Assembly: GCF_000152965.1 (NCBI RefSeq)
Contig: NZ_CH902583.1
Location: forward strand, 1,790,764-1,854,763
DNA length: 64,000 nucleotides
Source: Roseobacter sp. MED193
Lineage (GTDB): Bacteria; Pseudomonadota; Alphaproteobacteria; Rhodobacterales; Rhodobacteraceae
Direction: 5' to 3'
The notes below the pieces were generated by a model. That model saw only the letters and a list, made by a program, of their open reading frames with translations, did not search any database and was not told the origin of the DNA. Each line of letters opens with the position of its first letter. Position 1 is the stretch's first letter. The position numbers and the translations under genes are program-made. This document shows, piece after piece, positions 1-64,000 of this stretch.

Positions 1-922
1 CCGGTCTATGTCGCCTGTTCGCTATGACCTTGAACAGGCGACCATCGGTCACCACCAACCCCAGGCCTATCACTAGAAAGCCAAGGAAGGCTTCGCGGCT
101 CAGGGTCTCACCAAGGAAGCCGGCGCCCAGGCCAACCGCCACCGGCGGGATCAACAGAGTGACCAGCATCAGATTGGCAGATCCAGCCCGGCGCAGAATG
201 TCAAAATACATCAGATAGGCCAATGCAGTGGACAGCACTGCGATACCGATCAAGGCGCACCAGACCTCGGCGGACAGATCCAACCGAGGCATACCCTCGA
301 CATAGAACACCAGCGGCAGCATCAGCACAGTACTGCCAACCACCATGCCCAGCGCGTTCATCAAGGGCGGTTGCCCCGCCAAAAACAACTTCCCCCAAAC
401 ACTGGCCAGCGCGTAGGAAAAGGCAGCGGCCAGGACCGCCAGCTGCGCCAGATTGCGCGGATCAAACGAGGTCAGCGTCGAAGGTCCCATGATTACCGCC
501 ACGCCCAAAAATCCCAGGGCAGCGCCAATCAGCTTCTGCGATGTCAGCGGCTCGTCCCGGAGCAAGATACCGGCCATCACTGCGCCAAACATCGCCGTGG
601 TACCATTGAGGATCGATGCCAACCCGCTTTCAATCTGGGTCTGCCCCCAAAAGATCAGCGAAAACGGCAGGGCGTTGTTCAATGCTCCCATACCAAGATA
701 GGCGCCCCAGATCCTTGCCCCACCTGGGATCTGGATGCCTTTGATGCGCACAACCAAAAACAGCACCGGAAGCGCCAGCCCCACCCGAAACAGGGTAATG
801 GTGAGCGGTGGTAATTGGCTGAGGGCGACTTCAGCGAAAAAGAACGACCCGCCCCAGACCAGCGCCAATGCCGCCAATAATACGCCAGATGTCAGATCAA
901 CGGATGGGCTCGGCTGCGTCAT
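1..922 (-). CDS. DMT (EamA) family transporter, C-terminus cut by window edge
   Basis: The minus strand from the ATG at 922 is open to the left edge, giving at least 307 residues without a stop, so the C-terminus lies outside the window. The protein begins MTQPSPSVDLTSG and consists of alternating hydrophobic helices. The LVWGGSFFFAEVAL segment near the N-terminus and the NGTTAMFGAVMAGILLRDEP segment in the middle are typical of EamA repeats, so about ten membrane helices in two copies of the EamA domain are expected. Family members export small metabolites or amino acids across the inner membrane; the substrate cannot be read from sequence. The upstream AAGGAGCC provides a ribosome-binding site. 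All plus-strand frames over this stretch are shadows. Confidence 0.85.
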   Translation of the reverse strand, partial: MTQPSPSVDLTSGVLLAALALVWGGSFFFAEVALSQLPPLTITLFRVGLALPVLFLVVRIKGIQIPGGARIWGAYLGMGALNNALPFSLIFWGQTQIESGLASILNGTTAMFGAVMAGILLRDEPLTSQKLIGAALGFLGVAVIMGPSTLTSFDPRNLAQLAVLAAAFSYALASVWGKLFLAGQPPLMNALGMVVGSTVLMLPLVFYVEGMPRLDLSAEVWCALIGIAVLSTALAYLMYFDILRRAGSANLMLVTLLIPPVAVGLGAGFLGETLSREAFLGFLVIGLGLVVTDGRLFKVIANRRHRP

Positions 923-1183
923 CTAGGGCTCCTTTTTTCCTGCCGCCCAGGCTAGGCCAACTGAACAGATGAAACGACCCGTTTCCTGCGCATAGGATCC
1001 GCCTCCCGGAAGAGGCGCCCCAGCTCGTACCAATATGCAGTGGCCTGCCACCAGGTTCTAAGCTGGCAAGCCCCGTCCATTGAAATGGCCAAGTGCAGAT
1101 CCTGGATGCTTACCCCTTGCAGCCTTGGGCCTTGTAGGCAAAGGTCGCGATAGATTTTCAATCCGCAAAGGGAGCCCAATGGC

Positions 1184-1945
1184 ATGCGCCACTACCCCTA
1201 CCGCCTCACTGGGCCTATCGGCTCTGCAGCAACGCTAGGGCTGATTGCCCTGCAGGTGGATGAAACCATCGAGCAGGACTTCCGCCGTCTGTTTCCCAGT
1301 CGCACAGTGGCGATCTATGTGAACCGCATTCCCTCGGGCGAAGACCTGACACCCGCCTCCATTGCCCAGATGGGGCGCGATCTGCCCGCAGCTGCAGCCC
1401 TATTGCCACAGGCTGCTACGTTTGATGCCGTGGCCTATGGCTGCACTTCAGGCACCACTTTGATCGGGGTGGACCGTGTGCGCACTTTGGTTCAGGGCGC
1501 TGTGAATACCCGCCATGTTGCCCAACCGCTCAGCGCAACCCTTGCTGCCTTTGCCGCGCTGGAGGTCTCTGCGATTGGCTTGGTTTCCCCCTACATAGAC
1601 ACGGTCGCCGGTCCTATGCGGCAGACATTCGAGGCCGCGGGCTACGCCGTTCCCGCCATGGTCTCCTTTGGCGAAGAGGTTGAAGCCAATGTCGCACGCA
1701 TTGATCCGGCCTCGATACATGCGGCTGCGTTGGAGGTGGGATCAAATCCGGAGGTGGGCGCGGTGTTCCTTAGCTGCACCAACCTGCGTACCCTTGATAT
1801 CATTACCGATCTGGAACAGCGTCTGGGCAAACCCGTGGTGAGCAGCAACCAGGCTCTGGCCTGGCACATGGCAAGACTCTCTGGGGCGCCTCTGGCTGCA
1901 GATGCCCCTGGCGCACTGTTTGCTCGTCACCTGCCGCAAGGCTGA
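1184..1945 (+). CDS. Asp/Glu racemase / maleate isomerase family protein
   Basis: A 253-residue cytoplasmic enzyme of the Asp/Glu racemase superfamily, nearest to maleate cis-trans isomerase and arylmalonate decarboxylase. The two catalytic-type cysteines are in AYGCTSGT (C87) and LSCTNLRT (C198), at the spacing expected for the two-cysteine mechanism of racemases and isomerases, and the length fits the maleate isomerase branch. An AAAGGGAG ribosome-binding site precedes the ATG at 1184. It stands alone, convergent with the polyamine-type ABC operon and separated from it by a strong bidirectional terminator. The substrate could be maleate or a substituted malonate or hydantoin-type acid; neighbours do not decide. 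Confidence 0.8.
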   Translation: MRHYPYRLTGPIGSAATLGLIALQVDETIEQDFRRLFPSRTVAIYVNRIPSGEDLTPASIAQMGRDLPAAAALLPQAATFDAVAYGCTSGTTLIGVDRVRTLVQGAVNTRHVAQPLSATLAAFAALEVSAIGLVSPYIDTVAGPMRQTFEAAGYAVPAMVSFGEEVEANVARIDPASIHAAALEVGSNPEVGAVFLSCTNLRTLDIITDLEQRLGKPVVSSNQALAWHMARLSGAPLAADAPGALFARHLPQG

Positions 1946-1974
1946 AACACCCTTTTATCTAAGTTATAAAAAGA

Positions 1975-2013
1975 AAACCCCGCCCAGCGGCTTTGCCAGG
2001 CGGGGTTTGTTTT
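1975..2013. terminator. bidirectional rho-independent terminator
   Basis: A perfect 10-bp stem, AAACCCCGCC at 1975-1984 with GGCGGGGTTT at 1999-2008, encloses a 14-base loop. A T-rich tail follows on both strands (TTTGTTTT rightward; TTTTCTTTTT leftward). It sits between the convergent racemase-family gene and the last gene of the ABC operon and can stop both. Confidence 0.9.
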
Positions 2014-2031
2014 CTGATAATGAGGAAGGGA

Positions 2032-3315
2032 TCAGTTTCCAGATCCCTCGCTCGTGTCTTCACCGCTCAGGGTGCTGGGGGCAAAGACACCGCCAAAGCC
2101 GGAATTATTGCCCTCGCTTTCCGTGCTCCCCTGCTGCTCTGTTTCGCCTTCCAGATTGGTAGGGGCAAAGACACCACCAAACCCGGAATCGTTCCCCGCA
2201 GGTTTAGACTGGGCCGGAGCAGCACTGCTGCCTTGCTCTGCCTCCTGTTGTTGACGACGCAGTTCACGCTGGCGCTTAAGCTCCTGAATGCGCAGCTCGG
2301 TCTCTAGGCGCTTTTGCTCCTGAACATCCGCGATACACTGCTGCGGACTATAGACAGTGGCCGTGCCAACCACAGTGACCGTGGCACAGGCGACAATCAC
2401 CAAGGCTACAGCGGCCCAGTTTGAGCTGAGGAAGCCTGGCAGTTTGAACTGGCCTGAGCTCAACTCTTCCACCGTAGCCTCCTTGCGGGCCTCGGCCACC
2501 AGTTCTTTGCGGCGGATATTGGCCTCGTTGAACAGGGCGGCAAATACCGTGAGCAAGACAATGATAAAGGCCAGGGCCGAAATCGCCGGGGTGATGCCGT
2601 AGCGGACCTTTTGAGCCAGCTCGATGGTCAGCGTTGGATACTCGCCAAAGGTGAAGGTGGTGGTGTTGTAGTTCTCAAAGCTCGCCAGGAAGGCCAGCAC
2701 CGCAGCCGAGGCGATGGCGGGCTTCATGAAGGGCAAAAGCACCTTGCGGAAGGCCTGCGCATGGGTGGCGCCCAGATCCAGTGCCGCCTCTGTCAGCGCG
2801 GTATCATAGCGCTGCAGACGTGCCACCAGCACCAGCATACAGTAGCTGGCAATAAAGGTGGACTGGCCAATCACCGTGAGGAACAAACCGTTGGACAGGA
2901 AACTGTCTGCCCCCAATCCAACCATACGGTTGATCCGGTCCCAGAACACCAGCGTCGAGATACCAATGACCACACCGGGCACCAGGATTGGCGCAATGAT
3001 GATGGTGTAATAGGTCGCCCTGAGCTTGGGCCAGATCTGAGTCAGCATCAGCGCCCCAGCCAAACCCATGGCGACCGAGAGCACCACAGTGCCTGCGCCC
3101 ACCAGAATGGAGTTCTTGATGCCATTCAGGATCCGCTCATCCTGAAACAGCGCCGAGAACCATTCAAAGGTCAGGCATTCCCAGGGCGTCGCCCGCGGGA
3201 ACTCTGGTGAGTTGAAGGCGGTAACCGACATGATCACCAGAGGTCCGAGCAGATAGGCAAAGAAAACGCCCAGGTAGATCCAGATGCTCAGGCGCATAAA
3301 TGAGAGGTTCTTCAT
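2032..3315 (-). CDS. polyamine-type ABC permease (PotI/PotC-like) with an extra TM and repeat tail
   Basis: Inner-membrane permease of a spermidine/putrescine-type ABC importer, 427 residues against about 270-285 usual for PotC/PotI. Residues 1-265 are the normal six-helix permease with the EAA loop at about 176-199 (EAALDLGATHAQAF). The remainder is extra: a linker (265-297), a seventh predicted helix (299-322), a charged Q/E/R-rich segment (325-362) and a tail holding two near-identical SGFGGVFAP motifs (377-385 and 405-413), each followed by T/S-x-L-x-G-E. With six helices ending in the cytoplasm, the seventh would place the tail in the periplasm. Its start overlaps the upstream permease stop (ATGA), so the two are translationally coupled. 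Role of the tail unknown. Confidence 0.88.
   Translation of the reverse strand: MKNLSFMRLSIWIYLGVFFAYLLGPLVIMSVTAFNSPEFPRATPWECLTFEWFSALFQDERILNGIKNSILVGAGTVVLSVAMGLAGALMLTQIWPKLRATYYTIIIAPILVPGVVIGISTLVFWDRINRMVGLGADSFLSNGLFLTVIGQSTFIASYCMLVLVARLQRYDTALTEAALDLGATHAQAFRKVLLPFMKPAIASAAVLAFLASFENYNTTTFTFGEYPTLTIELAQKVRYGITPAISALAFIIVLLTVFAALFNEANIRRKELVAEARKEATVEELSSGQFKLPGFLSSNWAAVALVIVACATVTVVGTATVYSPQQCIADVQEQKRLETELRIQELKRQRELRRQQQEAEQGSSAAPAQSKPAGNDSGFGGVFAPTNLEGETEQQGSTESEGNNSGFGGVFAPSTLSGEDTSEGSGN
2078..2197 (-). repeat. in-gene direct repeat encoding the SGFGGVFAP motif twice
   Basis: Two stretches of about 35 bases, at 2078-2113 and 2162-2197, are near copies (both contain GGGGCAAAGACACC on the plus strand, then CCAAA). 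They encode the duplicated tail motif of the PotI-like permease. The wobble differences argue for an old duplication kept in frame. Confidence 0.8.
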
Positions 3316-4232
3316 TTGCCGATATCCCCCATGTTCACCTTGAACACCCGCATGAGGGCCAGCACCAAGAGGATACAGGTCACCAGCAGCACCACGGCAT
3401 AGGCCGCGCCCTGTGGCCAGTCAGAGTTGTCGTTGAATTGCTGATAGATCAGCTGGGTAAACCACAAAGAGGAGGGACCACCCAGAATCTGTGGCGCCGC
3501 CAGTGCCCCGGCAGAGAGCATAAACACCATGGTACAGCCAGAGCTGATCCCCGGTTTGGCATAGGGAATGACCACCCGGCGGTGGATCATTGGCCAGCTG
3601 GCCCCCATGTCGCGTGCCGCCTCGATCTGGTTGCGATCTAGGCTTTCGATCACGTTGTAGATCGGGAAGATCATCAGCAAGATATAGGCATAGCCCAGCC
3701 CCGCATAGAGCGCGATATCGTTGCGAACAAAGTCAAAGGGCGTGTCGAATATCCCTGCGGCCACCAGCAAATTGTTGAGCACCCCGGTTTCGCCAAAGAT
3801 AATGCGCAACGCAAAGGCCCGCAGGATCTCGTTGATCCAGTAAGGAATGATCAGCATCAGCGCAAAGATACGGATGTGATTGCCCTTGGTCTGGGCCAGA
3901 TAATAGGCGATCGGATAACACAGGATCAGGTTAAAGATGGTCACAAAAATTGCCGCCACCAGGGTGCGGTAAAACACCTTGAGATCCACCGCGTTGTAGT
4001 CTTGGCTGCCACCTTCTGGGCCAAAAACTAGGTATTTGTAGTTCTCCATTGTGTAGACGTCTTTTGGTCCGCCAATTTCAGGAGGTGGCAGGTTGGGCCG
4101 GAAGGAGAAATCCAGCATCGAGAGCTGCGGCAGAATGATCAGACCGATGGTCCAGAACAGCACCAGCCCCAGCATCAGCGAGCCGATGCCAAGACCGTTA
4201 CGGTCAAAAAACTCTTTTAGGAAACGAGGCAT
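3312..4232 (-). CDS. polyamine-type ABC permease (PotH/PotB-like)
   Basis: First permease subunit of the importer, 306 residues with six predicted inner-membrane helices and a long periplasmic loop after the first helix, as in PotB/PotH. The EAA loop reads EAARDMGASWPMIHRRV and contacts the ATPase. I chose the ATG at 4232 (MPRFLKEFFDRNG) because AGGAGG lies seven bases upstream; the GTG at 4238 would be only one base from that site. It follows the ATPase gene by 11 bp and overlaps the next permease by four bases, so the operon order is binding protein, ATPase, permease, permease. Confidence 0.9.
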   Translation of the reverse strand: MPRFLKEFFDRNGLGIGSLMLGLVLFWTIGLIILPQLSMLDFSFRPNLPPPEIGGPKDVYTMENYKYLVFGPEGGSQDYNAVDLKVFYRTLVAAIFVTIFNLILCYPIAYYLAQTKGNHIRIFALMLIIPYWINEILRAFALRIIFGETGVLNNLLVAAGIFDTPFDFVRNDIALYAGLGYAYILLMIFPIYNVIESLDRNQIEAARDMGASWPMIHRRVVIPYAKPGISSGCTMVFMLSAGALAAPQILGGPSSLWFTQLIYQQFNDNSDWPQGAAYAVVLLVTCILLVLALMRVFKVNMGDIGK

Positions 4233-4243
4233 CGCCACACCTC

Positions 4244-5356
4244 CTATTCAGTGGCCAGATCGCCAGCGGGCAAGGCCACAGCGTTCTGGACATCATATTG
4301 CAGGGTCATCGGCTGGCCCTTGTGGCTGTCAAAGGACTGGCCAAGGTTTGGCAAAGACACCTTCATTTCCTTGCCGCCTTCGCCTTCCATGAAGATATTG
4401 AAGCTATTGCCCTCAAACTCTTCGTTGGTGACGGTTGCGGTGACGAAATGATCACCCTGGGTGCCGGCGGGCGCCAAAGCAAAAGCCTCTGGGCGGATAA
4501 ACATCATCGCGTCATCTCCGGCTTTCATCTTACCCTGATTGGCGGTGGAAATCCGCGCCAGCAAATCACCAGAGCGATTTGTCGCGATCAGCGCTTTATC
4601 GCCCTGTACCTGCTTCACAGTACCCCGGAAAACATTGTTCTCGCCAACAAAAGACGCGGCAAAGGCGGTTGAGGGATCGTTGTAGATGGTTTTACCGTCG
4701 CCGATCTGGTCGATCACCCCAGCGCGCATCACCGCGATGTTATCGGACATGGTCAGAGCCTCGCCCTGGTCGTGGGTGATGTAGATGAAGGTAATGCCCA
4801 CCCGTTGCTGGATTTCGCGCAGCTCGGTCCGCATATGCTGGCGTAGTTTCAAATCCAGCGCCGATAGCGGCTCATCCAGCAGCAAAACGTCAGGTTCAGC
4901 GCAGAGCGCACGGGCAATGGCCACGCGCTGGCGCTGACCACCGGACAGCTCGGAAGGCAGCTTGTCGCCCTGACCCGGCAGCGCGATCATATCTAGCAGC
5001 TCATCGGCGCGCTTGCGGCGCTCCTTGGCCGAGGCACCTTTGATCTCCATCGAGAAGGTGATGTTTTCCCAGACCTTCATCAGCGGAAACAGCGCCAGGT
5101 TCTGAAAGATCAGCGCTGTGGGACGTTTGTTTGGACCAATGCCCTTCATGTCGTTGCCGCCGATCAGCACCTGGCCTTCACTGGGGTCCAGAAAGCCGGA
5201 AACAGCGCGCAAGATCGTGGTCTTGCCGCAGCCCGAAGGACCAAGGAAGGAAAAGAAATCACCACCCTTGATATGCACGTTTGCGTCGCGCACGGCGACA
5301 AAATCTCCAAAGCGGATCCAGAGGTTTTCAAGATCTACGCCGACCCCAGCACTCAT
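4244..5356 (-). CDS. polyamine-type ABC transporter ATPase (PotA/PotG-like)
   Basis: Cytoplasmic ATPase that powers the importer, 370 residues. The nucleotide-binding domain has Walker A GPSGCGKTT, signature LSGGQRQRVAIARAL and Walker B LLLDEPLSALD, and a C-terminal TOBE-type substrate-sensing region covers roughly the last 120 residues. The start is the ATG at 5356 (MSAGVGVDLENLWIRFG) with GGAGAG six bases upstream. The open frame continues 45 codons further, but that part has no family resemblance. A 164-bp gap separates it from the binding-protein gene, enough for processing or differential expression, with no clear terminator seen. Confidence 0.92.
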   Translation of the reverse strand: MSAGVGVDLENLWIRFGDFVAVRDANVHIKGGDFFSFLGPSGCGKTTILRAVSGFLDPSEGQVLIGGNDMKGIGPNKRPTALIFQNLALFPLMKVWENITFSMEIKGASAKERRKRADELLDMIALPGQGDKLPSELSGGQRQRVAIARALCAEPDVLLLDEPLSALDLKLRQHMRTELREIQQRVGITFIYITHDQGEALTMSDNIAVMRAGVIDQIGDGKTIYNDPSTAFAASFVGENNVFRGTVKQVQGDKALIATNRSGDLLARISTANQGKMKAGDDAMMFIRPEAFALAPAGTQGDHFVTATVTNEEFEGNSFNIFMEGEGGKEMKVSLPNLGQSFDSHKGQPMTLQYDVQNAVALPAGDLATE

Positions 5357-5520
5357 GTGGTCTCTCCTCAGCTCGCACCTCTTGTGCCCGGTGGAGAATA
5401 CCCCCGGCGCAAACAGGCTGCTCTGTTCATTCAGATGTGGTTCAAACGCGCCATGCGTCGCGGCATAGCCCGGCACTGGCCCCCAATACACTTGGGGACC
5501 AGTTCGATGTTCTCAGCGGA

Positions 5521-6645
5521 TTAGGCGCTTTTGAACTTGTTGACGAACTCAGTACGTACTTCGGCGTACCAAGGCGCTTCAGCAGGCCATGGGTTCAGGT
5601 TGGCCAGGCTGTCGCCAGGATAGGCTTCGGCAAAGTTCTTCTTGTAGACATCACCTGAGAAGGAATCCGCGCCCAGAACCGGCGAATTGTAGCCGTGGCT
5701 GTCGATTGCCTTGCCTGCAGCTTCTTTGCCAAAGGCGTAATCGATGAAGGCATAGACCTGCTCTTCGTTCTTGGCACCAACGGGCATGGACATGCCGTCA
5801 ACCCAGGCCATCGCACCCTCAACAGGGGCTTGATAATGCACGGGCTCACCAGCGGCTTTCAGCGCCAGCGGTGGACCATCCCAAGTCTGGCCAACAACAA
5901 CGCCTTCGTTCAGCAGACCGTTTTTCTGCGTATCGGCATCGTTCCAAATCAGCTTGATGCGATCTTTGCGCGCCATGCACCAATCGGTGATTTTGCCCCA
6001 GACTTCACGCATGGTGTCTTCGTCACCATAGGCCGCCCAGACAGATCCAGGATCCATTTCGCCAGAGGCTTCCATGTAGAGACCGGCACCCAGCATCATC
6101 GAATGGGCACGGCCCATGGTTTTGCCGGCGTTTTCTTCGGACCAGACATCGCCGTAAGAAGGTGCATCACCTGAAGGCAGCCACTTGTCAGTCCGATAGG
6201 CAATGCCTTCGGTGCCCCAGATATGTGGCAACCAATGCACGCCAGCGCCTTCAAAGTTCCAAGCAGATGTGCCGATTTTGGCCATCGCAGGGTTGACCGC
6301 GTCGATGTTCACCTTGCTCATGTCGAAAGGCTTCAACAATTCCAGTGGCCCCCACTGCAGCGAGCGGTTGTTGGTGGGCGAGACAATGTCAAAACCCTGA
6401 CCCTTGGTGGCCTTCATCTTGTTGATGATTTCCTCATTAGAGCCAATACCGGTGTAATTCACCTTGATGCCGGTCTTTGCCTCAAAGCCTTCGATGAAGG
6501 CTGGGGGCAGATAATCCGACCACATCAGAATGTTCACTTCACCCGAAGAGGCCAGCGCGCTTTTGGAATAGAGCGGCGCCGCCAGAGCAGCCGCACCAGC
6601 GCTTTTCAGCAGGGTCCGGCGCGTGACATTAGATTTGGTAGTCAT
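5521..6645 (-). CDS. polyamine-type periplasmic binding protein (PotD/PotF-like)
   Basis: Periplasmic solute-binding protein of the spermidine/putrescine type, 374 residues. The N-terminus carries a twin-arginine-like signal (TRRTLLKSAGAAALAAP) with cleavage probably near ALA-SSG, so export may go through Tat. The mature part opens VNILMWSDYLPPAFIEGF, the classic PotD/PotF beginning. The start is the ATG at 6645 with GGGAGAA eight bases upstream; a TTG two codons earlier is unlikely. It is the first gene of the operon. Putrescine, spermidine or another amine are all possible. Confidence 0.9.
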   Translation of the reverse strand: MTTKSNVTRRTLLKSAGAAALAAPLYSKSALASSGEVNILMWSDYLPPAFIEGFEAKTGIKVNYTGIGSNEEIINKMKATKGQGFDIVSPTNNRSLQWGPLELLKPFDMSKVNIDAVNPAMAKIGTSAWNFEGAGVHWLPHIWGTEGIAYRTDKWLPSGDAPSYGDVWSEENAGKTMGRAHSMMLGAGLYMEASGEMDPGSVWAAYGDEDTMREVWGKITDWCMARKDRIKLIWNDADTQKNGLLNEGVVVGQTWDGPPLALKAAGEPVHYQAPVEGAMAWVDGMSMPVGAKNEEQVYAFIDYAFGKEAAGKAIDSHGYNSPVLGADSFSGDVYKKNFAEAYPGDSLANLNPWPAEAPWYAEVRTEFVNKFKSA

Positions 6646-6738
6646 ATTCAAATTTCTCCCTAGTGGGTTTGTTGGTGTCGTTTTTTATTGTTTTTGGTAT
6701 CTAAAAGAGTGCGGGGCATTGCGCCCAACAAACAGTGA

Positions 6739-6753
6739 CAGTTTCAAAAACTG
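6739..6753. promoter_or_regulatory. short perfect dyad upstream of the polyamine-type operon
   Basis: CAGTTT at 6739-6744 and AAACTG at 6748-6753 form a perfect 6-bp dyad about 95 bases upstream of the binding-protein start. A related CAGTTTCTGAA lies at about 6792. Such a site could bind a dimeric repressor, but no candidate regulator gene is adjacent. The flanking 6646-6928 holds no gene I can support. Confidence 0.35.
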
Positions 6754-6928
6754 ATAAGGCCAAAATGCCGAAACACACAAAAATATGGCTCCAGTTTCTG
6801 AATAGCTCCACTCGATTCTCCTCAACAGTCACACAATAAGGTGGTGTTGTAACAGGAGTTTGCGCCTCTCAGATCCTTCCGTCAATGCTAACAGCTGCTC
6901 ATTGTAGCACCTCCCTTCCGAATGCCTT

Positions 6929-7768
6929 TCAAACAGACGATCCGATCATGGCAACTCCAATGGCCATGACCACCGCAGCCCCCAAACGTCGAATCCAGTT
7001 GCCTTCGCGCAGAAAGATAAATCCAATTAGGGCAGCAAAAATCACCGAGGTTTCCCGCAGGGCTGAGACTGCCCCAAGGGGCGCAAAGTTCTTTGCAAAG
7101 AGCACCAAGCCGTATGCCGTCATCGAGACAAAGCCGCCCGCAAGGCCGATAACCCAATGGCGTGTTGGGATCTGGGCCAGCACTCGGCGTCGGCGCAGGC
7201 CAATAAAGGCGGCAATAAACAGGTGGCCAAACGCTCCCCAGGCCCAATAGCTGAGGGTATTGCCCGACAGGCGCACGCCCAGTCCATCAACCAGAGAATA
7301 GAGTGAGATGCAGACCCCCGTTCCCAGTGCATAAAGAAGTGCCATCCGGCCAACCCCGGACTTCAACGCCTGCCAACTGCTAAGCTGGATACCAAGGCCA
7401 ATCAGGGCGATGCCAGCCCAGGCCTGCAGCGGCAGGATTTCATCTGCAAATACCATTGCCCAAAGCGCCACCAGGGCCGGCACGATACCCCGCGCAATCG
7501 GATAGACCACGCTTAGATCGCCATGTTTGTAGGCCTGTCCCAACATGTAGAAATAGCCAAAGTGGATCAGCGTCGACAGAGCCACATAGCCAAGACTTTC
7601 CAGCTCGGGCAGCGGCAGATAGGCCACCATGACAGCCCCGGGAATGACATGGCCCAGCGCCACCAACCCTAGGGTGGTCGTACGGTCTGCTGCCGTTTTC
7701 ACAATGGCGTTCCAGACCGCATGCAGTATGGCGGCAGACAGGATGATGGCGACAACAAAGGCTGTCAT
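6929..7768 (-). CDS. DMT (EamA) family transporter
   Basis: Inner-membrane protein of 279 residues with about ten predicted helices in two EamA repeats, start MTAFVVAIILSAAILHAVWN. The GDLSVVYPIARGIVPALVAL segment is typical of the branch related to small multidrug-resistance and metabolite exporters. The ATG at 7768 is preceded by GAGGAAATT at a somewhat long spacing. It is followed by the intergenic region of the ABC operon and has no obvious functional partner. Substrate unknown. Confidence 0.85.
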   Translation of the reverse strand: MTAFVVAIILSAAILHAVWNAIVKTAADRTTTLGLVALGHVIPGAVMVAYLPLPELESLGYVALSTLIHFGYFYMLGQAYKHGDLSVVYPIARGIVPALVALWAMVFADEILPLQAWAGIALIGLGIQLSSWQALKSGVGRMALLYALGTGVCISLYSLVDGLGVRLSGNTLSYWAWGAFGHLFIAAFIGLRRRRVLAQIPTRHWVIGLAGGFVSMTAYGLVLFAKNFAPLGAVSALRETSVIFAALIGFIFLREGNWIRRLGAAVVMAIGVAMIGSSV

Positions 7769-7831
7769 TCTAGGAATTTCCTCGTTTGTTCCGGTGAGAA
7801 ATTGCCCAATTTAGAGCCTGTTCTTTGGGTC

Positions 7832-9511
7832 TCAACTTGCTTCCAAGTCTTCAATCAGCCGTGTTTCCAGCAACTGGCCATTCTTGTAGAGCAACGGATA
7901 GGAGACCGCCGCTACATGGCTATTGAACTCGCGCAGAGCACGCAGGGTTTCCAGGTGGATATCTGATGTATCAAAGCTATGGCGCTTATTGTTCTGCAAT
8001 CGCTTGAGATGCCGTTTACGGCTATCACTCTCCATCCGCTTCAACTCGGTCTTTTCAGCGTTGAGCAAACGAGCGCTTTCCAGATCATCAGAGATGAGTA
8101 CATTGGAGGCCAGTCGCAGATTGGCCAGGATCGCCTCATGCATATGCAGGATTTCCGTCCAGCCTTCACTGGAAAAGCGCAGATTTTTTTTGTTCAGCCG
8201 CGCGGCAAGGACCGCCAATCGCCGTGCTGCCACATCGCCAGCCGTCTCCAGGCGGATTGCATATTCCACCATCTCGCGGGCCTGTTTCAATTCACCTTCA
8301 GCAAAGCCTTCGCTTGGGATATCTGCAACATAGGCGCGAATGGCTGACAGGCAGCTGTCCACCTCTGGGTCCAGGGCTTGCAGGGATTTTATCTGCGCCG
8401 CATCACCGGTTTGGTACAGATCAGCCAGCGGGCGAAACATCGTCTCCACCAGCTCGCTCATCCGCAAGAGCTCTCGCTTGAGGTTGGCCAGCACCTGTGC
8501 AGGCGGGCCATACACCCCCGACTCAAGAGCGCTCACCCGTCCGCCCGAAAGGCCTGTTTCTACAGCGACCGGTTCAGCCATCAATACCCGCATCAGAGGT
8601 TCAATCCGGGCACAAAGTGGGAGCGCCAGCAGCAAAAGCGACCCATTGAACGCCAGGTGGACATAGACCAGCATCTGCCCCTCCGCTGCACCGCTCAGCC
8701 CCCTGTCAAGCAGCCCTGCCCCAAGGCCAGAGTTCACCATAACCAGACAGGCCAGTGCCCAGCTGCCGCGCAGACCAAGATTAGCATAGGGAATACGCCG
8801 CGCACTTTGGCTCATGCCGCGACTGAGCCAGACCGGAATGAAGCCAGAACCAAAATTTGCGCCCAGCACCAGGGATAGCCCTGCCTCAAAGGGAATGGCG
8901 CCAATCTGCACCAGGGTCACACACATCAAAATCGCCGCGACCGAAGAATGCATCACAAAGGCAAGCCCTGCTCCCACCAAAAAGGCAGTGATATAGTCCC
9001 GCGCCAAATAGCCCGCGACAGCAGGCAGAAAGGCACTGTCCCGGATCGGGTCCATAGCCTCCCGCAAAAAGCGCAGCGAGATCAAGATAAAGGCAACCCC
9101 CATCAAGATCCGTCCTGCCTGGCGGGTTTTCTTGCCCTCGGTTTTTACAAAAAGATAGCCGCCCAACGCCAAAAGCACGGGCACTAGCCAGTCCAGATCA
9201 AACGACAGGATCTGAATAATCAATGCTGACCCCAGATCGCCGCCCAGAACAATCGCCAGCCCTGTGGGAAAGGCAAGATAGCCGCCAGAGGCAAAGCCAG
9301 TCACCAGCAGCGTCACCGCCGCCGAACTTTGCAAAATCAGCGCCAGCCCAACGCCCACCCCGCCCGCATGCAACTGGCTTCCGGTACCGGTCAAGAGCCG
9401 TTGAAACGAAGCCCCATAGCTCCGTTCGATGCCTGTGCGCACCATACGTACGGCGAACAGCAAAAACATGGTGGCCCCGGCAAGGCTGATGAGAAAGGTT
9501 AGAATCGCCAT
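7832..9511 (-). CDS. Na/phosphate cotransporter family protein with PhoU-like domain
   Basis: A 559-residue protein with an N-terminal sodium/phosphate symporter domain of about eight helices and a soluble C-terminal PhoU-like helical domain (about 335-540). The two inverted repeats carry the family QSS-type signatures: LILQSSAAVTLLVTGFASGG with Q61, and FVMHSSVAAILMCVTLV at 188-192, where His replaces the usual Gln. The ATG at 9511 follows the regulator stop by one base (TGA-T-ATG) with GAGGGG upstream, so it is co-translated with the DeoR-type gene. It likely moves phosphate or a related anion; the link to the neighbouring phosphoester hydrolase is inference. Confidence 0.85.
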   Translation of the reverse strand: MAILTFLISLAGATMFLLFAVRMVRTGIERSYGASFQRLLTGTGSQLHAGGVGVGLALILQSSAAVTLLVTGFASGGYLAFPTGLAIVLGGDLGSALIIQILSFDLDWLVPVLLALGGYLFVKTEGKKTRQAGRILMGVAFILISLRFLREAMDPIRDSAFLPAVAGYLARDYITAFLVGAGLAFVMHSSVAAILMCVTLVQIGAIPFEAGLSLVLGANFGSGFIPVWLSRGMSQSARRIPYANLGLRGSWALACLVMVNSGLGAGLLDRGLSGAAEGQMLVYVHLAFNGSLLLLALPLCARIEPLMRVLMAEPVAVETGLSGGRVSALESGVYGPPAQVLANLKRELLRMSELVETMFRPLADLYQTGDAAQIKSLQALDPEVDSCLSAIRAYVADIPSEGFAEGELKQAREMVEYAIRLETAGDVAARRLAVLAARLNKKNLRFSSEGWTEILHMHEAILANLRLASNVLISDDLESARLLNAEKTELKRMESDSRKRHLKRLQNNKRHSFDTSDIHLETLRALREFNSHVAAVSYPLLYKNGQLLETRLIEDLEAS

Positions 9512-9512
9512 A

Positions 9513-10319
9513 TCACTGCCCCTCGGAGGCGGAGGAGGCCAGGATAAAGCTCACCCCCCAATCTTGCATGGCCCGGGCCAGTTTCTTTCCGGGTTCGCGG
9601 TCACTGACCAATTGGGTCAGCTGTTGTGGCTCAGGACCACGATGCGGCGCGCTTTCGGTGAACTTGGAATGGGTGGTGACCACCATGACCTCATCTGCGG
9701 CAGCGGTAACCGCGCGGGTCAGCTCTGCTTCGGCGGCATTGTGGAACAGCAAACCGTGTTTCGGCGACAGCGCATCGGCAGACAAAATCGCCAGATCAAA
9801 GGCAAAACGCCCTGCCTGCGCTTGGGCCACCGGGCCAAAGGTGCCACGATCATCACGGCACATCTCGCCGCCCAGCAGGTGCAACCGGTTGCCATTGTGA
9901 TTGGCCAGAAGTTGCGCCACTCCGATGGAGTTCGTGACCACCGTCAGATTGCGCCGTTGTCGCAGCGCCTCTGCCACGAAAGAGGTGGTGGAACCCACAT
10001 CCAGAAACACTGTCATACCATCGACAATCTGTGGCATGACCGCCGCGGCGATCTGCGCCTTTTCGTCTGGGTTTTCCCCCATTCGGCGGAAGAAGCTCGA
10101 CCCAGTCTCACCTGCGCCCGCGGGCCCCACGAGATAGGCCCCGCCATGTACGCGCTCGACCGAGCCTGCCTTGGCCAGGGATTTGATGGTACGGCGCACG
10201 GTTTCCTCTGAAACATCCAGTATCAACGCAAGCTCAGTACTGCGCCCAGATCCACCCAGGCGGCGCAGGGTTTCCAGCAACTCGACCTCCCGGTGAGATA
10301 GCGAAGATGGGCGCGGCAT
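9513..10319 (-). CDS. DeoR/GlpR family transcriptional regulator
   Basis: A 268-residue repressor-type regulator with an N-terminal DeoR helix-turn-helix (LSHREVELLETLRRLGGSG, then SEETVRRTIKSLAKAG and VERVHGGA) and a C-terminal sugar-phosphate-isomerase-like sensor domain (DVGSTTSFVAEALRQR, later HLLGGEMCRDD). I chose the ATG at 10319 (MPRPSSLSHRE) with GGAG upstream; the open frame starts at a GTG 12 codons earlier. It is divergent from the hydrolase gene at 10527 and upstream of the Na/phosphate-type gene. The 207-bp divergent region holds three phased GTCA repeats that could be its operator. Family effectors are usually phosphorylated sugars or polyols. Confidence 0.88.
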   Translation of the reverse strand: MPRPSSLSHREVELLETLRRLGGSGRSTELALILDVSEETVRRTIKSLAKAGSVERVHGGAYLVGPAGAGETGSSFFRRMGENPDEKAQIAAAVMPQIVDGMTVFLDVGSTTSFVAEALRQRRNLTVVTNSIGVAQLLANHNGNRLHLLGGEMCRDDRGTFGPVAQAQAGRFAFDLAILSADALSPKHGLLFHNAAEAELTRAVTAAADEVMVVTTHSKFTESAPHRGPEPQQLTQLVSDREPGKKLARAMQDWGVSFILASSASEGQ

Positions 10320-10413
10320 TGGGCGAGACTCCAGAAGCAGACAAAAACAAAGCACTACCTGTCAGGTTAGCGCCAACAAATCAACTCAAAACCCACATTA
10401 TCACATTTGTTCA

Positions 10414-10437
10414 GTCAAATTCGGTCAAAAACAGTCA
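10414..10437. promoter_or_regulatory. three GTCA direct repeats at exact 10-bp spacing
   Basis: GTCAAATTCG, GTCAAAAACA and GTCACAACCG lie head to tail, with GTCA at 10414, 10424 and 10434, one helical turn apart. They sit mid-way in the divergent region between the DeoR-type regulator and the hydrolase gene. Direct repeats at helical spacing are seen for some DeoR-family operators, so this is a candidate binding site for the adjacent regulator. Confidence 0.5.
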
Positions 10438-10526
10438 CAACCGATAGAAAACGCTCTTCCCAAATCACAGGGGACAGGCTTATCTGGCGCCAATGAGGCA
10501 CCCCGTCTGTCAGAGGAATTCTGCAT

Positions 10527-12119
10527 ATGAGCAAAGATATCGCCCAGACAAAGAATGTATTGTTCATTCTGATCGACCAGCTAAGGGCGGATTGCCTGAC
10601 AGGCGCCCTGGCCGCGCATGTTGCTCTACCCAATCTGCGCGACTTGATGTCTCAGTCGGTGACATTCGAACAGAACTACACTGTGGTGAACCCCTGCGGC
10701 CCCTCGCGCGCGTCGATACTGACCGGGCAATATGCGATGAACCACCGGTCGATTCGCAACGGCACCCCGCTGCGCCATGATATCCCCACCCTGCCCGGTG
10801 AGATGCGCAAAGCTGGCTATGTACCAATGCTCTTTGGCTATACTGACACCTCACGCGATCCGCGCGTGCACCACCCTATGGACCCGGCCATTCGCACCTA
10901 TGAGCAGCACATGGAGGGCTTCCAGGAAATGCTGGAGATGCGGCTGGAGATGTCCTACCCTTGGCGGGCAGATCTTCTGGCTAAGGGCTATAAATTTGAC
11001 GATTACTGGGACCTGCACAAACCGGTCTCTCCAACTGGAGGTGCGGCAAGATTAAATGATCCCGCCCTCTACACGGCCCAAGACAGCGACACCGCCTTTT
11101 TGACCGATCGATTTCTGGCAACCCTGCCAGCCTATAGCGACCAAAGCTGGTTTGCACATCTCACCTATATCCGTCCACACCCGCCACTGGTCGCACCAGC
11201 GCCCTACAATGCCATGTATGACCCTGCCAAACTTCCGCCGCCCCTGCGCCACGACAGGGTTGCAGATGAATGTGCCATTCATCCGTTCTTTGGCCCGACA
11301 ACCCAGGCCTATACACCAGCTTCTACGGTTCTTAGCTTTCCGGACCTCGAACCGACCGATGAAAACATCCAGACCCTGCGGGCGCTCTATCTTGGCTTGG
11401 CGAGCGAGGTCGACACCCATATCGGCCGGGTGATGCAATTTCTCAGAGACAGTGAGCAGGAGGACAACACCCTGGTTGTGCTCAGTGCTGACCATGGTGA
11501 AATGTTGGGCGACCGCCACAGCTGGGGCAAGTTCACGACCTATGACGCCGCCTATAAGACACCGCTGATCATCCGCATGCCCGGAAATGCGGCGCGGGCG
11601 GGATCCGTGGTGCAGGATATCACGGAATCCATAGACCTCACCCCGACCATTCTGGACTGGGTTGGGCAGGCGGTCCCCAATTCTATGGACGGTGCCTCGC
11701 TGGTGCCATTACTGCGTAGTGAACCCCCGGCGAACTGGCGGCAGTATTCCTATTCAGAACTGGACTTTGGCGACCCCGAGGTGCCGACGATTTGGCAGAA
11801 TATGCTGGGCACTTCGGTCGCTGAATCCAACCTCGCCATCCTGCGAGATGGGCGCTTTACCCTGGTGGAATTTGCCGCCAACCTGCCACCACTGTTGTTT
11901 GATCATAAAGGCGCAGGTGAGATGGAGAATGTGGCCCAGGACCCGCAACGGCAGGGAGATCTGATGCGGCTGACACGGCAGATGCTCCGTCACCGGATGC
12001 GCTATGCAGATCAGACCCTTTCCCTGCATTCCATCACAGCCCAAGGACCACGCCAGCAAAAACGTCAAAGGCCCGGAGACGCCTGCTTTCAATCAGACTC
12101 TAGGCGCCACTCACCTTGA
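10527..12119 (+). CDS. phosphonate monoester hydrolase-like (sulfatase superfamily) enzyme
   Basis: A 530-residue enzyme of the alkaline phosphatase/sulfatase superfamily. The nucleophile motif NPCGPSRAS has Cys57, Pro59 and Arg61, the C-x-P-S-R pattern that is converted to formylglycine. Further residues fit the phosphonate monoester hydrolase/phosphodiesterase branch as I recall it: Asp17, Asn78, Tyr105, His218 (YIRPHPP), Asp322-His323 (SADHGEMLGD) and Lys335. No signal peptide is visible, so it acts in the cytoplasm. The ATG at 10527 has AGAGGA upstream. A formylglycine-generating enzyme must be elsewhere. The last 25 or so residues are basic and low in complexity. An aryl or choline sulfatase role is the alternative. 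Confidence 0.8.
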   Translation: MSKDIAQTKNVLFILIDQLRADCLTGALAAHVALPNLRDLMSQSVTFEQNYTVVNPCGPSRASILTGQYAMNHRSIRNGTPLRHDIPTLPGEMRKAGYVPMLFGYTDTSRDPRVHHPMDPAIRTYEQHMEGFQEMLEMRLEMSYPWRADLLAKGYKFDDYWDLHKPVSPTGGAARLNDPALYTAQDSDTAFLTDRFLATLPAYSDQSWFAHLTYIRPHPPLVAPAPYNAMYDPAKLPPPLRHDRVADECAIHPFFGPTTQAYTPASTVLSFPDLEPTDENIQTLRALYLGLASEVDTHIGRVMQFLRDSEQEDNTLVVLSADHGEMLGDRHSWGKFTTYDAAYKTPLIIRMPGNAARAGSVVQDITESIDLTPTILDWVGQAVPNSMDGASLVPLLRSEPPANWRQYSYSELDFGDPEVPTIWQNMLGTSVAESNLAILRDGRFTLVEFAANLPPLLFDHKGAGEMENVAQDPQRQGDLMRLTRQMLRHRMRYADQTLSLHSITAQGPRQQKRQRPGDACFQSDSRRHSP

Positions 12120-12197
12120 CCTCACTGCTAGGTTTCGGGCAGAACCACGATATATTTAGCGGTAACATCTCACTGTCCCCACAAGGCGAAGCCCCCG

Positions 12198-13460
12198 ATG
12201 ACAACCCTTCTTCAAGACGCCCATGCTCTGTTTGATTCAGCCGTAGCCCGCGCAGACCCTGCCCTGGCACTAAGAGAAACTTTGCGATCCACGCCCCTGT
12301 TGCCGCCATCGGATGGAGGGCAGGACTACCTGCTCGCACTCGGCAAAGCCGCTGTGCCAATGATGAAAGAAATGCTGCAGCATATCCCTGAACCGTGTCA
12401 GGCGCTGGTCGTGACCAATCCGGAAAACCTAGGGGCGCTGCCCGGCGTGCGGGTTTTGGCCGGATCACATCCGGTGCCCGATCAGGCCAGCGCCGATGCT
12501 GGTGCGGCCGTGATTGACTTCCTGTCACAGACGACAGAACAGGACCGGGTCATCGTGTTGGTCTCTGGCGGAGGCTCAGCGCTAATGGTCGCCCCTGCCG
12601 CTGGACTCAGCCTGGCAGATAAGGCAGCGGTCAACGCAGCATTGCTGGCTTCTGGGCTAGAGATCAACGAGATGAACCTTGTGCGACAGCAGCTGTCAGA
12701 CCTGAAAGGCGGCGGGTTATTGCACCATGCCGCCCCAGCCCCCGTACAGGCTTATATTCTGTCAGATGTGATTGGCGACGATCTGCGTGCCATTGCATCG
12801 GGCCCCACAGTTTCTCCCTTGGGAGATAAGACCGCGGCGCGCGCCATCTTGCAGCAGGCAGCGATCTGGGACGATCTTCCAGCATCCGTCAGGACCCAAC
12901 TGACCGCTTCCCCTGTGGAGGCGCAACTCCCAGAAGCGCACAACGCCCTCATTGGCTCCAACCGGCACAGCCTTGCTGCAATGATGGAGCGGGCCGCAAC
13001 TCTTGGTTGGCAACCGCAGTTGGTCAGCGACCATCTTGTCGGTGATGTCACAGAGGCGGTAGAAACAATCCTGCAAGCTGCCAAGAATGCTCCCCTGGAC
13101 CAACCCGTGGCCCTGATCTTTGGCGGCGAAACCACTGTGCGGCTTCGCGGCGACGGCCGTGGAGGGCGCAATCAAGAGATGGCCCTGCGCATGGCCCACC
13201 GCGGTGCAACCGAGCTAAGCGGCGATTGGCTGTTCCTGTCAGGCGGTACGGACGGGCGCGATGGTCCAACCGATGCCGCAGGGGGTATCGCGACGCCTCA
13301 AACATGGGCAAATATTTCCAAAACCGGCGTGGACCCTGGTGCTCTGCTGGCCAACAATGACAGCTATGCCGCGCTCAAGGCCGCAGAGGCCCTGCTGATC
13401 TGTGGCGGCACCGGGACCAATGTAGCGGATGTTCAGGTGTTCTTGCGTCGGGCAGGTTAA
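12198..13460 (+). CDS. glycerate 2-kinase (MOFRL family)
   Basis: Cytoplasmic kinase of 420 residues in the GckA/TtuD (MOFRL) family that phosphorylates D-glycerate, giving 2-phosphoglycerate for lower glycolysis. Visible family features are LALGKAAVPMM near the N-terminus, GSHPVPDQAS, VSGGGSALMVAPA (the glycine-rich nucleotide region), NLVRQQLSDLKGGG and the C-terminal SGGTDGRDGPTDAAGG. The ATG at 12198 has only a weak AAGGCGAAG site upstream. It follows the phosphoester hydrolase by 78 bp, and 6 bp separates its stop from the convergent hpaR. Its place in the cluster suggests glycerate is a product of the pathway, which is inference. Confidence 0.88.
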   Translation: MTTLLQDAHALFDSAVARADPALALRETLRSTPLLPPSDGGQDYLLALGKAAVPMMKEMLQHIPEPCQALVVTNPENLGALPGVRVLAGSHPVPDQASADAGAAVIDFLSQTTEQDRVIVLVSGGGSALMVAPAAGLSLADKAAVNAALLASGLEINEMNLVRQQLSDLKGGGLLHHAAPAPVQAYILSDVIGDDLRAIASGPTVSPLGDKTAARAILQQAAIWDDLPASVRTQLTASPVEAQLPEAHNALIGSNRHSLAAMMERAATLGWQPQLVSDHLVGDVTEAVETILQAAKNAPLDQPVALIFGGETTVRLRGDGRGGRNQEMALRMAHRGATELSGDWLFLSGGTDGRDGPTDAAGGIATPQTWANISKTGVDPGALLANNDSYAALKAAEALLICGGTGTNVADVQVFLRRAG

Positions 13461-13466
13461 ACTGTC

Positions 13467-13901
13467 CTAGAGCTCGATCTCGTCAAGATCGTTCAAAAGA
13501 TCCAAGAGCGCCTCATAGCGCTCCTCCCCCATTTTTTCGCGGGTTCGGTCGACGATTGCAATGCTGGCCGCGATATTGGCTTCGATGATTTTTTCCCCTG
13601 CAGCAGTAATGCGGATGATTTGGCGGCGTCTATCGACCTTGTCTCGTTCGCGACTGATCAGCCCTTTCTCGTCTAGCTTTTGCAAGATCCGCGTCAGGCT
13701 GGGCAGCAACAGGCAGGCCTGATCGGCGATCTCGGTTGGGTCGATACCGGCAGTTTCCTGCACCACCCGCAGAACCCGCCACTGCTGTTCTGTGAGGTCC
13801 ACATCACTCAGCAGGTTACGAATGGGCCCCATCACCCGCTCGCGGGCGCGTAGCAGGGCGATGGGCAAAGAGCGGGCAGTCGAAGGCAATCTGTTTTTCA
13901 T
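13467..13901 (-). CDS. hpaR: MarR-family regulator, HpaR type
   Basis: A 144-residue winged-helix repressor. The dimerisation N-terminus, DLTEQQWRVLRVVQ, the recognition region IADQACLLLPSLTRILQKL, and the wing with KVDRRRQIIRIT match the homoprotocatechuate-pathway repressor HpaR better than general MarR proteins. It is divergent from hpaD, and the 160-bp region between them should hold its operator. By analogy with known HpaR it would repress the ring-cleavage genes until 4-hydroxyphenylacetate or homoprotocatechuate is present; the effector here is inferred. Confidence 0.85.
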   Translation of the reverse strand: MKNRLPSTARSLPIALLRARERVMGPIRNLLSDVDLTEQQWRVLRVVQETAGIDPTEIADQACLLLPSLTRILQKLDEKGLISRERDKVDRRRQIIRITAAGEKIIEANIAASIAIVDRTREKMGEERYEALLDLLNDLDEIEL

Positions 13902-13959
13902 ACCCGTTTATCACCCATATTCCTGACCAAAGGCAATTGCAGGCGGGATTTTTCAGCAT

Positions 13960-13988
13960 TTGACAGCACGCCTCAAAAAAGCTACACA
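13960..13988 (+). promoter_or_regulatory. candidate sigma-70 promoter for hpaD
   Basis: A perfect TTGACA at 13960-13965 is followed after 17 bases by TACACA at 13983-13988, about 75 bases upstream of the hpaD start. The -35 box is ideal, the -10 weak, as expected for a regulated promoter. It lies in the hpaR-hpaD divergent region, so a repressor site overlapping it is likely. Confidence 0.5.
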
Positions 13989-14061
13989 TGTTAACCACAA
14001 GAGCGGAGCCTTCCTTTTCTCCCGCCCCCTTCGTCCGGATCCCTCAGCAAGGAGTCTGCCC

Positions 14062-15042
14062 ATGCCCGTTCCCGCCCACGTCCTTTATCCACCCTTCAAT
14101 ATCGTACGGCTCTCTCATGTAGAGTACCGCGTCACCGATCTGGCGGCCTCGCGCAAATTCTATGTTGAAATCCTCGGCCTACAGGTCACACAGGAAGACG
14201 AGAGCCGTGTCTATCTGCGCGCTATGGAAGAGCGTGGCCATCACTGTATTGTGCTGGTTCAGGCAGGCAAGGCCGAAGTCGGCGTGCTGGGCTTTAAGCT
14301 CTTTGATGAGCCTGACCTCGACAAAGCCGCCGCGTTCTTTGCGGACAAAGGCCTGCCAGTAGACTGGGTGGAGCGCCCCCATATGGGCCGCACCCTGCGG
14401 ACCCGCGATCCCTGGGGTATCCCGCTGGAGTTCTACGTCAAGATGGAGCGGTTGGAGCCGATCCACCAGAAGTACAAGCTCTATAACGGGGTGAAACCTC
14501 TGCGCATCGATCATTTCAACATGTTCTCAGCGGATGTGGATGCCTCTGTCGCCTTTTACAACGAGATCGGTTTCCGCGTCACGGAATACACCGAAGACGA
14601 GGAAAGCGGCAAGGTCTGGGCTGCCTGGATGCACCGCAAGGGCGGTGTGCATGATGTGGCCTTTACCAATGGCACCGGGCCACGCCTGCATCACTCGGCT
14701 TTCTGGGTGCCGACACCGCTCAACATCATCGACCTGCTCGATCTGATGTCCACCACCGGCTACGTCGCCAATATTGAACGCGGCCCGGGCCGCCATGGCA
14801 TTTCCAACGCATTCTTCCTATACGTTCGCGACCCCGACGGCCACCGGATTGAAATCTATTGCTCTGACTACCAAACCGTCGATCCCGATCTCGAAGCGAT
14901 CAAATGGTCCCTAAAGGACCCGCAACGCCAGACACTCTGGGGCGCACCCGCACCGCGCAGTTGGTTTGAGGAAGGTTCGGCCTTTGAAGGTGCCAGCACC
15001 AAGGAAAGCGCGCTCAAGGCGCAGCCGATTATTGCACCCTAA
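14062..15042 (+). CDS. hpaD: 3,4-dihydroxyphenylacetate 2,3-dioxygenase (homoprotocatechuate dioxygenase)
   Basis: A 326-residue type I extradiol dioxygenase that opens the ring of homoprotocatechuate next to the hydroxyls, using Fe(II) or Mn(II). Two vicinal-oxygen-chelate repeats are visible, and the metal triad is in the second half: His151 (RIDHFNMF), His210 or 211 (RLHHSAFW) and Glu264 (HRIEIYCSDY). This pattern and the C-terminal RQTLWGAPAPRSWF match the Brevibacterium and Arthrobacter enzymes. The ATG at 14062 has AAGGAG seven bases upstream, and the longer frame from 13960 is rejected. It is the first gene of an apparent hpaD-decarboxylase-Liv transporter run. The later pathway enzymes (HpaE, HpaF, HpaG) are not in this window. 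Confidence 0.92.
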   Translation: MPVPAHVLYPPFNIVRLSHVEYRVTDLAASRKFYVEILGLQVTQEDESRVYLRAMEERGHHCIVLVQAGKAEVGVLGFKLFDEPDLDKAAAFFADKGLPVDWVERPHMGRTLRTRDPWGIPLEFYVKMERLEPIHQKYKLYNGVKPLRIDHFNMFSADVDASVAFYNEIGFRVTEYTEDEESGKVWAAWMHRKGGVHDVAFTNGTGPRLHHSAFWVPTPLNIIDLLDLMSTTGYVANIERGPGRHGISNAFFLYVRDPDGHRIEIYCSDYQTVDPDLEAIKWSLKDPQRQTLWGAPAPRSWFEEGSAFEGASTKESALKAQPIIAP

Positions 15043-15126
15043 CAGGACATTAGGACAATCCCCGACCCATCCATGAGGAGGATCGGGGGCTGTCCGGGCA
15101 ATGGCCCGAACACTGGAGTTTTGAAG

Positions 15127-16536
15127 ATGAAATGGGATGAATTCTCGGGCTGGGGTCGCCGTATTGCCGACTGGGCGCAGGACTATCACTTGACGGTGGG
15201 CGACAAACCGGTTCGCGCCAATACTGAACCCGGCGATGTGCTGAACGCCCTGCCCGCCATCCCGCCCGAGGATGGGGAGGGCATGGAAGCGATCTTTGCC
15301 GATTTCGAAGAGATCGTGATGCCCGGGATCACCCATTGGCAACACCCACGCTTCTTTGCCTATTTCACCTCAAATGCCGCTGCCCCCTCGGTTCTGGCGG
15401 AATTCCTGACCTCGGCCATCGCGCCACAATGTATGCTCTGGCAGACCTCACCAGCTGCAACCGAGATGGAAACCCGGATGATGGACTGGCTGCGCCAGGC
15501 GCTGGATCTGCCCAGCGAATTCCAGGGCGTCATCCAGGATTCGGCCTCCTCAGCTACGCTGGCGGCGGTGCTGACCATGCGCGAAAGGGCCCTGAACTGG
15601 CAGGGCAACCAACAGGGGCTGTTCGCCCAGAAACCCCTTCGAATCTACTGCTCCTCCGAGGTGCATACCTCGGTGGATCGTGCCATCTGGGTCGCGGGCA
15701 TTGGCCAGCAGAATCTGGTGCGGGTGCCGATAAAGGGCGACTGGCGCGGTATGGACCCTGTCGCACTGCGCAGCGCCATTGAGGCTGATATCGCCGCCGG
15801 GTTACAGCCCGCCGGGTTGATCCTTTGTGTGGGCGGCACCGGCACGGGCGCCACGGACCCGGTAAAGGACTGCCTGCAGATCGCCGAAGACTACGGGCTT
15901 TACAGCCATATCGACGCTGCCTGGGCGGGATCCGCGATGATCTGCCCCGAGTATCGCCACTATTGGCCGGGAGTCGAGCGCGCCGACAGCATCGTCTTTA
16001 ACCCGCATAAATGGCTGGGCGTGCAGTTTGACTGCTCGGCGCACTTTCTGAAAAATCCCGATGATCTGGTGCAGACGCTCGCCATCAGCCCTGAGTATCT
16101 GAAAACCCATGGCAAAGATGGTATCATCAATTACTCCGAATGGTCGGTGCCGCTGGGTCGACGTTTTCGCGCACTGAAGATCTGGTTCCTGATCCGTACC
16201 TATGGCCTGGAAGGGCTGCGCGCGCGGCTGCGCAATCACATCAACTGGTCACAGCAACTCCATGACAGGCTTGCGTTAGAGCCTGATTTTGAGATCGTGA
16301 CACCGCCGATGTGGTCGCTCTGGACTTTCCGCTATGCCCCCGAGGGCGCACCGGATCTGGATGACCTGAACCTGAGATTGGTCAATGCCATCAATGATGA
16401 CGGCCGTATTTACCTGACACAAACGCGGGTCGACGGCGCTCTGGTGATCCGCTTTCAGGCAGGACAGTTCGAAACCACCGAGGCCGATGTGATGATGGCC
16501 CATCGCGTCATCACCGAAATTGCCGCAACGCTTTGA
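15127..16536 (+). CDS. PLP-dependent aromatic-L-amino-acid decarboxylase family protein
   Basis: A 469-residue group II decarboxylase (DDC/TDC family). The pyridoxal phosphate lysine is Lys295 in FNPHKWLGV. The ring-stacking His180 (SSEVHTSVDRA) and the Asp263 that binds the pyridine nitrogen (HIDAAWAG) are present, as is the substrate-loop region HPRFFAYFTSNAA. It probably decarboxylates tyrosine, DOPA, phenylalanine or tryptophan to the amine. The ATG at 15127 has GGAG eight bases upstream. It lies 84 bp after hpaD. Decarboxylated DOPA or tyrosine could feed the homoprotocatechuate route after amine oxidation, but no amine oxidase is nearby. Confidence 0.88.
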   Translation: MKWDEFSGWGRRIADWAQDYHLTVGDKPVRANTEPGDVLNALPAIPPEDGEGMEAIFADFEEIVMPGITHWQHPRFFAYFTSNAAAPSVLAEFLTSAIAPQCMLWQTSPAATEMETRMMDWLRQALDLPSEFQGVIQDSASSATLAAVLTMRERALNWQGNQQGLFAQKPLRIYCSSEVHTSVDRAIWVAGIGQQNLVRVPIKGDWRGMDPVALRSAIEADIAAGLQPAGLILCVGGTGTGATDPVKDCLQIAEDYGLYSHIDAAWAGSAMICPEYRHYWPGVERADSIVFNPHKWLGVQFDCSAHFLKNPDDLVQTLAISPEYLKTHGKDGIINYSEWSVPLGRRFRALKIWFLIRTYGLEGLRARLRNHINWSQQLHDRLALEPDFEIVTPPMWSLWTFRYAPEGAPDLDDLNLRLVNAINDDGRIYLTQTRVDGALVIRFQAGQFETTEADVMMAHRVITEIAATL

Positions 16537-16589
16537 ACGATCCCGCCCCTCTTCCTTCTTCTGGCTGCGACTTGCAGCGGGGAGAGAGC

Positions 16590-16611
16590 CGCAGTAAGCC
16601 TGTACTGCGGG
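16590..16611 (+). other. hairpin in the decarboxylase to binding-protein gap
   Basis: CCGCAGTA and TACTGCGG form a perfect 8-bp stem with a six-base loop, 54 bases after the decarboxylase stop. No T-run follows, so it is not a standard terminator. It could stabilise or separate the upstream and downstream messages. Confidence 0.5.
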
Positions 16612-16732
16612 AGAGAGGCGACATACGTATTTCCCTGCAATTGACCAAAATGTGAGGCCGCCGTTAGCCTGAAGGCACAGGAGCGAGACTGCGCCAGCCC
16701 TATAAACTGGCGTGCCCTCAGGGAGGAACGAC

Positions 16733-17908
16733 ATGAAACGCACTTTGCTTGCAGGAATGGTTTCTGCATTGGCACTGGCTTCGGCCGCCGCTGCAGACAT
16801 CAAAATTGCCCATATCTATGGCAAGACCGGCCCGTTTGAGGCCTATGCCAAACAAAGCCACGACGGTCTGATGCTGGGGCTGGAATATGCCACCGGCGGC
16901 ACCATGGAGATCAATGGTGAGCCGATCGTGATGATCGAAAAAGACACTCAGCTGAAACCGGAAAACGGCAAGGCACTGCTCGAAGAAGCCTATGGTGACG
17001 ACGAAGTCGACCTGGCGATTGGTCCGGTCAGCTCAGGCGTGGCCCTGGCGATGCTGCCAGTTGCCGAAGAGTATGAAAAGATCCTGATCGTTGAGCCCGC
17101 CGTGGCCGACAGCATCACCGGTGCCAACTGGAACCGCTATATCTTCCGCACCTCGCGCAACTCGTCGCAGGACGCGGTTTCCAGTGCCATTGCGCTGGCT
17201 GGTGACAACGTCAAGATCGCCACTCTTGCGCAGGACTATGCCTTTGGTCGCGACGGCATCGCCGCCTTCCGCGAGGCCCTGGCGTCTCAGGGGATCGAGA
17301 TCGTCCACGAGGAATACGCGCCCACAGATACCACCGACTTCACCGCAGCAGGGGAACGCATTTTTAATGCGATGAAAGATCTGGACGGCACCAAGAAGCT
17401 CTTTGTGATTTGGGCCGGCGGTGGCAACCCACTGGGCAAAATCCACGCGATGGATCCGGGCCGCTTTGGCATCGAATTTGCAGGCGTTGGCAATATCCTC
17501 GCGGCGCTGAAAGGCTTCAAAGACTATGAAGGCATGGAAGGTGGCACCTATTACTACTACGAACTGCCTGACAATCCGGTGAACGACTGGCTGGTCAAAA
17601 CCCATTTTGAACGCTTTGACAGCCCACCGGATTTCTTCACTGCAGGTGGCATGGCCGCAGGCATTGCCGCTGTTGAGGCGATCCGCAAGGCAGGCTCCAC
17701 CGATACCGAAGAGCTGATCACCGCGATGGAAGGCATGGAGTGGGAAACCCCCAAAGGCACCATGAAATTCCGCGCAGAAGACCACCAGGCACTGCAAACC
17801 ATGTACCACTTCAAGCTAACCGTACAGGATGGCGTTGAATGGGCAGTACCGGAACTGGTGCGCGAGCTGAGCATCGAAGAGATGCCGATCCCGATCCGCA
17901 ACCAATAA
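16733..17908 (+). CDS. Liv-type ABC transporter substrate-binding protein
   Basis: Periplasmic binding protein of the branched-chain amino acid/aromatic acid type, 391 residues. A Sec signal peptide is evident (MKRTLLAGMVSALALASAAAA, cleavage near AAA-DIK). The mature domain begins DIKIAHIYGKTGPFEAYAKQ and has the two-lobe pattern of the Peripla_BP_6 family. The ATG at 16733 has a strong GGGAGGAA site. Members of this family bind leucine-type amino acids, urea, amides or benzoate-type aromatics. The position after hpaD and an aromatic decarboxylase favours an aromatic ligand, by inference. A strong hairpin lies right after the gene. Confidence 0.9.
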   Translation: MKRTLLAGMVSALALASAAAADIKIAHIYGKTGPFEAYAKQSHDGLMLGLEYATGGTMEINGEPIVMIEKDTQLKPENGKALLEEAYGDDEVDLAIGPVSSGVALAMLPVAEEYEKILIVEPAVADSITGANWNRYIFRTSRNSSQDAVSSAIALAGDNVKIATLAQDYAFGRDGIAAFREALASQGIEIVHEEYAPTDTTDFTAAGERIFNAMKDLDGTKKLFVIWAGGGNPLGKIHAMDPGRFGIEFAGVGNILAALKGFKDYEGMEGGTYYYYELPDNPVNDWLVKTHFERFDSPPDFFTAGGMAAGIAAVEAIRKAGSTDTEELITAMEGMEWETPKGTMKFRAEDHQALQTMYHFKLTVQDGVEWAVPELVRELSIEEMPIPIRNQ

Positions 17909-17926
17909 GCCTTAAACACTCCAGTC

Positions 17927-17959
17927 CCATGGCCCAAGGATCCCCTCTTTGGGCCATGG
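17927..17959 (+). other. strong intergenic hairpin after the binding-protein gene
   Basis: CCATGGCCCAA at 17927-17937 pairs perfectly with TTGGGCCATGG at 17949-17959 (11 bp, 11-base loop), 19 bases after the stop. There is no T-run. Hairpins at this position in ABC operons commonly protect the binding-protein message and dampen read-through to the membrane genes, which would explain the usual excess of binding protein. Confidence 0.75.
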
Positions 17960-18061
17960 CCTTCAGCAGAGGGTGCCCGCCCCCTGGTCTGCCCCTTCTC
18001 TCAGAAAAGCCACGCAGTCGCCCCAGCGGCTCGGGCCATCAGAGAACACTCCGAGATCAAT

Positions 18062-18838
18062 ATGACAGAACCCATTCTGAAGACCCGTGACCTGACCGTC
18101 CGATTTGGGGGCCATGTGGCCGTTGATGCCGTCACCTGCGCCTTCAATGCTGGTGAGCTCACCGCAATTGTTGGCCCCAATGGCGCAGGAAAGACCACCT
18201 ATTTCAACCTGATTTCCGGCCAGATCCCGGCCTCGGAAGGCTCGGTTTCGCTGCGTGGCCACGACATCACGCGCGCCTCAGTCTCTGCCCGCACCAAGGC
18301 AGGCATTGGCCGCGCCTTTCAGCTCACCAATCTGTTCCCCGGACTTTCAGTACTGGAAAACCTGCGACTGGTGATCCAGGCCAAACTGGGACGTGGCTTT
18401 AACCTCTGGTCCATGGTCGCCCGCCATCAAGATCTGACAGATAAGGCCGAGGAGATCCTTGCCCGGGTGCGACTGCTCGATCAACGAGATCAGGTGGTCT
18501 CTGAACTGTCCCACGGCAATCAGCGCAAGCTCGAGGTCGCCCTGCTGATCGCCCAAGATCCGGATGTCTATATGTTTGACGAACCAACCGCGGGCATGAG
18601 CGTCGATGAGGCCCCGGTGGTGCTGGATCTGATTGCAGAGCTGAAGGAACAAAAAGACCGCAGTATTCTGCTGGTCGAACACAAGATGGACGTGATCCGC
18701 AGCCTCGCCGACCGCATCATCGTCTTGCACAACGGCGCCCTGGCCGCAGATGGTGCCCCGGCCGAAGTCATGGCCTCGGATGTGGTCCAAGAAGCCTATA
18801 TGGGCCGTGGTCTCGAAGGAATTCTCGCCGATGTCTGA
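18062..18838 (+). CDS. Liv-type ABC transporter ATPase (LivG-like)
   Basis: Cytoplasmic ATPase, 258 residues. Walker A is GPNGAGKTT, the signature LSHGNQRKLEVA and Walker B VYMFDEPTAG; the LSHGNQ variant and the C-terminal VVQEAYMGRGLEGI are characteristic of LivG. It pairs with the LivF-like protein to form the heterodimer driving uptake. Its stop overlaps the LivF-like start by eight bases, so the two are translationally coupled. Confidence 0.92.
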   Translation: MTEPILKTRDLTVRFGGHVAVDAVTCAFNAGELTAIVGPNGAGKTTYFNLISGQIPASEGSVSLRGHDITRASVSARTKAGIGRAFQLTNLFPGLSVLENLRLVIQAKLGRGFNLWSMVARHQDLTDKAEEILARVRLLDQRDQVVSELSHGNQRKLEVALLIAQDPDVYMFDEPTAGMSVDEAPVVLDLIAELKEQKDRSILLVEHKMDVIRSLADRIIVLHNGALAADGAPAEVMASDVVQEAYMGRGLEGILADV

Positions 18839-19553
18839 TTCCATTCTGACGCTGGAGGGCGTCTATACAAACATAGCCCAGTACCATATTCTGCAGGGCG
18901 TTGATCTGGTGGTGCCCCGTGGCGGCGTCACCATGCTGCTGGGGCGCAATGGCGTGGGCAAGACAACCACCTTGCGCACCGTGATTGGCCATTGGCGCGC
19001 CCATCAGGGGCGGATCCTGTTTGATGGAGAAGACATCACCAAAATGCCGACGCCTGCCATTGCACGGCTTGGGCTTGGCTTTGTCCCCGAAGACATGGGT
19101 ATTTTTGCCGACCTGACGGTCGAGGAAAACATGACCCTTGCTGCGGTGTCCGGCCCAATCAACTCCGGTCGATTGGATTGGATCTTTACCGCCTTCCCGC
19201 CGCTCAAGACCTTTTGGAAGTCCGACGCCGGCACCCTGTCGGGAGGGCAGAAGCAGATGTTGTCGATTGCCCGCGCTATGGTAGAGGAGCGTAAGCTCTA
19301 CCTGATTGATGAACCCACCAAGGGCCTTGCCCCTGCGATCATCTCCACCATGGCCAAGGCACTGAAAGACTTAAAAAACCAGGGTTCATCCGTGCTCTTG
19401 GTAGAACAGAACTTTGCCGTTGCAAAAGCACTGGGAGACAGTGCCAATGTGATGGATGATGGCCGGATGATCTGGGCCGGAGAAATGGACGAACTGAGCC
19501 GGGACGCAGCCCTGCAGGAACGGCTCATGGGCCTCAGCATGGAGACGCACTAA
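18831..19553 (+). CDS. Liv-type ABC transporter ATPase (LivF-like)
   Basis: Second ATPase subunit, 240 residues. Walker A is GRNGVGKTT, the signature LSGGQKQMLSIA and Walker B LYLIDEPTKGLAP. I chose the ATG at 18831 (MSDSILTLEGVYTN) inside the end of the LivG-like gene; longer frames add residues that match nothing in the family. The permease genes follow after 82 bp. Confidence 0.92.
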   Translation: MSDSILTLEGVYTNIAQYHILQGVDLVVPRGGVTMLLGRNGVGKTTTLRTVIGHWRAHQGRILFDGEDITKMPTPAIARLGLGFVPEDMGIFADLTVEENMTLAAVSGPINSGRLDWIFTAFPPLKTFWKSDAGTLSGGQKQMLSIARAMVEERKLYLIDEPTKGLAPAIISTMAKALKDLKNQGSSVLLVEQNFAVAKALGDSANVMDDGRMIWAGEMDELSRDAALQERLMGLSMETH

Positions 19554-19635
19554 TGCTCCTTTCCACTCCGCTGCCTCAAACGACCACTTGGCTGACACCT
19601 GGATCCCCCCCCAATAGACCTCAGGAGGCCCAGAC

Positions 19636-20667
19636 ATGAGCGCCGCTCCCGAACACGCCCCTACCATGGCCCAGACCACCTTGGCCGAGCGCCTTGGCCC
19701 CTATATGCCCGTGCTGCTGGTACCGCTGTTGGCCTTGGCAGGCTTTCTCGCCATCATGAACCCGGCCAGCTGGCTGACGCTCACGGTTTCAGGCCTCGCA
19801 ATGGGTATGATGATCTTTATCATGGCATCAGGCCTCACCTTGGTCTTTGGGCTGATGGATGTGATCAACTTTGGCCATGGCGCCTTTGTCTCGGTTGGGG
19901 CCTTTGTAGGCATCACCGTCTTGATGACCCTCGGCCACATGACCCAAGCACCCTCCCTAATGCTAAATCTCGGAGCTGTCTTGCTGGCTGTCCTTGGAGC
20001 CATGTTGGCCACTGGCGCCATGGGCTGGGCCTTTGAAAAAGTCATTGTCGCGCCCGTTTATGGCCATCACCTAAAACAGATCCTCGTCACCATGGGCGGG
20101 CTCATCGTGGTGGAACAGCTAATCATCGTGCTCTGGGGCCCCGAAGAGATCTATTTCAACCGCCCCGAGGCCCTGAAAGGCGCCATCACCTTTGCTGGGG
20201 CCGCGATCGAGAAATACCGGCTGGTCGCTGTCGCCGTGGGCCTGGCAGTCTTTGCCGCTATGCGCTGGGTGCTGCGCCGGACCAAGATCGGCTTGATCGT
20301 GCGCGCCGGTGTAGAAAACGGCGAGATGGTGCAGGCCCTTGGCTATCGGCTAAAACTGGTCTTTGTCGGAGTCTTTATTGCCGGCTCTGCCCTCGCAGGT
20401 CTTGGTGGCGTCATGTGGGCGCTCTACCAAGAGGTGATCACCGCCCATATGGGAAATCATGCGATGATCCTGATCTTTATTGTGGTGATCATCGGCGGGC
20501 TTGGCTCAGTTGAAGGCTGCTTTATTGGCGCTCTCCTGGTGGGGCTGATGCAGAACTACATCGCCTTTATCGAACCCAAGGCAGCCCTCATTTCCAATAT
20601 TGCCCTGATGGTCACCATTCTGATGTGGCGCCCTATGGGCATGATTCCGGTGGTAAAAGCAAAATGA
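19636..20667 (+). CDS. Liv-type ABC transporter permease (LivH-like)
   Basis: Inner-membrane permease of 343 residues with about eight to nine hydrophobic helices. ASGLTLVFGLMDVINFGHGA is the diagnostic LivH segment, and the EAA-like region LRRTKIGLIVRAGVENGEMV follows in the second half. The ATG at 19636 has a strong AGGAGG site. An N-terminal extension of about 45 residues precedes the usual LivH core. The stop overlaps the LivM-like start (ATGA). Confidence 0.92.
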   Translation: MSAAPEHAPTMAQTTLAERLGPYMPVLLVPLLALAGFLAIMNPASWLTLTVSGLAMGMMIFIMASGLTLVFGLMDVINFGHGAFVSVGAFVGITVLMTLGHMTQAPSLMLNLGAVLLAVLGAMLATGAMGWAFEKVIVAPVYGHHLKQILVTMGGLIVVEQLIIVLWGPEEIYFNRPEALKGAITFAGAAIEKYRLVAVAVGLAVFAAMRWVLRRTKIGLIVRAGVENGEMVQALGYRLKLVFVGVFIAGSALAGLGGVMWALYQEVITAHMGNHAMILIFIVVIIGGLGSVEGCFIGALLVGLMQNYIAFIEPKAALISNIALMVTILMWRPMGMIPVVKAK

Positions 20668-21734
20668 TCCGCTCTCTTCTCTCTGGCGATATGCCGCGTT
20701 CCCTGCCACTGGCGCTGATCCTCGGCGGCATTCTGATCTGTCTGGCACTGGCACCATTTTTGTTTCCCGGCGTGCGCACTGTTGATACCGCTGCCCGGAT
20801 CTGCATCTTTATCGTGCTGGTGGCCAGCTATGATCTGCTCTTGGGTTACGGCGGTATCGTCAGTTTTGCCCATACCATGTTCTTTGGCATCGGCGCCTAT
20901 GGCGTTGCCCTGACCTCGGTCCATATGGGGCGCGGCTTTGATGCCATCGCCATCGGCGCCCTGGCTGGCGCTGGCCTGGCGGCGGCTCTGGCCTTGCTGA
21001 TCGGGCTGTTTTCACTGCGGGTACGGGCCATCTTCTTTGCCATGATCACCCTCGCCGTGGCCTCCGCTGTGGCGGTGCTGGTCAGCCAGCTCTCTGGCCT
21101 CACCGGGGGCGAAGATGGCCTCACCTTCAAAACCCCACGCCAGCTGGGCCCCGCCTTCAAATTTGGCAAAGAGATGTTTGACGGCAGCCTCTTTGGGGTC
21201 AAACTCAACGGCAAACTCTTGGCCTATTACTTCGTGTTCATTGGAGCGACCCTGCTGTTTCTGGCGCTGCTACGGGTGGTGAACTCTCCCTTTGGCCGGG
21301 TGTTGCAGGCGATCCGAGAAAATGACTTTCGCGCTGAATCCATTGGTTACCGGGTGGTCTACTACCGTGTCGCCGCCACCTGCCTCTCAGCGGCAATTGC
21401 GGCACTGGCGGGCTCTCTTTATGCGGTCTGGCTACGCTATGTAGGCCCCGACACCGTGCTGTCGATGGAACTGATGATTGATATCCTGCTCATGGTGGTC
21501 ATTGGCGGCATGGGCACGCTCTATGGCGCGATGATCGGCGCCACCCTGTTTGTGCTGGCACAGAACTACCTGCAAAACCTGATGGGCGCCGCCTCTCATC
21601 TGGTAGAGGGACTACCGCTGCTGCCCGAACTGCTCAGCGCCGACCGTTGGCTGCTCTGGCTGGGCGTGCTGTTTATCCTCAGCGTTTACTTCTTCCCAAC
21701 GGGTGTTGTGGGTCGATTGCGCGAAAACCGCTAG
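20664..21734 (+). CDS. Liv-type ABC transporter permease (LivM-like)
   Basis: Second permease, 356 residues with about nine to ten predicted helices. LLGYGGIVSFAHTMFFGIGA and VINSPFGRVLQAIRENDFRA-type segments (here VVNSPFGRVLQAIREND) are the LivM hallmarks. The start is the ATG at 20664, overlapping the previous stop by four bases. It ends the Liv-type set. The 335 bases that follow hold several hairpins and a copy of a repeat rather than a gene. Confidence 0.92.
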   Translation: MIRSLLSGDMPRSLPLALILGGILICLALAPFLFPGVRTVDTAARICIFIVLVASYDLLLGYGGIVSFAHTMFFGIGAYGVALTSVHMGRGFDAIAIGALAGAGLAAALALLIGLFSLRVRAIFFAMITLAVASAVAVLVSQLSGLTGGEDGLTFKTPRQLGPAFKFGKEMFDGSLFGVKLNGKLLAYYFVFIGATLLFLALLRVVNSPFGRVLQAIRENDFRAESIGYRVVYYRVAATCLSAAIAALAGSLYAVWLRYVGPDTVLSMELMIDILLMVVIGGMGTLYGAMIGATLFVLAQNYLQNLMGAASHLVEGLPLLPELLSADRWLLWLGVLFILSVYFFPTGVVGRLRENR

Positions 21735-21798
21735 CCCGGCCTTTGCTTTTTGCGAGGCCAGCTGCGAGATGCCACCAGCGGGTCGCTTCCGTTCGCGG

Positions 21799-21847
21799 GT
21801 CAAGGGCCGCTGTAAGCGGCCGCGCGCCAGCGCGGTTCACCCTTGAC
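21799..21847 (+). repeat. three-way-junction-like inverted repeat
   Basis: An outer stem, GTCAAGGG at 21799-21806 with CCCTTGAC at 21840-21847, encloses two hairpins: CCGC-TGTAA-GCGG and CGCGC-GCCA-GCGCG (21821-21834). All stems are perfect. It lies 65 bases after the last Liv gene. The function is unknown. Confidence 0.7.
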
Positions 21848-21878
21848 GCGCAGCTCTTTTGCAAACTTAAAGCAGGCA

Positions 21879-21903
21879 CCTCAGGGCAGACCTGCCCCTG
21901 AGG
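21879..21903 (+). other. hairpin
   Basis: CCTCAGGGCAG and CTGCCCCTGAGG pair with one bulged base and a two-base gap between arms, so the top pairs open to make the loop. There is no T-run, so it is a weak terminator candidate only. Confidence 0.55.
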
Positions 21904-21961
21904 GCCGTCTCAGCCAGATTGTCTTTCTTTTGCACGCGCCAACTGTGCCTGCTTGCGGAAC

Positions 21962-22040
21962 CAGCACCGCGACAGCGGTGCTGGGCCCAACGGGAATGGA
22001 TGGATCTTTGATCCACCCCCGTTCCGGGCGGGAGCCCCCC
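21962..22040 (+). repeat. three-hairpin intergenic repeat, copy A
   Basis: Order: hairpin 1 (CAGCACCGC-GACA-GCGGTGCTG, 21962-21983), linker GGCCCAACGGG, hairpin 2 (TGGATC-TTT-GATCCA, 22001-22015, with outer AACGGG/CCCGTT pairing), then GGGCGGGAGCCCCCC, whose GGGC-GGGA-GCCC can form hairpin 3. Stems differ from the other copies but linker, loops and tail are shared. It sits between two convergent genes. Confidence 0.85.
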
Positions 22041-22069
22041 TTTTGTTAAGAGCAGGCTTGCTCCGCGCC

Positions 22070-23734
22070 TTAGCGCAGCAGCTTGCCCTCGGGCCAACTC
22101 AAGGTGGTCTCCAGCCGGATCAGCTTGTCCTCTCCCGGAGCCAGATCGAACTCCCAGGCCAGGATACCGCGCTGCTTATCGACATTCTCCTCGCTGACGC
22201 TTGGCTGGGCACTCCAGGTAATCTCCAGATCTTCCTGCTCGCTATAGGGCACGCGATCCAGCAGGCGCAGCGGCCAGGTCTCGCCCGTCAGGTTCGCCAC
22301 AGAGATCTCCACGACCTCTTCCTGCTGATTGCTACGCGAAATCACCCCACGCTCACCTTCGCTTTTCTGCAAGACATCCCGTGTCAAGCGCAGGCCGTGA
22401 AGAGCACCAAAGCCCAGTTCAGCTTCTTGACCAACCGCCAGTCTTTCGAACTTCGAAAAGGTCACCAACTTGCCATCCACAAACATCGGCACCCGATGGC
22501 TTTCCAGCAGGTCACCGTCAAAATCATTGGTAAACTTCGCCACCCTATAGGCGGTTTCATCCCGCATCGGCACCGCAACTGCCAGCAGCTCGGCCTCTGT
22601 GGTCAGACTGTCCATCTCAAGCTTCAGAATATCCGGACCTGAGGCAATGGAGACAGGATGGGAAAATTGATAGGTGGCCCCGGGACCGCTGGTATCCGCC
22701 CCCCAGTGCACGCCGCCAGCGGCCTCTTCCATGATGATGGGTTCGACAATTGGCTCCGCCAGAAGTCCAACTTGGGATTCATCATATGTTGCAAATTCCT
22801 GGCTGCGCATTTTGGGTTCCGGGCGCGGATCCTGCAGCCACCGTTGCTGGGCGTTGATGTGGGAAGGTGTCCCGCGCTCCCCCGGTACCAGGGTCGATAT
22901 CGTCAGATCGATACCTGACCAGTTCTCGCCAGTTTCTTGCCAGAGGTTGAACCCACGCTTCAGTTCGAGCTCGGGGGTCTCACCCGTGTTCAAATGCCAC
23001 TCATAACTTGGCTGCGAGGACGCGTACCCACTGGTGAAATAGTTCAGCTCCAGCTTGCCGGGCCCTGCTTGGGTCACATCCACCTCAATCACCAGGTAGT
23101 ACCGGTTGGCATCCTCAACCGCGATGGCTGCCAGGGCCCGTTCAGCATCTTTCAGCTCCTCTGCAAGATCCTCCAGCTGATCCTCGATGGCGCGGGCGCG
23201 AATCTGCGCCTCCAACGCCTGCTTGCCTGCGGCACCGGCCTCCGTTGCGATCATCCGGGTGATATCGCGCAGGGCCTCCGCGCCTGCCTCTGCCAGACCC
23301 TCATTGCTGCCCAGCTGCTGCAAAAACCCAATCGCCGTCTGGGCCGCCGCCGCTTCGCTCTCGGCCCGGCTTGCCTCATCGCGAACCGCCTGAATACGGG
23401 TCTCAACCTCTTTGATCACCGCCTCAGCCGCCAGAACCTCTGGGTCGTCAGCGCGCCGGGGCGGCACGCCATCCTCACGGAACAACACCGCAGTCTGTCG
23501 CGCCCCGGTCAGATCCATTTGCAGCGTTTCCAGATCCGCCGAATAGGGAATATTGCTCAGGATCAGACGATGCTGGCCGATTGGCAGATCAAACTCTGCA
23601 TGGCGGGTGATCGCAGCAACCATTGGGTAGACCGTAACCTCGGTCACCCTGCTGTTGACCGTAATGTCATCGGCCCAGGCGAGGCTGGCAACCGAACTCG
23701 CCAGTAGCGACAGCAAGAAAAGGGAAAAACGCAT
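22070..23734 (-). CDS. DUF4139 (mucoidy inhibitor MuiA-like) protein, exported
   Basis: A 554-residue protein with a signal peptide (MRFSLFLLSLLASSVASLAWA, then DDITVNS). The N-terminal DUF4140-type part reads VTEVTVYPMVAAITRHAEF, a long alanine/glutamate-rich coiled coil spans about 100-210, and the C-terminal DUF4139 domain follows with the KRGFNLWQETGENWSGIDLT segment. The expected location is the periplasm. The biochemical function of this family is not established; the name comes from a mucoidy phenotype in other bacteria. The ATG at 23734 has only a weak GAG site. It is convergent with the Liv operon and stands alone. Confidence 0.85.
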   Translation of the reverse strand: MRFSLFLLSLLASSVASLAWADDITVNSRVTEVTVYPMVAAITRHAEFDLPIGQHRLILSNIPYSADLETLQMDLTGARQTAVLFREDGVPPRRADDPEVLAAEAVIKEVETRIQAVRDEASRAESEAAAAQTAIGFLQQLGSNEGLAEAGAEALRDITRMIATEAGAAGKQALEAQIRARAIEDQLEDLAEELKDAERALAAIAVEDANRYYLVIEVDVTQAGPGKLELNYFTSGYASSQPSYEWHLNTGETPELELKRGFNLWQETGENWSGIDLTISTLVPGERGTPSHINAQQRWLQDPRPEPKMRSQEFATYDESQVGLLAEPIVEPIIMEEAAGGVHWGADTSGPGATYQFSHPVSIASGPDILKLEMDSLTTEAELLAVAVPMRDETAYRVAKFTNDFDGDLLESHRVPMFVDGKLVTFSKFERLAVGQEAELGFGALHGLRLTRDVLQKSEGERGVISRSNQQEEVVEISVANLTGETWPLRLLDRVPYSEQEDLEITWSAQPSVSEENVDKQRGILAWEFDLAPGEDKLIRLETTLSWPEGKLLR

Positions 23735-24042
23735 GAATATCTCACAATCAGGTTTGGAGCGCAGGCCCTGTTCGCCCGCCCCGGACCGGGGCAGCAGCCG
23801 ACCTGCCTAATTGCCCTGATAGTAGAGTCTCCCAACGCAGATGAAAGCAACAGTTGCTCGCGCACCGCGATCTGGCACAAATTTGCCAAAGCTCTGCCAG
23901 CCAGATGCAGAAAACAAAAACGGCGCCATTCTGGCACCGTTTTGATCCGCAGGGGCCGCCGCCATCATAGGGCGCTGCCGCTGGCAATGTTGTGATCTGC
24001 GCAGGGGCTTCCAGCCGGGCAGAACCTCGGGCGAGGCTCAGA
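23735..24042. other. 308-bp gene-free spacer with a terminator
   Basis: No plausible protein. The only clear element is the terminator of the small gene at 24043-24408. The segment next to the DUF4139 gene should contain its promoter, but I cannot point to good -35 and -10 boxes. Confidence 0.5.
23917..23943 (-). terminator. rho-independent terminator
   Basis: On the minus strand AAAACGG and CCGTTTT, extended inward by GCC/GGC, form a hairpin followed by TTTTTGTTTTC. It lies 100 bases beyond the stop of the 121-residue gene and would end its transcript before the DUF4139 gene. Confidence 0.75.
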
Positions 24043-24408
24043 TCAGTGCTGCACCCCACCCAGCTGGCGCCCGGGCTTGCGCACGGGCAGCACCCGCTTG
24101 AAACGCTCCTCCAAATCCTTGGAAGGGAACCCCAGGAAAGCGCAGTTACAGATTTGCACATGGCTGGCTGAGTCATAGATGTGCATATGGCCTTTGCTGC
24201 GCTTCATGTAGAAACCAGCAACCTTTAAGCCGCTGCGCAGCTCCGACCAGGTCTTGGCCTTTTGAAACTGCGGTGTCAGCAAAATACGCAGCTGGATCGC
24301 CATTTCAGTATCCATACGGTCCTGATCGCTGGCGCTGGACCAGGCGGTCTGCTGCAGGGATGCGTCCCCGGTTGTCACTGTTTCGCGTTCAAAGTCTTTC
24401 GAGTACAT
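24043..24408 (-). CDS. conserved-looking hypothetical protein, 121 aa
   Basis: A 121-residue cytoplasmic protein with no signal peptide or membrane helix, start MYSKDFERETVTTG. Codon use matches the neighbours, a GGGGACG site precedes the ATG at 24408, and a terminator follows, so it is a real gene. The segment WSELRSGLKVAGFYMKRSKG followed by HMHIYDSASHVQICN resembles small domains in which a polypeptide distinguishes a helical WxEL repeat and a beta hairpin, but I do not recognise the family. It stands between asd and the DUF4139 gene. No function is proposed. Confidence 0.65.
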   Translation of the reverse strand: MYSKDFERETVTTGDASLQQTAWSSASDQDRMDTEMAIQLRILLTPQFQKAKTWSELRSGLKVAGFYMKRSKGHMHIYDSASHVQICNCAFLGFPSKDLEERFKRVLPVRKPGRQLGGVQH

Positions 24409-24488
24409 GGCTCACGTCCCCTTTTGATATCCAACCCTTAGGATATTGGGTTTTATGGCCAGATTTGGGCAGTCCTGCAAAAGAATAA

Positions 24489-24512
24489 GGGCCGCCTCTT
24501 GCGAAGCGGCCC
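24489..24512 (-). terminator. rho-independent terminator of asd
   Basis: GGGCCGC and GCGGCCC form a 7-bp stem, preceded on the plus strand by AAAAGAATAA, which reads TTATTCTTTT after the hairpin on the minus strand. It lies 24 bases beyond the asd stop. Confidence 0.85.
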
Positions 24513-24535
24513 CCTAACCTAAAGTGTAAAAACCT

Positions 24536-25558
24536 TTAGCCTTTTTTGAGCACTTCACGGCCCAGAAGTTCAGCGATTTGTACCGCATTCAGGGCTGCAC
24601 CCTTGCGCAGGTTGTCGCTTACACACCAGAGGTTCAAACCGTTGTCGATGGTGGAGTCCTGACGTATACGGCTGATAAACGTGGCAAAATCACCAACGCA
24701 CTCGACCGGGGTCACATAGCCACCGTTTTCGCGTTTATCGATCACCATAACGCCGGGGGCCTCGCGCAGGATGTCGCGGGCCTCGTCCTCATCAAGGAAG
24801 TCTTCTGTTTCAATATTGATCGATTCAGAGTGCCCGACAAAGACAGGGACCCGCACACAGGTGGCTGTCACCTTGATCGAGGTGTCGATGATTTTCTTGG
24901 TTTCCGCGACCATTTTCCACTCTTCCTTGGTGGAACCATCGTCCAGGAAGACGTCAATGTGCGGAATCACATTGAAAGCAATCTGCTTGGGGTAGACCTT
25001 TGGCGGCACCTCTTTGGTGGGGTTATAGATGGCTTTGGTCTGTTCCCACAGCTCATCGATTGCCTCTTTGCCCGACCCGGACACCGATTGATAGGTCGAG
25101 ACCACGACGCGTTTGATCTTGGCACGGTCATGCAAAGGCTTCAGCGCCACAACCATCTGCGCGGTCGAGCAGTTGGGGTTGGCGATGATGTTTTTCTTGG
25201 CATAGCCATGCACGGCCTCGGGATTCACCTCGGGCACGATCAGCGGCACATCGGGGTCGTAGCGGTACAGCGACGAGTTATCGATGACCACGCAGCCAGC
25301 CTTGGCAGCCTTGGGGGCGTAGACTTTGGTGGCTTCGGAGCCGACAGCAAAAAGCGCCATATCCCAGCCGGTAAAATCAAAGGTGTCGAGATCCTGGGTC
25401 TTCAACGTCTTCTCGCCGAACGTCACCTCGGTTCCCAGCGATTTACGGCTGGCCAGAACGGCAACCTCATCCGCAGGAAACTGGCGCTCAGCCAGGATGT
25501 TCAACATTTCGTGGCCCACATTGCCTGTGGCGCCAACGACGACGACGCGATAACCCAT
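24536..25558 (-). CDS. asd: aspartate-semialdehyde dehydrogenase
   Basis: A 340-residue NADP-dependent enzyme that reduces aspartyl phosphate to aspartate semialdehyde, the branch point to lysine/diaminopimelate, threonine and methionine. The N-terminal Rossmann motif is VVGATGNVGHEML, and the catalytic cysteine is Cys130 in NPNCSTAQM. The later SVSGSGKEAIDELWEQ and the EFNVIPHID-like segment (here AFNVIPHIDVF) match the family. The ATG at 25558 has GGAGA upstream. It is a single-gene unit with its own terminator. Length is normal. Confidence 0.96.
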   Translation of the reverse strand: MGYRVVVVGATGNVGHEMLNILAERQFPADEVAVLASRKSLGTEVTFGEKTLKTQDLDTFDFTGWDMALFAVGSEATKVYAPKAAKAGCVVIDNSSLYRYDPDVPLIVPEVNPEAVHGYAKKNIIANPNCSTAQMVVALKPLHDRAKIKRVVVSTYQSVSGSGKEAIDELWEQTKAIYNPTKEVPPKVYPKQIAFNVIPHIDVFLDDGSTKEEWKMVAETKKIIDTSIKVTATCVRVPVFVGHSESINIETEDFLDEDEARDILREAPGVMVIDKRENGGYVTPVECVGDFATFISRIRQDSTIDNGLNLWCVSDNLRKGAALNAVQIAELLGREVLKKG

Positions 25559-25637
25559 ATCGTTTCTCCAGTATCACCCGGCCTTATGGCCGGCTGGGGT
25601 CTCTTATAGGCAAATGCCCTGCAAATAAAGGGCCTGG

Positions 25638-26810
25638 TCAGTCCAGCCGGTCGCGGCTGAACAGATAAATCACACATCCTGCTGTCAGAGACAGGGCAAA
25701 GAAGCCAAAAATCACCAGATAGGGCGCTGATGGGTCCGTTCCGGCCGTGTTCGAATGTAATCTGCCGGACGCAAACTGCATGATTCCCACGCCGCCAATG
25801 CCAAAAAAGTTGAGCAGTGTCACGCCGCGTCCGACTAGCTGCGGCGGCACAAAGGCCCGGCCATGGGCAATGATCACCGGGAAGGAGCCCCCCACAAAGC
25901 CAACAAAAGCCATCACCGCGATAGGCATCCAAATCGGTGCGCCTGTAACAAAGATCAGCGCGACCATTCCCAGAACGCCCAGCGCGTTGCCGCCAAAGAT
26001 CACCCATTTGCGGCTGCCAAGGATCCGGTCCAGCGGCCCATAGGCAAAAGTCCCTGCAACCATGGCCACGCCCATCACAAAAGCCGCCAATCCGATCTCA
26101 CCGGTGTCTAATCCGTAAACATCATTCAAATAGGGACCAATCCACAGCCCCCGCAGCGCACCAGAAGGCGCATAGCAGACAAACATCAGGGGAAAGATCA
26201 TCCAGAGCGCGGGCATTTTCAGCAGTTCCATGACCGATCCTTTCTGGCCGCCCTCAGGTTTGGCCGGATCTTGAACGGTTAGAAAGATGCCCGAAGCCAC
26301 CAGCCATGACGCCAGTGCTAATGCCCAAAGCGTTGCACGCCAGCCCAGGTGTTCCACCGCAAAAGCTGTCGGGTAAGAGGCCACCAGATTGCCCACCGAC
26401 CCTATGCCCAACATCAGCGCCGCCAGGGTGGCAAAGCGGGCCGCCGGGTATTGACGGGCAAAGATATAGTAAGAAGCCATCAAAACTGGCGAGCAGCCAA
26501 TACCGATAAAGAACATCGCCATGCTGACATGAAAGGGCGATGTCGCCAGCGCAAAGACCGCAGCGCCGCCAGAGCCGCCGAGAAACAGCAACCAAGCCGA
26601 GGTCCGGCGCGGCCCAAGGTGATCCAGCGCCCAGCCCACTGGCAACTGCATCGCAGCAAAAGACAAAAACCACATGCCAGATGCATCAGCAAGATCACTG
26701 GGCGTCGCGCCAATATCCTGCGCCAGTACTGTGGTCAGCACCCCAAGGAAAGCGCGGAAAAACTGGCTCAGCACATAGGCTAGGCACAACATGATCAATC
26801 CAGCCTGCAT
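25638..26810 (-). CDS. MFS transporter
   Basis: A 390-residue inner-membrane protein with twelve predicted helices. The cytoplasmic loop after helix 2 reads GWALDHLGPRRTSAW, the major-facilitator signature. The start is the ATG at 26810 (MQAGLIMLCLAYVLSQFFRA) with GGGAG eight bases upstream. The open frame runs 138 codons further, across the promoter region and into the opposite-strand DUF3095 gene, and that part is not real. Substrate unknown. It is divergent from the DUF3095 gene. Confidence 0.88.
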   Translation of the reverse strand: MQAGLIMLCLAYVLSQFFRAFLGVLTTVLAQDIGATPSDLADASGMWFLSFAAMQLPVGWALDHLGPRRTSAWLLFLGGSGGAAVFALATSPFHVSMAMFFIGIGCSPVLMASYYIFARQYPAARFATLAALMLGIGSVGNLVASYPTAFAVEHLGWRATLWALALASWLVASGIFLTVQDPAKPEGGQKGSVMELLKMPALWMIFPLMFVCYAPSGALRGLWIGPYLNDVYGLDTGEIGLAAFVMGVAMVAGTFAYGPLDRILGSRKWVIFGGNALGVLGMVALIFVTGAPIWMPIAVMAFVGFVGGSFPVIIAHGRAFVPPQLVGRGVTLLNFFGIGGVGIMQFASGRLHSNTAGTDPSAPYLVIFGFFALSLTAGCVIYLFSRDRLD

Positions 26811-26948
26811 CTTGAACGCTCCCTTTGGGTAGATCTCTTGCTTTTGCGCGCCCATTGAACATTTGTTGTCACATGTGCGCGACGCGAGCTTGCATGTTTG
26901 CAGTCTGGGTACAATTGTTTTGACACCGGACTGCCGAGATTGGGACAA

Positions 26949-28100
26949 ATGACGCAAATCCCCAAATTTTACGAATCCCTGCCCCGGCAGGTTCATTTTG
27001 CTAGTCTGACTGACCCTTCGGCCTATAGCCCGCTTCCTGATGACTGGGTGATCTGCTGCAGCGATATCGTCGATTCCACCGGGCTGATAGCCGCCGGCAA
27101 ATACAAGACTGTGAATATGGTCGGCGCCTCGGTGATTGCCGCCATGCAGAACGCGCTCGGCGGCGCCCCCTTTCCATTCATTTTTGGCGGCGACGGAGCC
27201 TCCTTTGCGGTCTCCGCAGAGCAAGCCGCCTCTGCCCGCCTCACCCTGGCCCGCCTGCGCCGCTGGGTGAAGCAGGAGTTTGACATTACCCTGCGGGTTG
27301 CGATGATCGCGCTAAGCGACGTGCGGGCAAAGGGGCTGGACGTCGCCGTGGCCCGCCACGCGGTTTCTGCCAATGCGGACTACGCCATGTTTTCAGGCGG
27401 CGGCCTCGCATGGGCTGAAGATCAGATGAAACAGGGTCAATCAGAAATTCCTGCAGACACCAGCGATACGCCACCAGATCTGACCGGCTTGTCCTGCCGC
27501 TGGAACACAATCCCGGCCCGTAATGGGTTGATCTTGTCGCTGGTCATGGTGCCAGGATCAACCGCGACCGCGGCGCAGTTCTCTCAGGTCGCGGCAGCAA
27601 TTCTGGCGCGCACAGCTGGCCTTGCACGGGGCGGCCACCCGGTCCCGGCAGAAGGACCTAACATCGCCCTGCTGCCACAAGGTCTCGATGTCGAGGCACG
27701 ACTGACACATGCAACAGGGCCATTGCTGTGGAAGCGGGTTCGCCTGTTGGTCTCGGCGGTGTTCGCGGGCTGGCTCTTTCGCCGCAAAAAGCCCCTGGGC
27801 CAGTTCGACCCAACCCGCTATCTTGCAGTGATGAGCGCAAACGCCGACTATCGAAAGTTCGAAGACGGGCTAAAAATGACCATCGATTGTACGGCAGATC
27901 TCCACGATGAGATCCAAGGGATACTTCAACAGGCCCAAACAGCCGGGCATGTCCGATTTGGCCTGCATGCGCAGAACGAGGCAAGACTCACCTGCATCGT
28001 TCCCTCCGCCAGCCGCGATGATCACATTCATTTTGTTGATGGCGCCGCCGGTGGGTACACCCGCGCCGCCATCAATATGGGTAAAATTGAAAAGGAATGA
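26949..28100 (+). CDS. DUF3095 (adenylate-cyclase-like) protein
   Basis: A 383-residue protein that resembles the DUF3095 family, thought to relate to class III nucleotide cyclases. The start MTQIPKFYESLPRQVHFASL is typical. The WVICCSDIVDSTGLIAAGKY segment has the Asp-Ile-x-x-Ser/Thr pattern of a cyclase metal site, and FIFGGDGASFAV later resembles the GGD-like second-metal region. Whether it makes a cyclic nucleotide is unknown. The ATG at 26949 has a weak GGGAC site; an earlier TTG is rejected. The single hydrophobic segment VRLLVSAVFAGWLF suggests membrane association. Confidence 0.8.
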   Translation: MTQIPKFYESLPRQVHFASLTDPSAYSPLPDDWVICCSDIVDSTGLIAAGKYKTVNMVGASVIAAMQNALGGAPFPFIFGGDGASFAVSAEQAASARLTLARLRRWVKQEFDITLRVAMIALSDVRAKGLDVAVARHAVSANADYAMFSGGGLAWAEDQMKQGQSEIPADTSDTPPDLTGLSCRWNTIPARNGLILSLVMVPGSTATAAQFSQVAAAILARTAGLARGGHPVPAEGPNIALLPQGLDVEARLTHATGPLLWKRVRLLVSAVFAGWLFRRKKPLGQFDPTRYLAVMSANADYRKFEDGLKMTIDCTADLHDEIQGILQQAQTAGHVRFGLHAQNEARLTCIVPSASRDDHIHFVDGAAGGYTRAAINMGKIEKE

Positions 28101-28145
28101 ACCAGAGTATCAGCGCATGGCACACTTCCTGAAACAGGCTGCCAA

Positions 28146-28796
28146 TCAGACCTTCTGGAACAGATCCGCCTTGGGATCATAGCACTCCAACCCGCCCTCA
28201 CCGATGTCGGTCCACAACCCATGCAGGCTGAGGCTGTCGCTTTTCACGGCTTCCTCGATAAAGGGAAAGGTCATCAGGTTTTCCAACGAAGCGACCACTG
28301 CCTGGCGTTCAAACTGCCGTGCCTGGCGTTCGTTGTCTTCGATTTCAGCCACCAGATCGAACTTCGGCTTGAGGATATCCATCCAGCGCCCAACAAAGCT
28401 TTCCTTGGCCTCCAGTATCGGCGCGTGGCCTTTGCACATATCAATACAGCCCTGCACGCCGCCACACTGTGAATGCCCCAGAACGATAAGATGCGAGACT
28501 TTCAGCACGGTTACAGCATATTCTATCGTGGCACTGGTTCCGTGGTGATCGCCATCGGGGGCATAGGGCGGCACCAGATTGGCGATATTGCGGTGGATAA
28601 AGAACTCACCCTGATCCGCACCAAAGATCGAGGTCACATGAACCCGGCTGTCACAGCAGGAAATCACCATCGCACGCGGCCGCTGCCCCTCAGTCGCGAG
28701 ACGGCGATACCATCCTTGATTTTCCGCGTAGGACGTGGCCTTCCAGCCGTGATAGCGGGTGACCAGATAGCTGGGCAGAGGTCTAGCAAATTCCAT
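28146..28796 (-). CDS. beta-class carbonic anhydrase
   Basis: A 216-residue zinc enzyme interconverting carbon dioxide and bicarbonate. Zinc ligands are Cys47 (ISCCDSRVHV), His108 and Cys111 (LGHSQCGGV), with the Asp49-Arg51 dyad next to the first cysteine. HRNIANLVPP is the usual dimer and active-site segment. The ATG at 28796 has AAAGGGGAT upstream. It is convergent with the DUF3095 gene. Length and motifs are normal for the bacterial cytoplasmic type. Confidence 0.93.
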   Translation of the reverse strand: MEFARPLPSYLVTRYHGWKATSYAENQGWYRRLATEGQRPRAMVISCCDSRVHVTSIFGADQGEFFIHRNIANLVPPYAPDGDHHGTSATIEYAVTVLKVSHLIVLGHSQCGGVQGCIDMCKGHAPILEAKESFVGRWMDILKPKFDLVAEIEDNERQARQFERQAVVASLENLMTFPFIEEAVKSDSLSLHGLWTDIGEGGLECYDPKADLFQKV

Positions 28797-28973
28797 TTTA
28801 AAGCATCCCCTTTGTGAGTGTTAGCGGTGCTGATAGCCTGAATTGTTAGCAAATTCGAGAGATTTGAACAGTCCGACGGAAACCTTTTGACAACCACTGA
28901 CAGGCAAATTGGTCTCGTGCCGTGGGGGTACATTAAATTTAGGGTGAATGTGGTGGCTAATATACTCACTGTC

Positions 28974-29333
28974 ATGCAAGCAGAAAACGTGCGACTCGAC
29001 CCAGACAAACTGGGCGAGCTCTACTCACAATTGGGCGAAGCCGGAGCCGAAGATGTCGTTTGTCGCGCCATCGAGGAACTGGCCGTGCGTCTGACGCATT
29101 GCGAAAGACTTTGGCGACAGGACAACATGGTTGACCTGCGCAAAAATGCGCGATCCTTGATCGCAATCGCAGAACAAATCGGGATGAGCGCCATGGCGTC
29201 GATTGCCCGCGATGTAACCATTTCGATTGATAATGAGGATGCACCGGCTGTGGCCGCGATCCTGTTCCGCCTGCTTCGGGTCGGAGAGCGTTCCCTGACC
29301 GCCGTCTGGGATCAGCAAGACATTACTGTTTGA
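28974..29333 (+). CDS. small four-helix HPt-like protein lacking the phospho-His
   Basis: A 119-residue, almost entirely helical protein. The segment LRKNARSLIAIAEQIG aligns by eye with the AHSLKGSAxxLG helix of histidine phosphotransfer proteins, with Arg at the position of the phosphorylated His, so it may be a pseudo-HPt. I chose the ATG at 28974 (MQAENVRLDPDKLGELY); GTGs at 28950 and 28953 are alternatives, with AGGGTG close by. A TATACT lies at 28961-28966, only eight bases upstream of the ATG, which would fit a leaderless transcript. The gene stands alone. Function unknown. Confidence 0.65.
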   Translation: MQAENVRLDPDKLGELYSQLGEAGAEDVVCRAIEELAVRLTHCERLWRQDNMVDLRKNARSLIAIAEQIGMSAMASIARDVTISIDNEDAPAVAAILFRLLRVGERSLTAVWDQQDITV

Positions 29334-29437
29334 ACACATAGATCAAACGGAAAAGACCAAGACACGACCAAACGCACTTTCTGAACGGCCAGACCGAACG
29401 GGAAGACTGAAAAACACAGATTTGTAGTGTAAAATGC

Positions 29438-29540
29438 CTACATGCTAGGCCGCCTTGAGACCCAAATGGTCTCCGGCGGCCTTGGCCTGTTTCTAGCGCC
29501 TCTTTCTGGCGCCTACTTGCAAATAGGCCTACCATGTTAG
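29438..29540. repeat. nested inverted-repeat element
   Basis: An imperfect outer stem joins CTACATGCTAGGCC (29438-29451) and GGCCTACCATGTTAG (29526-29540). Inside lie a long hairpin (AGGCCGCC plus GAGACC with GGTCTC plus GGCGGCCT, loop CAAAT, 29447-29482), GCGCC/GGCGC (29496-29512) and GCCTA/TAGGC (29511-29528). The arms share bases, so two alternative folds are possible. It lies between two same-strand genes. Confidence 0.65.
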
Positions 29541-29637
29541 TTTTGAGCGAATCTCTAGGCGCGGACCACAAGCGGGGCTTGCAGGCAGCTGAAGGGTGGA
29601 TAGTCTACGGGCAGCCGCGCCCAAATGGAGTATTCTC

Positions 29638-31038
29638 ATGGCCCCTCGCTTTGCCCCTGCCACTGCAACGGCAACCTCTCTCTATCTGATTGAGCAGGAT
29701 CAGCTACAAAGCTGGCTCAGTGATCAGTCCGCACCCCTGCAGGACTGGGTTGCCACCAATGGCTTTACCGGAGGCGCAGGTCAGGCTCTTTTGGTTCCGG
29801 CAAGCGACGGCGAGACACCTATTGCTCTGGCGGGCTACGGCACAGTTGCTCAGCGGAGGCGCAAACGCTTTACCCTTGCAGGCGCGGCGGAGAAACTGCC
29901 CAAAGGCTGTTACCAACTGCAAACCGGGACCCCAAATGTTGCCCAGCTCGACGCTGAGACCCTGTCGACCGAATGCCTCGGTTGGCTGCTGAGCCAATAC
30001 CGTTTCACCCGCTACAAAAGCGCCACACCAATGGCCGCAAGCCTAATTGCTCCAGCTGGCCTCAATGCCCCGGCGGTTGAGGCGCTGGCCGCTGCTGAGT
30101 ATCTCACGCGGGACTTGATCAATACGCCTGCGGCAGACATGGGACCCGCCCAGCTCGAAGAGGCGGTTCAGGCCCTTGCGGCGGAGTTTGAGGCCTCTGT
30201 CGGCGTAATCGGCGGCGCGGACCTGCTGGAGGCCAATCTGCCGCTGATCCATTCAGTCGGCCGCGCGTCCGACCGAGCTCCCCGCCTTATTGATATGCAC
30301 TGGGGCAGCGCCGGGCCAAAGCTAACCTTGGTGGGCAAAGGTGTTTGCTTTGATACCGGCGGGCTGAACCTAAAACCCGGTGCCAGCATGGGCTTGATGA
30401 AAAAGGACATGGGCGGGGCCGCAAATGTTCTAGGACTGGCGCGAATGATTATGGCAGCAGGTTTGCCAATTCAGTTGCGGGTATTGATCCCAGCGGTGGA
30501 AAATTCTGTTTCCGGCAATGCATTCCGCCCCGGTGACGTGCTGAGTTCCCGCAAGGGACTCACGGTTGAGATCAACAATACCGACGCAGAGGGCCGCCTG
30601 GTGCTGGCCGATGCCTTGACCCTGGCGGATGAAGGCGAGCCTGATCTGGTGATCTCGATGGCGACCCTGACAGGAGCCGCACGGGTGGCCGTTGGCCCGG
30701 ATTTGGCCCCGTTTTACACCGACTATGACGCAGATGCCGCCGCACTCACCGCCAGTGCGGATCCGCAGGCCGACCCTGTCTGGCGGATGCCCTTTCATGC
30801 ACCCTATGAAGGCATGATCGAACCCGGCATTGCCGATCTGGACAATGCCCCTTCTGGTGGTTTTGCCGGATCAATCACTGCGGCGCTGTTCCTACGCCGT
30901 TTTGTAGGCGAGAGCCGCTATATGCATTTTGACATCTATGGCTGGACGCCCAGCGCTGCGCCTGCCCGCCCCAAGGGCGGTACTGGACAGGGATGCCGGG
31001 CACTTTTTTCCGCCCTTCCCGTACTGCTCGGGCTTTGA
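29638..31038 (+). CDS. M17 leucyl aminopeptidase family protein
   Basis: A 466-residue cytoplasmic metallopeptidase releasing N-terminal residues from peptides. The two-metal site is clear: GKGVCFDTGGLNLKPG and later NTDAEGRLVLADAL, the NTDAEGRL signature being diagnostic. The start is the ATG at 29638 (MAPRFAPATATATSLY) with GGAG seven bases upstream; an in-frame start 14 codons earlier lacks a site. The NlpC/P60 gene begins five bases after its stop, so the two peptidases form an operon and may act in turn on peptidoglycan peptides, by inference. Confidence 0.93.
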   Translation: MAPRFAPATATATSLYLIEQDQLQSWLSDQSAPLQDWVATNGFTGGAGQALLVPASDGETPIALAGYGTVAQRRRKRFTLAGAAEKLPKGCYQLQTGTPNVAQLDAETLSTECLGWLLSQYRFTRYKSATPMAASLIAPAGLNAPAVEALAAAEYLTRDLINTPAADMGPAQLEEAVQALAAEFEASVGVIGGADLLEANLPLIHSVGRASDRAPRLIDMHWGSAGPKLTLVGKGVCFDTGGLNLKPGASMGLMKKDMGGAANVLGLARMIMAAGLPIQLRVLIPAVENSVSGNAFRPGDVLSSRKGLTVEINNTDAEGRLVLADALTLADEGEPDLVISMATLTGAARVAVGPDLAPFYTDYDADAAALTASADPQADPVWRMPFHAPYEGMIEPGIADLDNAPSGGFAGSITAALFLRRFVGESRYMHFDIYGWTPSAAPARPKGGTGQGCRALFSALPVLLGL

Positions 31039-31043
31039 AGTCC

Positions 31044-31808
31044 ATGTCAGAGACAAAACCGGTCTTGGCCCGCATCACCCCACCTGTTGTTGATCTGTTG
31101 CGCAGACCCGACGGACCGCGAGACCGACAGGTTTTATGCGGCGAGACAGTAGAGGTACAGGAGGAAAGCCAGGGCTGGAGCCATATCCGTGCGACCAAAG
31201 ATGATTACACAGGCTATGTGCCCCAGAAGGTGCTGGCCCCTGCCCAAGCCAATAGCCATTGGGTCAGTGCCCCCGCCAGCCATGCCTATTCCGCCGCTGA
31301 TTTCAAATCTGCTGAACTTGCCGCTCTTAGCTTTGGCAGCCAGGTTCTTGTCTCTGGTTTTGAGGGGCGCTTTGCCGTTTGCGATCAGGGCTACGTGCCC
31401 AAGGTGCACCTGAAGGCCATGGGTCAAAAGCTGAACGATCCGGTCTCTGTGGCCATGGGATTTCTGGGCACGCCCTACCTGTGGGGCGGCAACAGCCGTT
31501 TTGGCATTGATTGTTCAGGTCTGGTACAGGCCGCCTGTCTTGCCTGTGGCATTGCCTGCCCCGGCGACAGCGGCCCGCAGGAGCGTGAGCTCGGGGAGCT
31601 GTTGCCCAAGGGCAGCGCCTATCTGCGCAATGATCTGTTGTTCTGGAAAGGCCATGTGGCACTAGTGCAGGACCCTGAAACCCTGCTGCATGCCAATGTC
31701 CATGCCATGGCGGTAGCGCTGGAACCGCTGGAAGCAGCCATTGCCCGCATTGCAGATCAGGGAGATGGGCCAGTCACAGCGCACCGGCGCCTGCCCCAAA
31801 GCGGCTAG
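31044..31808 (+). CDS. NlpC/P60 family cysteine peptidase with SH3-like domain
   Basis: A 254-residue hydrolase. The N-terminal half is SH3-like (VLARITPPVVDLLRRPDG and GYVPQKVL, GYVPKVHL), and the C-terminal NlpC/P60 domain has Cys in GIDCSGLVQAA and His in GHVALV with a further polar residue in LLHANVH. Family members cleave D-gamma-glutamyl-diaminopimelate bonds in peptidoglycan peptides. No signal peptide is seen, so it probably works in the cytoplasm on recycled peptides. It starts five bases after the aminopeptidase stop. Confidence 0.9.
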   Translation: MSETKPVLARITPPVVDLLRRPDGPRDRQVLCGETVEVQEESQGWSHIRATKDDYTGYVPQKVLAPAQANSHWVSAPASHAYSAADFKSAELAALSFGSQVLVSGFEGRFAVCDQGYVPKVHLKAMGQKLNDPVSVAMGFLGTPYLWGGNSRFGIDCSGLVQAACLACGIACPGDSGPQERELGELLPKGSAYLRNDLLFWKGHVALVQDPETLLHANVHAMAVALEPLEAAIARIADQGDGPVTAHRRLPQSG

Positions 31809-31839
31809 GCCTGCGCAGCAGATCCAACCGCAAGGGCGG

Positions 31840-32184
31840 TTACTTCACAGCTCGGATCAACTTGCGCTCCAGCACCCGCAGCACCGCTCTTAAATCGCTG
31901 CCGCGTTTCAAGATCTGCCCGTCCATGCCCACTACCGCATACAGTCCCTGGCGATTGCGTAGTTTGGGGTGTTTTTCAATCCGGTAGAGCGGATGTTCAG
32001 CGGTGCGGCGAAACACCGAAAACACCGCCAGGTCACGCAGGCATGAAATCCCATAGTCGCGCCACTCTCCAGCGGCTACCATGCGGCCATAGAGCGACAT
32101 GATTACCGACATTTCACGCCGGTCAAAGGCCACTTGCTGCGGAATTGGCGCGCCCGGATTGGGCGAAATGGGATCCATAGTCAT
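31840..32184 (-). CDS. DUF2794 family protein
   Basis: A 114-residue small protein of the alphaproteobacterial DUF2794 family. The features are VAFDRREMSVIMSLYGRMVAAGEWRDY-like text (core RREMSVIMSLYGRMV and WRDYGIS), FRRTAEHPLYRIEKHPKLR and a C-terminal basic helix. The ATG at 32184 or the one two codons later could be used; there is no strong site. It is convergent with the NlpC/P60 gene. A small hairpin AACCGC/GCGGTT overlaps its 3' end. Function not established. Confidence 0.85.
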   Translation of the reverse strand: MTMDPISPNPGAPIPQQVAFDRREMSVIMSLYGRMVAAGEWRDYGISCLRDLAVFSVFRRTAEHPLYRIEKHPKLRNRQGLYAVVGMDGQILKRGSDLRAVLRVLERKLIRAVK

Positions 32185-32242
32185 AGGGCAAGACTCGCCG
32201 CTCTGGTCGCATTAATCAAGACGCTTTGCGTAAAATCACTCG

Positions 32243-32692
32243 TCAACGGTGGGCCCTGGGCACCCAATCCGCAGGCTCTTGGTTCCAAAACCGATTTGGG
32301 TTTGCCTCATCCTGGCCACGCCGGTGCAGGCTACGCGCAGCCGGAACCAGCTGGATCACCGGTTCTTCATAGGGGTGCGCGTGGTAGATTGCCCGCAGCA
32401 GAGGCTCCAGCGCGCGCCCCTGTTTGGGTACAAAGATCTGCAGTTCTACACAGAACACTTCAACCGCCATATCGGTCGCACGGTTGCGAGCCTGCGGCAA
32501 AGCGCGAAACTGTTGCACCCCGGGCATCGTGGTGTAGGCCACCTGGTCGTAATCCCCCCAGTGCAATGGTTCCTGCGCCAGGATCTCCTGCAGCACCTGC
32601 TCGGCGGCCTCTTGCGGTACTTGGATCAGCACCCGCGTCCCCTGCTCGATAGAAAAACGGCCAGACTGGATTGTTCTGAAGGTTTCAAGCAT
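32243..32692 (-). CDS. stand-alone YqfO/NIF3-insert-like small protein
   Basis: A 149-residue protein. Most of it resembles the PII-like insert domain of NIF3/YqfO proteins: TRVLIQVPQEAAEQVLQEI near the start, HWGDYDQVAYTTMPGVQQF in the middle and IYHAHPYEEPVIQLVP near the end, the last being the family signature. The NIF3 dimetal domain is absent, so it is a free-standing copy. The ATG at 32692 (MLETFRTIQSG) overlaps the end of the ArsR-type gene by eight bases, which makes coupled translation likely. The role is unknown; CutA/PII-like folds often bind small ligands or metals. Confidence 0.7.
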   Translation of the reverse strand: MLETFRTIQSGRFSIEQGTRVLIQVPQEAAEQVLQEILAQEPLHWGDYDQVAYTTMPGVQQFRALPQARNRATDMAVEVFCVELQIFVPKQGRALEPLLRAIYHAHPYEEPVIQLVPAARSLHRRGQDEANPNRFWNQEPADWVPRAHR

Positions 32693-33386
32693 TGATTGAT
32701 CTCTCACAGGATAGCCCCAGGATATCGTCCATCGCCCGTAGGCCCAGACCGGTGATTTGCAACCCGCGTTTGTGAGTATTTCGCGTAACCCAGCCTTGAT
32801 CAAAGAAATGTGCCAGCATCTGATTCCCTAACGGCCCCGAAACATGCAGCTTGCGCTCGGTCCAGTCCATGCAGGGGCGGACAAAGGGCTTCCCTCGCTC
32901 TGAGGCCGCAGTATTTTGTGGCAGGCTTACTCCCAGCCGGTGCCAGATGTCATGAGGACAAGCGCGAAAACCACCGTTGTCCTCGACCAGCATACCACGG
33001 GCCAAGAACTGACCAGTCATCGCCACAGCCAAGGGGCCGGCCAGATGATCGTAGCAACTGCGCAGCTGGGCAATATCACCTGCCTTGCGCCGCTGGGCCA
33101 GATGCAGATGCGAGCTGGGAGCAAGGGCCGCCAGCTGCTCCAGCACCCCGGCGATCTCAGCATTTTCCAAGCGATGAAACACACAGCGGCCGCGTTTCTC
33201 GGCGCGCACCAGCCCAGCGTTCTGCAGCATCCGCAGATGCGCAGTGGCAGTCTGGGGGGTAATCCCTGCGGCTGAGGCCAGCTCCTTATTGGTGAAGGAA
33301 CGCCCCTCCATCAGCTCACAGAGCATCCGGGTACGGCTGGCATCGCTCAGGGCTTGCCCAATGATATCGAAACGTGGCGTGGTCAT
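32685..33386 (-). CDS. ArsR-type helix-turn-helix regulator with C-terminal sensor region
   Basis: A 233-residue regulator. The N-terminal winged helix is clear (IGQALSDASRTRMLCELMEG, then NKELASAAGITPQTATAHLR and VRAEKRGRCVFHRL). The C-terminal 130 residues form a second, less known domain with WTERKLHVSGPLGNQMLAHF, as in long ArsR-type repressors of the alphaproteobacteria. The ATG at 33386 begins the operon. Its stop lies inside the start of the YqfO-like gene. The ligand and targets are unknown; autoregulation of this two-gene unit is likely. Confidence 0.85.
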   Translation of the reverse strand: MTTPRFDIIGQALSDASRTRMLCELMEGRSFTNKELASAAGITPQTATAHLRMLQNAGLVRAEKRGRCVFHRLENAEIAGVLEQLAALAPSSHLHLAQRRKAGDIAQLRSCYDHLAGPLAVAMTGQFLARGMLVEDNGGFRACPHDIWHRLGVSLPQNTAASERGKPFVRPCMDWTERKLHVSGPLGNQMLAHFFDQGWVTRNTHKRGLQITGLGLRAMDDILGLSCERSINA

Positions 33387-33796
33387 GCCCCAAGGTTACC
33401 CCTGCATCGCAAAATTGCCCACAGAAATCCCTTCGCTCTGGAACGAACGATCAGGATTGCGGCTAAGCCCGCTGGCCATTTAACGCGAAAATAACCTGAG
33501 TGGTGGAAACTTCCTCAACCCTGGCCAATGCGCCGCACACCCCGCCTCGCAACAGTCGCTAGATCCGTACGGCCCTGGCACGAGGCCCCAAAAAGAGGCG
33601 AGACACAGGCAATGAGCCCAATACACCGCACTCTGAGTGTTAAGGCTGGACACCCGTTTCACGTAAGCGGCGCCCTAGGGTGCTCCGTTGAACGATGCAG
33701 CAATCTGTCCCATCTCTTTGAACAGACTTGGATTACACAGCGGCCACCCCCTGTGCCCAAACGGCCGACTTGCACCTCCCCAATTGGAGCCTTCGA
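33387..33796. other. 410-bp divergent spacer without recognisable gene
   Basis: This stretch separates the ArsR-type gene and the cytochrome c' gene. Short frames in several phases exist but none has family features or a convincing start. It should hold both promoters; I see no clear palindrome, repeat or RNA element. Confidence 0.45.
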
Positions 33797-34336
33797 ATGA
33801 TCTACTGGCTCAACCTGCTCCGACCTCTGAAACGCCGCAAGTACGCTGCGCGCCTAGGGCACAGACGTATTCAACTGTTCGCAGGTCTCGGCCTGGTTGG
33901 TCTTTGCTTGGGCATGCTCAGCGCCGATCTCAATGCAGGCAGCGCGATCATCACAGATAAAGACATTCGCGCCCGTCTGGCGCTGATGCGCGAACAAAAA
34001 GCAGCGTTACTAACCCTGAGTGACATGATGGCTGGGCGTCGGACCTTTTATCCCAAGACAGCCAAGGCGGCGCGGCGCGTGCTGATAGAAAACACCCGAA
34101 AAATCCCCCGGCATTTTGCAAAACAGCGAATTGAGCCAAATTCCCACGCCCAGCCGGAGATCTGGACCCGCTGGCAGGATTTTGAGACCCGCGCCCAAGC
34201 GGCCCGACAGGCGGCAAAACAGATCAACGTCGGATCTGTGAATGGGCTACGTCGCAGCCTTCCTGCGATGGTTCAGGCCTGTCACAGCTGCCATCAAACC
34301 TATCGCGCAACACCAAACCGAGCGATTACGCATTGA
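33797..34336 (+). CDS. cytochrome c'-like protein
   Basis: A 179-residue exported haem protein. The N-terminus MIYWLNLLRPLKRRK is basic and is followed by a hydrophobic segment (LFAGLGLVGLCLGMLSADL) that acts as signal or anchor. The mature part is a four-helix bundle with ARLALMREQKAALLTLSDMM and the haem-binding CHSCH close to the C-terminus (MVQACHSCHQTYRA), as in cytochrome c' and the c'-type c556. The ATG at 33797 has GGAG seven bases upstream. Such proteins bind NO or transfer electrons in the periplasm. It is convergent with the TetR gene. Confidence 0.83.
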   Translation: MIYWLNLLRPLKRRKYAARLGHRRIQLFAGLGLVGLCLGMLSADLNAGSAIITDKDIRARLALMREQKAALLTLSDMMAGRRTFYPKTAKAARRVLIENTRKIPRHFAKQRIEPNSHAQPEIWTRWQDFETRAQAARQAAKQINVGSVNGLRRSLPAMVQACHSCHQTYRATPNRAITH

Positions 34337-34351
34337 GACACAGGCCGGCCC

Positions 34352-34978
34352 TCAGGTCTTGGGCGCGGCGTAGCGGGCCAGAAAAGTCTCAACAGCGCCT
34401 TCAATGATCCTGTTGCGTTCTTCACCAGAAAAATGCGTGTCGATATTGAACAGAAAACGCGGCACCAGATCTGCGCGGCAAAGTTCGGCAAACTGATCAG
34501 CGGCGAGGTCAAAATCCTCTATCTGCAACTCGCCCCGAGCGGCGGCACTGCAAAGATAGTCGCGGATTTTGCCGCGAATCAACAATGGGCCGCTCTCATA
34601 AAACTGGCGCCCAAGGTCAGGAAAGCGATCTGCCTCAGCCACGCAGATACGAAACATCCGCATGCCAAAGTCAGATAGGCTGATAGACAGGATATGCCCG
34701 GCTGCAGCCCGCAAAATTTGACGCGGGGTGCTGGAGCAGGTCGCCAGATCCATTGGCGCGTCCGCCTGTCGAGCACATTCGCTGCGGGCGACCTCCATGA
34801 ACAACAGACGTTTATCCGGAAAATAGCTATAGAGCGTCGCCTTGGAGACCCCGGCCGCGCGTGCGATATCGTCGACGCTGGCCCCCTCAAACCCATCTGC
34901 CAGAAACACCTCTCGCGCGCCTTTCAGTACCTGATCGAACTTGCGACCGGTGCGCAGAATACTGGCGTGTTCGTTCAT
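34352..34978 (-). CDS. TetR family regulator
   Basis: A 208-residue repressor-type protein. The TetR helix-turn-helix occupies about residues 15-62 (VLKGAREVFLADGFEGASV, then AAGVSKATLYSYFPDK). The ligand-binding domain (about 75-200) is of the AcrR C-terminal type. The ATG at 34978 has GAGGT five to six bases upstream; the open frame runs far upstream into a repeat copy and is not used. It is divergent from the AEC transporter, which it may control, by inference. Confidence 0.87.
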   Translation of the reverse strand: MNEHASILRTGRKFDQVLKGAREVFLADGFEGASVDDIARAAGVSKATLYSYFPDKRLLFMEVARSECARQADAPMDLATCSSTPRQILRAAAGHILSISLSDFGMRMFRICVAEADRFPDLGRQFYESGPLLIRGKIRDYLCSAAARGELQIEDFDLAADQFAELCRADLVPRFLFNIDTHFSGEERNRIIEGAVETFLARYAAPKT

Positions 34979-35100
34979 AGCTGACCTCATGGCTCTGGCG
35001 GGCTGGAACACCCAGTCTAGCCGAGAGCGCTCAGAGGCAACAGTCTTCTCTTTACCATCTCTGTTACACCCGGAAGAAGAGGCAACAACGGAAAGGGAGT

Positions 35101-35175
35101 GCTCCCGCCCACCCTTTCTGCCTTCTGGTGAAGGCAAGGGCCGTTGGGGGTGGCGCCGCGCTAACACGCGGCGCG
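35101..35175 (-). repeat. three-hairpin intergenic repeat, copy D (inverted, diverged)
   Basis: Read on the minus strand: hairpin 1 (GCGCCGCG-TGTTAG-CGCGGCGC, 35174-35153), a linker with CCCCAACGG, hairpin 2 (TGCCTTC-ACCA-GAAGGCA, 35136-35119) and GGGCGGGAGC at 35110-35101. Same order and core words as copies A to C, but hairpin 1 and 2 loops differ. It is opposite to copy B. Confidence 0.7.
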
Positions 35176-35299
35176 GCACCGACTGATGCTACGGGGACCA
35201 CAGAACAGGGAGGGCAGCCCAAGGAAATATTTGTAAATACGAGGAACTTCGCCGCTCTGGTCCGGCCTCTATCGAGACGCTCCAGAGCAATATGGCCCA

Positions 35300-35377
35300 C
35301 GCCGCGCGTCAGCGCGGCGCTGGCCCCAACGGGAGACGGGCATCTATGATGCCCATACGACGGGCGGGAGCCCCCCC
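35300..35377 (+). repeat. three-hairpin intergenic repeat, copy B
   Basis: Hairpin 1 is CGCCGCGC-GTCA-GCGCGGCG (35300-35319), the linker contains GGCCCCAACGGG, hairpin 2 is GGGCATC-TAT-GATGCCC (35338-35354), and the tail is CGGGCGGGAGCCCCCCC (35361-35377). The stems differ from copies A and C while the apical ATC-TWT-GAT of hairpin 2, the linker and the tail are kept. Confidence 0.85.
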
Positions 35378-35459
35378 TGTCCAAACACCGCCTGGATTTT
35401 CAAGTAAATCCGGCCCTTCCACCTTGCCTTTTCACCCACAGCCGCTACCACTCGTTTCG

Positions 35460-36389
35460 ATGGCTGACATTTTCTTCAGAACACTGCCCTTCTTTGCAAT
35501 CATCGGCTTGGGCTATTGGGCGGGCCGGACCCGCTTCTTCACAGAAGAGGCCACTGCCTATCTGACCAAGTTCGTATTTTTCTTCCCACTTTCAGCGATG
35601 ATCTTTCGCTTTTCCGCCAATCTCTCTTTTGCGGAGATCTTTGATCCTGACTTAGTTCTGGCCTACCTGGCAGGAACAATGGCTGTCTATCTCTTGGTCA
35701 CCCTCGTGGCGCTTATGCGCCGCCTGGACATGCCTACCTCAGCCGTCGAGGCCCAATGCGCCGCCATCGGCAATGTGGGTTTCCTTGGCCTGCCGATGAT
35801 GGCCATGCTGTTTGGCGAGGCCGCCATCGCCCCGATGATGGTGGTTCTAAGTGTTGATCTTGTGGTATTTTCCTCATTGATCGTGATCCTGATCAACCTC
35901 GGGCGCGGCACGGGGCTGGGTCTGGGCACGCTGCGTCTGGTGCTCTTGGGCCTTCTGCGCAACCCTATGATCTTGGCTATTTGTGCAGGCCTTGCCTGGT
36001 CTGCGGCCGAAGTGCCCATTCCAGTGCCAATGAATGATTTCCTGTCGATCCTGGGCGGCGCGGCTACCCCTGGTGCGCTTTTCGCCATTGGCGCCTCACT
36101 GGCGTCAAAATCTGCCGAACGTATGCAGATTGCCGTCTGGCTCAGCTTTGCCAAACTGGTGCTGCACCCGCTTTGCGTTGCCTTTTGCGTTCTCTATCTG
36201 CTGCCTGTCACCAACTTTTCGGCCATGGTCGCCATTGCTGCCGCATCACTGCCGGTGGCCGGCAATGTCTATATGCTGGCACAGCATTACGGCGTGGCAC
36301 CGCACCGGGCCTCGGCGGCCATTTTGATCTCCACCATAGTCTCCATTTTGACTGTCCCGATGGTGATCGCCTGGGTTTCCGCGCTCTGA
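35460..36389 (+). CDS. AEC (auxin efflux carrier-like) family transporter
   Basis: A 309-residue inner-membrane protein with about ten predicted helices. MADIFFRTLPFFAIIGLGYW at the start, AAIGNVGFLGLPMMAMLFG in the middle and LPVAGNVYMLAQHYGV near the end are the conserved AEC segments. Bacterial members move malonate, malate or other organic acids. The ATG at 35460 fits the family N-terminus, though no good ribosome-binding site is visible. It is divergent from a TetR gene. A hairpin (36388-36409) closes it. Confidence 0.88.
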   Translation: MADIFFRTLPFFAIIGLGYWAGRTRFFTEEATAYLTKFVFFFPLSAMIFRFSANLSFAEIFDPDLVLAYLAGTMAVYLLVTLVALMRRLDMPTSAVEAQCAAIGNVGFLGLPMMAMLFGEAAIAPMMVVLSVDLVVFSSLIVILINLGRGTGLGLGTLRLVLLGLLRNPMILAICAGLAWSAAEVPIPVPMNDFLSILGGAATPGALFAIGASLASKSAERMQIAVWLSFAKLVLHPLCVAFCVLYLLPVTNFSAMVAIAAASLPVAGNVYMLAQHYGVAPHRASAAILISTIVSILTVPMVIAWVSAL

Positions 36390-36409
36390 GCTTGCCGTGG
36401 GTCAAGCTC
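36388..36409 (+). other. hairpin at the end of the AEC gene
   Basis: GAGCTTG and CAAGCTC form a perfect 7-bp stem with an eight-base loop that overlaps the AEC stop codon. Only TT follows, so termination would be weak. Confidence 0.5.
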
Positions 36410-36523
36410 TTCAGACTATTGTAACACGATTGCCGCAAAAACAGGGAGAGCTGCCGCAGCCACCACTGGACCTGCGCGCCGCCGACAGGTAGCGATAAGG
36501 CAACAATTTATAGGAGCCTCACC

Positions 36524-37357
36524 ATGGAAACCGTATCGGAAAACAAAGCCTTTGGCGGACTGCAGGGTGTCTACCGTCACAAAAGCACCAGCACCAACTG
36601 CGATATGACCTTTGGTCTCTTCCTGCCCGAGGAGGCCAAAGACGGCCCAGTTCCGATTCTGTGGTATCTCTCGGGCCTGACCTGCACCCATGAAAACGCC
36701 ATGACCAAGGCCGGAGCCCAGGCCTGGTGTGCCGAGCAGGGCATCGCCATCGTCTTCCCAGACACCAGTCCGCGTGGCGAAGGGGTTGCGGACGATGAGG
36801 CCTACGACCTGGGCCAGGGCGCCGGGTTCTACGTAAATGCCACCCAGGAGCCCTGGGCCGCGCACTATCAAATGTGGGACTATATCGCCGAAGAACTGCC
36901 CGCCCTGCTGGCCGAAAACTTCGCCATTGATCTCGACCGTCAGGCTATCACCGGCCATTCCATGGGAGGCCATGGCGCGCTGACCCTGGCGATGAACCTG
37001 CCCGGTCGGTTCAAATCGGTTTCGGCCTTTGCGCCGATCTGCAATCCTACCGGTGCCGACTGGGGCCGCAAGCAGCTGGCGGCCTATCTCGGTGACGATG
37101 AAACCGCCTGGGCCAAGCATGACGCATCGCTCTTGATGCGCGAAAAAGGCTTTGACGGGCCCATTCTGGTGGATACCGGCACCACCGATCAGTTCATTGA
37201 CCTGCTGCGCCCCGAAGCCCTCGCCGCCGCCGTAGCCGAAAAGCGCCAGGAGGCCACGCTGCGCCTACAGCCCGGCTATGACCATAGCTATTTCTTTGTC
37301 TCCAGCTTCATGGAAGATCACGTCACCTTCCACGCCGAAGCCCTGTACCGGGATTAA
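36524..37357 (+). CDS. fghA: S-formylglutathione hydrolase
   Basis: A 277-residue alpha/beta hydrolase that splits S-formylglutathione into formate and glutathione, the second step of glutathione-dependent formaldehyde oxidation. The nucleophile is Ser146 in TGHSMGGHGA. YLSGLTCTHENAMTKAG and YDHSYFFVSSFMEDH (with the catalytic His) are diagnostic. The ATG at 36524 has TAGGAG upstream. The SthA gene begins three bases after its stop. The formaldehyde dehydrogenase partner is not in the window. Confidence 0.95.
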   Translation: METVSENKAFGGLQGVYRHKSTSTNCDMTFGLFLPEEAKDGPVPILWYLSGLTCTHENAMTKAGAQAWCAEQGIAIVFPDTSPRGEGVADDEAYDLGQGAGFYVNATQEPWAAHYQMWDYIAEELPALLAENFAIDLDRQAITGHSMGGHGALTLAMNLPGRFKSVSAFAPICNPTGADWGRKQLAAYLGDDETAWAKHDASLLMREKGFDGPILVDTGTTDQFIDLLRPEALAAAVAEKRQEATLRLQPGYDHSYFFVSSFMEDHVTFHAEALYRD

Positions 37358-37360
37358 ACC

Positions 37361-38875
37361 ATGACCACATCCGCAACCCCCTCCATGACTGATTTCGACT
37401 ATGACTATGATCTGGTGATCATCGGCTCCGGTCCTTCGGGGCGGACCGCTGCGATCCAGGCCGGTAAGCTGAAACGCCGTGTGCTGGTCATTGACCGGGC
37501 CGATCGGCTGGGTGGGGTTTCTGTGCATACCGGAACCGTTCCGTCAAAAACCCTGAGGGAAACGGTGCTCAACCTCTCTGGCTGGCGCGAACGCAGCTTC
37601 TATGGCCGCTCCTACCGGGTGAAGGACCAAATCGCCGCTGAGGACCTGAAGGCCCGCCTGCATATGACCCTTGATCACGAGGTCGACGTGCTGGAACACC
37701 AGTTCAACCGCAACCACGTGGAATGGCTGGCCGGTCTCGCCAAATTCACCGGCCCCAATGAGGTCGAAGTCGCCACCGAAGCCGGGGACACCACCCGGAT
37801 TACCAGTGAAAAATTCCTCATCGCCACCGGAACCCGCACATATCGACCAGACGATGTTCCGTTCAACGGCAAAACCGTTGTCGACGGGGATGAGTTCCTG
37901 GAGATGTCCTCGATCCCCCGCTCCCTGATTGTGGTTGGTGCCGGTGTTATCGGTGTGGAATACGCTACCATGTTCTCGACCCTGGATGTCCGTGTCACCC
38001 TGATTGAACCCCGCGATACCTTCTTGGATTTTATCGATAGCACCCTCATTCAGGATTTCACCCACCAGATCCGCGAAAATGGCGTCGATCTTCGCTTAGG
38101 TTCTGCCATCGACAAGATCGAAGACGCAGGCAACCATATCGAAGTCTCGCTGAACAATGGCCGCCATGTGCGTGGCGAGATGCTGCTCTTTGCGGCCGGG
38201 CGCATGGGCAATACCGATGGTCTGAACCTCGCGGCCGTTGGGCTGGAAACCGATCATCGCGGGCGTCTAAGCGTTGAGCGCAAGACCTATCAGACCGCTG
38301 TGCCGCATATCTATGCCACCGGCGATGTGATTGGCCACCCCTCGCTGGCCTCTACCTCACTGCAGCAGGGCCGCGTTGCCGCCTGTCACGCGCTGGAGAC
38401 CCCGACGCTGCCGGAAAGCCCCTGGTATCCCTATGGCATCTACTCCGTGCCCGAGATGTCCACCTGCGGCATGTCGGAGGAAGAGCTACAGGAACGTGGT
38501 ATCCACTACGAGATCGGTGTCGCCCGCTTCCGCGAGACCTCGCGCGGGCATATCATGGGGCTGGAACATGGTATGCTGAAGATGCTGATCAGCCTCAAAA
38601 CCCGCCGGGTTCTGGGGGTTCAGATCGTGGGCGAAGGCGCCACCGAGCTGATTCACATCGGCCAGGCGGTGATGAACCTGCAGGGTACCGTGGACTATTT
38701 TGTCCAGAATACCTTCAACTATCCGACTCTGGCCGAAGCCTACAAAATCGCCGGGCTCGACGCCTTTAACCGCATGCCCATCCCGGAAGAGTTCAAGGTG
38801 AAAAAGCCCACAAAACCGGCGGCAAAACCCAAGGCACAACCTGCCAAGAGTGCCGATAAAAAGGCCGCGAAGTGA
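37361..38875 (+). CDS. sthA: soluble pyridine nucleotide transhydrogenase (SthA) with basic tail
   Basis: A 504-residue flavoprotein exchanging reducing equivalents between NADPH and NAD. The FAD motif is [16 protein letters not shown], the NAD-binding motif [12 protein letters not shown], and the dimerisation domain ends near [10 protein letters not shown]. The segment [17 protein letters not shown] lacks the redox cysteine pair of dihydrolipoamide dehydrogenases, which supports transhydrogenase. After residue 477 comes a Lys/Pro/Ala-rich tail ([20 protein letters not shown]) that is not part of the enzyme fold. The stop overlaps the DUF188 start. It follows fghA by three bases. Confidence 0.92.
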
Positions 38876-39336
38876 GCGCGCTCTACATCGACGCGGATGC
38901 ATGCCCGGTCAAAGAAGAGGCCGAGCGGGTGGCCACCCGCCACAGGCTGAAAATGTTCGTGGTTTCCAACGGCGGATTACGTCCCTCGCGCAATCCGCTG
39001 GTGGAAAACGTGATAGTCGATCAGGGTGCTGATGTCGCCGACATGTGGATCGCAGACCGCTGTGGCCCAGGTGATGTAGTGGTCACCGGAGACATCCCGC
39101 TGGCCGCCAAATGTATCGAAGCCGGTGCCCAGGTGCTGCGTCACAATGGCGAGCGCTTCACCCAGGCCAACATCGGCCAACAACTGGCGATGCGCGATCT
39201 AATGGCCGACCTGCGCGCCGCAAACCCGCTTGGGGCGGGTGGTTCTGGTAAGGGCTTTACCAAATCGGATCGTTCGAGGTTTCTCGACAGTCTGGAACGA
39301 GAAATCCGGGCAGCGGCCTCTCAGACTCGCTCTTAG
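38872..39336 (+). CDS. YaiI/YqxD (DUF188) family protein
   Basis: A 154-residue protein of the DUF188 family with a PIN-like fold. [17 protein letters not shown] is the family N-terminus and [20 protein letters not shown] the second acidic cluster. Translation starts at a GTG (38872) that overlaps the sthA stop, so it is coupled to it. Family function is not settled; a nuclease role is suggested by the fold. The C-terminal [20 protein letters not shown] is typical. Confidence 0.92.
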
Positions 39337-39367
39337 AGGCCGCAAACCAGGGCAAGGCGCCTGTTCC

Positions 39368-39688
39368 CTACATATCCAATTCAAGATCCGGTGCCACCTC
39401 AATGGTTCCGGACCCCGACAGATGCGGGCAGCCGCGGACCAACTCAATCGCTGCGTCCATGTCCTTGGCTTCGATCACCGTGTAGCCTGACAGCGGACTG
39501 GCGCCGCCGCCCTCTGCCACCGCCCCATCGCTTAGAACGGTCTTTGACGGCCCCACGGCAAGGCCGGGATCCAGCGCAGCCGTCCCAAGACCGGCCATCC
39601 AGGCCTTCCAGGCCGCCATCATCTTTGCCCCCTCTTCGGGCGTGTTGACATCGGGGTGGCCGTGATAGGCGAGTACAAATTTCGGCAT
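39368..39688 (-). CDS. YciI-like family protein
   Basis: A 106-residue ferredoxin-like fold protein with PKFVLAYHGHPDVNTPEEG at the start and SGYTVIEAKDMDAAIELVRG near the end, the pattern of YciI/YCII and DGPF-domain proteins linked to small-molecule metabolism. The ATG at 39688 has AGGAG seven bases upstream. It is divergent from a TetR gene, and the palindrome between them suggests control by that regulator. Its reaction is unknown. Confidence 0.87.
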   Translation of the reverse strand: MPKFVLAYHGHPDVNTPEEGAKMMAAWKAWMAGLGTAALDPGLAVGPSKTVLSDGAVAEGGGASPLSGYTVIEAKDMDAAIELVRGCPHLSGSGTIEVAPDLELDM

Positions 39689-39736
39689 TTCAATGCTCCT
39701 CTGAAATTCTTCCGTGACGCCAACGCTAGCCTCAAT

Positions 39737-39762
39737 CAAAATATGTTAAAGAACATATTTTG
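39737..39762. promoter_or_regulatory. perfect 26-bp palindrome, TetR-type operator
   Basis: CAAAATATGTT at 39737-39747 and AACATATTTTG at 39752-39762 are exact reverse complements around AAAG. It lies midway between the YciI-like start (39688) and the TetR start (39810), the expected place for a shared TetR operator controlling both genes. Confidence 0.85.
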
Positions 39763-39809
39763 TACTCTGTCACACTGGCAGCACCCGTCCCAAAAGGAGC
39801 CATAGCCCC

Positions 39810-40403
39810 ATGCCCTACAGCAGCACGCACAAGGAAAAGACCCGCACCCGTATCGTCGAGGTGGCGCGCACCCTGTTCAACATCCATGGGTTTCACGGCG
39901 TGACGATCGATATGGTCATGGCAAAAGCGGGCCTGACGCGGGGCGGTTTCTACAACCATTTCTCGACCAAAGAGGATTTGTTCTGCGCGGCTGTTTCAAG
40001 CTTTCTGATGGGGCGCGGTGCACGGTGGCGCCATGAGGCGGGCATCAATGCGATGAACCCTGACAGTGAGGCCGCTCTGCAAATGATCCAGAGCTATCTG
40101 TCTGATGCCCATCTTGGCGCAGTTCAGGACCAATGCCCGATGATCGCCCTGCCTTCAGACGTTGCCCGTGCCAGCCCCGAGGTACGCGCAGCCTTTCAGC
40201 AGCTCCTGACGGCCATGGTAGGCCTGTTGCAGCGCAGCCTACTGCAACAGGAAGATCCGCAAGCCCGGCAAAAAGCGATGGCAATGGCTGCACTCTGTGT
40301 GGGCGGCATGGTTCTGGCCCGCACCCTGCCCGAATGCGAACTGGCGACGGAAATCCGCAGCGCCGCGCTGCAGACTGCAACAGCGATGACATCAAGCTCT
40401 TGA
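39810..40403 (+). CDS. TetR family regulator
   Basis: A 197-residue repressor-type protein. The helix-turn-helix covers residues 10-55 (RIVEVARTLFNIHGFHGVT, then AKAGLTRGGFYNHFSTKE). The ligand domain has ARWRHEAGIN and DQCPMIALPSDVAR, as in the TetR_C_33-type regulators of roseobacters and pseudomonads. The ATG at 39810 has AAAAGGAG upstream. It is divergent from the YciI-like gene with the palindrome between. Autorepression and repression of the YciI-like gene are likely; the inducer is unknown. Confidence 0.9.
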   Translation: MPYSSTHKEKTRTRIVEVARTLFNIHGFHGVTIDMVMAKAGLTRGGFYNHFSTKEDLFCAAVSSFLMGRGARWRHEAGINAMNPDSEAALQMIQSYLSDAHLGAVQDQCPMIALPSDVARASPEVRAAFQQLLTAMVGLLQRSLLQQEDPQARQKAMAMAALCVGGMVLARTLPECELATEIRSAALQTATAMTSSS

Positions 40404-40527
40404 CGGCAGACCCTGACCACACAGTTCGGCGCGCGCCATACGACCAAGTGGGCGGCCCGTAATTTCGACATTGCCGACCTTCCCTGATTGCGCAAAGGAT
40501 GCGTAAAGGGCAACGGGAGACGAGGCG

Positions 40528-41490
40528 ATGACTGCAGAGATTCGGGTAAATGCCATCGGCCTTGCAGCGGCGGCTGGCTCTGCCGTCTGTTTCTCCATCA
40601 TTGATGTCTTGGTCAAATTCTTGTCCGGGGATTATCCGCTCTACCAAATGGTTCTTCTGCGATCCTTGATTGCGATGCCCATCTTGCTGCTGGTTATGGT
40701 GCCGCTGGAGGGCGGTTATCACGTGTTGCGCACCCGGCAGCCCAAATTGCACCTGATCCGCTGTGGCGCGGTGCTCTTTGCCAATATCTGTTTCTACACC
40801 GGCCTGGCCACCATGCCGATGGCCGATGCGGTGGCCATCGCCTTTGCCACCCCGCTGATCGTCACCCTTCTATCTGTGGTCCTACTAGGGGAACGCCCCG
40901 GCATTTGGCGTTGGAGCGCTGTGGCAGTGGGGTTTCTTGGCGTCTTGATCATTATGCGCCCTGGCCCCGGCACCTTTCAGGCGGCAGCGTTACTGCCGTT
41001 TTTTGGCGCTTGTGGCTATGCCACGCTGCATGTGCTCACGCGCCGCGCTGGTGGTGCAGACAGCCCCGCAGCGCTCACATTTTATCCCTCTCTGGCCTTT
41101 ATGATCGTCAGCGCCGTTTTGGGGCTCAGCACCGGGGATGGTCGCTTTGCCAGTGGCGATAGTGCCGCGCTGGACTTCATCCTGCGGGCGTGGGTCTGGC
41201 CTGCATCTGGCGATTGGTGGGCCTTTGTCGCACTGGGGCTTACCGCCTCGATAGGTGGCTACCTGATTAGCTTTGCCTACCGCCAGTGCGAAGCCGGACT
41301 GGTGGCGCCTTTTGAATACATCGCCATGCCGATGGCGGTGTTCTGGGGGATCTTAGTATTTCAGGAATGGCCCGATTTGCCTGTTTGGCTTGGAAGTGCC
41401 TTGATCATTGGCGCTGGTCTTGTTTCCCTCTGGCGCGAGACACGCAACAACCGCCCAACCAGTCGCCCACGCCCCCGATCCTTAGGTTAG
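40528..41490 (+). CDS. DMT (EamA) family transporter
   Basis: A 320-residue inner-membrane protein with ten predicted helices in two EamA repeats, start MTAEIRVNAIGLAAAAGSAV. LFANICFYTGLATMPMADAV in the middle and LTASIGGYLISFAYRQCEAG later are the paired signatures. The ATG at 40528 has GGGAG upstream. The HAD gene follows 12 bases after its stop, so it belongs to the HAD/OCD unit. The substrate is unknown; an amino acid or purine is possible. Confidence 0.88.
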   Translation: MTAEIRVNAIGLAAAAGSAVCFSIIDVLVKFLSGDYPLYQMVLLRSLIAMPILLLVMVPLEGGYHVLRTRQPKLHLIRCGAVLFANICFYTGLATMPMADAVAIAFATPLIVTLLSVVLLGERPGIWRWSAVAVGFLGVLIIMRPGPGTFQAAALLPFFGACGYATLHVLTRRAGGADSPAALTFYPSLAFMIVSAVLGLSTGDGRFASGDSAALDFILRAWVWPASGDWWAFVALGLTASIGGYLISFAYRQCEAGLVAPFEYIAMPMAVFWGILVFQEWPDLPVWLGSALIIGAGLVSLWRETRNNRPTSRPRPRSLG

Positions 41491-41502
41491 GAACTGAAAC
41501 GC

Positions 41503-42123
41503 ATGACCATCGAAGCCGTCGTTTTTGATATTGGCAATGTACTGATCGAATGGGAGCCGGAACGGTTCTATGATGCCCGCCTGGGCGCTGAAACCCGCCA
41601 ACGCCTGTTTGCCGAGGTGCCGCTGCACGAAATGAACCTAGGATTGGATCGCGGCGCCCCCTTCCGCGACTCGGTCTATGCACTGGCAGATCAACATCCC
41701 GCCTGGGCCGAAGAAATCCGCCATTGGCATGACAGCTGGTTGGAGTTTGCCCATAGGGATATACCGCAATCGGTCCGCCTGCTGCGCGCCTTGCGCCAAA
41801 AGGGCGTGCCGGTTCTGGCGCTCAGCAACTTTGGAATCGGCACCTTTGAGCTCGCTCTTGAAGCCTATCCGTTTCTAGCTGAGTTTGATCAGGCCTATAT
41901 CTCGGGCCATCTGGGCTGCATCAAACCTGATCCCGAAATCTATGCGCGACTGGAACAGGGCGCAGGCCTGCCAGTGGACCGCATACTCTTTGTCGATGAC
42001 CGCCCTGAGAACATCGACGCCGCCAGAGCGCGCGGTTGGCAAGGCCATCTTTTCACCACCCCCGAAGCCTGGGCTGCACGCCTGGTCGAGGCCGGATTAC
42101 TCTCAGAACAGGACGCCCTATGA
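41503..42123 (+). CDS. HAD-superfamily phosphatase (YihX-like)
   Basis: A 206-residue hydrolase. Motif I is VVFDIGNVLIEWEPE, where nucleophile Asp9 is followed by Ile-Gly-Asn rather than the usual x-Asp; the Asp-x-Gly-Asn form is that of YihX-type sugar phosphatases. Motif II is LALSNFG and motif IV ILFVDDRPENIDAA. It would remove phosphate from a small metabolite in the cytoplasm. Its stop overlaps the start of the next gene (ATGA), so translation is coupled. Confidence 0.87.
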   Translation: MTIEAVVFDIGNVLIEWEPERFYDARLGAETRQRLFAEVPLHEMNLGLDRGAPFRDSVYALADQHPAWAEEIRHWHDSWLEFAHRDIPQSVRLLRALRQKGVPVLALSNFGIGTFELALEAYPFLAEFDQAYISGHLGCIKPDPEIYARLEQGAGLPVDRILFVDDRPENIDAARARGWQGHLFTTPEAWAARLVEAGLLSEQDAL

Positions 42124-43037
42124 GCATTCCCATGATCACCTTTGACGCCGGCGAAGCCCTGCTGGACTGGATCGACTTCACTCAGGCCCTGGCCCGCGGT
42201 CATGACCTGCCCAAGGCCGAGATTGGCGATACCTTCCTGTACCGCGACCCCGATACGCTGCTCAGCCGCTCTGCCTGGATTGATGGCATGGGGCTGGCGG
42301 TCAAAACCGCCAATATCTTCCCGCGCAACCCCGATGCAGGCAAGCCGATGATCAATGGCTCGGTTTGTCTGTACTCTGATCTGGATGGCACACTGGAGGC
42401 CCTGGTGGATTTCCACCTGGTGACCAAGTGGAAGACCGCCGGCGACAGTCTGCTTGGTGCGCTGCGTCTCGCCAATCCGGACAGCCGCGAGATCTTGATC
42501 GTGGGGGCAGGCACCGTTGCCGGATCACTGGTTGAGGCCTTTGGTACCGCCTACCCGCAGGCGCAGATTCGTATCTGTAACCGAACCCAATCCAAGGCCG
42601 AAGACCTGGTTGCACGCTATCCCGGCACCACTGTGGCCACCGATCTCGAAGCGGCCGTCAAAGCGGCGGATATCATCGTCACCTCAACCATGTCCTCAAC
42701 CCCGGTGATCAAGGGTGACTGGCTGCGTCCCGGCCAGCATCTGAACATGATCGGCGCCTATCGGCCAGACATGCGAGAGACCGACGACACGGCCCTCACC
42801 CGCGCGCGGATCTATTGTGACAGCTTTGACACCACGCTGGACCATATCGGCGAGTTCAAAATTCCACTGGAAGAGGGCGTGATCCAGCGCAGTGATGTGC
42901 TGGCGGATTTCTACAGCATGGACCAGTTCCCCGCCTATGACCCTGTGGCGATCACTCTGTTCAAGAATGGCGGTGGCGCCCATCTGGATCTGATGACCAG
43001 CCACCATATTCTGGAAAAATGGAAAGCCGCGCAATAA
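42120..43037 (+). CDS. ornithine cyclodeaminase / mu-crystallin family protein
   Basis: A 305-residue NAD(P)-dependent protein. The Rossmann motif is REILIVGAGTVAGSLVEAFG, and FPRNPDAGKPMINGSVCLYS and WKTAGDSLLGALRL are the family substrate-region segments. Members include ornithine cyclodeaminase, alanine dehydrogenase and ketimine reductases, so the reaction here could be cyclodeamination or reduction of a cyclic imine. The ATG at 42120 overlaps the HAD stop by four bases. It ends the three-gene run. A hairpin spacer follows. Confidence 0.88.
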   Translation: MSIPMITFDAGEALLDWIDFTQALARGHDLPKAEIGDTFLYRDPDTLLSRSAWIDGMGLAVKTANIFPRNPDAGKPMINGSVCLYSDLDGTLEALVDFHLVTKWKTAGDSLLGALRLANPDSREILIVGAGTVAGSLVEAFGTAYPQAQIRICNRTQSKAEDLVARYPGTTVATDLEAAVKAADIIVTSTMSSTPVIKGDWLRPGQHLNMIGAYRPDMRETDDTALTRARIYCDSFDTTLDHIGEFKIPLEEGVIQRSDVLADFYSMDQFPAYDPVAITLFKNGGGAHLDLMTSHHILEKWKAAQ

Positions 43038-43073
43038 CCTGACGGCGTCGCGCGGCTGTGCCGTTCTTGGTCG

Positions 43074-43097
43074 GGTCGCCTTGTCTCAGGCGACCCC
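43074..43097. other. convergent-gene hairpin
   Basis: GGGTCGCC and GGCGACCC form a perfect 8-bp stem with an eight-base loop. It lies between the convergent OCD-family and MFS genes. There is no T-run on either side, so it may block read-through only weakly. Confidence 0.6.
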
Positions 43098-43113
43098 AAA
43101 GCATTCCCTGCAA

Positions 43114-44355
43114 TCAGGCGGCAACGGCTTGTGCGGCTTTCTCGCGCACCGGCAGATGCACCACGGCGCTAAAGGCCCCGACCGCGACGCCGATCCACCA
43201 GACAAAGGTGTAGTCGCCGTAGACATCATACATCCGCCCACCAAGCCAGACGCCCAGGAATCCGCCCAGCTGGTGGCTGAAGAAGACAATCCCATAGAGC
43301 GTGCCCATATAACGCAGCCCGTAAAGATGCGCGATCAGGCCAGAGGTGAGCGGCACTGTGGCCAGCCAAAGCGAGCCCATGACCACCGAGAAGATAATCA
43401 CGCTCATCGGGGTGATCGGCAGCAGGATAAACACCGCCGCCACCACGGTGCGCGCCGTGTAGATCCCTGCCAGCAAGTATTTCTTGCTGTAGCGATTGCC
43501 CAGCCAGCCAGCAAAGAGCGTGCCGCCCACATTGGCGGCACCAATCAGGGCAATCGATACCGCCCCCAGCGCCGAGGTGGTAGTGATCCCGATACTATGC
43601 AGCGCCCCGCCCGGCAGGATCGGCCCACACATCTCGGTGACAAAGGCGGGGAAATGCGCGGTGATAAAGGCCAGCTGATAGCCACAGGAAAAGAAGCCGA
43701 GGAAGATCAGCGTAAAAGACGGGTCCTTAAAGGCCTGTTTCAGAACAGTGCCCATGCTGGCCTCAAGCTCGGCCTTGCTGGCCGCCTGTGGCGCGCGCAT
43801 CAAAGGCAGGGTCAGGACCAAGGCCAGTACCCCACCGGCAAAGACCATGAAGACCGATTGCCAGGACATCATTGACAGCAGGAACTCCGCCGTTGGTGCA
43901 CCAATGATCTGGCCCGCAGATCCAGCTGCGGTCACGATTGCCAAAGACATCGACCGGTTCGCATCGGAACTGGCCCGCCCCACCACGGCGAGCACCACGC
44001 CAAAGCCGGTGCCGGCAATGCCAAAGCCCACCAGCCACTCATAGGCCTGCATCTCAAACGGCGTGGTTGCCCCAGCGCTGAGCACCAGACCGGCCGCATA
44101 GGTGATGGCACCAAGGATGATCGCTTTGCGGTCGCCTAGCTTTTCCGCCAGCGCGCCAAAGATCGGCTGGCCAATCCCCCAGGCCAGGTTCTGGATGGCA
44201 ATGGCCAGCGAGAACTCGGCGCGCAGCCAGCCAAATTCCTCGGCGATGGGGATCTGAAACACCCCAAAGGAGGCCCGCACCGCAAAGCTGGCCATGATGA
44301 TGACGCAGCCGACAATCAAGACCGGCGTAAAAAGGGGCGTATGAGTACGTGGCAT
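43114..44355 (-). CDS. MFS transporter, monocarboxylate/oxalate-formate-like
   Basis: A 413-residue inner-membrane protein with twelve predicted helices. The N-terminus FTPVLIVGCVIIMASFAVRA-SFGVFQIPIAEEFGW and the loop GALAEKLGDRKAII are typical of the OFA/MCT-like branch, which moves organic acids. The ATG at 44355 has GGAGAAG upstream. It is convergent with the OCD-family gene. Substrate unknown. Length and topology are ordinary. Confidence 0.9.
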   Translation of the reverse strand: MPRTHTPLFTPVLIVGCVIIMASFAVRASFGVFQIPIAEEFGWLRAEFSLAIAIQNLAWGIGQPIFGALAEKLGDRKAIILGAITYAAGLVLSAGATTPFEMQAYEWLVGFGIAGTGFGVVLAVVGRASSDANRSMSLAIVTAAGSAGQIIGAPTAEFLLSMMSWQSVFMVFAGGVLALVLTLPLMRAPQAASKAELEASMGTVLKQAFKDPSFTLIFLGFFSCGYQLAFITAHFPAFVTEMCGPILPGGALHSIGITTTSALGAVSIALIGAANVGGTLFAGWLGNRYSKKYLLAGIYTARTVVAAVFILLPITPMSVIIFSVVMGSLWLATVPLTSGLIAHLYGLRYMGTLYGIVFFSHQLGGFLGVWLGGRMYDVYGDYTFVWWIGVAVGAFSAVVHLPVREKAAQAVAA

Positions 44356-44473
44356 GAGGCTTCTCCAGTTCAGCCCGGCAAAGCTAGAGAAATCTAGCCG
44401 AGCGTCAAATCAAAGATACTGCTTGCTCAGTTAAGGAATTTTGATGCGAGGGTCGTTGAGAGGCCAGAGGCCC

Positions 44474-45034
44474 CTAGTAGAAAGGAGACATGCGCGCCAT
44501 ATGAGCCTTCAACAAGGATTCTGGTAACCTTGCGCCTTTCTCCCCGCGGATCACAGTCACAAGTTTAACCAGGCCCAGGTCATAATCGGGGTAGAAAAAC
44601 ACCATTTCAGTCACCTCTTCGTGGCCCAATTCAAACTGAAAGCTAAACCCGTGAAGGACCATGCTCCATGCTATTTCGCGGTGGGAGACACAACGCCCAT
44701 TCCTGGAGGCAACAAGAGTTGCACAAAATTGCTTTCGTTCTGCAAGGTAGCGCTGGGCCGCCGAACCATGGTCACCGGGACCATAGGGGACAGCTCTTTC
44801 AAGGCGCGCCACGACCGGGCCGCCACAAGTCAAACAGACGTATTCAATAGCTTCCGGCAAGACTGTGATATCCCAGTCATCACTCTCTTTCGTGCGCTTG
44901 AATAAGGCCGAACCTGTGAGGCGGGAAAACTGATCATCGCGAGCATAGAGGGGCGCCGCCGCCCAAGGGAACGATAAGGCAAAAAGCAGGAGCATCGCCG
45001 CAAGGACCCAAAAAGGCGATCTTTTTTGTTGCAT
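44474..45034 (-). CDS. secreted hypothetical protein, 186 aa
   Basis: A 186-residue protein with a clear signal peptide (MQQKRSPFWVLAAMLLLFAL, then SFPWAAAPLYARDD). The mature part has several aromatic residues, a VCLTCGGPVVARLE segment and two further cysteines (KQFCATL and NGRCVSH), so disulfides are possible in the periplasm. I do not recognise the family. The ATG at 45034 is divergent from zapE, whose start is 118 bases away. Function unknown. Confidence 0.7.
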   Translation of the reverse strand: MQQKRSPFWVLAAMLLLFALSFPWAAAPLYARDDQFSRLTGSALFKRTKESDDWDITVLPEAIEYVCLTCGGPVVARLERAVPYGPGDHGSAAQRYLAERKQFCATLVASRNGRCVSHREIAWSMVLHGFSFQFELGHEEVTEMVFFYPDYDLGLVKLVTVIRGEKGARLPESLLKAHMARMSPFY

Positions 45035-45152
45035 AAAGCGTCCGCTATACTCTTCAGCACTGCAGCAACTTTAAGCTGTTTTATGACCCCTGTCACTCCA
45101 TACACACCTGCACTGGCTTCCCATCCTACCGCCTTCGCGGTAAGCCTAGCCC

Positions 45153-46226
45153 ATGACCGATCTCAGCACGCTTTATGCCCAAAAGATTGCCAATGGCGAT
45201 CTGCGCCCCGACCCTGCACAAGAGGCGGTCCTGCCGCAGTTTGACCGTATCTCCGAAGGGCTGCGGGCCGAGCCGGTGAAACGCGGGCTGTTTCGCCGCG
45301 CCAGCCCAGCCCCGGCGCCAAAGGGTCTGTATCTTTGGGGAGGAGTTGGTCGCGGCAAATCTATGTTGATGGATCTCTTTGTCGACAGCCTTGGTGATAT
45401 CCCGTCTCGGCGTGTACATTTCCATGCCTTCATGCAGGAAATCCACGCCAAGATGCATGCCGCCCGCCAGGAAGGGGTGCAGGATGCCTTGGCGCCAGTG
45501 GCGCAGGAAGTGGCGGCTTCCGTCCGGGTCCTGGCCTTTGACGAGATGCAGATCTCGGACATTACTGATGCGATGATTGTTGGCCGCTTGTTTGAGGCGC
45601 TGTTTGAGGCCGATGTCTGTGTTGTCACAACCTCCAATCGACTGCCGGATGAGCTCTATAAAAACGGGCTGAACCGGCAATTGTTCTTGCCGTTTATTGA
45701 CCTGATCAAGGATAAGATGGAGGTCTGGGAAATGGTGAGCCCGGTGGATTATCGCCAAGACCGTCTGAAGGGCAGTGAAGTCTATTTCAGTCCCGCAGAT
45801 GCAGCGGCGCGGGACATGTTGCAATCAATTTGGCAGGATCTTTCAGGCGGCGAAGCCCAGCCGCTTACGCTTGAAGTAAAGGGGCGCGAAGTGGTTCTGC
45901 CTGCCTTTCGCAACGGCATCGCGCGGGCGACGTTCTTTGATCTCTGCGGCAAGATGCTTGGGCCCGGAGATTATCTCGCTATCGCCGAAGAGGTGAAGGT
46001 TCTGGTACTGGACAATATCCCCCGGCTCAGTCGCAACAACTTCAATGAAGCAAAACGCTTTGTTACGCTGATTGATGCGCTTTATGAAGCAAAGGTCCGG
46101 CTGATCTGTACCGCGGCAGCAGAGCCCGAGTTTCTATATGTCGAGGGCGATGGGGCGTTCGAGTTTGAACGCACTGCTTCGCGCCTACGCGAAATGCAGG
46201 ATCAGGATTGGGGGCAGGCTGAGTAA
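45153..46226 (+). CDS. zapE: cell-division ATPase ZapE (AFG1 family)
   Basis: A 357-residue cytoplasmic P-loop ATPase. Walker A is WGGVGRGKSMLMDLF, Walker B LAFDEMQISD and the arginine-finger region TTSNRLPDELYKNG. LRPDPAQEAVLPQFDRI is the N-terminal AFG1 signature. ZapE acts on the FtsZ ring under stress in Escherichia coli. No ribosome-binding site is visible; a TACCGC-CTTC-GCGGTA hairpin (45127-45142) ends 10 bases before the ATG, which could affect initiation. Copy C of the intergenic repeat follows the gene. Confidence 0.92.
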   Translation: MTDLSTLYAQKIANGDLRPDPAQEAVLPQFDRISEGLRAEPVKRGLFRRASPAPAPKGLYLWGGVGRGKSMLMDLFVDSLGDIPSRRVHFHAFMQEIHAKMHAARQEGVQDALAPVAQEVAASVRVLAFDEMQISDITDAMIVGRLFEALFEADVCVVTTSNRLPDELYKNGLNRQLFLPFIDLIKDKMEVWEMVSPVDYRQDRLKGSEVYFSPADAAARDMLQSIWQDLSGGEAQPLTLEVKGREVVLPAFRNGIARATFFDLCGKMLGPGDYLAIAEEVKVLVLDNIPRLSRNNFNEAKRFVTLIDALYEAKVRLICTAAAEPEFLYVEGDGAFEFERTASRLREMQDQDWGQAE

Positions 46227-46294
46227 GGGGCTTTGCCCCCTCGCGCTAAGGACGCTCAACCCCAGGATATTTGCGGCCAAATGAAAGCGAGACC

Positions 46295-46370
46295 GCGCCG
46301 CATCAGCGGCGCCGGGCCCAAGGGGCAAGGATCAATCTTTGATTGTTCCGAGCCGGGCGGGAGCCCCCCC
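46295..46370 (+). repeat. three-hairpin intergenic repeat, copy C
   Basis: Hairpin 1 is GCGCCGC-ATCA-GCGGCGC (46295-46312), the linker GGGCCCAAGGGG, hairpin 2 GGATCAATC-TTT-GATTGTTCC (46329-46349, one mismatch) and the tail CGGGCGGGAGCCCCCCC (46354-46370). It lies between the convergent zapE and folC genes. A separate GGGGC-TTT-GCCCC hairpin precedes it at about 46229. Confidence 0.85.
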
Positions 46371-46383
46371 CTGCACGCCCGGA

Positions 46384-47658
46384 TCAGCCGTTCTCACGTA
46401 GGATATGGCCTGCAAGGTAAAGTGAGCCACAGATCAAAACCCGGGCGTTGGGGTCTTTTTTCACGATCTTCTCTAGCGCATTGGCGGTGTTGTCGGCGAT
46501 CGATGCTGCAAGCCCAACAGATCGCGCTGCAGCCTGGGTTGCGCTGGCCGGCAGGGTGTTGGCCTCATCCGGGATCGAGATTGCTGTGAGGCTTGCGGCC
46601 TGCCGCGCCAAAGGCGCCAGATAGCCGGTCACATCCTTGGTGTTGAGCATGCCGCAGATCAGATGTGTCGGCCTTTTGGTCATGCCCGCCAGAACCTTTT
46701 CCAGAGCGAGCCCTGCAGCTGCGTTATGGCCCCCGTCCAGCCAAAGTTCGGCAGCGCCTGCGGTCTCAACAAGTGGACCGGAGGTGAGCCGCTGCATTCG
46801 CGCCGGCCAGGTCGCATTTGTCATAGCAGCCTCGCAAGCGGCTTCTTGCGCACCAAGGTGACGCAACGCAGCGAGGGCCGCACCAGCATTTTGGACCTGG
46901 TGGGCTCCCAGTAGAGCTGGCATCGGCAAATCGAGCAGACCGCGTTCATCCTGGAACACCAACCGGTCACGCTCTTGGCTGACATGCCAATGCTGACCAT
47001 AGGCAATCACTGGGGCCCCAAGGCGCTCAGCTGTGGCCTCAATCACCTCCAGAGCCTCATCAGGCTGGGGGCCAACAATCACCGGCACCCCCCGTTTAAT
47101 AATCCCGGCTTTCTCGGTTGCAATCTTGGTCAGGGTATCCCCGAGGAATTGTTCATGATCGATGGAGATCGGCGTGATCACGGTGAGCTCTGGTTGGGTG
47201 ATCACATTTGTGGCATCCAACCGGCCGCCCAGACCGACTTCCAACAGGGTGTAATCCGCCGCGGTGCGGGCAAAGGCCAAGAGAGCAGCCACTGTTGTGA
47301 TTTCAAAATAGGTGATGCTCTCGTCACCATTGGACGCATAACACTCATCCAGCACCTCCGTCAGATGGGGTTCTGAGATCAGCTCGCCTGCCAGACGGAT
47401 GCGTTCGTGGAAGCGCGCCAGATGCGGCGAGGTATAGGCATGCACGGATTTGCCCCAGCCCTCCAGCCCGGCGCGGATCATCGCCTGGGTTGATCCCTTG
47501 CCGTTGGTGCCCGCCAGGTGGATCACCGGTGGCAGCTTGTCCTGCGGGTTATCCAGGCGTTCCAGCAGACGCCAGACCCGATCAAGGGTCAGGTCGATGA
47601 TCTTGGGGTGCAGCGCCAGCATACGGGCGAGGATGGCATCTGAGGTTGGCTGGGTCAT
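46384..47658 (-). CDS. folC: bifunctional folylpolyglutamate / dihydrofolate synthase
   Basis: A 424-residue cytoplasmic ligase that adds glutamate to dihydropteroate and folates. The ATP loop is IHLAGTNGKGSTQAMI, followed by YTSPHLARFHERIRL and the Mur-ligase-type VGLGGRLDATN and TPISIDHEQFLGDT. The ATG at 47658 (MTQPTS) is preferred, with GGTGAG upstream; a GTG three codons earlier remains possible. It lies after accD, but the accD terminator separates the two. Confidence 0.94.
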   Translation of the reverse strand: MTQPTSDAILARMLALHPKIIDLTLDRVWRLLERLDNPQDKLPPVIHLAGTNGKGSTQAMIRAGLEGWGKSVHAYTSPHLARFHERIRLAGELISEPHLTEVLDECYASNGDESITYFEITTVAALLAFARTAADYTLLEVGLGGRLDATNVITQPELTVITPISIDHEQFLGDTLTKIATEKAGIIKRGVPVIVGPQPDEALEVIEATAERLGAPVIAYGQHWHVSQERDRLVFQDERGLLDLPMPALLGAHQVQNAGAALAALRHLGAQEAACEAAMTNATWPARMQRLTSGPLVETAGAAELWLDGGHNAAAGLALEKVLAGMTKRPTHLICGMLNTKDVTGYLAPLARQAASLTAISIPDEANTLPASATQAAARSVGLAASIADNTANALEKIVKKDPNARVLICGSLYLAGHILRENG

Positions 47659-47711
47659 AGGGCACACTCACCGGCAGCAAAGGAAAACAAGGGGATCAGC
47701 AAAATAGAAAA

Positions 47712-47736
47712 CGGCCCGCCCTGAGGAGGCGGGCCG
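47712..47736 (-). terminator. rho-independent terminator of accD
   Basis: CGGCCCGCC and GGCGGGCCG form a perfect 9-bp stem; on the minus strand TTTTCTATTTT follows. It lies 22 bases after the accD stop and before folC, so folC must have its own promoter or rely on read-through. Confidence 0.88.
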
Positions 47737-47758
47737 CATGAAAACACTATAGGGCGTA

Positions 47759-48703
47759 TCAGCTTTCTGCTGGAGAGGGCTCTGCGGCATCTTCCGCCTC
47801 ATTCGCGGCCTCTGCACTGGAAACCGGAGCGGGGAGATCCCCGACCACCTGTGGGGGCAGCCCCATCAACATTCGGATAATGGTGATCAGCTCGGCCCGC
47901 ATTTCGGTGCGCGGGATCACCCGGTCCAGCATACCGTGATCCAGCAGATATTCAGCCCTCTGGAAACCCTCAGGGAGTTTTTCGCGGATAGTCTGTTCAA
48001 TCACCCGAGGACCGGCAAAGCAGATCAGTGCATTAGGTTCTGAAATATGTACATCCCCGAGCATTGCGTAGGATGCAGTCACACCGCCAGTTGTGGGATG
48101 GGTGAGTACAACGATATAGGGCAGATTGGCCTCTTTCAGCATCTGCACCGCCACTGTAGTGCGGGGCATCTGCATCAGCGACAAGATGCCTTCCTGCATC
48201 CGCGCCCCCCCTGCTGCCGAAAACAGCACCAGCGGGCGGCCCAGCCTGACGGCCTCTTCGGCAGCCGCGACAATGGCGTTGCCCACATACATGCCCATAG
48301 AGCCCCCCATAAAGGAGAAATCCTGCGCTGCCGCTACAATCGGCGTACGACCAATTTCGCCCGCTGCAACCAGCATGGCCTCTTTTTCATCGGTCTTTTT
48401 CTGCGCCGCCTTCATGCGGTCAGGGTATTTCTTTTGATCGCGAAACTTCAGCGGGTCCGAAATTGGCTCCGGCACTGCGACCTCAGCAAAGACTCCGCCA
48501 TCGAACAGCGCGGTGAAACGATCGCGTGGCGTGATATGCATGTGGTGCCCGCAGTTGGTGCAGACATTCTGATTGTCGCTCAGCTCACGGTGAAACAGCA
48601 TGGTGCCGCATTCGCTACACTTCTGCCAAAGATTCTCGGGCACTTCGCGACGCGAAAACAGCGAGTTGATCGTTGGGCGGACGTAGTTGGTGATCCAGTT
48701 CAT
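47759..48703 (-). CDS. accD: acetyl-CoA carboxylase carboxyltransferase beta subunit
   Basis: A 314-residue subunit that with AccA moves the carboxyl group from biotin to acetyl-CoA in fatty acid synthesis. The N-terminal zinc ribbon has Cys29, 32, 48 and 51 ([15 protein letters not shown] and CTNCGHHM). The carboxyltransferase fold has [19 protein letters not shown] and [16 protein letters not shown]. The ATG at 48703 is in the family position. The acidic Ala/Glu-rich C-terminus is usual for alphaproteobacteria. It ends at its own terminator. Confidence 0.96.
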
Positions 48704-48777
48704 ATCATGCCTCTGTCAGAGCCGTTTGGCGGCGGCCAATTTGCACACCAGATAAGCTGCCTTGCGCAGAATTGCAA

Positions 48778-49668
48778 TCAGCGGCGTATCACCAGCCGCG
48801 CTGCCAACCACAGGACCAGCATGGTCATGCAGTCCACCAATAGCCAGGGCCGCATTGCATCTACATCGGACATCTCGTAAGGCAGCAGATAGAGCGCCAA
48901 ACCATGCAGACTGCTGGGCGAGCCGAAGATTAGCAAGGCCACGAAGTTATTGGCAAAATGCACTGCTATGGCTGGTCCCAACGTGCCTGCCCGCGCCGTA
49001 AGATCTGCCATCAAGAGGCCAAAACCCATAGCCCAGAGACAGATCAGAACGGCATTGTCCCCGGCCACCTGGGGCATGTAATGGGCCAGACCAAACAAGG
49101 CCGCCGGCAGCCCGAGCCAAATCAGCGGATTTTGGAATCGCGCCGCCAGGGCCTGTTGTAGATAGCCGCGAAACACCAGTTCTTCTGCGCTGACCTGCAC
49201 CAGCACAGCCAACAGCGACAAAGGCAACAGGCCGAGCCAGATAGGCCAACTCAGGTTGGCAATCAGTGGCGCACCAAAATCATAGGGCGGCAGGATGAAC
49301 AGGGCGACAAAGACCACTAGTGCCGCCAGGCAACACCAAATGAACTGTTGCAGCATCACCCCAGGCACACCGACTAGGCTGAGCAGGCTGCGGTTTTGCA
49401 GCAGGCGCGCAGCCAGCCCCACCCCCAAGGTGAGAAAGCCAAAACTCGCCAGCAGGATCAGCAGGGCAACTGGCGTATTGCCTTTTTCCAAATTAGCCAG
49501 CCAGGCCACCGAAGTGATCTCCAACAGGACTACAAAAACCACCAGGTTGAGAGCATAGCTGACGGCGACAATCACGCAGAGACCAAGAAACATGCGCCAG
49601 AGCTGCGGTTTAGAGCGCCCCGGAGCAACCAGCGCCGCATGGGCAGAATAGGCCGTTTCAAGGATCAT
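48778..49668 (-). CDS. CPBP family intramembrane metalloprotease
   Basis: A 296-residue membrane protein with about eight helices. The glutamate pair is VSAEELVFRGYLQQAL (EExxxR), then FGLAHY and VHFANNFVAL supply the histidines of the ABI/CPBP motifs. Members cleave CAAX-like or signal-peptide substrates, or act in bacteriocin immunity. Its start overlaps the stop of the large pseudo-ABC gene by four bases (ATGA), so the two are coupled. That protein may be a substrate or partner, by inference. It ends 74 bases before accD. Confidence 0.88.
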   Translation of the reverse strand: MILETAYSAHAALVAPGRSKPQLWRMFLGLCVIVAVSYALNLVVFVVLLEITSVAWLANLEKGNTPVALLILLASFGFLTLGVGLAARLLQNRSLLSLVGVPGVMLQQFIWCCLAALVVFVALFILPPYDFGAPLIANLSWPIWLGLLPLSLLAVLVQVSAEELVFRGYLQQALAARFQNPLIWLGLPAALFGLAHYMPQVAGDNAVLICLWAMGFGLLMADLTARAGTLGPAIAVHFANNFVALLIFGSPSSLHGLALYLLPYEMSDVDAMRPWLLVDCMTMLVLWLAARLVIRR

Positions 49669-52600
49669 GATAGCTCATCATCTTCTTTTTGTTCCGCTCG
49701 CGAGCTACTGCTTGCAAACGGTCCACCCACGGCCTCGGTATTTTGCTGTTCTTGGCCAGGCATGACCTCAGGAGTAAAACCCGAAACAGGCAGGCCCGCA
49801 AGCCGCACCCTTGTCGCCAGCCCCACCAAATGCTCCGAAACCGTCTTAAGCAGCTGCGTCGCCACGCTGGCATCGCTTTCGATCACTGCACGGTATTCTT
49901 CCGCGCCGATCCGTAAGAAAAGGCAAGGCTCTGCGGCGCGCAGGTCCATTTCGCGGGGCTGTCGCAAGATGACTGACAAATCCCCAATCAAACGCCCAGG
50001 CTCAATAACCGAAATGGGCGCCGTTGTGGCAGGCGCATCCGGCCAGCGCAGCTCAGCCCGGCCTTCGAGACACAGGTAGACCGCATCACCGCTCTCGCCC
50101 CGCGCAAAGACCAGATCGCCCTGCCCCACCCGGTGCCACTGCGCCGAAAAGGCCAGCAGGCGCTGGTTGCGCGAATCCAACTGAGTAAAGAGCTCCGCCC
50201 GGCCAATCACATCAAGTTTTTGCCGAAAATCTTCAGCGACCAGTCCTTCAGGTCGCCCCTTCTTGCGTCGTTCCCCCCTGGTGGCAGATCCATCGATCTG
50301 CCCCTCGTGGATCTCAACAAAAAGATCATAGCGTTCAGGATGACGGAAATCATCCTCAAGAAAAATCATCGTGGTCGCAGGCATCAGCGCACGTAGCCTG
50401 TCCCGGGTCCGCAGACGGCTGTCAGAATCATGGCTGGCCAGAGCCCGGTCCAGAATGAGCAGATCTGGGCGCTTGATCGCAGCGCGGGTAAAGGCCGCGC
50501 GCTCTTGAAAGACCGGTTCCAGCAACGCTCCTCCCAGTCCCGTTGGCAAATCATACAGAATAAGCGCCAGACGCTTTTGCAGTCCCTGGGCTGTCACCAC
50601 TTCACTGACCAGAGCCTCGACCTGACGCGCCTTATCCCCCGCATGAAGCGAGACCTTTCCAAACAGCGCGTTCTCCATCACCGAAAGGCGCGGCGCATAG
50701 CTGCTGGGGTCCAAAGCCGCGAACAGACCTTTCGAGCGGGCCGTAAGCACCCCGCCACTCGCAGCCCGGATTTTCAGGATACGCGCCTTGAAGCTTTCCA
50801 GAAAACCCGGGCCGATCTGTTCCGCCGACAAAAGAAAAGGAATAGTCATAAGCGCCGCTCGGGAGGCTGCGCTTAGTCCCTGTTTGCTGCCGTTATTTGC
50901 CGCGCCGCCAGCAGTATTCGCCGCAAGAGCGCGCTCCTGTACTGCATATTCCTCTGCCGCGTTACACAGGCGGCAGTACACGTCTTCGTCCAGACCCAAG
51001 CGTTGAAACAGCGGGTGATCAAGATTGTCTCGACCAAATGTCTTGATCAGGGTCTCTGCCACCCCCAGACCAATTTCAAGCGTCTCATCCTCTAATTGTT
51101 GATCGCGGATCACCTGATAAAATAGGGTTCCTGGCGCCAGAAGCTCTTCGGGGTCGATGTCACGGGTGGGGGTAGCAAAGAGCATATTGCTGGCCAGTGG
51201 CACGGCGGGATTAAAGGCCTCTGGGTCAAAATGGTGCACGACGCCATCAAGGCCAGCCTCAATCAGTCGCTGTTTGATCAAGGGGCGCAGCCGCACGATT
51301 TGCTGCTCTAGAAACGGTTGTGCACTGGGCTGCAACTGGGCATGCAGCGTACGGCGAAACAGCTGTTGATCGACCCCCATCGCCTCGACCAGTTGGAACC
51401 ACCAGTCGCGCATGTCGCCTTCAGACCCAAGCCCCGCCAGCGCCGGATTCACCCAATCCGCCTCTAGCGGATCAGCGCTATTGCCTGCCCGAATAGCCTC
51501 AGCAATCTGTCGCTCAGTCTCAGCTGAGGGGCGCGGCAGACTGGGGGAGCTCCGCAGTGGCATCAGCACATTGTCCCCCAAAGAGCCCGAAAACAGATAG
51601 GGATGCGAATGGGCATAGCCCACCCGCGCCGCGATCACCCCCTGATGCAGCGCCTCCAGCCGATGCCCTGCCAGGGTGATCGCCCCCCGAGTTGGTAGAA
51701 CTTCTCGGGTCAGGAGCTGGGCAAAAGCCGCGCGCTCTGCATCGCTGCTGCTTTTGACCGCAACGCGCGCACCTTGGGGTATGGTGAGAGATAGATTTTC
51801 AATCACCATATTACCTTCACTGTCGCGCAAAGAGACATTGCGAAACACCACATCACCGCGCAGATGCGGCAGTTTGTCGGGCACCCCCTCAATCAGGGCC
51901 GCATCAATCATGCCTTTGGGCGCGAAGCGTTCGGTCATGATTGACCAGCGCAGCCCCATGTCCTGCACCTGATTGTAATAGGTGAGCAGCTCCTTCCACG
52001 GGGCCGAAAGATCCTTATAGGCGGCCAACCCCGCCACCAGGGCTCCCACCGTGATTTCACCGCGGATCGCCAGCACACCGCCCGCTGAATAGAAGACAAA
52101 GGGCGTCATATGGCCGATCAGGTTGTTAAGGAACTTCATGAAGTATTTTTTGTTATAGATCCGGCGGCGGATATCAAACAGCCGCCCCAAGCGGTCCGAA
52201 ACTTGCGCCAAACGGTAGCGCCAGCCGCCATTGCCCCGCAGGTCGGACATCCCGGCAGCGGTCTCTCCAATTTCTGCTGCCAGAGCGCGGACTTCCTGAA
52301 TACGATCCTTGTTCAGCAGGTTGATCTGGCGTTGCAGTAGCGGGATCAGCCAGGCCTGTAACGGGATCAACGCGATTGAGACCAACCCAAACCAGACGCT
52401 TTGCATAAACAAGAACACTACAATGGTCGCCATTTGGCCGGCCTGAAATGCCGGCTGCGCCAGGGCATCCCCCATCAAGCCCCCCATAGGTTCGCTTTCC
52501 GACGTAATCATCGAGACCAGCTCCCCTTGGCTGGTGGTGCGAAAGTAGGGTGTGGGGAAGCGCACCATACGGCTGATCAAACTGTACCGCAGCCGTCGCA

Positions 52601-52895
52601 GCAGTCGTTCCGCCGTCACCCCCTTGGCGGTGTTCAAGCGCATCTTCAGAATGCCCGCGACAATCACCGCAGCCAGGAAGCCACAACAGAGCACTAAGAG
52701 ATACTCAACCTGGCTCATCTCTTGCCCCCAGACATCCACAATAGGTGCAGGGGCTCCAATAGCATCGTTGATGATCCGCTTGGGCAACTCCAACGTGGCA
52801 TAGAGGAACGGAAAAATCAGCAAGGTCAGTGCCAACAGGCCCAGCTGCTGACGCTTTGAATAGCGCCAGATAAACGAAAACAGCGTGCGCGGCAT
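49665..52895 (-). CDS. pseudo-ABC exporter with cyclic-nucleotide-binding domain
   Basis: A 1076-residue protein. Residues 1-330 are an ABC-exporter membrane domain. The nucleotide-binding part has lost its motifs: the Walker A position (378-392, VAVKSSSDAERAA) has no GKS/T, the Q-loop Gln is Ser (430), the signature site (790-797) is ALLEPVFQ, Walker B (811-817) reads DLLILDR with Arg for the catalytic Glu, and the H-loop is LEDD. An insertion of about 330 residues (445-780) has two more Q-loop-like segments (FDPEAFNP near 556 and LDPSSYAP near 729, each followed by an ENxLF-type motif). Residues 895-1025 form a cNMP-binding domain (ARGESGDAVYLCLEGRAEL). The ATG at 52895 is used. Probably a sensor or flippase-type scaffold without ATPase activity. 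Confidence 0.8.
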   Translation of the reverse strand: MPRTLFSFIWRYSKRQQLGLLALTLLIFPFLYATLELPKRIINDAIGAPAPIVDVWGQEMSQVEYLLVLCCGFLAAVIVAGILKMRLNTAKGVTAERLLRRLRYSLISRMVRFPTPYFRTTSQGELVSMITSESEPMGGLMGDALAQPAFQAGQMATIVVFLFMQSVWFGLVSIALIPLQAWLIPLLQRQINLLNKDRIQEVRALAAEIGETAAGMSDLRGNGGWRYRLAQVSDRLGRLFDIRRRIYNKKYFMKFLNNLIGHMTPFVFYSAGGVLAIRGEITVGALVAGLAAYKDLSAPWKELLTYYNQVQDMGLRWSIMTERFAPKGMIDAALIEGVPDKLPHLRGDVVFRNVSLRDSEGNMVIENLSLTIPQGARVAVKSSSDAERAAFAQLLTREVLPTRGAITLAGHRLEALHQGVIAARVGYAHSHPYLFSGSLGDNVLMPLRSSPSLPRPSAETERQIAEAIRAGNSADPLEADWVNPALAGLGSEGDMRDWWFQLVEAMGVDQQLFRRTLHAQLQPSAQPFLEQQIVRLRPLIKQRLIEAGLDGVVHHFDPEAFNPAVPLASNMLFATPTRDIDPEELLAPGTLFYQVIRDQQLEDETLEIGLGVAETLIKTFGRDNLDHPLFQRLGLDEDVYCRLCNAAEEYAVQERALAANTAGGAANNGSKQGLSAASRAALMTIPFLLSAEQIGPGFLESFKARILKIRAASGGVLTARSKGLFAALDPSSYAPRLSVMENALFGKVSLHAGDKARQVEALVSEVVTAQGLQKRLALILYDLPTGLGGALLEPVFQERAAFTRAAIKRPDLLILDRALASHDSDSRLRTRDRLRALMPATTMIFLEDDFRHPERYDLFVEIHEGQIDGSATRGERRKKGRPEGLVAEDFRQKLDVIGRAELFTQLDSRNQRLLAFSAQWHRVGQGDLVFARGESGDAVYLCLEGRAELRWPDAPATTAPISVIEPGRLIGDLSVILRQPREMDLRAAEPCLFLRIGAEEYRAVIESDASVATQLLKTVSEHLVGLATRVRLAGLPVSGFTPEVMPGQEQQNTEAVGGPFASSSSRAEQKEDDELS

Positions 52896-53150
52896 ATCCG
52901 GTCCTTGTTGCATAAAAGCTGCATGACAGGGTCTTGCAGATGACACCGACTTGCCGCCTGCGGCAGAAATTGGGTCACTGTGGCGAAACTTGGCTACCCT
53001 ATGCACCAAATTCAAGAAAGCTAAGGTGATCTAGGTCACGCATGTTTACAGTTGCAGGCGCACAGGCGCGAATTTTCTACGCCTGCGTATCAACAGACCC
53101 CGGTCGCGGGGCAATAGAGGCTGGCCTCACAGGGTCAGAAACCAACAGAG

Positions 53151-54128
53151 ATGAATTTCAGCACCGCGAATCGGCGCAGCAAACAGGACAAGATCTCAGC
53201 TCCCACAGCCAAAGCTGCGGATGATGCGGACCCGCACTCATCACACCTAAATCAAGCGTCCCACAGTCGCCTGACTGGCTCCCGTTCTCTGGCGGGGTTG
53301 GCTCTGTTTTGTGCACTCTCAGCCTGTTCAACCCTGCCGCAATCAGGTTTCTCCTTTGCGACGCGTGGTGAACAGATCAATGAACAGCAGGCGCGCGCCC
53401 CTGCCCAGCAGACCAAAACCCAGGCTCAGTTTGCCCAGGGCAAGGTCACTCTGGTCGCGCCATCGGGCCATTGCCTTGACCTCACCATGCTGCGCCAGGA
53501 GGCCCAAGGTGGTTTTGCCCTGCTACCGCGATGCAATTTGATGAATGGCAACCGCCTGTTTGGGCGCAACCGCGCTGCAGTCATCACCGCCACCATCGGA
53601 CCCGCCAAGGGAGCAGAGGCTCCTTCTACCACAGAGCTGGCCCATTCAGCGGAGGGGGCAACTGTGCTCTACTATGAAGACAAAGGGATGTTGCCCCTGG
53701 TTCGATTAAGGTGGCCCGGTCATAGCGCCATGGGCGGCTCTGGCGCCAGTGACGAACACTGGCGGGGCGCTTTTGTCGTCAACGACCATCTTGTTGTCTT
53801 GGCACTCTATGCGCCCGAAGGCAGTGCGCTGTTAGGACCAGCCGGCGCCGAACTCCTGACCGAAATGACCAGCCGCAGCCGGAAGGCGAGCATCCAGACC
53901 GCCCCAAGGCCCGAGGCTGTCTCGTCCCTTCGCGCGGACCCCTCCCGGACTGGACAGGAGGCGCCGGCCGCTAGCATCCGGCCAAAATCGCGCCCCGCAA
54001 CCCAGCGCACGCACTCAGACGGTGCTTTGCAAAAAGTGCCAGAGGCTCCGGTAGAAAAACTCTCGCTGCGCAGACGAATTGGCGGTTTATTTCGCACCCC
54101 ACCCCCGGCTAGATTGACAACAGAGTAA
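53151..54128 (+). CDS. putative lipoprotein, 325 aa
   Basis: A 325-residue protein with a long hydrophilic N-terminus, then a hydrophobic stretch with lipobox LFCALSACST (LSAC), which points to lipid anchoring if that is the signal. The start would then be nearer the hydrophobic part than the ATG at 53151; no later start has a good site, so the start is uncertain. The mature part has Pro/Arg/Gln-rich low-complexity regions after a globular part (VTLVAPSGHCLDLTMLRQEA to LGPAGAELLTEM). I do not recognise the family. It is divergent from the pseudo-ABC gene. Function unknown. Confidence 0.65.
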   Translation: MNFSTANRRSKQDKISAPTAKAADDADPHSSHLNQASHSRLTGSRSLAGLALFCALSACSTLPQSGFSFATRGEQINEQQARAPAQQTKTQAQFAQGKVTLVAPSGHCLDLTMLRQEAQGGFALLPRCNLMNGNRLFGRNRAAVITATIGPAKGAEAPSTTELAHSAEGATVLYYEDKGMLPLVRLRWPGHSAMGGSGASDEHWRGAFVVNDHLVVLALYAPEGSALLGPAGAELLTEMTSRSRKASIQTAPRPEAVSSLRADPSRTGQEAPAASIRPKSRPATQRTHSDGALQKVPEAPVEKLSLRRRIGGLFRTPPPARLTTE

Positions 54129-54238
54129 AGAAGGCCGATGGCTCAGGCGGACGGATGCGCTAACAGATAGGCCTCCGGCACAAAAATCCCCAGGCAGAAG
54201 CCGCGGGAGACAAGACAACAAAGGGTGCAGAACGCGAT

Positions 54239-55000
54239 ATGGGCGGTTTTCTAAGCAAGCTGTTTCATCGGCGTGTATTACGGCATTGGCAGCGAGCGGC
54301 GGCCCAGGCCGCCAACATGCCGCTTCCACAGCTACGCCAACAGCGAAACCAAGCCCGGGTTCTGCGTGGCCAATTGGACCGACTGATCCATATTGCAGAG
54401 GGGCGCCTGGCCCTGCCGCAGATCGGTTCCTCCTTCTTTCCCCGCCCCCATGGTACAGATTGGTCCTGGCGGCCCGAGTTATGGCGTGGCCCAATGCCAA
54501 CGCCTGGGATATCCTCGGTGCCGTCCAAATCCAAACTGGGCGAGGAAATCACCCTGTTTCACGACTGCGGTGTCTCGGAGCTAACCCTGCGTCAGCTGCG
54601 CAACAGCCGCGAAGTGGATCTTGCCCCCTTTGGCCTGCGCATGGATGTCTTTAACTTTGATGGCTCATTTCTATCACTGGTGGTGGATCTGCCGACCGAA
54701 GCCTGCAAAGGTCTCTCACGTCACCACCTGGTGCGTATCGACAGCATTATCGAAACCGAAAAACCGATCGAAATTTTTGCCCGCCTCAATATTCGCCACG
54801 GCCCCAACACCGAACAGCTGGTGCGGGAACTGCCTCTGGGTGAGAAAGACGTCACCGTCGAATTTGACCTCGCCTATTCCGATCTGAACGAAAAACGTAT
54901 TGAGCGTATCTGGCTCGACCTCATTTTTGAGGCACCCGACATGAACCAAGTGGTTCTACGCGATCTGACTTTTGCGCGCCACCGCCGCGCCAATATCTGA
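54239..55000 (+). CDS. DUF6478 family protein
   Basis: A 253-residue cytoplasmic protein of a family found mostly in Rhodobacterales. The N-terminus MGGFLSKLFHRRVLRHWQRA is basic and helical; LFHDCGVSELTLRQLRNSRE, FARLNIRHGPNTEQLVREL and APDMNQVVLRDLTFARH are its conserved segments. The ATG at 54239 matches the family start. The small gene at 55011 follows after 10 bases, so the two form an operon. The function is not known. Confidence 0.85.
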   Translation: MGGFLSKLFHRRVLRHWQRAAAQAANMPLPQLRQQRNQARVLRGQLDRLIHIAEGRLALPQIGSSFFPRPHGTDWSWRPELWRGPMPTPGISSVPSKSKLGEEITLFHDCGVSELTLRQLRNSREVDLAPFGLRMDVFNFDGSFLSLVVDLPTEACKGLSRHHLVRIDSIIETEKPIEIFARLNIRHGPNTEQLVRELPLGEKDVTVEFDLAYSDLNEKRIERIWLDLIFEAPDMNQVVLRDLTFARHRRANI

Positions 55001-55010
55001 GGCCCAAGAG

Positions 55011-55391
55011 ATGAGCGACCTGACCGTCACCAAGATCCGTTTTCGCAATGGCACCTGGGAAGGGGTGATCCAGAATGCCGCAGATACCGGTCTGCCGCCA
55101 GACATTCAGGTGCTCTTTCAGGACCAGCCACTCGAGGGTGTCTCTATTACCGAAGGCAACGCCTCCGGTGAGTGGAATCTACATATTACCATCCCCACCG
55201 AGGCGATTGCCGACGGTGTGCAGACCTTTGTCATCACCGAAGGCGGCAGTGCGGGGCAAAAGTTGGAGAGCTTTTCGCTGATTGCAGGGGAAGCCACCGT
55301 TGATGATATGCGCGCCGAAATCGAGCTTCTGCGCGCTGAACTGGACATGCTGAAACGCGCCTTTCGCCGACACTGCCTGGAAACCAGCTGA
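55011..55391 (+). CDS. small beta-sandwich plus coiled-coil protein
   Basis: A 126-residue protein starting MSDLTVTKIRFRNGTWEGVI. The first 85 residues alternate hydrophobic and polar positions in the way of a beta sandwich, and the C-terminal AEIELLRAELDMLKRAFRRH is a heptad coiled coil. The ATG at 55011 lies 10 bases after the DUF6478 stop, with AAGAG upstream. It is probably an operon partner of the DUF6478 protein. I do not recognise the family beyond a roseobacter feel. Function unknown. Confidence 0.7.
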   Translation: MSDLTVTKIRFRNGTWEGVIQNAADTGLPPDIQVLFQDQPLEGVSITEGNASGEWNLHITIPTEAIADGVQTFVITEGGSAGQKLESFSLIAGEATVDDMRAEIELLRAELDMLKRAFRRHCLETS

Positions 55392-55420
55392 TCCAGGGCT
55401 GCACGGTGTCGCTGCGCGCT

Positions 55421-56167
55421 TTACGTCAGCCCGGCAAAGGCCTCTCCTAGATGTTTCATCGCCTTGGCAAAGGGCGCCGGTCCATAGCTGGCCCGCGCCA
55501 CACCGACCTTGGCCATGGCAGACAAAGACATGCTGCCCCGCATCATCACATTGACCGGCAGTGGCGTGCCCGCTGTGATCCCAGAAATCAGCGTGGCATC
55601 TGTCAGACCTGGCACAAAGAACCCACTGGCCCCGGCATGGGCATAGGCCTCTGCCCGCTCCAGCGCTTGATCAACCAAACCTGCATGTTTCTCTGGATCG
55701 GGCTCTTTCAGGAACAGATCTGTACGGGCATTGATAAAGTAATCGGCATTGGCCGCCCGCATGGCAGCAATCCGGCGGGCCTGCTCTGCAACCGAATATA
55801 GCCCCACGCCGCCGATGATCTGATCCTCAAAATTCACTCCCACAGCGCCGGTTTCCACCAGACTGCGAGCGTTCTGAGTCAGGCTGTCGGGCGTCTGGGC
55901 AAAACCACCCTCAAAATCCACTGTAAGCGGCAAGTCACATGTCGCGGTGATCCGGGTGACGATCTGCAGCAGCAGCGCTAACGGGATGTCCTCACCGTCA
56001 CCATAGCCCTGTGCCGCTGCAACGGACCAGCTGCCGGTGGCCAATGCCTGAGCTCCGGCCTTGGCAAGGGCGGCAGCGCTGCCTGCATCCCAGATATTAT
56101 AAAGCACCAAGGGCGTGCCGGGGTTATGCAGCGCGGCAAAAGCGCGGGTGCGCTCAGAATAGGTCAT
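55421..56167 (-). CDS. isocitrate lyase / PEP mutase family protein
   Basis: A 248-residue TIM-barrel protein. LVLYNIWDAGSAAALAKAGA, then TGSWSVAAAQGYGDGE, LTVDFEGGFAQT, VGVNFEDQI and INARTDLFL match the oxaloacetate-decarboxylase-like branch of the ICL/PEPM superfamily. Members split or rearrange C-C or C-P bonds of oxo-acids with Mg. Its ATG overlaps the ada stop by four bases. The substrate is unknown; a link to DNA alkylation repair is not obvious. Confidence 0.88.
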   Translation of the reverse strand: MTYSERTRAFAALHNPGTPLVLYNIWDAGSAAALAKAGAQALATGSWSVAAAQGYGDGEDIPLALLLQIVTRITATCDLPLTVDFEGGFAQTPDSLTQNARSLVETGAVGVNFEDQIIGGVGLYSVAEQARRIAAMRAANADYFINARTDLFLKEPDPEKHAGLVDQALERAEAYAHAGASGFFVPGLTDATLISGITAGTPLPVNVMMRGSMSLSAMAKVGVARASYGPAPFAKAMKHLGEAFAGLT

Positions 56168-57228
56168 GCCGTCAGCCTTTCTGTGTAGCTGGTTTCAATC
56201 TCGATAAGTCGCTGTTTTCGCCACAGCCCACCGCCATAGCCAGTCAGGCTGCCATCTGCCGACAAGACCCGGTAACAGGGAACAACCACGGCAATCTGAT
56301 TGCTGCCATTGGCCCGGGCCACCGCACGGGTTGCTGTTGGACGCCCCAAATCCTGAGCGATCTGCGAATAGCTGCGGGTTTCGCCAGCGGGGATTTGCAA
56401 CAGTTGGCGCCAGACCTCACGTTCAAAGCCGGTCCCATGCAGTGCCAAAGGCGTGTCGAACCGTGCCTGAGTTCCTGCAAAATAGTCAGAGAGTTCAGTG
56501 GCGATTTGCTGGGTCGGGGCCGGGCGACCAAAGCCAACTCCGCCTGGCTGCGCCTTTTGCAAGCGTTTCATCTCTCGCGGCAGGGCCTTGCGGTCGGCAA
56601 ATTCCAACAGATGCAACTTATGTTGGCAACTGATGGCAATCATAGCGCCCAGAGGGGTTTCAATCCAATCCGCCAAGAGCAGGGCATCCCTGCGAAAGCT
56701 GCCTGGAGCCATGCCCACCAGTCGAGCAAAAGCAGCACGAAAGGCCGAGGGACTGTCAAAGCCCGCATCAATCTGCGCCGCGATAACCGGCTCGCCCGCC
56801 GACAATGCGGTAAAGCCTTCTCGCAGCCGACGTTGCCGCGCCATTTCCAGAAAGGTCATGCCAAAGTGCCGCTTGAAGGCCCGACGCACGGTGGAGGGAT
56901 CATAGCCAAGATCAACCAGGTCACTCTCGCGCCAGCGATGGGTGGGGCGCACCTCCAGCGCATCCACAAGAGGCTGCACCATCGGGTCATCCCCAGCCGC
57001 GGCTTTGAGCGGCTTGCAGCGTTTGCAGGCACGAAATCCCGCCTCGATACATGCGCCGGGCGTGGCAAAGAACTGGCAGTTCTCGAATTTGGGATTGCGC
57101 GCCGGACAGCTTAGCCGACAAAAGATACCAGTGGAGGTCACACCCACATAGGCACGCCCCTCGTAGGCGGCGTCGCGGGAACAAAGTGCGGCATAGAGCG
57201 TTTGGGAATCAGGCAGGTCAAACATCAT
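56164..57228 (-). CDS. ada: bifunctional DNA repair protein / regulator Ada
   Basis: A 354-residue methyltransferase-regulator. The N-terminal zinc domain has Cys37, 41, 68 and 71 (GIFCRLSCPARNP and ACKRCKP), the middle AraC helix-turn-helix is WRESDLVDLGYDPSTVRRAF, and the C-terminal O6-alkylguanine domain has Cys318 in VVPCYRVLSADG, where Tyr replaces the His of the common PCHRV. The ATG at 57228 has no clear site. It transfers methyl groups from DNA and then activates its own regulon. The coupled PEP mutase-family gene follows. Confidence 0.9.
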   Translation of the reverse strand: MMFDLPDSQTLYAALCSRDAAYEGRAYVGVTSTGIFCRLSCPARNPKFENCQFFATPGACIEAGFRACKRCKPLKAAAGDDPMVQPLVDALEVRPTHRWRESDLVDLGYDPSTVRRAFKRHFGMTFLEMARQRRLREGFTALSAGEPVIAAQIDAGFDSPSAFRAAFARLVGMAPGSFRRDALLLADWIETPLGAMIAISCQHKLHLLEFADRKALPREMKRLQKAQPGGVGFGRPAPTQQIATELSDYFAGTQARFDTPLALHGTGFEREVWRQLLQIPAGETRSYSQIAQDLGRPTATRAVARANGSNQIAVVVPCYRVLSADGSLTGYGGGLWRKQRLIEIETSYTERLTA

Positions 57229-57321
57229 GGGATGAAACTAGACCTATCTCCCCGCAGTCGTCGCCGGTTTCCGGGCGTTAATGTAAAAATCTATGGATCA
57301 CAGATTTGTGTGGCCCCGGTT

Positions 57322-58404
57322 CTAGCGGCGCGGTTTCTTCTTGCGCTTCACGGCGGCGCGTATGGTTTTTTGCAGCGCCTTATCACTGCCCTTGCGCTCT
57401 GCCAACGAAGCAGTATTGAACCGCTCTTCAGCCGCGAGCTTGTTCCAGCGGTCCAGACGCAACTGGCTCACCTCACCTCTCTTGATGGCGGCATTGATGG
57501 CGCATCCCGGCTCGCTGTCATGTTTGCAATCGCGGAACTTGCACTGCCTGGCCAATAGGGTCAAATCTTCAAATAGATCAGCAATACCGCTTTCGGCCTC
57601 GGCCATCTGCAACTCACGCATTCCCGGCGTATCCATAACGGCACAGCCATTAGGTAAAAACCGCATATGCCGATGCCGGGTCGTGTGCCGTCCACGCGCG
57701 TCATCTTCGCGAATTTCTGCCGTCTCCGCAGTATCTTTACCAAAGAGCGCATTGACCAGTGTCGATTTTCCCACCCCAGATGAGCCTAGAAACACCAGCG
57801 TCTCTCCGGGTTTGCACCAGGGGGCAAGCTGGCCTTTCGCGGCATCGCTTTTGGCATTGAGCAAAACCACCGGCACCCGCGCTGAAATGGCCTCAGCCTG
57901 TTCCACATAGGGTGTCGGATCATCGCAGAGATCAGGTTTAGTCAGCAAGATAACCGGCGCAACACCGGCTTCAAAGGCCAAGGCCAGATAGCGCTCTAGC
58001 CGGGCGAGATTGAAATCCGGGTTACAGGAGCTGACGATAAAGCTGGTATCGGTATTTGCCGCGATCAATTGTAGGCTGCGGTCATGCCCTGGAGCGCGGC
58101 GTTTGAACAGGCTCTTGCGTTCCAATACCCGGCTGGAGGTGGGCAAGACTCGGTTCAGCAGCACCCAGTCCCCCACCGTGGCCGCCAATTTAGGCGGAAC
58201 CAACTCGTCTATGCCATCTCCCTGCACTCGCAGACCGCTGCGATGAGCCTCGACGACCCGAACCGGCGGCGTTTCCTCCAGTTCAGTCCCCACCACCTGA
58301 TCTGCAAAAAACGGCTGCCAGCCGAGCTTTTCCAGCGCGGTCAGTACAGGGCTGTGCTGATCGGTCTCATTAGGCGGTGTAAGAGGGTCATCCCGTTTGA
58401 TCAT
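57322..58404 (-). CDS. rsgA: ribosome small subunit-dependent GTPase RsgA
   Basis: A 360-residue circularly permuted GTPase that assists 30S maturation. G4 (LLTKPDLC) comes before G1 (GSSGVGKSTLVNALFG) and G3 (MDTPGMREL), the expected order. An OB-fold N-terminus (VGDWVLLNRVLPTSSRVL) and a C-terminal zinc region (CKFRDCKHDSEPGC) are present. The ATG at 58404 (MIKRDDPLTPPN) is chosen over a longer frame. The C-terminus is strongly basic (KRKKKPRR). It stands alone, upstream of ada. Confidence 0.94.
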   Translation of the reverse strand: MIKRDDPLTPPNETDQHSPVLTALEKLGWQPFFADQVVGTELEETPPVRVVEAHRSGLRVQGDGIDELVPPKLAATVGDWVLLNRVLPTSSRVLERKSLFKRRAPGHDRSLQLIAANTDTSFIVSSCNPDFNLARLERYLALAFEAGVAPVILLTKPDLCDDPTPYVEQAEAISARVPVVLLNAKSDAAKGQLAPWCKPGETLVFLGSSGVGKSTLVNALFGKDTAETAEIREDDARGRHTTRHRHMRFLPNGCAVMDTPGMRELQMAEAESGIADLFEDLTLLARQCKFRDCKHDSEPGCAINAAIKRGEVSQLRLDRWNKLAAEERFNTASLAERKGSDKALQKTIRAAVKRKKKPRR

Positions 58405-58526
58405 GAAGGATCTGCTTTCTTGCCAAGGCGAGGCGAAACTGTTGCAAGGTTTAGAATCACAGATCGCCAGCCAGCAAAAGCCCCTTCGCACCTGTTCAAA
58501 TCAGACATGCATCCATGCGACAAAAA

Positions 58527-58552
58527 AGGACCGCTCCTGACGGAGCGGTCCT
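58527..58552 (-). terminator. rho-independent terminator of the gpmI-envC-ctpA operon
   Basis: AGGACCGCTCC and GGAGCGGTCCT form a perfect 11-bp stem with a four-base loop; on the minus strand TTTTTT directly follows. It lies 54 bases after the ctpA stop and before rsgA. Confidence 0.92.
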
Positions 58553-58606
58553 GATCTGTGCAAGGCGTTAAGTTTAGGGACTCCGCCCCTGGGGTTGCCC
58601 CGTAGA

Positions 58607-59947
58607 CTATTGCTTTGGTCCCAGTGCAACCAGACCTTTGAGAATGTCGATGGCATAGGCCAGCTGATAGTCCTGCTCACGCAGTGCAGCAGCTTTTTCG
58701 GCCCGCTCACGATCCTCTTTGATCTGGCGGATTTCATCTTCGGTCAGGCTATCATTGTTGAGGCTGCCCCTCAGATCCGCCTCAGTACGGGTGCGGCGGG
58801 CTGCGCTTTCCTCTTCGGCCTCTTCCGTCTCGGGGGTTCGGCGGGGCTGTTCAACCACGATGTCTGGGGAAACTCCCAGTGCCTGGATCGAGCGACCCGA
58901 TGGCGTGTAGTAACGCGCTGTGGTCAGCCGCATTGCGCCATTGCCCCGCAGCGGCATCACGGTCTGAACCGAGCCTTTGCCAAAGCTCTTGGTGCCTACG
59001 ACGATGGCCCGGCGATGGTCCTGCAGAGCGCCAGCCACAATTTCAGAGGCAGAGGCAGAACCACCATTAATCAACACCACGATGGGTTTGCCGTCCGACA
59101 GGTCGCCTGGCGTCGCGTTAAAGCGCTCGCCATCCTCAGGATTGCGCCCACGGGTCGAAACGATCTCGCCGCTGTCGAGGAAACTATCCGCTACACTGAT
59201 AGCTTCAGTCAGCAAACCACCCGGATTGTTGCGCAGATCCAGTACGATACCGCTGACCTTGTCGATGCCGCCGGCCTCTTCGATCTGTTCCTTCAAACCG
59301 GATTCCAGGTTAGGCGTGGTCTGCCGGTTAAAGGTGGTGATCCGCAGCACCACTGTTTCGCCTTCGGTCCGCGCCCGCACGGCTGTCAATTTGATGGTGT
59401 CGCGGATAATCGACACATCAAAGGGCTCTCCCTCGCCTTCGCGTACCACGGTGATCACGATCTCGGATCCCACCGGGCCGCGCATCAGGTCAACCGCTTC
59501 GTCCAGGCCCAGACCCAGCACGCTTTCGCCATCGACATGAGTGATGAAATCGCCGGCTTCCATGCCGGCCTCATCCGCAGGGGTGCCATCAATCGGAGAG
59601 ACAACTTTGACAAAGCCCTCTTCCTGCGTCACCTCAATGCCAAGCCCGCCAAATTCACCGCGGGTTTGCACCTGCATGCTGGCCGCATCATCGGGTTTCA
59701 GATAGCTGGAATGAGGGTCAAGCGACGTGAGCATGCCACCGATGGCCGCTTCGATCAGCTCTTTTTCGTCAACCTCTTCGACATATTGAGCGCGGATGCG
59801 CTCAAAGATATCGCCAAACAGATCAAGCTGTTCATAGACCGTCGCTTCGCGGTTCGCTTCCTGCGCCAGCAAAGGGCCGGCCACATAGGTTGTTGCGACG
59901 ATTCCGGCCAGCGTGCCGCCGATAGCCGCCATGGCAAATTTTCTCAT
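58607..59947 (-). CDS. ctpA: carboxyl-terminal processing serine protease
   Basis: A 446-residue S41 protease. The N-terminus MRKFAMAAIGGTLAGIVATT is a signal or anchor, a PDZ domain covers about 95-170 (GLGIEVTQEEGFVKVVSP), and the catalytic Ser and Lys are in NGGSASASEIVAGAL and GTKSFGKGSVQ. The C-terminal 80 residues are charged. The ATG at 59947 is the family-like start; a GTG upstream is possible. It cleaves periplasmic proteins such as peptidoglycan enzymes. It lies seven bases from the end of the envC-like gene. Confidence 0.94.
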   Translation of the reverse strand: MRKFAMAAIGGTLAGIVATTYVAGPLLAQEANREATVYEQLDLFGDIFERIRAQYVEEVDEKELIEAAIGGMLTSLDPHSSYLKPDDAASMQVQTRGEFGGLGIEVTQEEGFVKVVSPIDGTPADEAGMEAGDFITHVDGESVLGLGLDEAVDLMRGPVGSEIVITVVREGEGEPFDVSIIRDTIKLTAVRARTEGETVVLRITTFNRQTTPNLESGLKEQIEEAGGIDKVSGIVLDLRNNPGGLLTEAISVADSFLDSGEIVSTRGRNPEDGERFNATPGDLSDGKPIVVLINGGSASASEIVAGALQDHRRAIVVGTKSFGKGSVQTVMPLRGNGAMRLTTARYYTPSGRSIQALGVSPDIVVEQPRRTPETEEAEEESAARRTRTEADLRGSLNNDSLTEDEIRQIKEDRERAEKAAALREQDYQLAYAIDILKGLVALGPKQ

Positions 59948-59954
59948 GAAACCT

Positions 59955-61103
59955 TCATCCACCTTTTCCGATGCGGAACCATGTTGCAGGGTCCACCGGG
60001 CTGTTATCCATTCTGACTTCTATATAGAGCGTTTCTGTCCGGTCAGTTCCACCCCCTTCACCGCTTAGTGACAAAATGGCACCAGCCTGTGGGGCACTGC
60101 CGCCCATCAGGCCCACCGGTGTGCCTGCGGGGATAACCTGACCAGCGGCACCGTAAACCTCATCGAGTCCCGATAGAATAAAGAGCGTATCGGGCTGCGG
60201 TTCAAGGATCACCACATTGCCAAGATCCAATAGCGGGCCACGGTAGCGGATTGTCGCCGCCGTAGGAGAGATCACCAAGGCGCGCGGGCGGGCTGCAATC
60301 AGCAGGCCTGGGCGGGCAATGCCGGCCGCATCACGCTTTTCAAAGCCGCGCAGCAGAAGGCCTTCAACCGGCAATGAAATCTCGCCGCGCTGAGCGCTGA
60401 TATCTGCGGCAATCGGCACAATTTCTTCAGCTCCGCCAGCGATTTCAGCCAAACCGCTGGCAAATCCGCTGAGCGTCTCAGTCGACGAAATCAGGATAGC
60501 GGTGCGCACTGGGTTTTCGGTAAAGCGCATGGGCAGGTCAGTCCGGTCCGCGATCGCTGTGGACAACGCTATCCGCGCCTCCTGCACCCCTGTGAGCCCC
60601 TTTTCCAGAGTGTCAGCTGCGCTTTGCTGCAACAAACGCAGGGTCTGCACTTCATCCAGATCCCGACGCAGGGCCTCAGCGCGGGCATAAAGGCCCGGTG
60701 TGACCTCCGCCACCATCATGGCAGAGCGTGCCGCCCCTAACGGACCCGAAGGGTGCAGCATCAGAACCGGCGGCGCTGAGGTTTCAATCGTCTGCAAAAT
60801 GCCCAGCAGCTCGGCCACCTCGTCATCGCGGGATTTCAACTGAGCCAGCAATTGCGATTCGCGCCGTGCCACTCGCCGCAGCCCGTCCCGCATGGCGCCC
60901 AGCCCAGCCTCATAAGCGCGTACGGTATTTGTCAGTGCCTTGACGCGATCACGCGCGCTCTCAGCCTCTGCCAAAGCCTCTGTCGCGGCCTCAAGTTGGC
61001 CAGCTGCTTCCTGTGCGGCCTCCGCAGGAGCCTGTTGGCCCTGCAGCGGTGCGGCAAAGCTAACTGTTAGAAAAAGAAGCAGCCCGGCGGCGCGTATTAT
61101 CAT
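59955..61103 (-). CDS. EnvC-like murein hydrolase activator, degenerate LytM
   Basis: A 382-residue periplasmic protein with signal peptide (MIIRAAGLLLFLTVSFAAPL), a long coiled coil (about 35-110 and 150-200) and a C-terminal M23/LytM-like domain. The zinc-binding His and Asp residues of active LytM enzymes are missing (TIRYRGPLLDLGNVVILEPQ and LYIEVRMDNSPVDPATWF), as in EnvC, which activates amidases instead of cutting. It lies between gpmI and ctpA in one operon, so division-site peptidoglycan control is likely. Confidence 0.88.
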   Translation of the reverse strand: MIIRAAGLLLFLTVSFAAPLQGQQAPAEAAQEAAGQLEAATEALAEAESARDRVKALTNTVRAYEAGLGAMRDGLRRVARRESQLLAQLKSRDDEVAELLGILQTIETSAPPVLMLHPSGPLGAARSAMMVAEVTPGLYARAEALRRDLDEVQTLRLLQQSAADTLEKGLTGVQEARIALSTAIADRTDLPMRFTENPVRTAILISSTETLSGFASGLAEIAGGAEEIVPIAADISAQRGEISLPVEGLLLRGFEKRDAAGIARPGLLIAARPRALVISPTAATIRYRGPLLDLGNVVILEPQPDTLFILSGLDEVYGAAGQVIPAGTPVGLMGGSAPQAGAILSLSGEGGGTDRTETLYIEVRMDNSPVDPATWFRIGKGG

Positions 61104-61130
61104 ATGGTTCAGATCTTTTTGGTCTGGAAC

Positions 61131-62663
61131 TTAGGTCAAAAGGCTTTCACCGGTCATTTCCGCCGGCTTGGGAAGATTCATAAGCTCTAGCAGGGTGGGG
61201 GCAAGATCGGCAAGACGCCCATTGCGCAGCCCAGCCCCCGCTGGCCCGCCCACTAGCGCTACGGGCACCAAATTGGTTGTATGCGCAGTATGGGCTCCGC
61301 CTGTTTCGGGATCCACCATGAGCTCACAGTTGCCGTGATCCGCCGTGACCAGCATTGCGCCGCCAGCTTTTTCCAAGGCAGCAACCACCTGGGCCAACCC
61401 TTGATCCACCGCCTCGCAGGCCTTGATCGCCGCCTGAATATCGCCGGTATGGCCGACCATATCGGGGTTGGCGTAGTTGGTCACGATCAGATCATAGCCA
61501 GCCTCGATAGCCGCGACGAACTTCTCTGTCACCTCCGGTGCGCTCATCTCTGGTTGCAGATCATAGGTTGCTACCTTGGGCGATTTGGGCATGGCCCGGT
61601 CTTCGCCCTGTTCTGGCTCTTCCCTTCCACCGTTGAGGAAAAAAGTCACATGCGGATACTTCTCGGTCTCCGCAAGGCGGAACTGGCGCTTACCCTGCTT
61701 TGCCACCCATTCGCCCAAGGTATTGACCAATTCGGCCTTGGGATAAGCGGTTGTCATATAGGCACTGTGGTCCTTGGAGTAGTCCACCATGCCCAAAAGC
61801 GCTGCCAATTTGGGGCGTGGTCCGGTGTCAAACTCAGCAAAACTCGGCTCACCAATGGCGCGTAGGATCTCACGCGCGCGGTCCGCACGAAAATTCAGGC
61901 AGAAGAAGCCATCTCCATCTTTGACCCCATCATAGCCACGTAACACACTGGCACCGATGAACTCATCCGTTTCAGACTGATTATAGGCGTGGGTCACCGC
62001 ATCATGCGCATCCAAGACGCTACGGCCTTCACCCCGTATCATGGCACCATAGGCTTCACGCACCCGCTCCCAGCGGTTGTCGCGATCCATCGCAAAATAT
62101 CTCCCGGTGACAGTCGCGATTTTGGCACGCGCACCTTTGCTCCCAAGCGGCATCCCTTCCACCAATTCCGCAAAATACCCATAGGCGGATTTTGGTGCCA
62201 CATCGCGCCCATCCGTGATGGCATGCAACCAAACGGGGATCCCAGCAGCAGAAATCACACGAATGGCCGCCAGAATATGGGTGAAATGCCCATGCACCCC
62301 ACCATCGGAGACCAACCCCATGAGATGGGCAGCGCCGCCCGTTGCCTTCAGTTTCTCAATAAACTGCAAAAGGGCTTCGTTTTGTTCAAATGAACCATCC
62401 TCAATCGCCAGATCAATCGCCCCTAGGTCCATCGCAACAACCCGACCGGCGCCGATGTTGGTATGGCCGACTTCCGAATTTCCCATCTGACCGCGGGGAA
62501 GGCCCACATCAGGTCCATGAGTCACCAGGCGGGCCTGGGGGCCCGCTGCCATCAATGCATCAAAGGTTGGGGTTTGCGCCAAGTGCGGCGCGTTGGCCTC
62601 TCCGGGTTCTGCGCTGCCCCATCCATCAAGAATACAAAGAACGACGGGTTTGGGTGTGGTCAT
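61131..62663 (-). CDS. gpmI: 2,3-bisphosphoglycerate-independent phosphoglycerate mutase
   Basis: A 510-residue Mn-dependent enzyme converting 3- to 2-phosphoglycerate. The N-terminus is KPVVLCILDGWGSAEPGEAN, the phosphorylated Ser63 is in GQMGNSEVGHTNIGAG, and metal ligands are seen in ITDGRDV, NPDMVGHTGD and TADHGNCE. The ATG at 62663 has GGAG seven bases upstream; an upstream in-frame extension is not family-like. It is the first gene of the operon with the EnvC-like protein and ctpA. It also processes the product side of the glycerate 2-kinase route. Confidence 0.96.
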   Translation of the reverse strand: MTTPKPVVLCILDGWGSAEPGEANAPHLAQTPTFDALMAAGPQARLVTHGPDVGLPRGQMGNSEVGHTNIGAGRVVAMDLGAIDLAIEDGSFEQNEALLQFIEKLKATGGAAHLMGLVSDGGVHGHFTHILAAIRVISAAGIPVWLHAITDGRDVAPKSAYGYFAELVEGMPLGSKGARAKIATVTGRYFAMDRDNRWERVREAYGAMIRGEGRSVLDAHDAVTHAYNQSETDEFIGASVLRGYDGVKDGDGFFCLNFRADRAREILRAIGEPSFAEFDTGPRPKLAALLGMVDYSKDHSAYMTTAYPKAELVNTLGEWVAKQGKRQFRLAETEKYPHVTFFLNGGREEPEQGEDRAMPKSPKVATYDLQPEMSAPEVTEKFVAAIEAGYDLIVTNYANPDMVGHTGDIQAAIKACEAVDQGLAQVVAALEKAGGAMLVTADHGNCELMVDPETGGAHTAHTTNLVPVALVGGPAGAGLRNGRLADLAPTLLELMNLPKPAEMTGESLLT

Positions 62664-63055
62664 ATCAAAGCTCCGGAGCATGGGCAGTGGAAAAGATCTT
62701 TGCCGCCTTTTATCCGTTTGGCCTCTTGGGGTGAACCGACAACCTGTCACTGATGGCGTTATCAATCCTAACGCGGCAAGAAGGGCACGAAGCGCATCAA
62801 AAAGGTGGTTAGATTTTTGATTATCAGTCGGCCAGTGAAGGAAGGGCGTTTTTGATAAGGTTGCAAACCGGACGCAAACATCCCGGCTCAGGGGCTGCGT
62901 ATTCTACTGACGCTCCCTCAGGCGGGTCTCTATTTTGGGTTTTAGGATTTGAAGCTCGTGTTTTGATGTTATGAGCGTGGGGAGGTGAAGAGGTTAATCA
63001 ATTGATGCTGTTGGTCAATTGTATTTTGATGGGTCTGTGTTGACCTTTTCCGACC
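62664..63055. other. 392-bp spacer between gpmI and the rRNA-tRNA cluster
   Basis: No gene is recognised. It should hold the gpmI promoter and the terminator of the rRNA operon, but I see no strong hairpin with a T-run. TCAATTG occurs twice (62998-63004 and 63015-63021), which may be chance. Confidence 0.4.
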
Positions 63056-63132
<77 letters not shown>

Positions 63133-63180
63133 TCAGTGTCGGAAGTTTATATCGTTTAGAGATTTTTTGGATTTTACTAG

Positions 63181-63297
63181 GTTTGGCAGTGACCTACTCT
63201 CCCACGACTTAAGCCGCAGTACCATTGGCGCAAAGGCACTTAACTTCCGGGTTCGGGATGGGACCGGGTGTTTTGCTCTCGCTATCGCCACCAAACC
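63181..63297 (-). rRNA. rrf: 5S ribosomal RNA
   Basis: About 117 bases on the minus strand. The ends pair as GTTTGG with CCAAAC (stem I); the conserved CCCATCCCGAACCCGGAAGT is internal. Its end positions are taken from stem I and may be off by a base or two. It lies between 23S and tRNA-fMet. Confidence 0.93.
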
Positions 63298-63300
63298 AAG

Positions 63301-63333
63301 AAAAATCCAAGAACCTGCGGTTCTTGGATTTTT
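63301..63333 (-). other. perfect 15-bp terminator-like hairpin before 5S
   Basis: AAAAATCCAAGAACC at 63301-63315 and GGTTCTTGGATTTTT at 63319-63333 are exact reverse complements with a three-base loop. On the minus strand the transcript ends the stem with TTTTTC, only four bases before 5S begins. It could act as an RNase III site or an antiterminated terminator. Confidence 0.85.
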
Positions 63334-63350
63334 TTGGTTGGCGGTCGGCA

Positions 63351-63499
63351 GGGTATTTGCATCGCAAATGCCCGAGAGACCGCACCCCAGTTATGTCACG
63401 AGGACATTTCCAAGATCGCAGGGAAACAATCAACACTGACGACTTTACGCAAGTAAAGTCTGTCACGCAGCAGGCAGTGTATTTGCCGGGCAAATGCAC
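63351..63499 (-). repeat. duplicated hairpin (TATTTGC/GCAAATGC) in the 23S-5S spacer
   Basis: The first copy has GGGTATTTGC (63351-63360) with GCAAATGCCC (63364-63373). The second has GTGTATTTGC with GCAAATGCAC (about 63478-63500). The core is the same, the flanks and loops differ, and pairing is kept in both, including changed outer pairs. The GACTTTAC-GCAA-GTAAAGTC hairpin lies between them at 63441-63460. Confidence 0.75.
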
Positions 63500-63569
63500 G
63501 TTGCTGCACCTTTGTTATGTCACAAGTTCATGTGGTGCTTATTTGGTTCTTGGCTGTCTATTACTAGAT

Positions 63570-64000
63570 CAGATCAAGCCAATCGGGCGATTAGTACCAG
63601 TCAACTGAACGTGTTACCACGCTTACATCTCTGGCCTATTGACGAGGTGGTCTACCTCGGCCCTCAGGGATACCTTGTTTTGAGGGGGGCTTCCCGCTTA
63701 GATGCCTTCAGCGGTTATCCTGTCCGAACATAGCTACCCAGCACTGCCGTTGGCACGACAACTGGTCCACCAGTGGTTCGTTCACCCCGGTCCTCTCGTA
63801 CTAGGGGCAACTCCTCTCAAGTATCCTACACCCACGGCAGATAGGGACCGAACTGTCTCACGACGTTCTAAACCCAGCTCACGTACCTCTTTAAACGGCG
63901 AACAGCCGTACCCTTGGGACCTGCTCCAGCCCCAGGATGAGATGAGCCGACATCGAGGTGCCAAACACTGCCGTCGATATGGACTCTTGGGCAGTATCAG
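63570..64000 (-). rRNA. rrl: 23S ribosomal RNA, 3' part, cut by window edge
   Basis: The 3' end of 23S on the minus strand, running off the right edge. The sarcin-ricin loop AGTACGAGAGGACC is present at about 63795, and the 3' terminal helix region ending GCTTGATCTG marks the boundary near 63570. The exact 3' end is approximate. Confidence 0.96.

Follow-up and report, generated by a model that had tools for sequence, protein, structure and literature searches.

A dispersed intergenic element with a conserved fold in Roseobacter sp. MED193 and other Rhodobacteraceae, and its candidate role at mRNA 3' ends

Introduction

Dispersed structured repeats at gene ends are a known kind of bacterial sequence, and REP sequences and BIMEs with their RAYT (TnpA-REP) transposases resemble the element described here in being short, extragenic, palindromic and present in many copies, often at gene ends and in inverted pairs. 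According to the accessible portion of PMC3733652, in which the taxon names that were looked for do not occur, REP/RAYT repeats end in a fixed tetranucleotide of the GTAG or CGTC type. No such tetranucleotide was found in our element, as the 5' foot of its first hairpin, SL1, varies (ACC, GCC, CCA and others). It also differs from REP/BIME in its two unlike hairpins within about 80 nt, in linkers that stay fixed while the stems change, in the lack of a Y1 transposase in the home genome, and in the conservation across the genus of the two sites that were followed.

Miniature inverted-repeat elements (MITEs) are likewise small, non-coding and dispersed, with some near-identical copies; for the present element, however, a limited search found no parent transposon, and no target duplication was seen by eye around the near-identical copies inspected in genome G016. 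Intrinsic (Rho-independent) and bidirectional terminators share with it the position between convergent genes and, in about half of the home copies, a short U-tract, and the compensatory evolution of terminator stems has been studied in Bacillus cereus (PMC5381666, as far as its available text goes). In contrast to such terminators, the element has an extended two-hairpin body, fixed motifs, a last hairpin of 3 bp and no excess of U-tracts in named records (among the matches listed). A structured RNA candidate found only in Rhodobacterales, the HRC-8-4 motif, was obtained by comparative genomics and has a single main location, between ccoP and ccoG (available part of PMC8632094). Both are structured-RNA candidates of Rhodobacterales, but our element is dispersed over dozens of sites, and the two are set apart by the description given in that part.

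Here we describe the element from four copies in a 64,000-nt stretch of the Roseobacter sp. MED193 genome (the window), and from its relatives in the same genome (the home genome) and in other genomes.

Materials and Methods

Genes were called with a purpose-made simple codon-usage gene finder. An exact search of the home genome with GGGCGGGAGCNCCC gave 16 places, and the reversed control gave one match. The complete element is present at fifteen of these 16; the remaining place (L008), which lacks the rest of it, was dropped before alignment. These fifteen together with copy D of the window formed alignment A3, from which the covariance model R1 was made. A4 comprises the 51 home copies. A5 comprises 106 copies from 100 of the at least 114 named-genome stretches listed, some of them from the home genus, and model R2 was built from it. 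The cross-genome scan with R1 used stricter filters. In the R2 survey no more than the best 18 candidates were scored per genome, and the copy counts obtained there are lower bounds.

Gene neighbours and tails outside the home genome were counted on fetched loci, excluding copies near a locus end or without genes on both sides. The copies used for the SL2-base and SL3 counts were chosen by a pattern fixing CCCAA and GGGAG, and in the wobble counts GT and AC imperfect pairs were given an equal penalty. The set of 12 matches from the folC site includes the inverted second copy in L241.

Results

The four copies of the window (Table 1) are the sole matches of the covariance-model search inside it. 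The first-pass annotation had described them as one architecture at four places outside genes. Direct reading and the covariance model bore out both the architecture and the positions, and no copy falls in likely coding sequence. A and C have a plus-strand gene upstream and a convergent gene downstream; B and D share a divergent gap. The arms of hairpin 1, the linker CCCAACGG or CCCAAGGG, the second hairpin and GGGCGGGAGC are all present on direct reading. The apical ATC-TWT-GAT reported for A to C is there as well; the CCCCC tail reported for every copy is not found in D, which has GCACTCCC instead and whose apical loop differs from that of the other three. Folding of A, B, C and D gave z values of -5.2, -4.0, -2.4 and -4.2 against 200 dinucleotide shuffles each, of which 0, 0, 3 and 0, respectively, folded equally well. 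Between D and B (35177-35296), a possible GCTCTGG...CCAGAGC hairpin was noticed by eye.

Table 1. Copies of the element in the window, with neighbouring genes and a companion repeat
Feature	Position	Strand	Remarks
Neighbour of the LivM-like gene	19636-20667		UrtB/LivH model matches, below cut-off
Sense gene upstream of copy A, LivM-like ABC permease	20625..21734	+	by eye; start uncertain
Companion palindrome GTCAAGGGC...ACCCTTGA	21799..21846	+	upstream of copy A; two inner hairpins, three-way-junction-like
Copy A	21961..22041	+	covariance-model coordinates; SL1, GGCCCAA, long SL2, GCGGGAGC and C-rich tail
Convergent neighbour of copy A, MuiA-family protein	22070..23734	-	TIGR02231, above cut-off
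Gene downstream of copy D	34352..34978	-	best matches TetR-type regulators, all below cut-off
Copy D	35095..35177	-	covariance-model coordinates; paired with B; differs in apical loop and tail
Copy B	35296..35377	+	covariance-model coordinates; shares a divergent gap with its partner D
Gene downstream of copy B	35460..36389	+	best match auxin-efflux-carrier type, below cut-off; start inferred (35448-36389 scanned)
Sense gene upstream of copy C, ZapE	45153..46226	+	above cut-off
Copy C	46292..46370	+	covariance-model coordinates; between zapE and folC
Convergent neighbour of copy C, FolC	46384..47667	-	TIGR01499, above cut-off

From 5' to 3', the element of about 80 nt consists of SL1, a GC-rich hairpin of about 6-10 bp, a linker of 3-4 nt, the motif GGCCCAA, hairpin SL2, GCGGGAGC and, after a single free base, a C/T-rich tail. 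The three hairpins first proposed were retained, with the extent of the second corrected to a single long stem that runs from directly after CCCAA to directly before GCGGGAG. In a test of the base of this stem that was not fitted to the model, the first four and last four bases pair at 70% in 89 distinct non-CGGG copies, as against 43% with shuffled partners (z 11.6). The commoner CGGG...GACGG class (146 distinct copies) has a G·G mismatch at the SL2 base, and its pairing exceeds that of shuffles from the third pair onward (0.56 vs 0.47, z 10.8). The third hairpin, SL3, has 3 bp only (GGG[AGCN]YYY) and is supported by C/T changes facing GGG. The three tail positions facing GGG read YYY in 160 of 239 copies, with 32.5 expected, and RRR in one; the 312 cells at the three pairs in A5 comprise 225 G-C, 68 G·U and 19 unpaired. 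A longer SL3 that pairs with the end of SL2 was rejected because the extensions show no covariation. A candidate GCCC/GGGC outer stem, which competes with the longer SL2, showed zero paired changes in A4 and A5.

It had been claimed from the four copies that the stem bases change while pairing is kept, and this was confirmed at better than chance in 51 and 106 copies, at an orthologous site and in counts unfitted to the model. The numbers of double-change cells with pairing kept were 156 in A4 (mean of 500 shuffles 42.2, sd 5.3, none of them reaching the observed count) and 334 in A5 (shuffled 94.2, sd 7.5; above all 500 shuffles), which are counts that favour the model since both alignments were fitted to it, whereas the wobble and SL2-base tests are unfitted. 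Among the 12 matches of the folC site, paired double changes numbered 11, compared with 2.1 after shuffling (0 of 500 as high); the signal among the 10 matches of the MuiA site was weaker (4 vs 1.2 shuffled, with 4 of 500 shuffles as high).

A functional RNA strand tolerates G·U pairs, but not A·C pairs. Among imperfect pairs on the plus strand, GT outnumbered AC by 17:4 over the 119 distinct stems of SL1 (p 0.007) and by 87:24 over the 187 of SL2 (p 1e-9), the p-values in this and the pairing counts being too small because the copies are related (orthologues, several genomes). The ratio in random hairpins of the home genome was 769:767 (1906 hairpins), and shuffled partners gave 1.25. A looser SL1 count (GT 25 vs AC 18, distinct stems) arose because stems could extend into the fixed flanks, and the restricted count is the 17:4 given above. 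The excess of G·T over A·C thus indicates that the plus strand, as originally written, is the one that folds. The initial proposal of a selected structure in RNA or single-stranded DNA is supported, and the bias picks out the strand given there, although either kind of molecule would show it. The element has both a wobble bias toward one strand and compensatory stem changes, as expected of a structured RNA, the latter more weakly at the MuiA site. A coding origin was rejected, as short ORFs through the copies explain neither the pairing nor the wobble bias.

The covariance-model search showed that the four copies belong to a family with dozens of further members. In the home genome, R1 gave 51 matches at E<=1 and 45 at E<=0.01 when the best 150 of 3867 first-look candidates were scored, and all 51 span the full model length. 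The other 11 genomes of the genus that were searched had 35-71 matches each. At E<=0.01, R1 detected the element in 12 of 12 genus genomes (home included), in 5 of 24 others of the family and in 0 of 24 from other families of the class, and R2 at E<=1e-4 found it in 37 of 248 family genomes, one per genus. With more candidates scored, G008 had 70 copies and G235 had 83 at E<=0.001. The pattern scan of named genomes returned at least 114 stretches, nearly all with Rhodobacteraceae titles; carriers among the matches listed include Phaeobacter, Leisingera, Ruegeria, Tritonibacter, Tropicibacter, Tropicimonas, Mangrovicoccus and others. A Shinella record from that scan (L171) gave no model match at E<=0.001. 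A Nocardioides marinus DP1N28-1 record (JAHVJD010000003.1; L143, L144) carries two copies of the element; locus L144 is 77% identical to home locus L030 over 1.5 kb, and judged by its sequence the record is probably a mislabelled member of the Rhodobacteraceae. Copy A matched one plasmid record, of Tritonibacter mobilis, without annotation. Pseudophaeobacter is among the named records closest in DNA identity, and the window probably belongs to that genus or to a near relative of it. Locus L213 proved to be an rRNA region in which 5554 of 12001 bases are N-masked, the remainder having 54.5% GC.

The first-pass annotation had not recognised the element as a named one, and a scan of the window with Rfam 15 at gathering thresholds likewise returned only rRNA and tRNA (63059-64000). 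A lax scan around copy B gave six matches, all far under gathering scores, and a known Rfam RNA was rejected. No description of the element was found in the main texts of the open-licence PMC literature searched, nor in the available parts of PMC4809877, PMC5107571, PMC2864571, PMC12306157 and PMC8632094. Consensus pieces searched as letters in the literature gave unrelated matches only (Drosophila, Xist). The family is therefore in neither Rfam 15 as scanned nor the literature reached.

The 51 home copies lie mainly in convergent gaps (38 copies); in six both neighbours are antisense, in five both are sense, and two (B and D) are in a divergent gap. At least one gene ends into the gap in 49 of the 51, and the next downstream gene is antisense in 44. 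As background, 120 gaps of 85 nt or longer were taken from 21 sampled stretches, one of them the window, with slightly different settings; 20 of these gaps were convergent and 35 divergent. The enrichment in convergent gaps (38/51 vs 20/120) has a Fisher p of 6e-13, and p is 6e-12 when each gap is counted once (33/44); a second count that kept 50 home copies had 37 convergent. Convergent copies also numbered 14 of 20 in G008, 17 of 22 in G235, 8 of 12 in G016 and, among the matches listed, 74 of 139 in the named records. For the home copies the median distance is 29 nt between the 3' tip and the stop of the antisense neighbour and 142 nt to the end of the upstream sense gene, and one copy overlaps a predicted gene end by 8 nt. 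The placement of the home copies is not that of a riboswitch or 5' leader attenuator, a sense gene following downstream in only 7 of 51 (five ++, two -+). All close pairs counted, that of B and D among them, are (-,+), 5' end to 5' end, in six of six cases within 320 bp in the home genome and, among the matches listed, in 11 of 11 (G008) and three of three (G235) within 600 bp and in 11 of 11 within 300 bp in the named records. In L263, L271 (G235) and L241, overlapping (-,+) pairs apparently have, by eye, one SL1 palindrome between two outward-facing copies.

The tail was examined for TTT within 16 nt of the 3' end. It occurs in 26 of 51 home copies, as against 6 of 51 at a control distance further down, and there is no corresponding AAA excess on the other side (12 vs 11 of the 51). 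The counts were 11 vs 6 of 20 in G008 and 7 vs 2 of 22 in G235, with no excess in G016 (0 vs 1 of 12) or, among the matches listed, in the named records (28 vs 26 of 139). The home copies could thus terminate transcription intrinsically, but this is not a general property of the element.

Two sites were followed across the genus. The element lies downstream of folC (the copy C site) in 11 of 12 genomes including home, the exception, G010, having different flanking DNA, and downstream of the MuiA-family gene (the copy A site) in all 10 of the 12 genomes searched that have this gene, home included. In a pilot of 28 loci, many more sites were shared. By protein comparison, at least four of 26 loci from other genera adjoin the same genes as a home copy (L253/L052, L254/L031, L267/L043 and L265/L017; two loci overlap). 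In genome G016, which is from another genus, eight near-identical copies occur at seven fetched places (L253, L255-L260), with 81-85 of 85 positions alike. They share the element and about 25 nt 5' of it, and six of the eight share a further GC-rich module upstream. The DNA differs directly after GGGAG(C), and hence the 3' arm of SL3 comes from the site. These copies are a sign of recent spread or homogenisation; since the copy in L253 stands at a site with a divergent copy in the home genome, gene conversion is as likely there as new insertion.

No match to a known transposon end was obtained in the comparisons made. Y1 transposase (PF01797) had no hit in the home genome, was present in three of 22 genomes tested (G005, G018, G026) and was absent from the copy-rich G006, G008 and G016; a REP driven at present by a RAYT was accordingly rejected for the home genome. 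A phage element is unsupported, copy B having no phage match.

Other repeats accompany some copies. Nine of 10 exact-pattern genome matches of the companion palindrome are within 135 nt of an element copy (loci L272-L281), and by eye it is present at the copy A site in 10 of 10 genomes. After the palindrome at this site come, again by eye, a hairpin, CCTCAGGG...CCCTGAGG, and then CTTCTCAGCAG or a close variant. Just 5' of copy C (46229-46294) are a GGGGCTTTGCCCC hairpin and a CCCCAGGATATTT...CCAAATGAAAG module, and a module resembling the latter precedes six of the eight near-identical G016 copies (L253-L259).

Discussion

The element probably works as RNA, and it likely marks or protects message ends at convergent junctions. 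From its fold we infer, tentatively and at a strength somewhat short of probable, that it is a dispersed, structure-conserved mRNA 3'-end element that stops or caps transcripts running toward the convergent neighbour. In such a mechanism, the transcript of the upstream gene would reach the element, SL1 and SL2 would fold, and the fixed flanks GGCCCAA and GCGGGAGC could be read by RNA polymerase or a protein. The RNA end would be set at or just past GGG[AGCN]YYY and the pyrimidine tail, and the transcript would not run antisense into the next gene. The frequent short U-tract could make termination intrinsic in the home genome; elsewhere the mechanism would require a factor or the protection of a processed 3' end.

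Varying stems beside fixed flanks, G·T pairs on the plus strand, the convergent gaps and the two conserved sites all argue for a 3'-end element. Against it stand the U-tract, which is not general, the 3-bp SL3, and copies B and D, which lie upstream of genes in a divergent gap. The distance from the 3' tip to the antisense gene is also shorter than that between the sense gene and the 5' end, so that position alone would suit an element of the antisense gene, and the (-,+) close pairs and near-identical G016 copies point to a mobile or gene-converting repeat.

These last observations lead to the first alternative, a REP-like mobile repeat of single-stranded DNA that has lost its transposase; its top strand, which would be the plus strand, would fold, and its location next to gene ends would be incidental. 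The dozens of extragenic copies, the exclusively (-,+) close pairs and the eight near-identical G016 copies at seven places are what such a repeat would give, and the plus-strand wobble bias fits folded single-stranded DNA too. However, no Y1 (RAYT) transposase exists in the home genome or G016, and only three of 22 genomes have one. Moreover, the two followed sites are kept across the genus, at least four of 26 other-genus loci adjoin the same genes, and structure is kept at single orthologous sites, while the near-identical G016 copy at a site with a divergent home copy fits gene conversion. We regard a mobile repeat of this kind as rather unlikely.

A second alternative is that 3'-end formation is not the main role, and that the element is a regulatory RNA derived from 3' UTRs, or a site or decoy for a putative RNA-binding protein reading GGCCCAA and GCGGGAGC. 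Two fixed motifs beside freely changing stems, in as many copies as a binding site would have, are consistent with this; the up to 83 copies per genome are not, as the sibling sRNA sets known to us have far fewer members. A role of this sort is distinctly unlikely.

The element could also act on the other strand and serve the antisense gene, whose stop lies near the 3' tip, as its terminator or 3' UTR. The median distances of 29 nt to that stop and 142 nt to the stop of the sense gene favour this reading, as do the 44 of 51 copies with an antisense neighbour downstream. On that strand, however, the tolerated imperfect pairs would be A·C rather than G·U, the U-tract is not in excess, and the folding z is weaker for the three copies folded that way, A, B and C, which leaves an action there improbable.

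A DNA site for chromosome organisation, suggested by the rarity of copies near the terminus and their tendency to face the origin (placed at about 2.1-2.2 Mb on contig 1 by GC skew of sampled stretches), is most improbable: the origin-proximal half of home contig 1 holds 41 of 50 copies and that of G008 47 of 68, the terminus quarter is poor in G008 (3/68) and G235 (10/81), and 36 of 50 home copies point originward (Fisher p 0.002, the best of several cuts, post hoc), but G235 has no origin enrichment (41/81), the orientation bias would follow if antisense neighbours tend to the leading strand, and a wobble bias specific to one strand speaks for a single strand that folds. We take the bias in chromosome position as a candidate tie to conserved gene neighbourhoods rather than as a function at the origin.

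Returning to an mRNA 3'-end element, a bolder form of it is possible, if doubtful. The element may be a genome-wide read-through insulator, in which one RNA fold with the motifs GGCCCAA and GCGGGAGC would stand at dozens of convergent junctions, a putative factor would end transcription or fix the RNA 3' end, and the copies would be kept uniform by gene conversion. It would then represent a class of factor-dependent terminators with a defined RNA code.

Head-on genes are closely packed in bacterial genomes, and it is only partly understood how neighbours are guarded from read-through, less well still where an intrinsic terminator is weak. An RNA fold that recurs at such junctions, carries fixed motifs and is conserved at the followed sites offers dozens of natural test sites per genome. 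Should the element recruit a factor, it could be used to isolate that factor; should it be a domesticated repeat, it would illustrate how a mobile sequence turns into a standard part of 3' UTRs.
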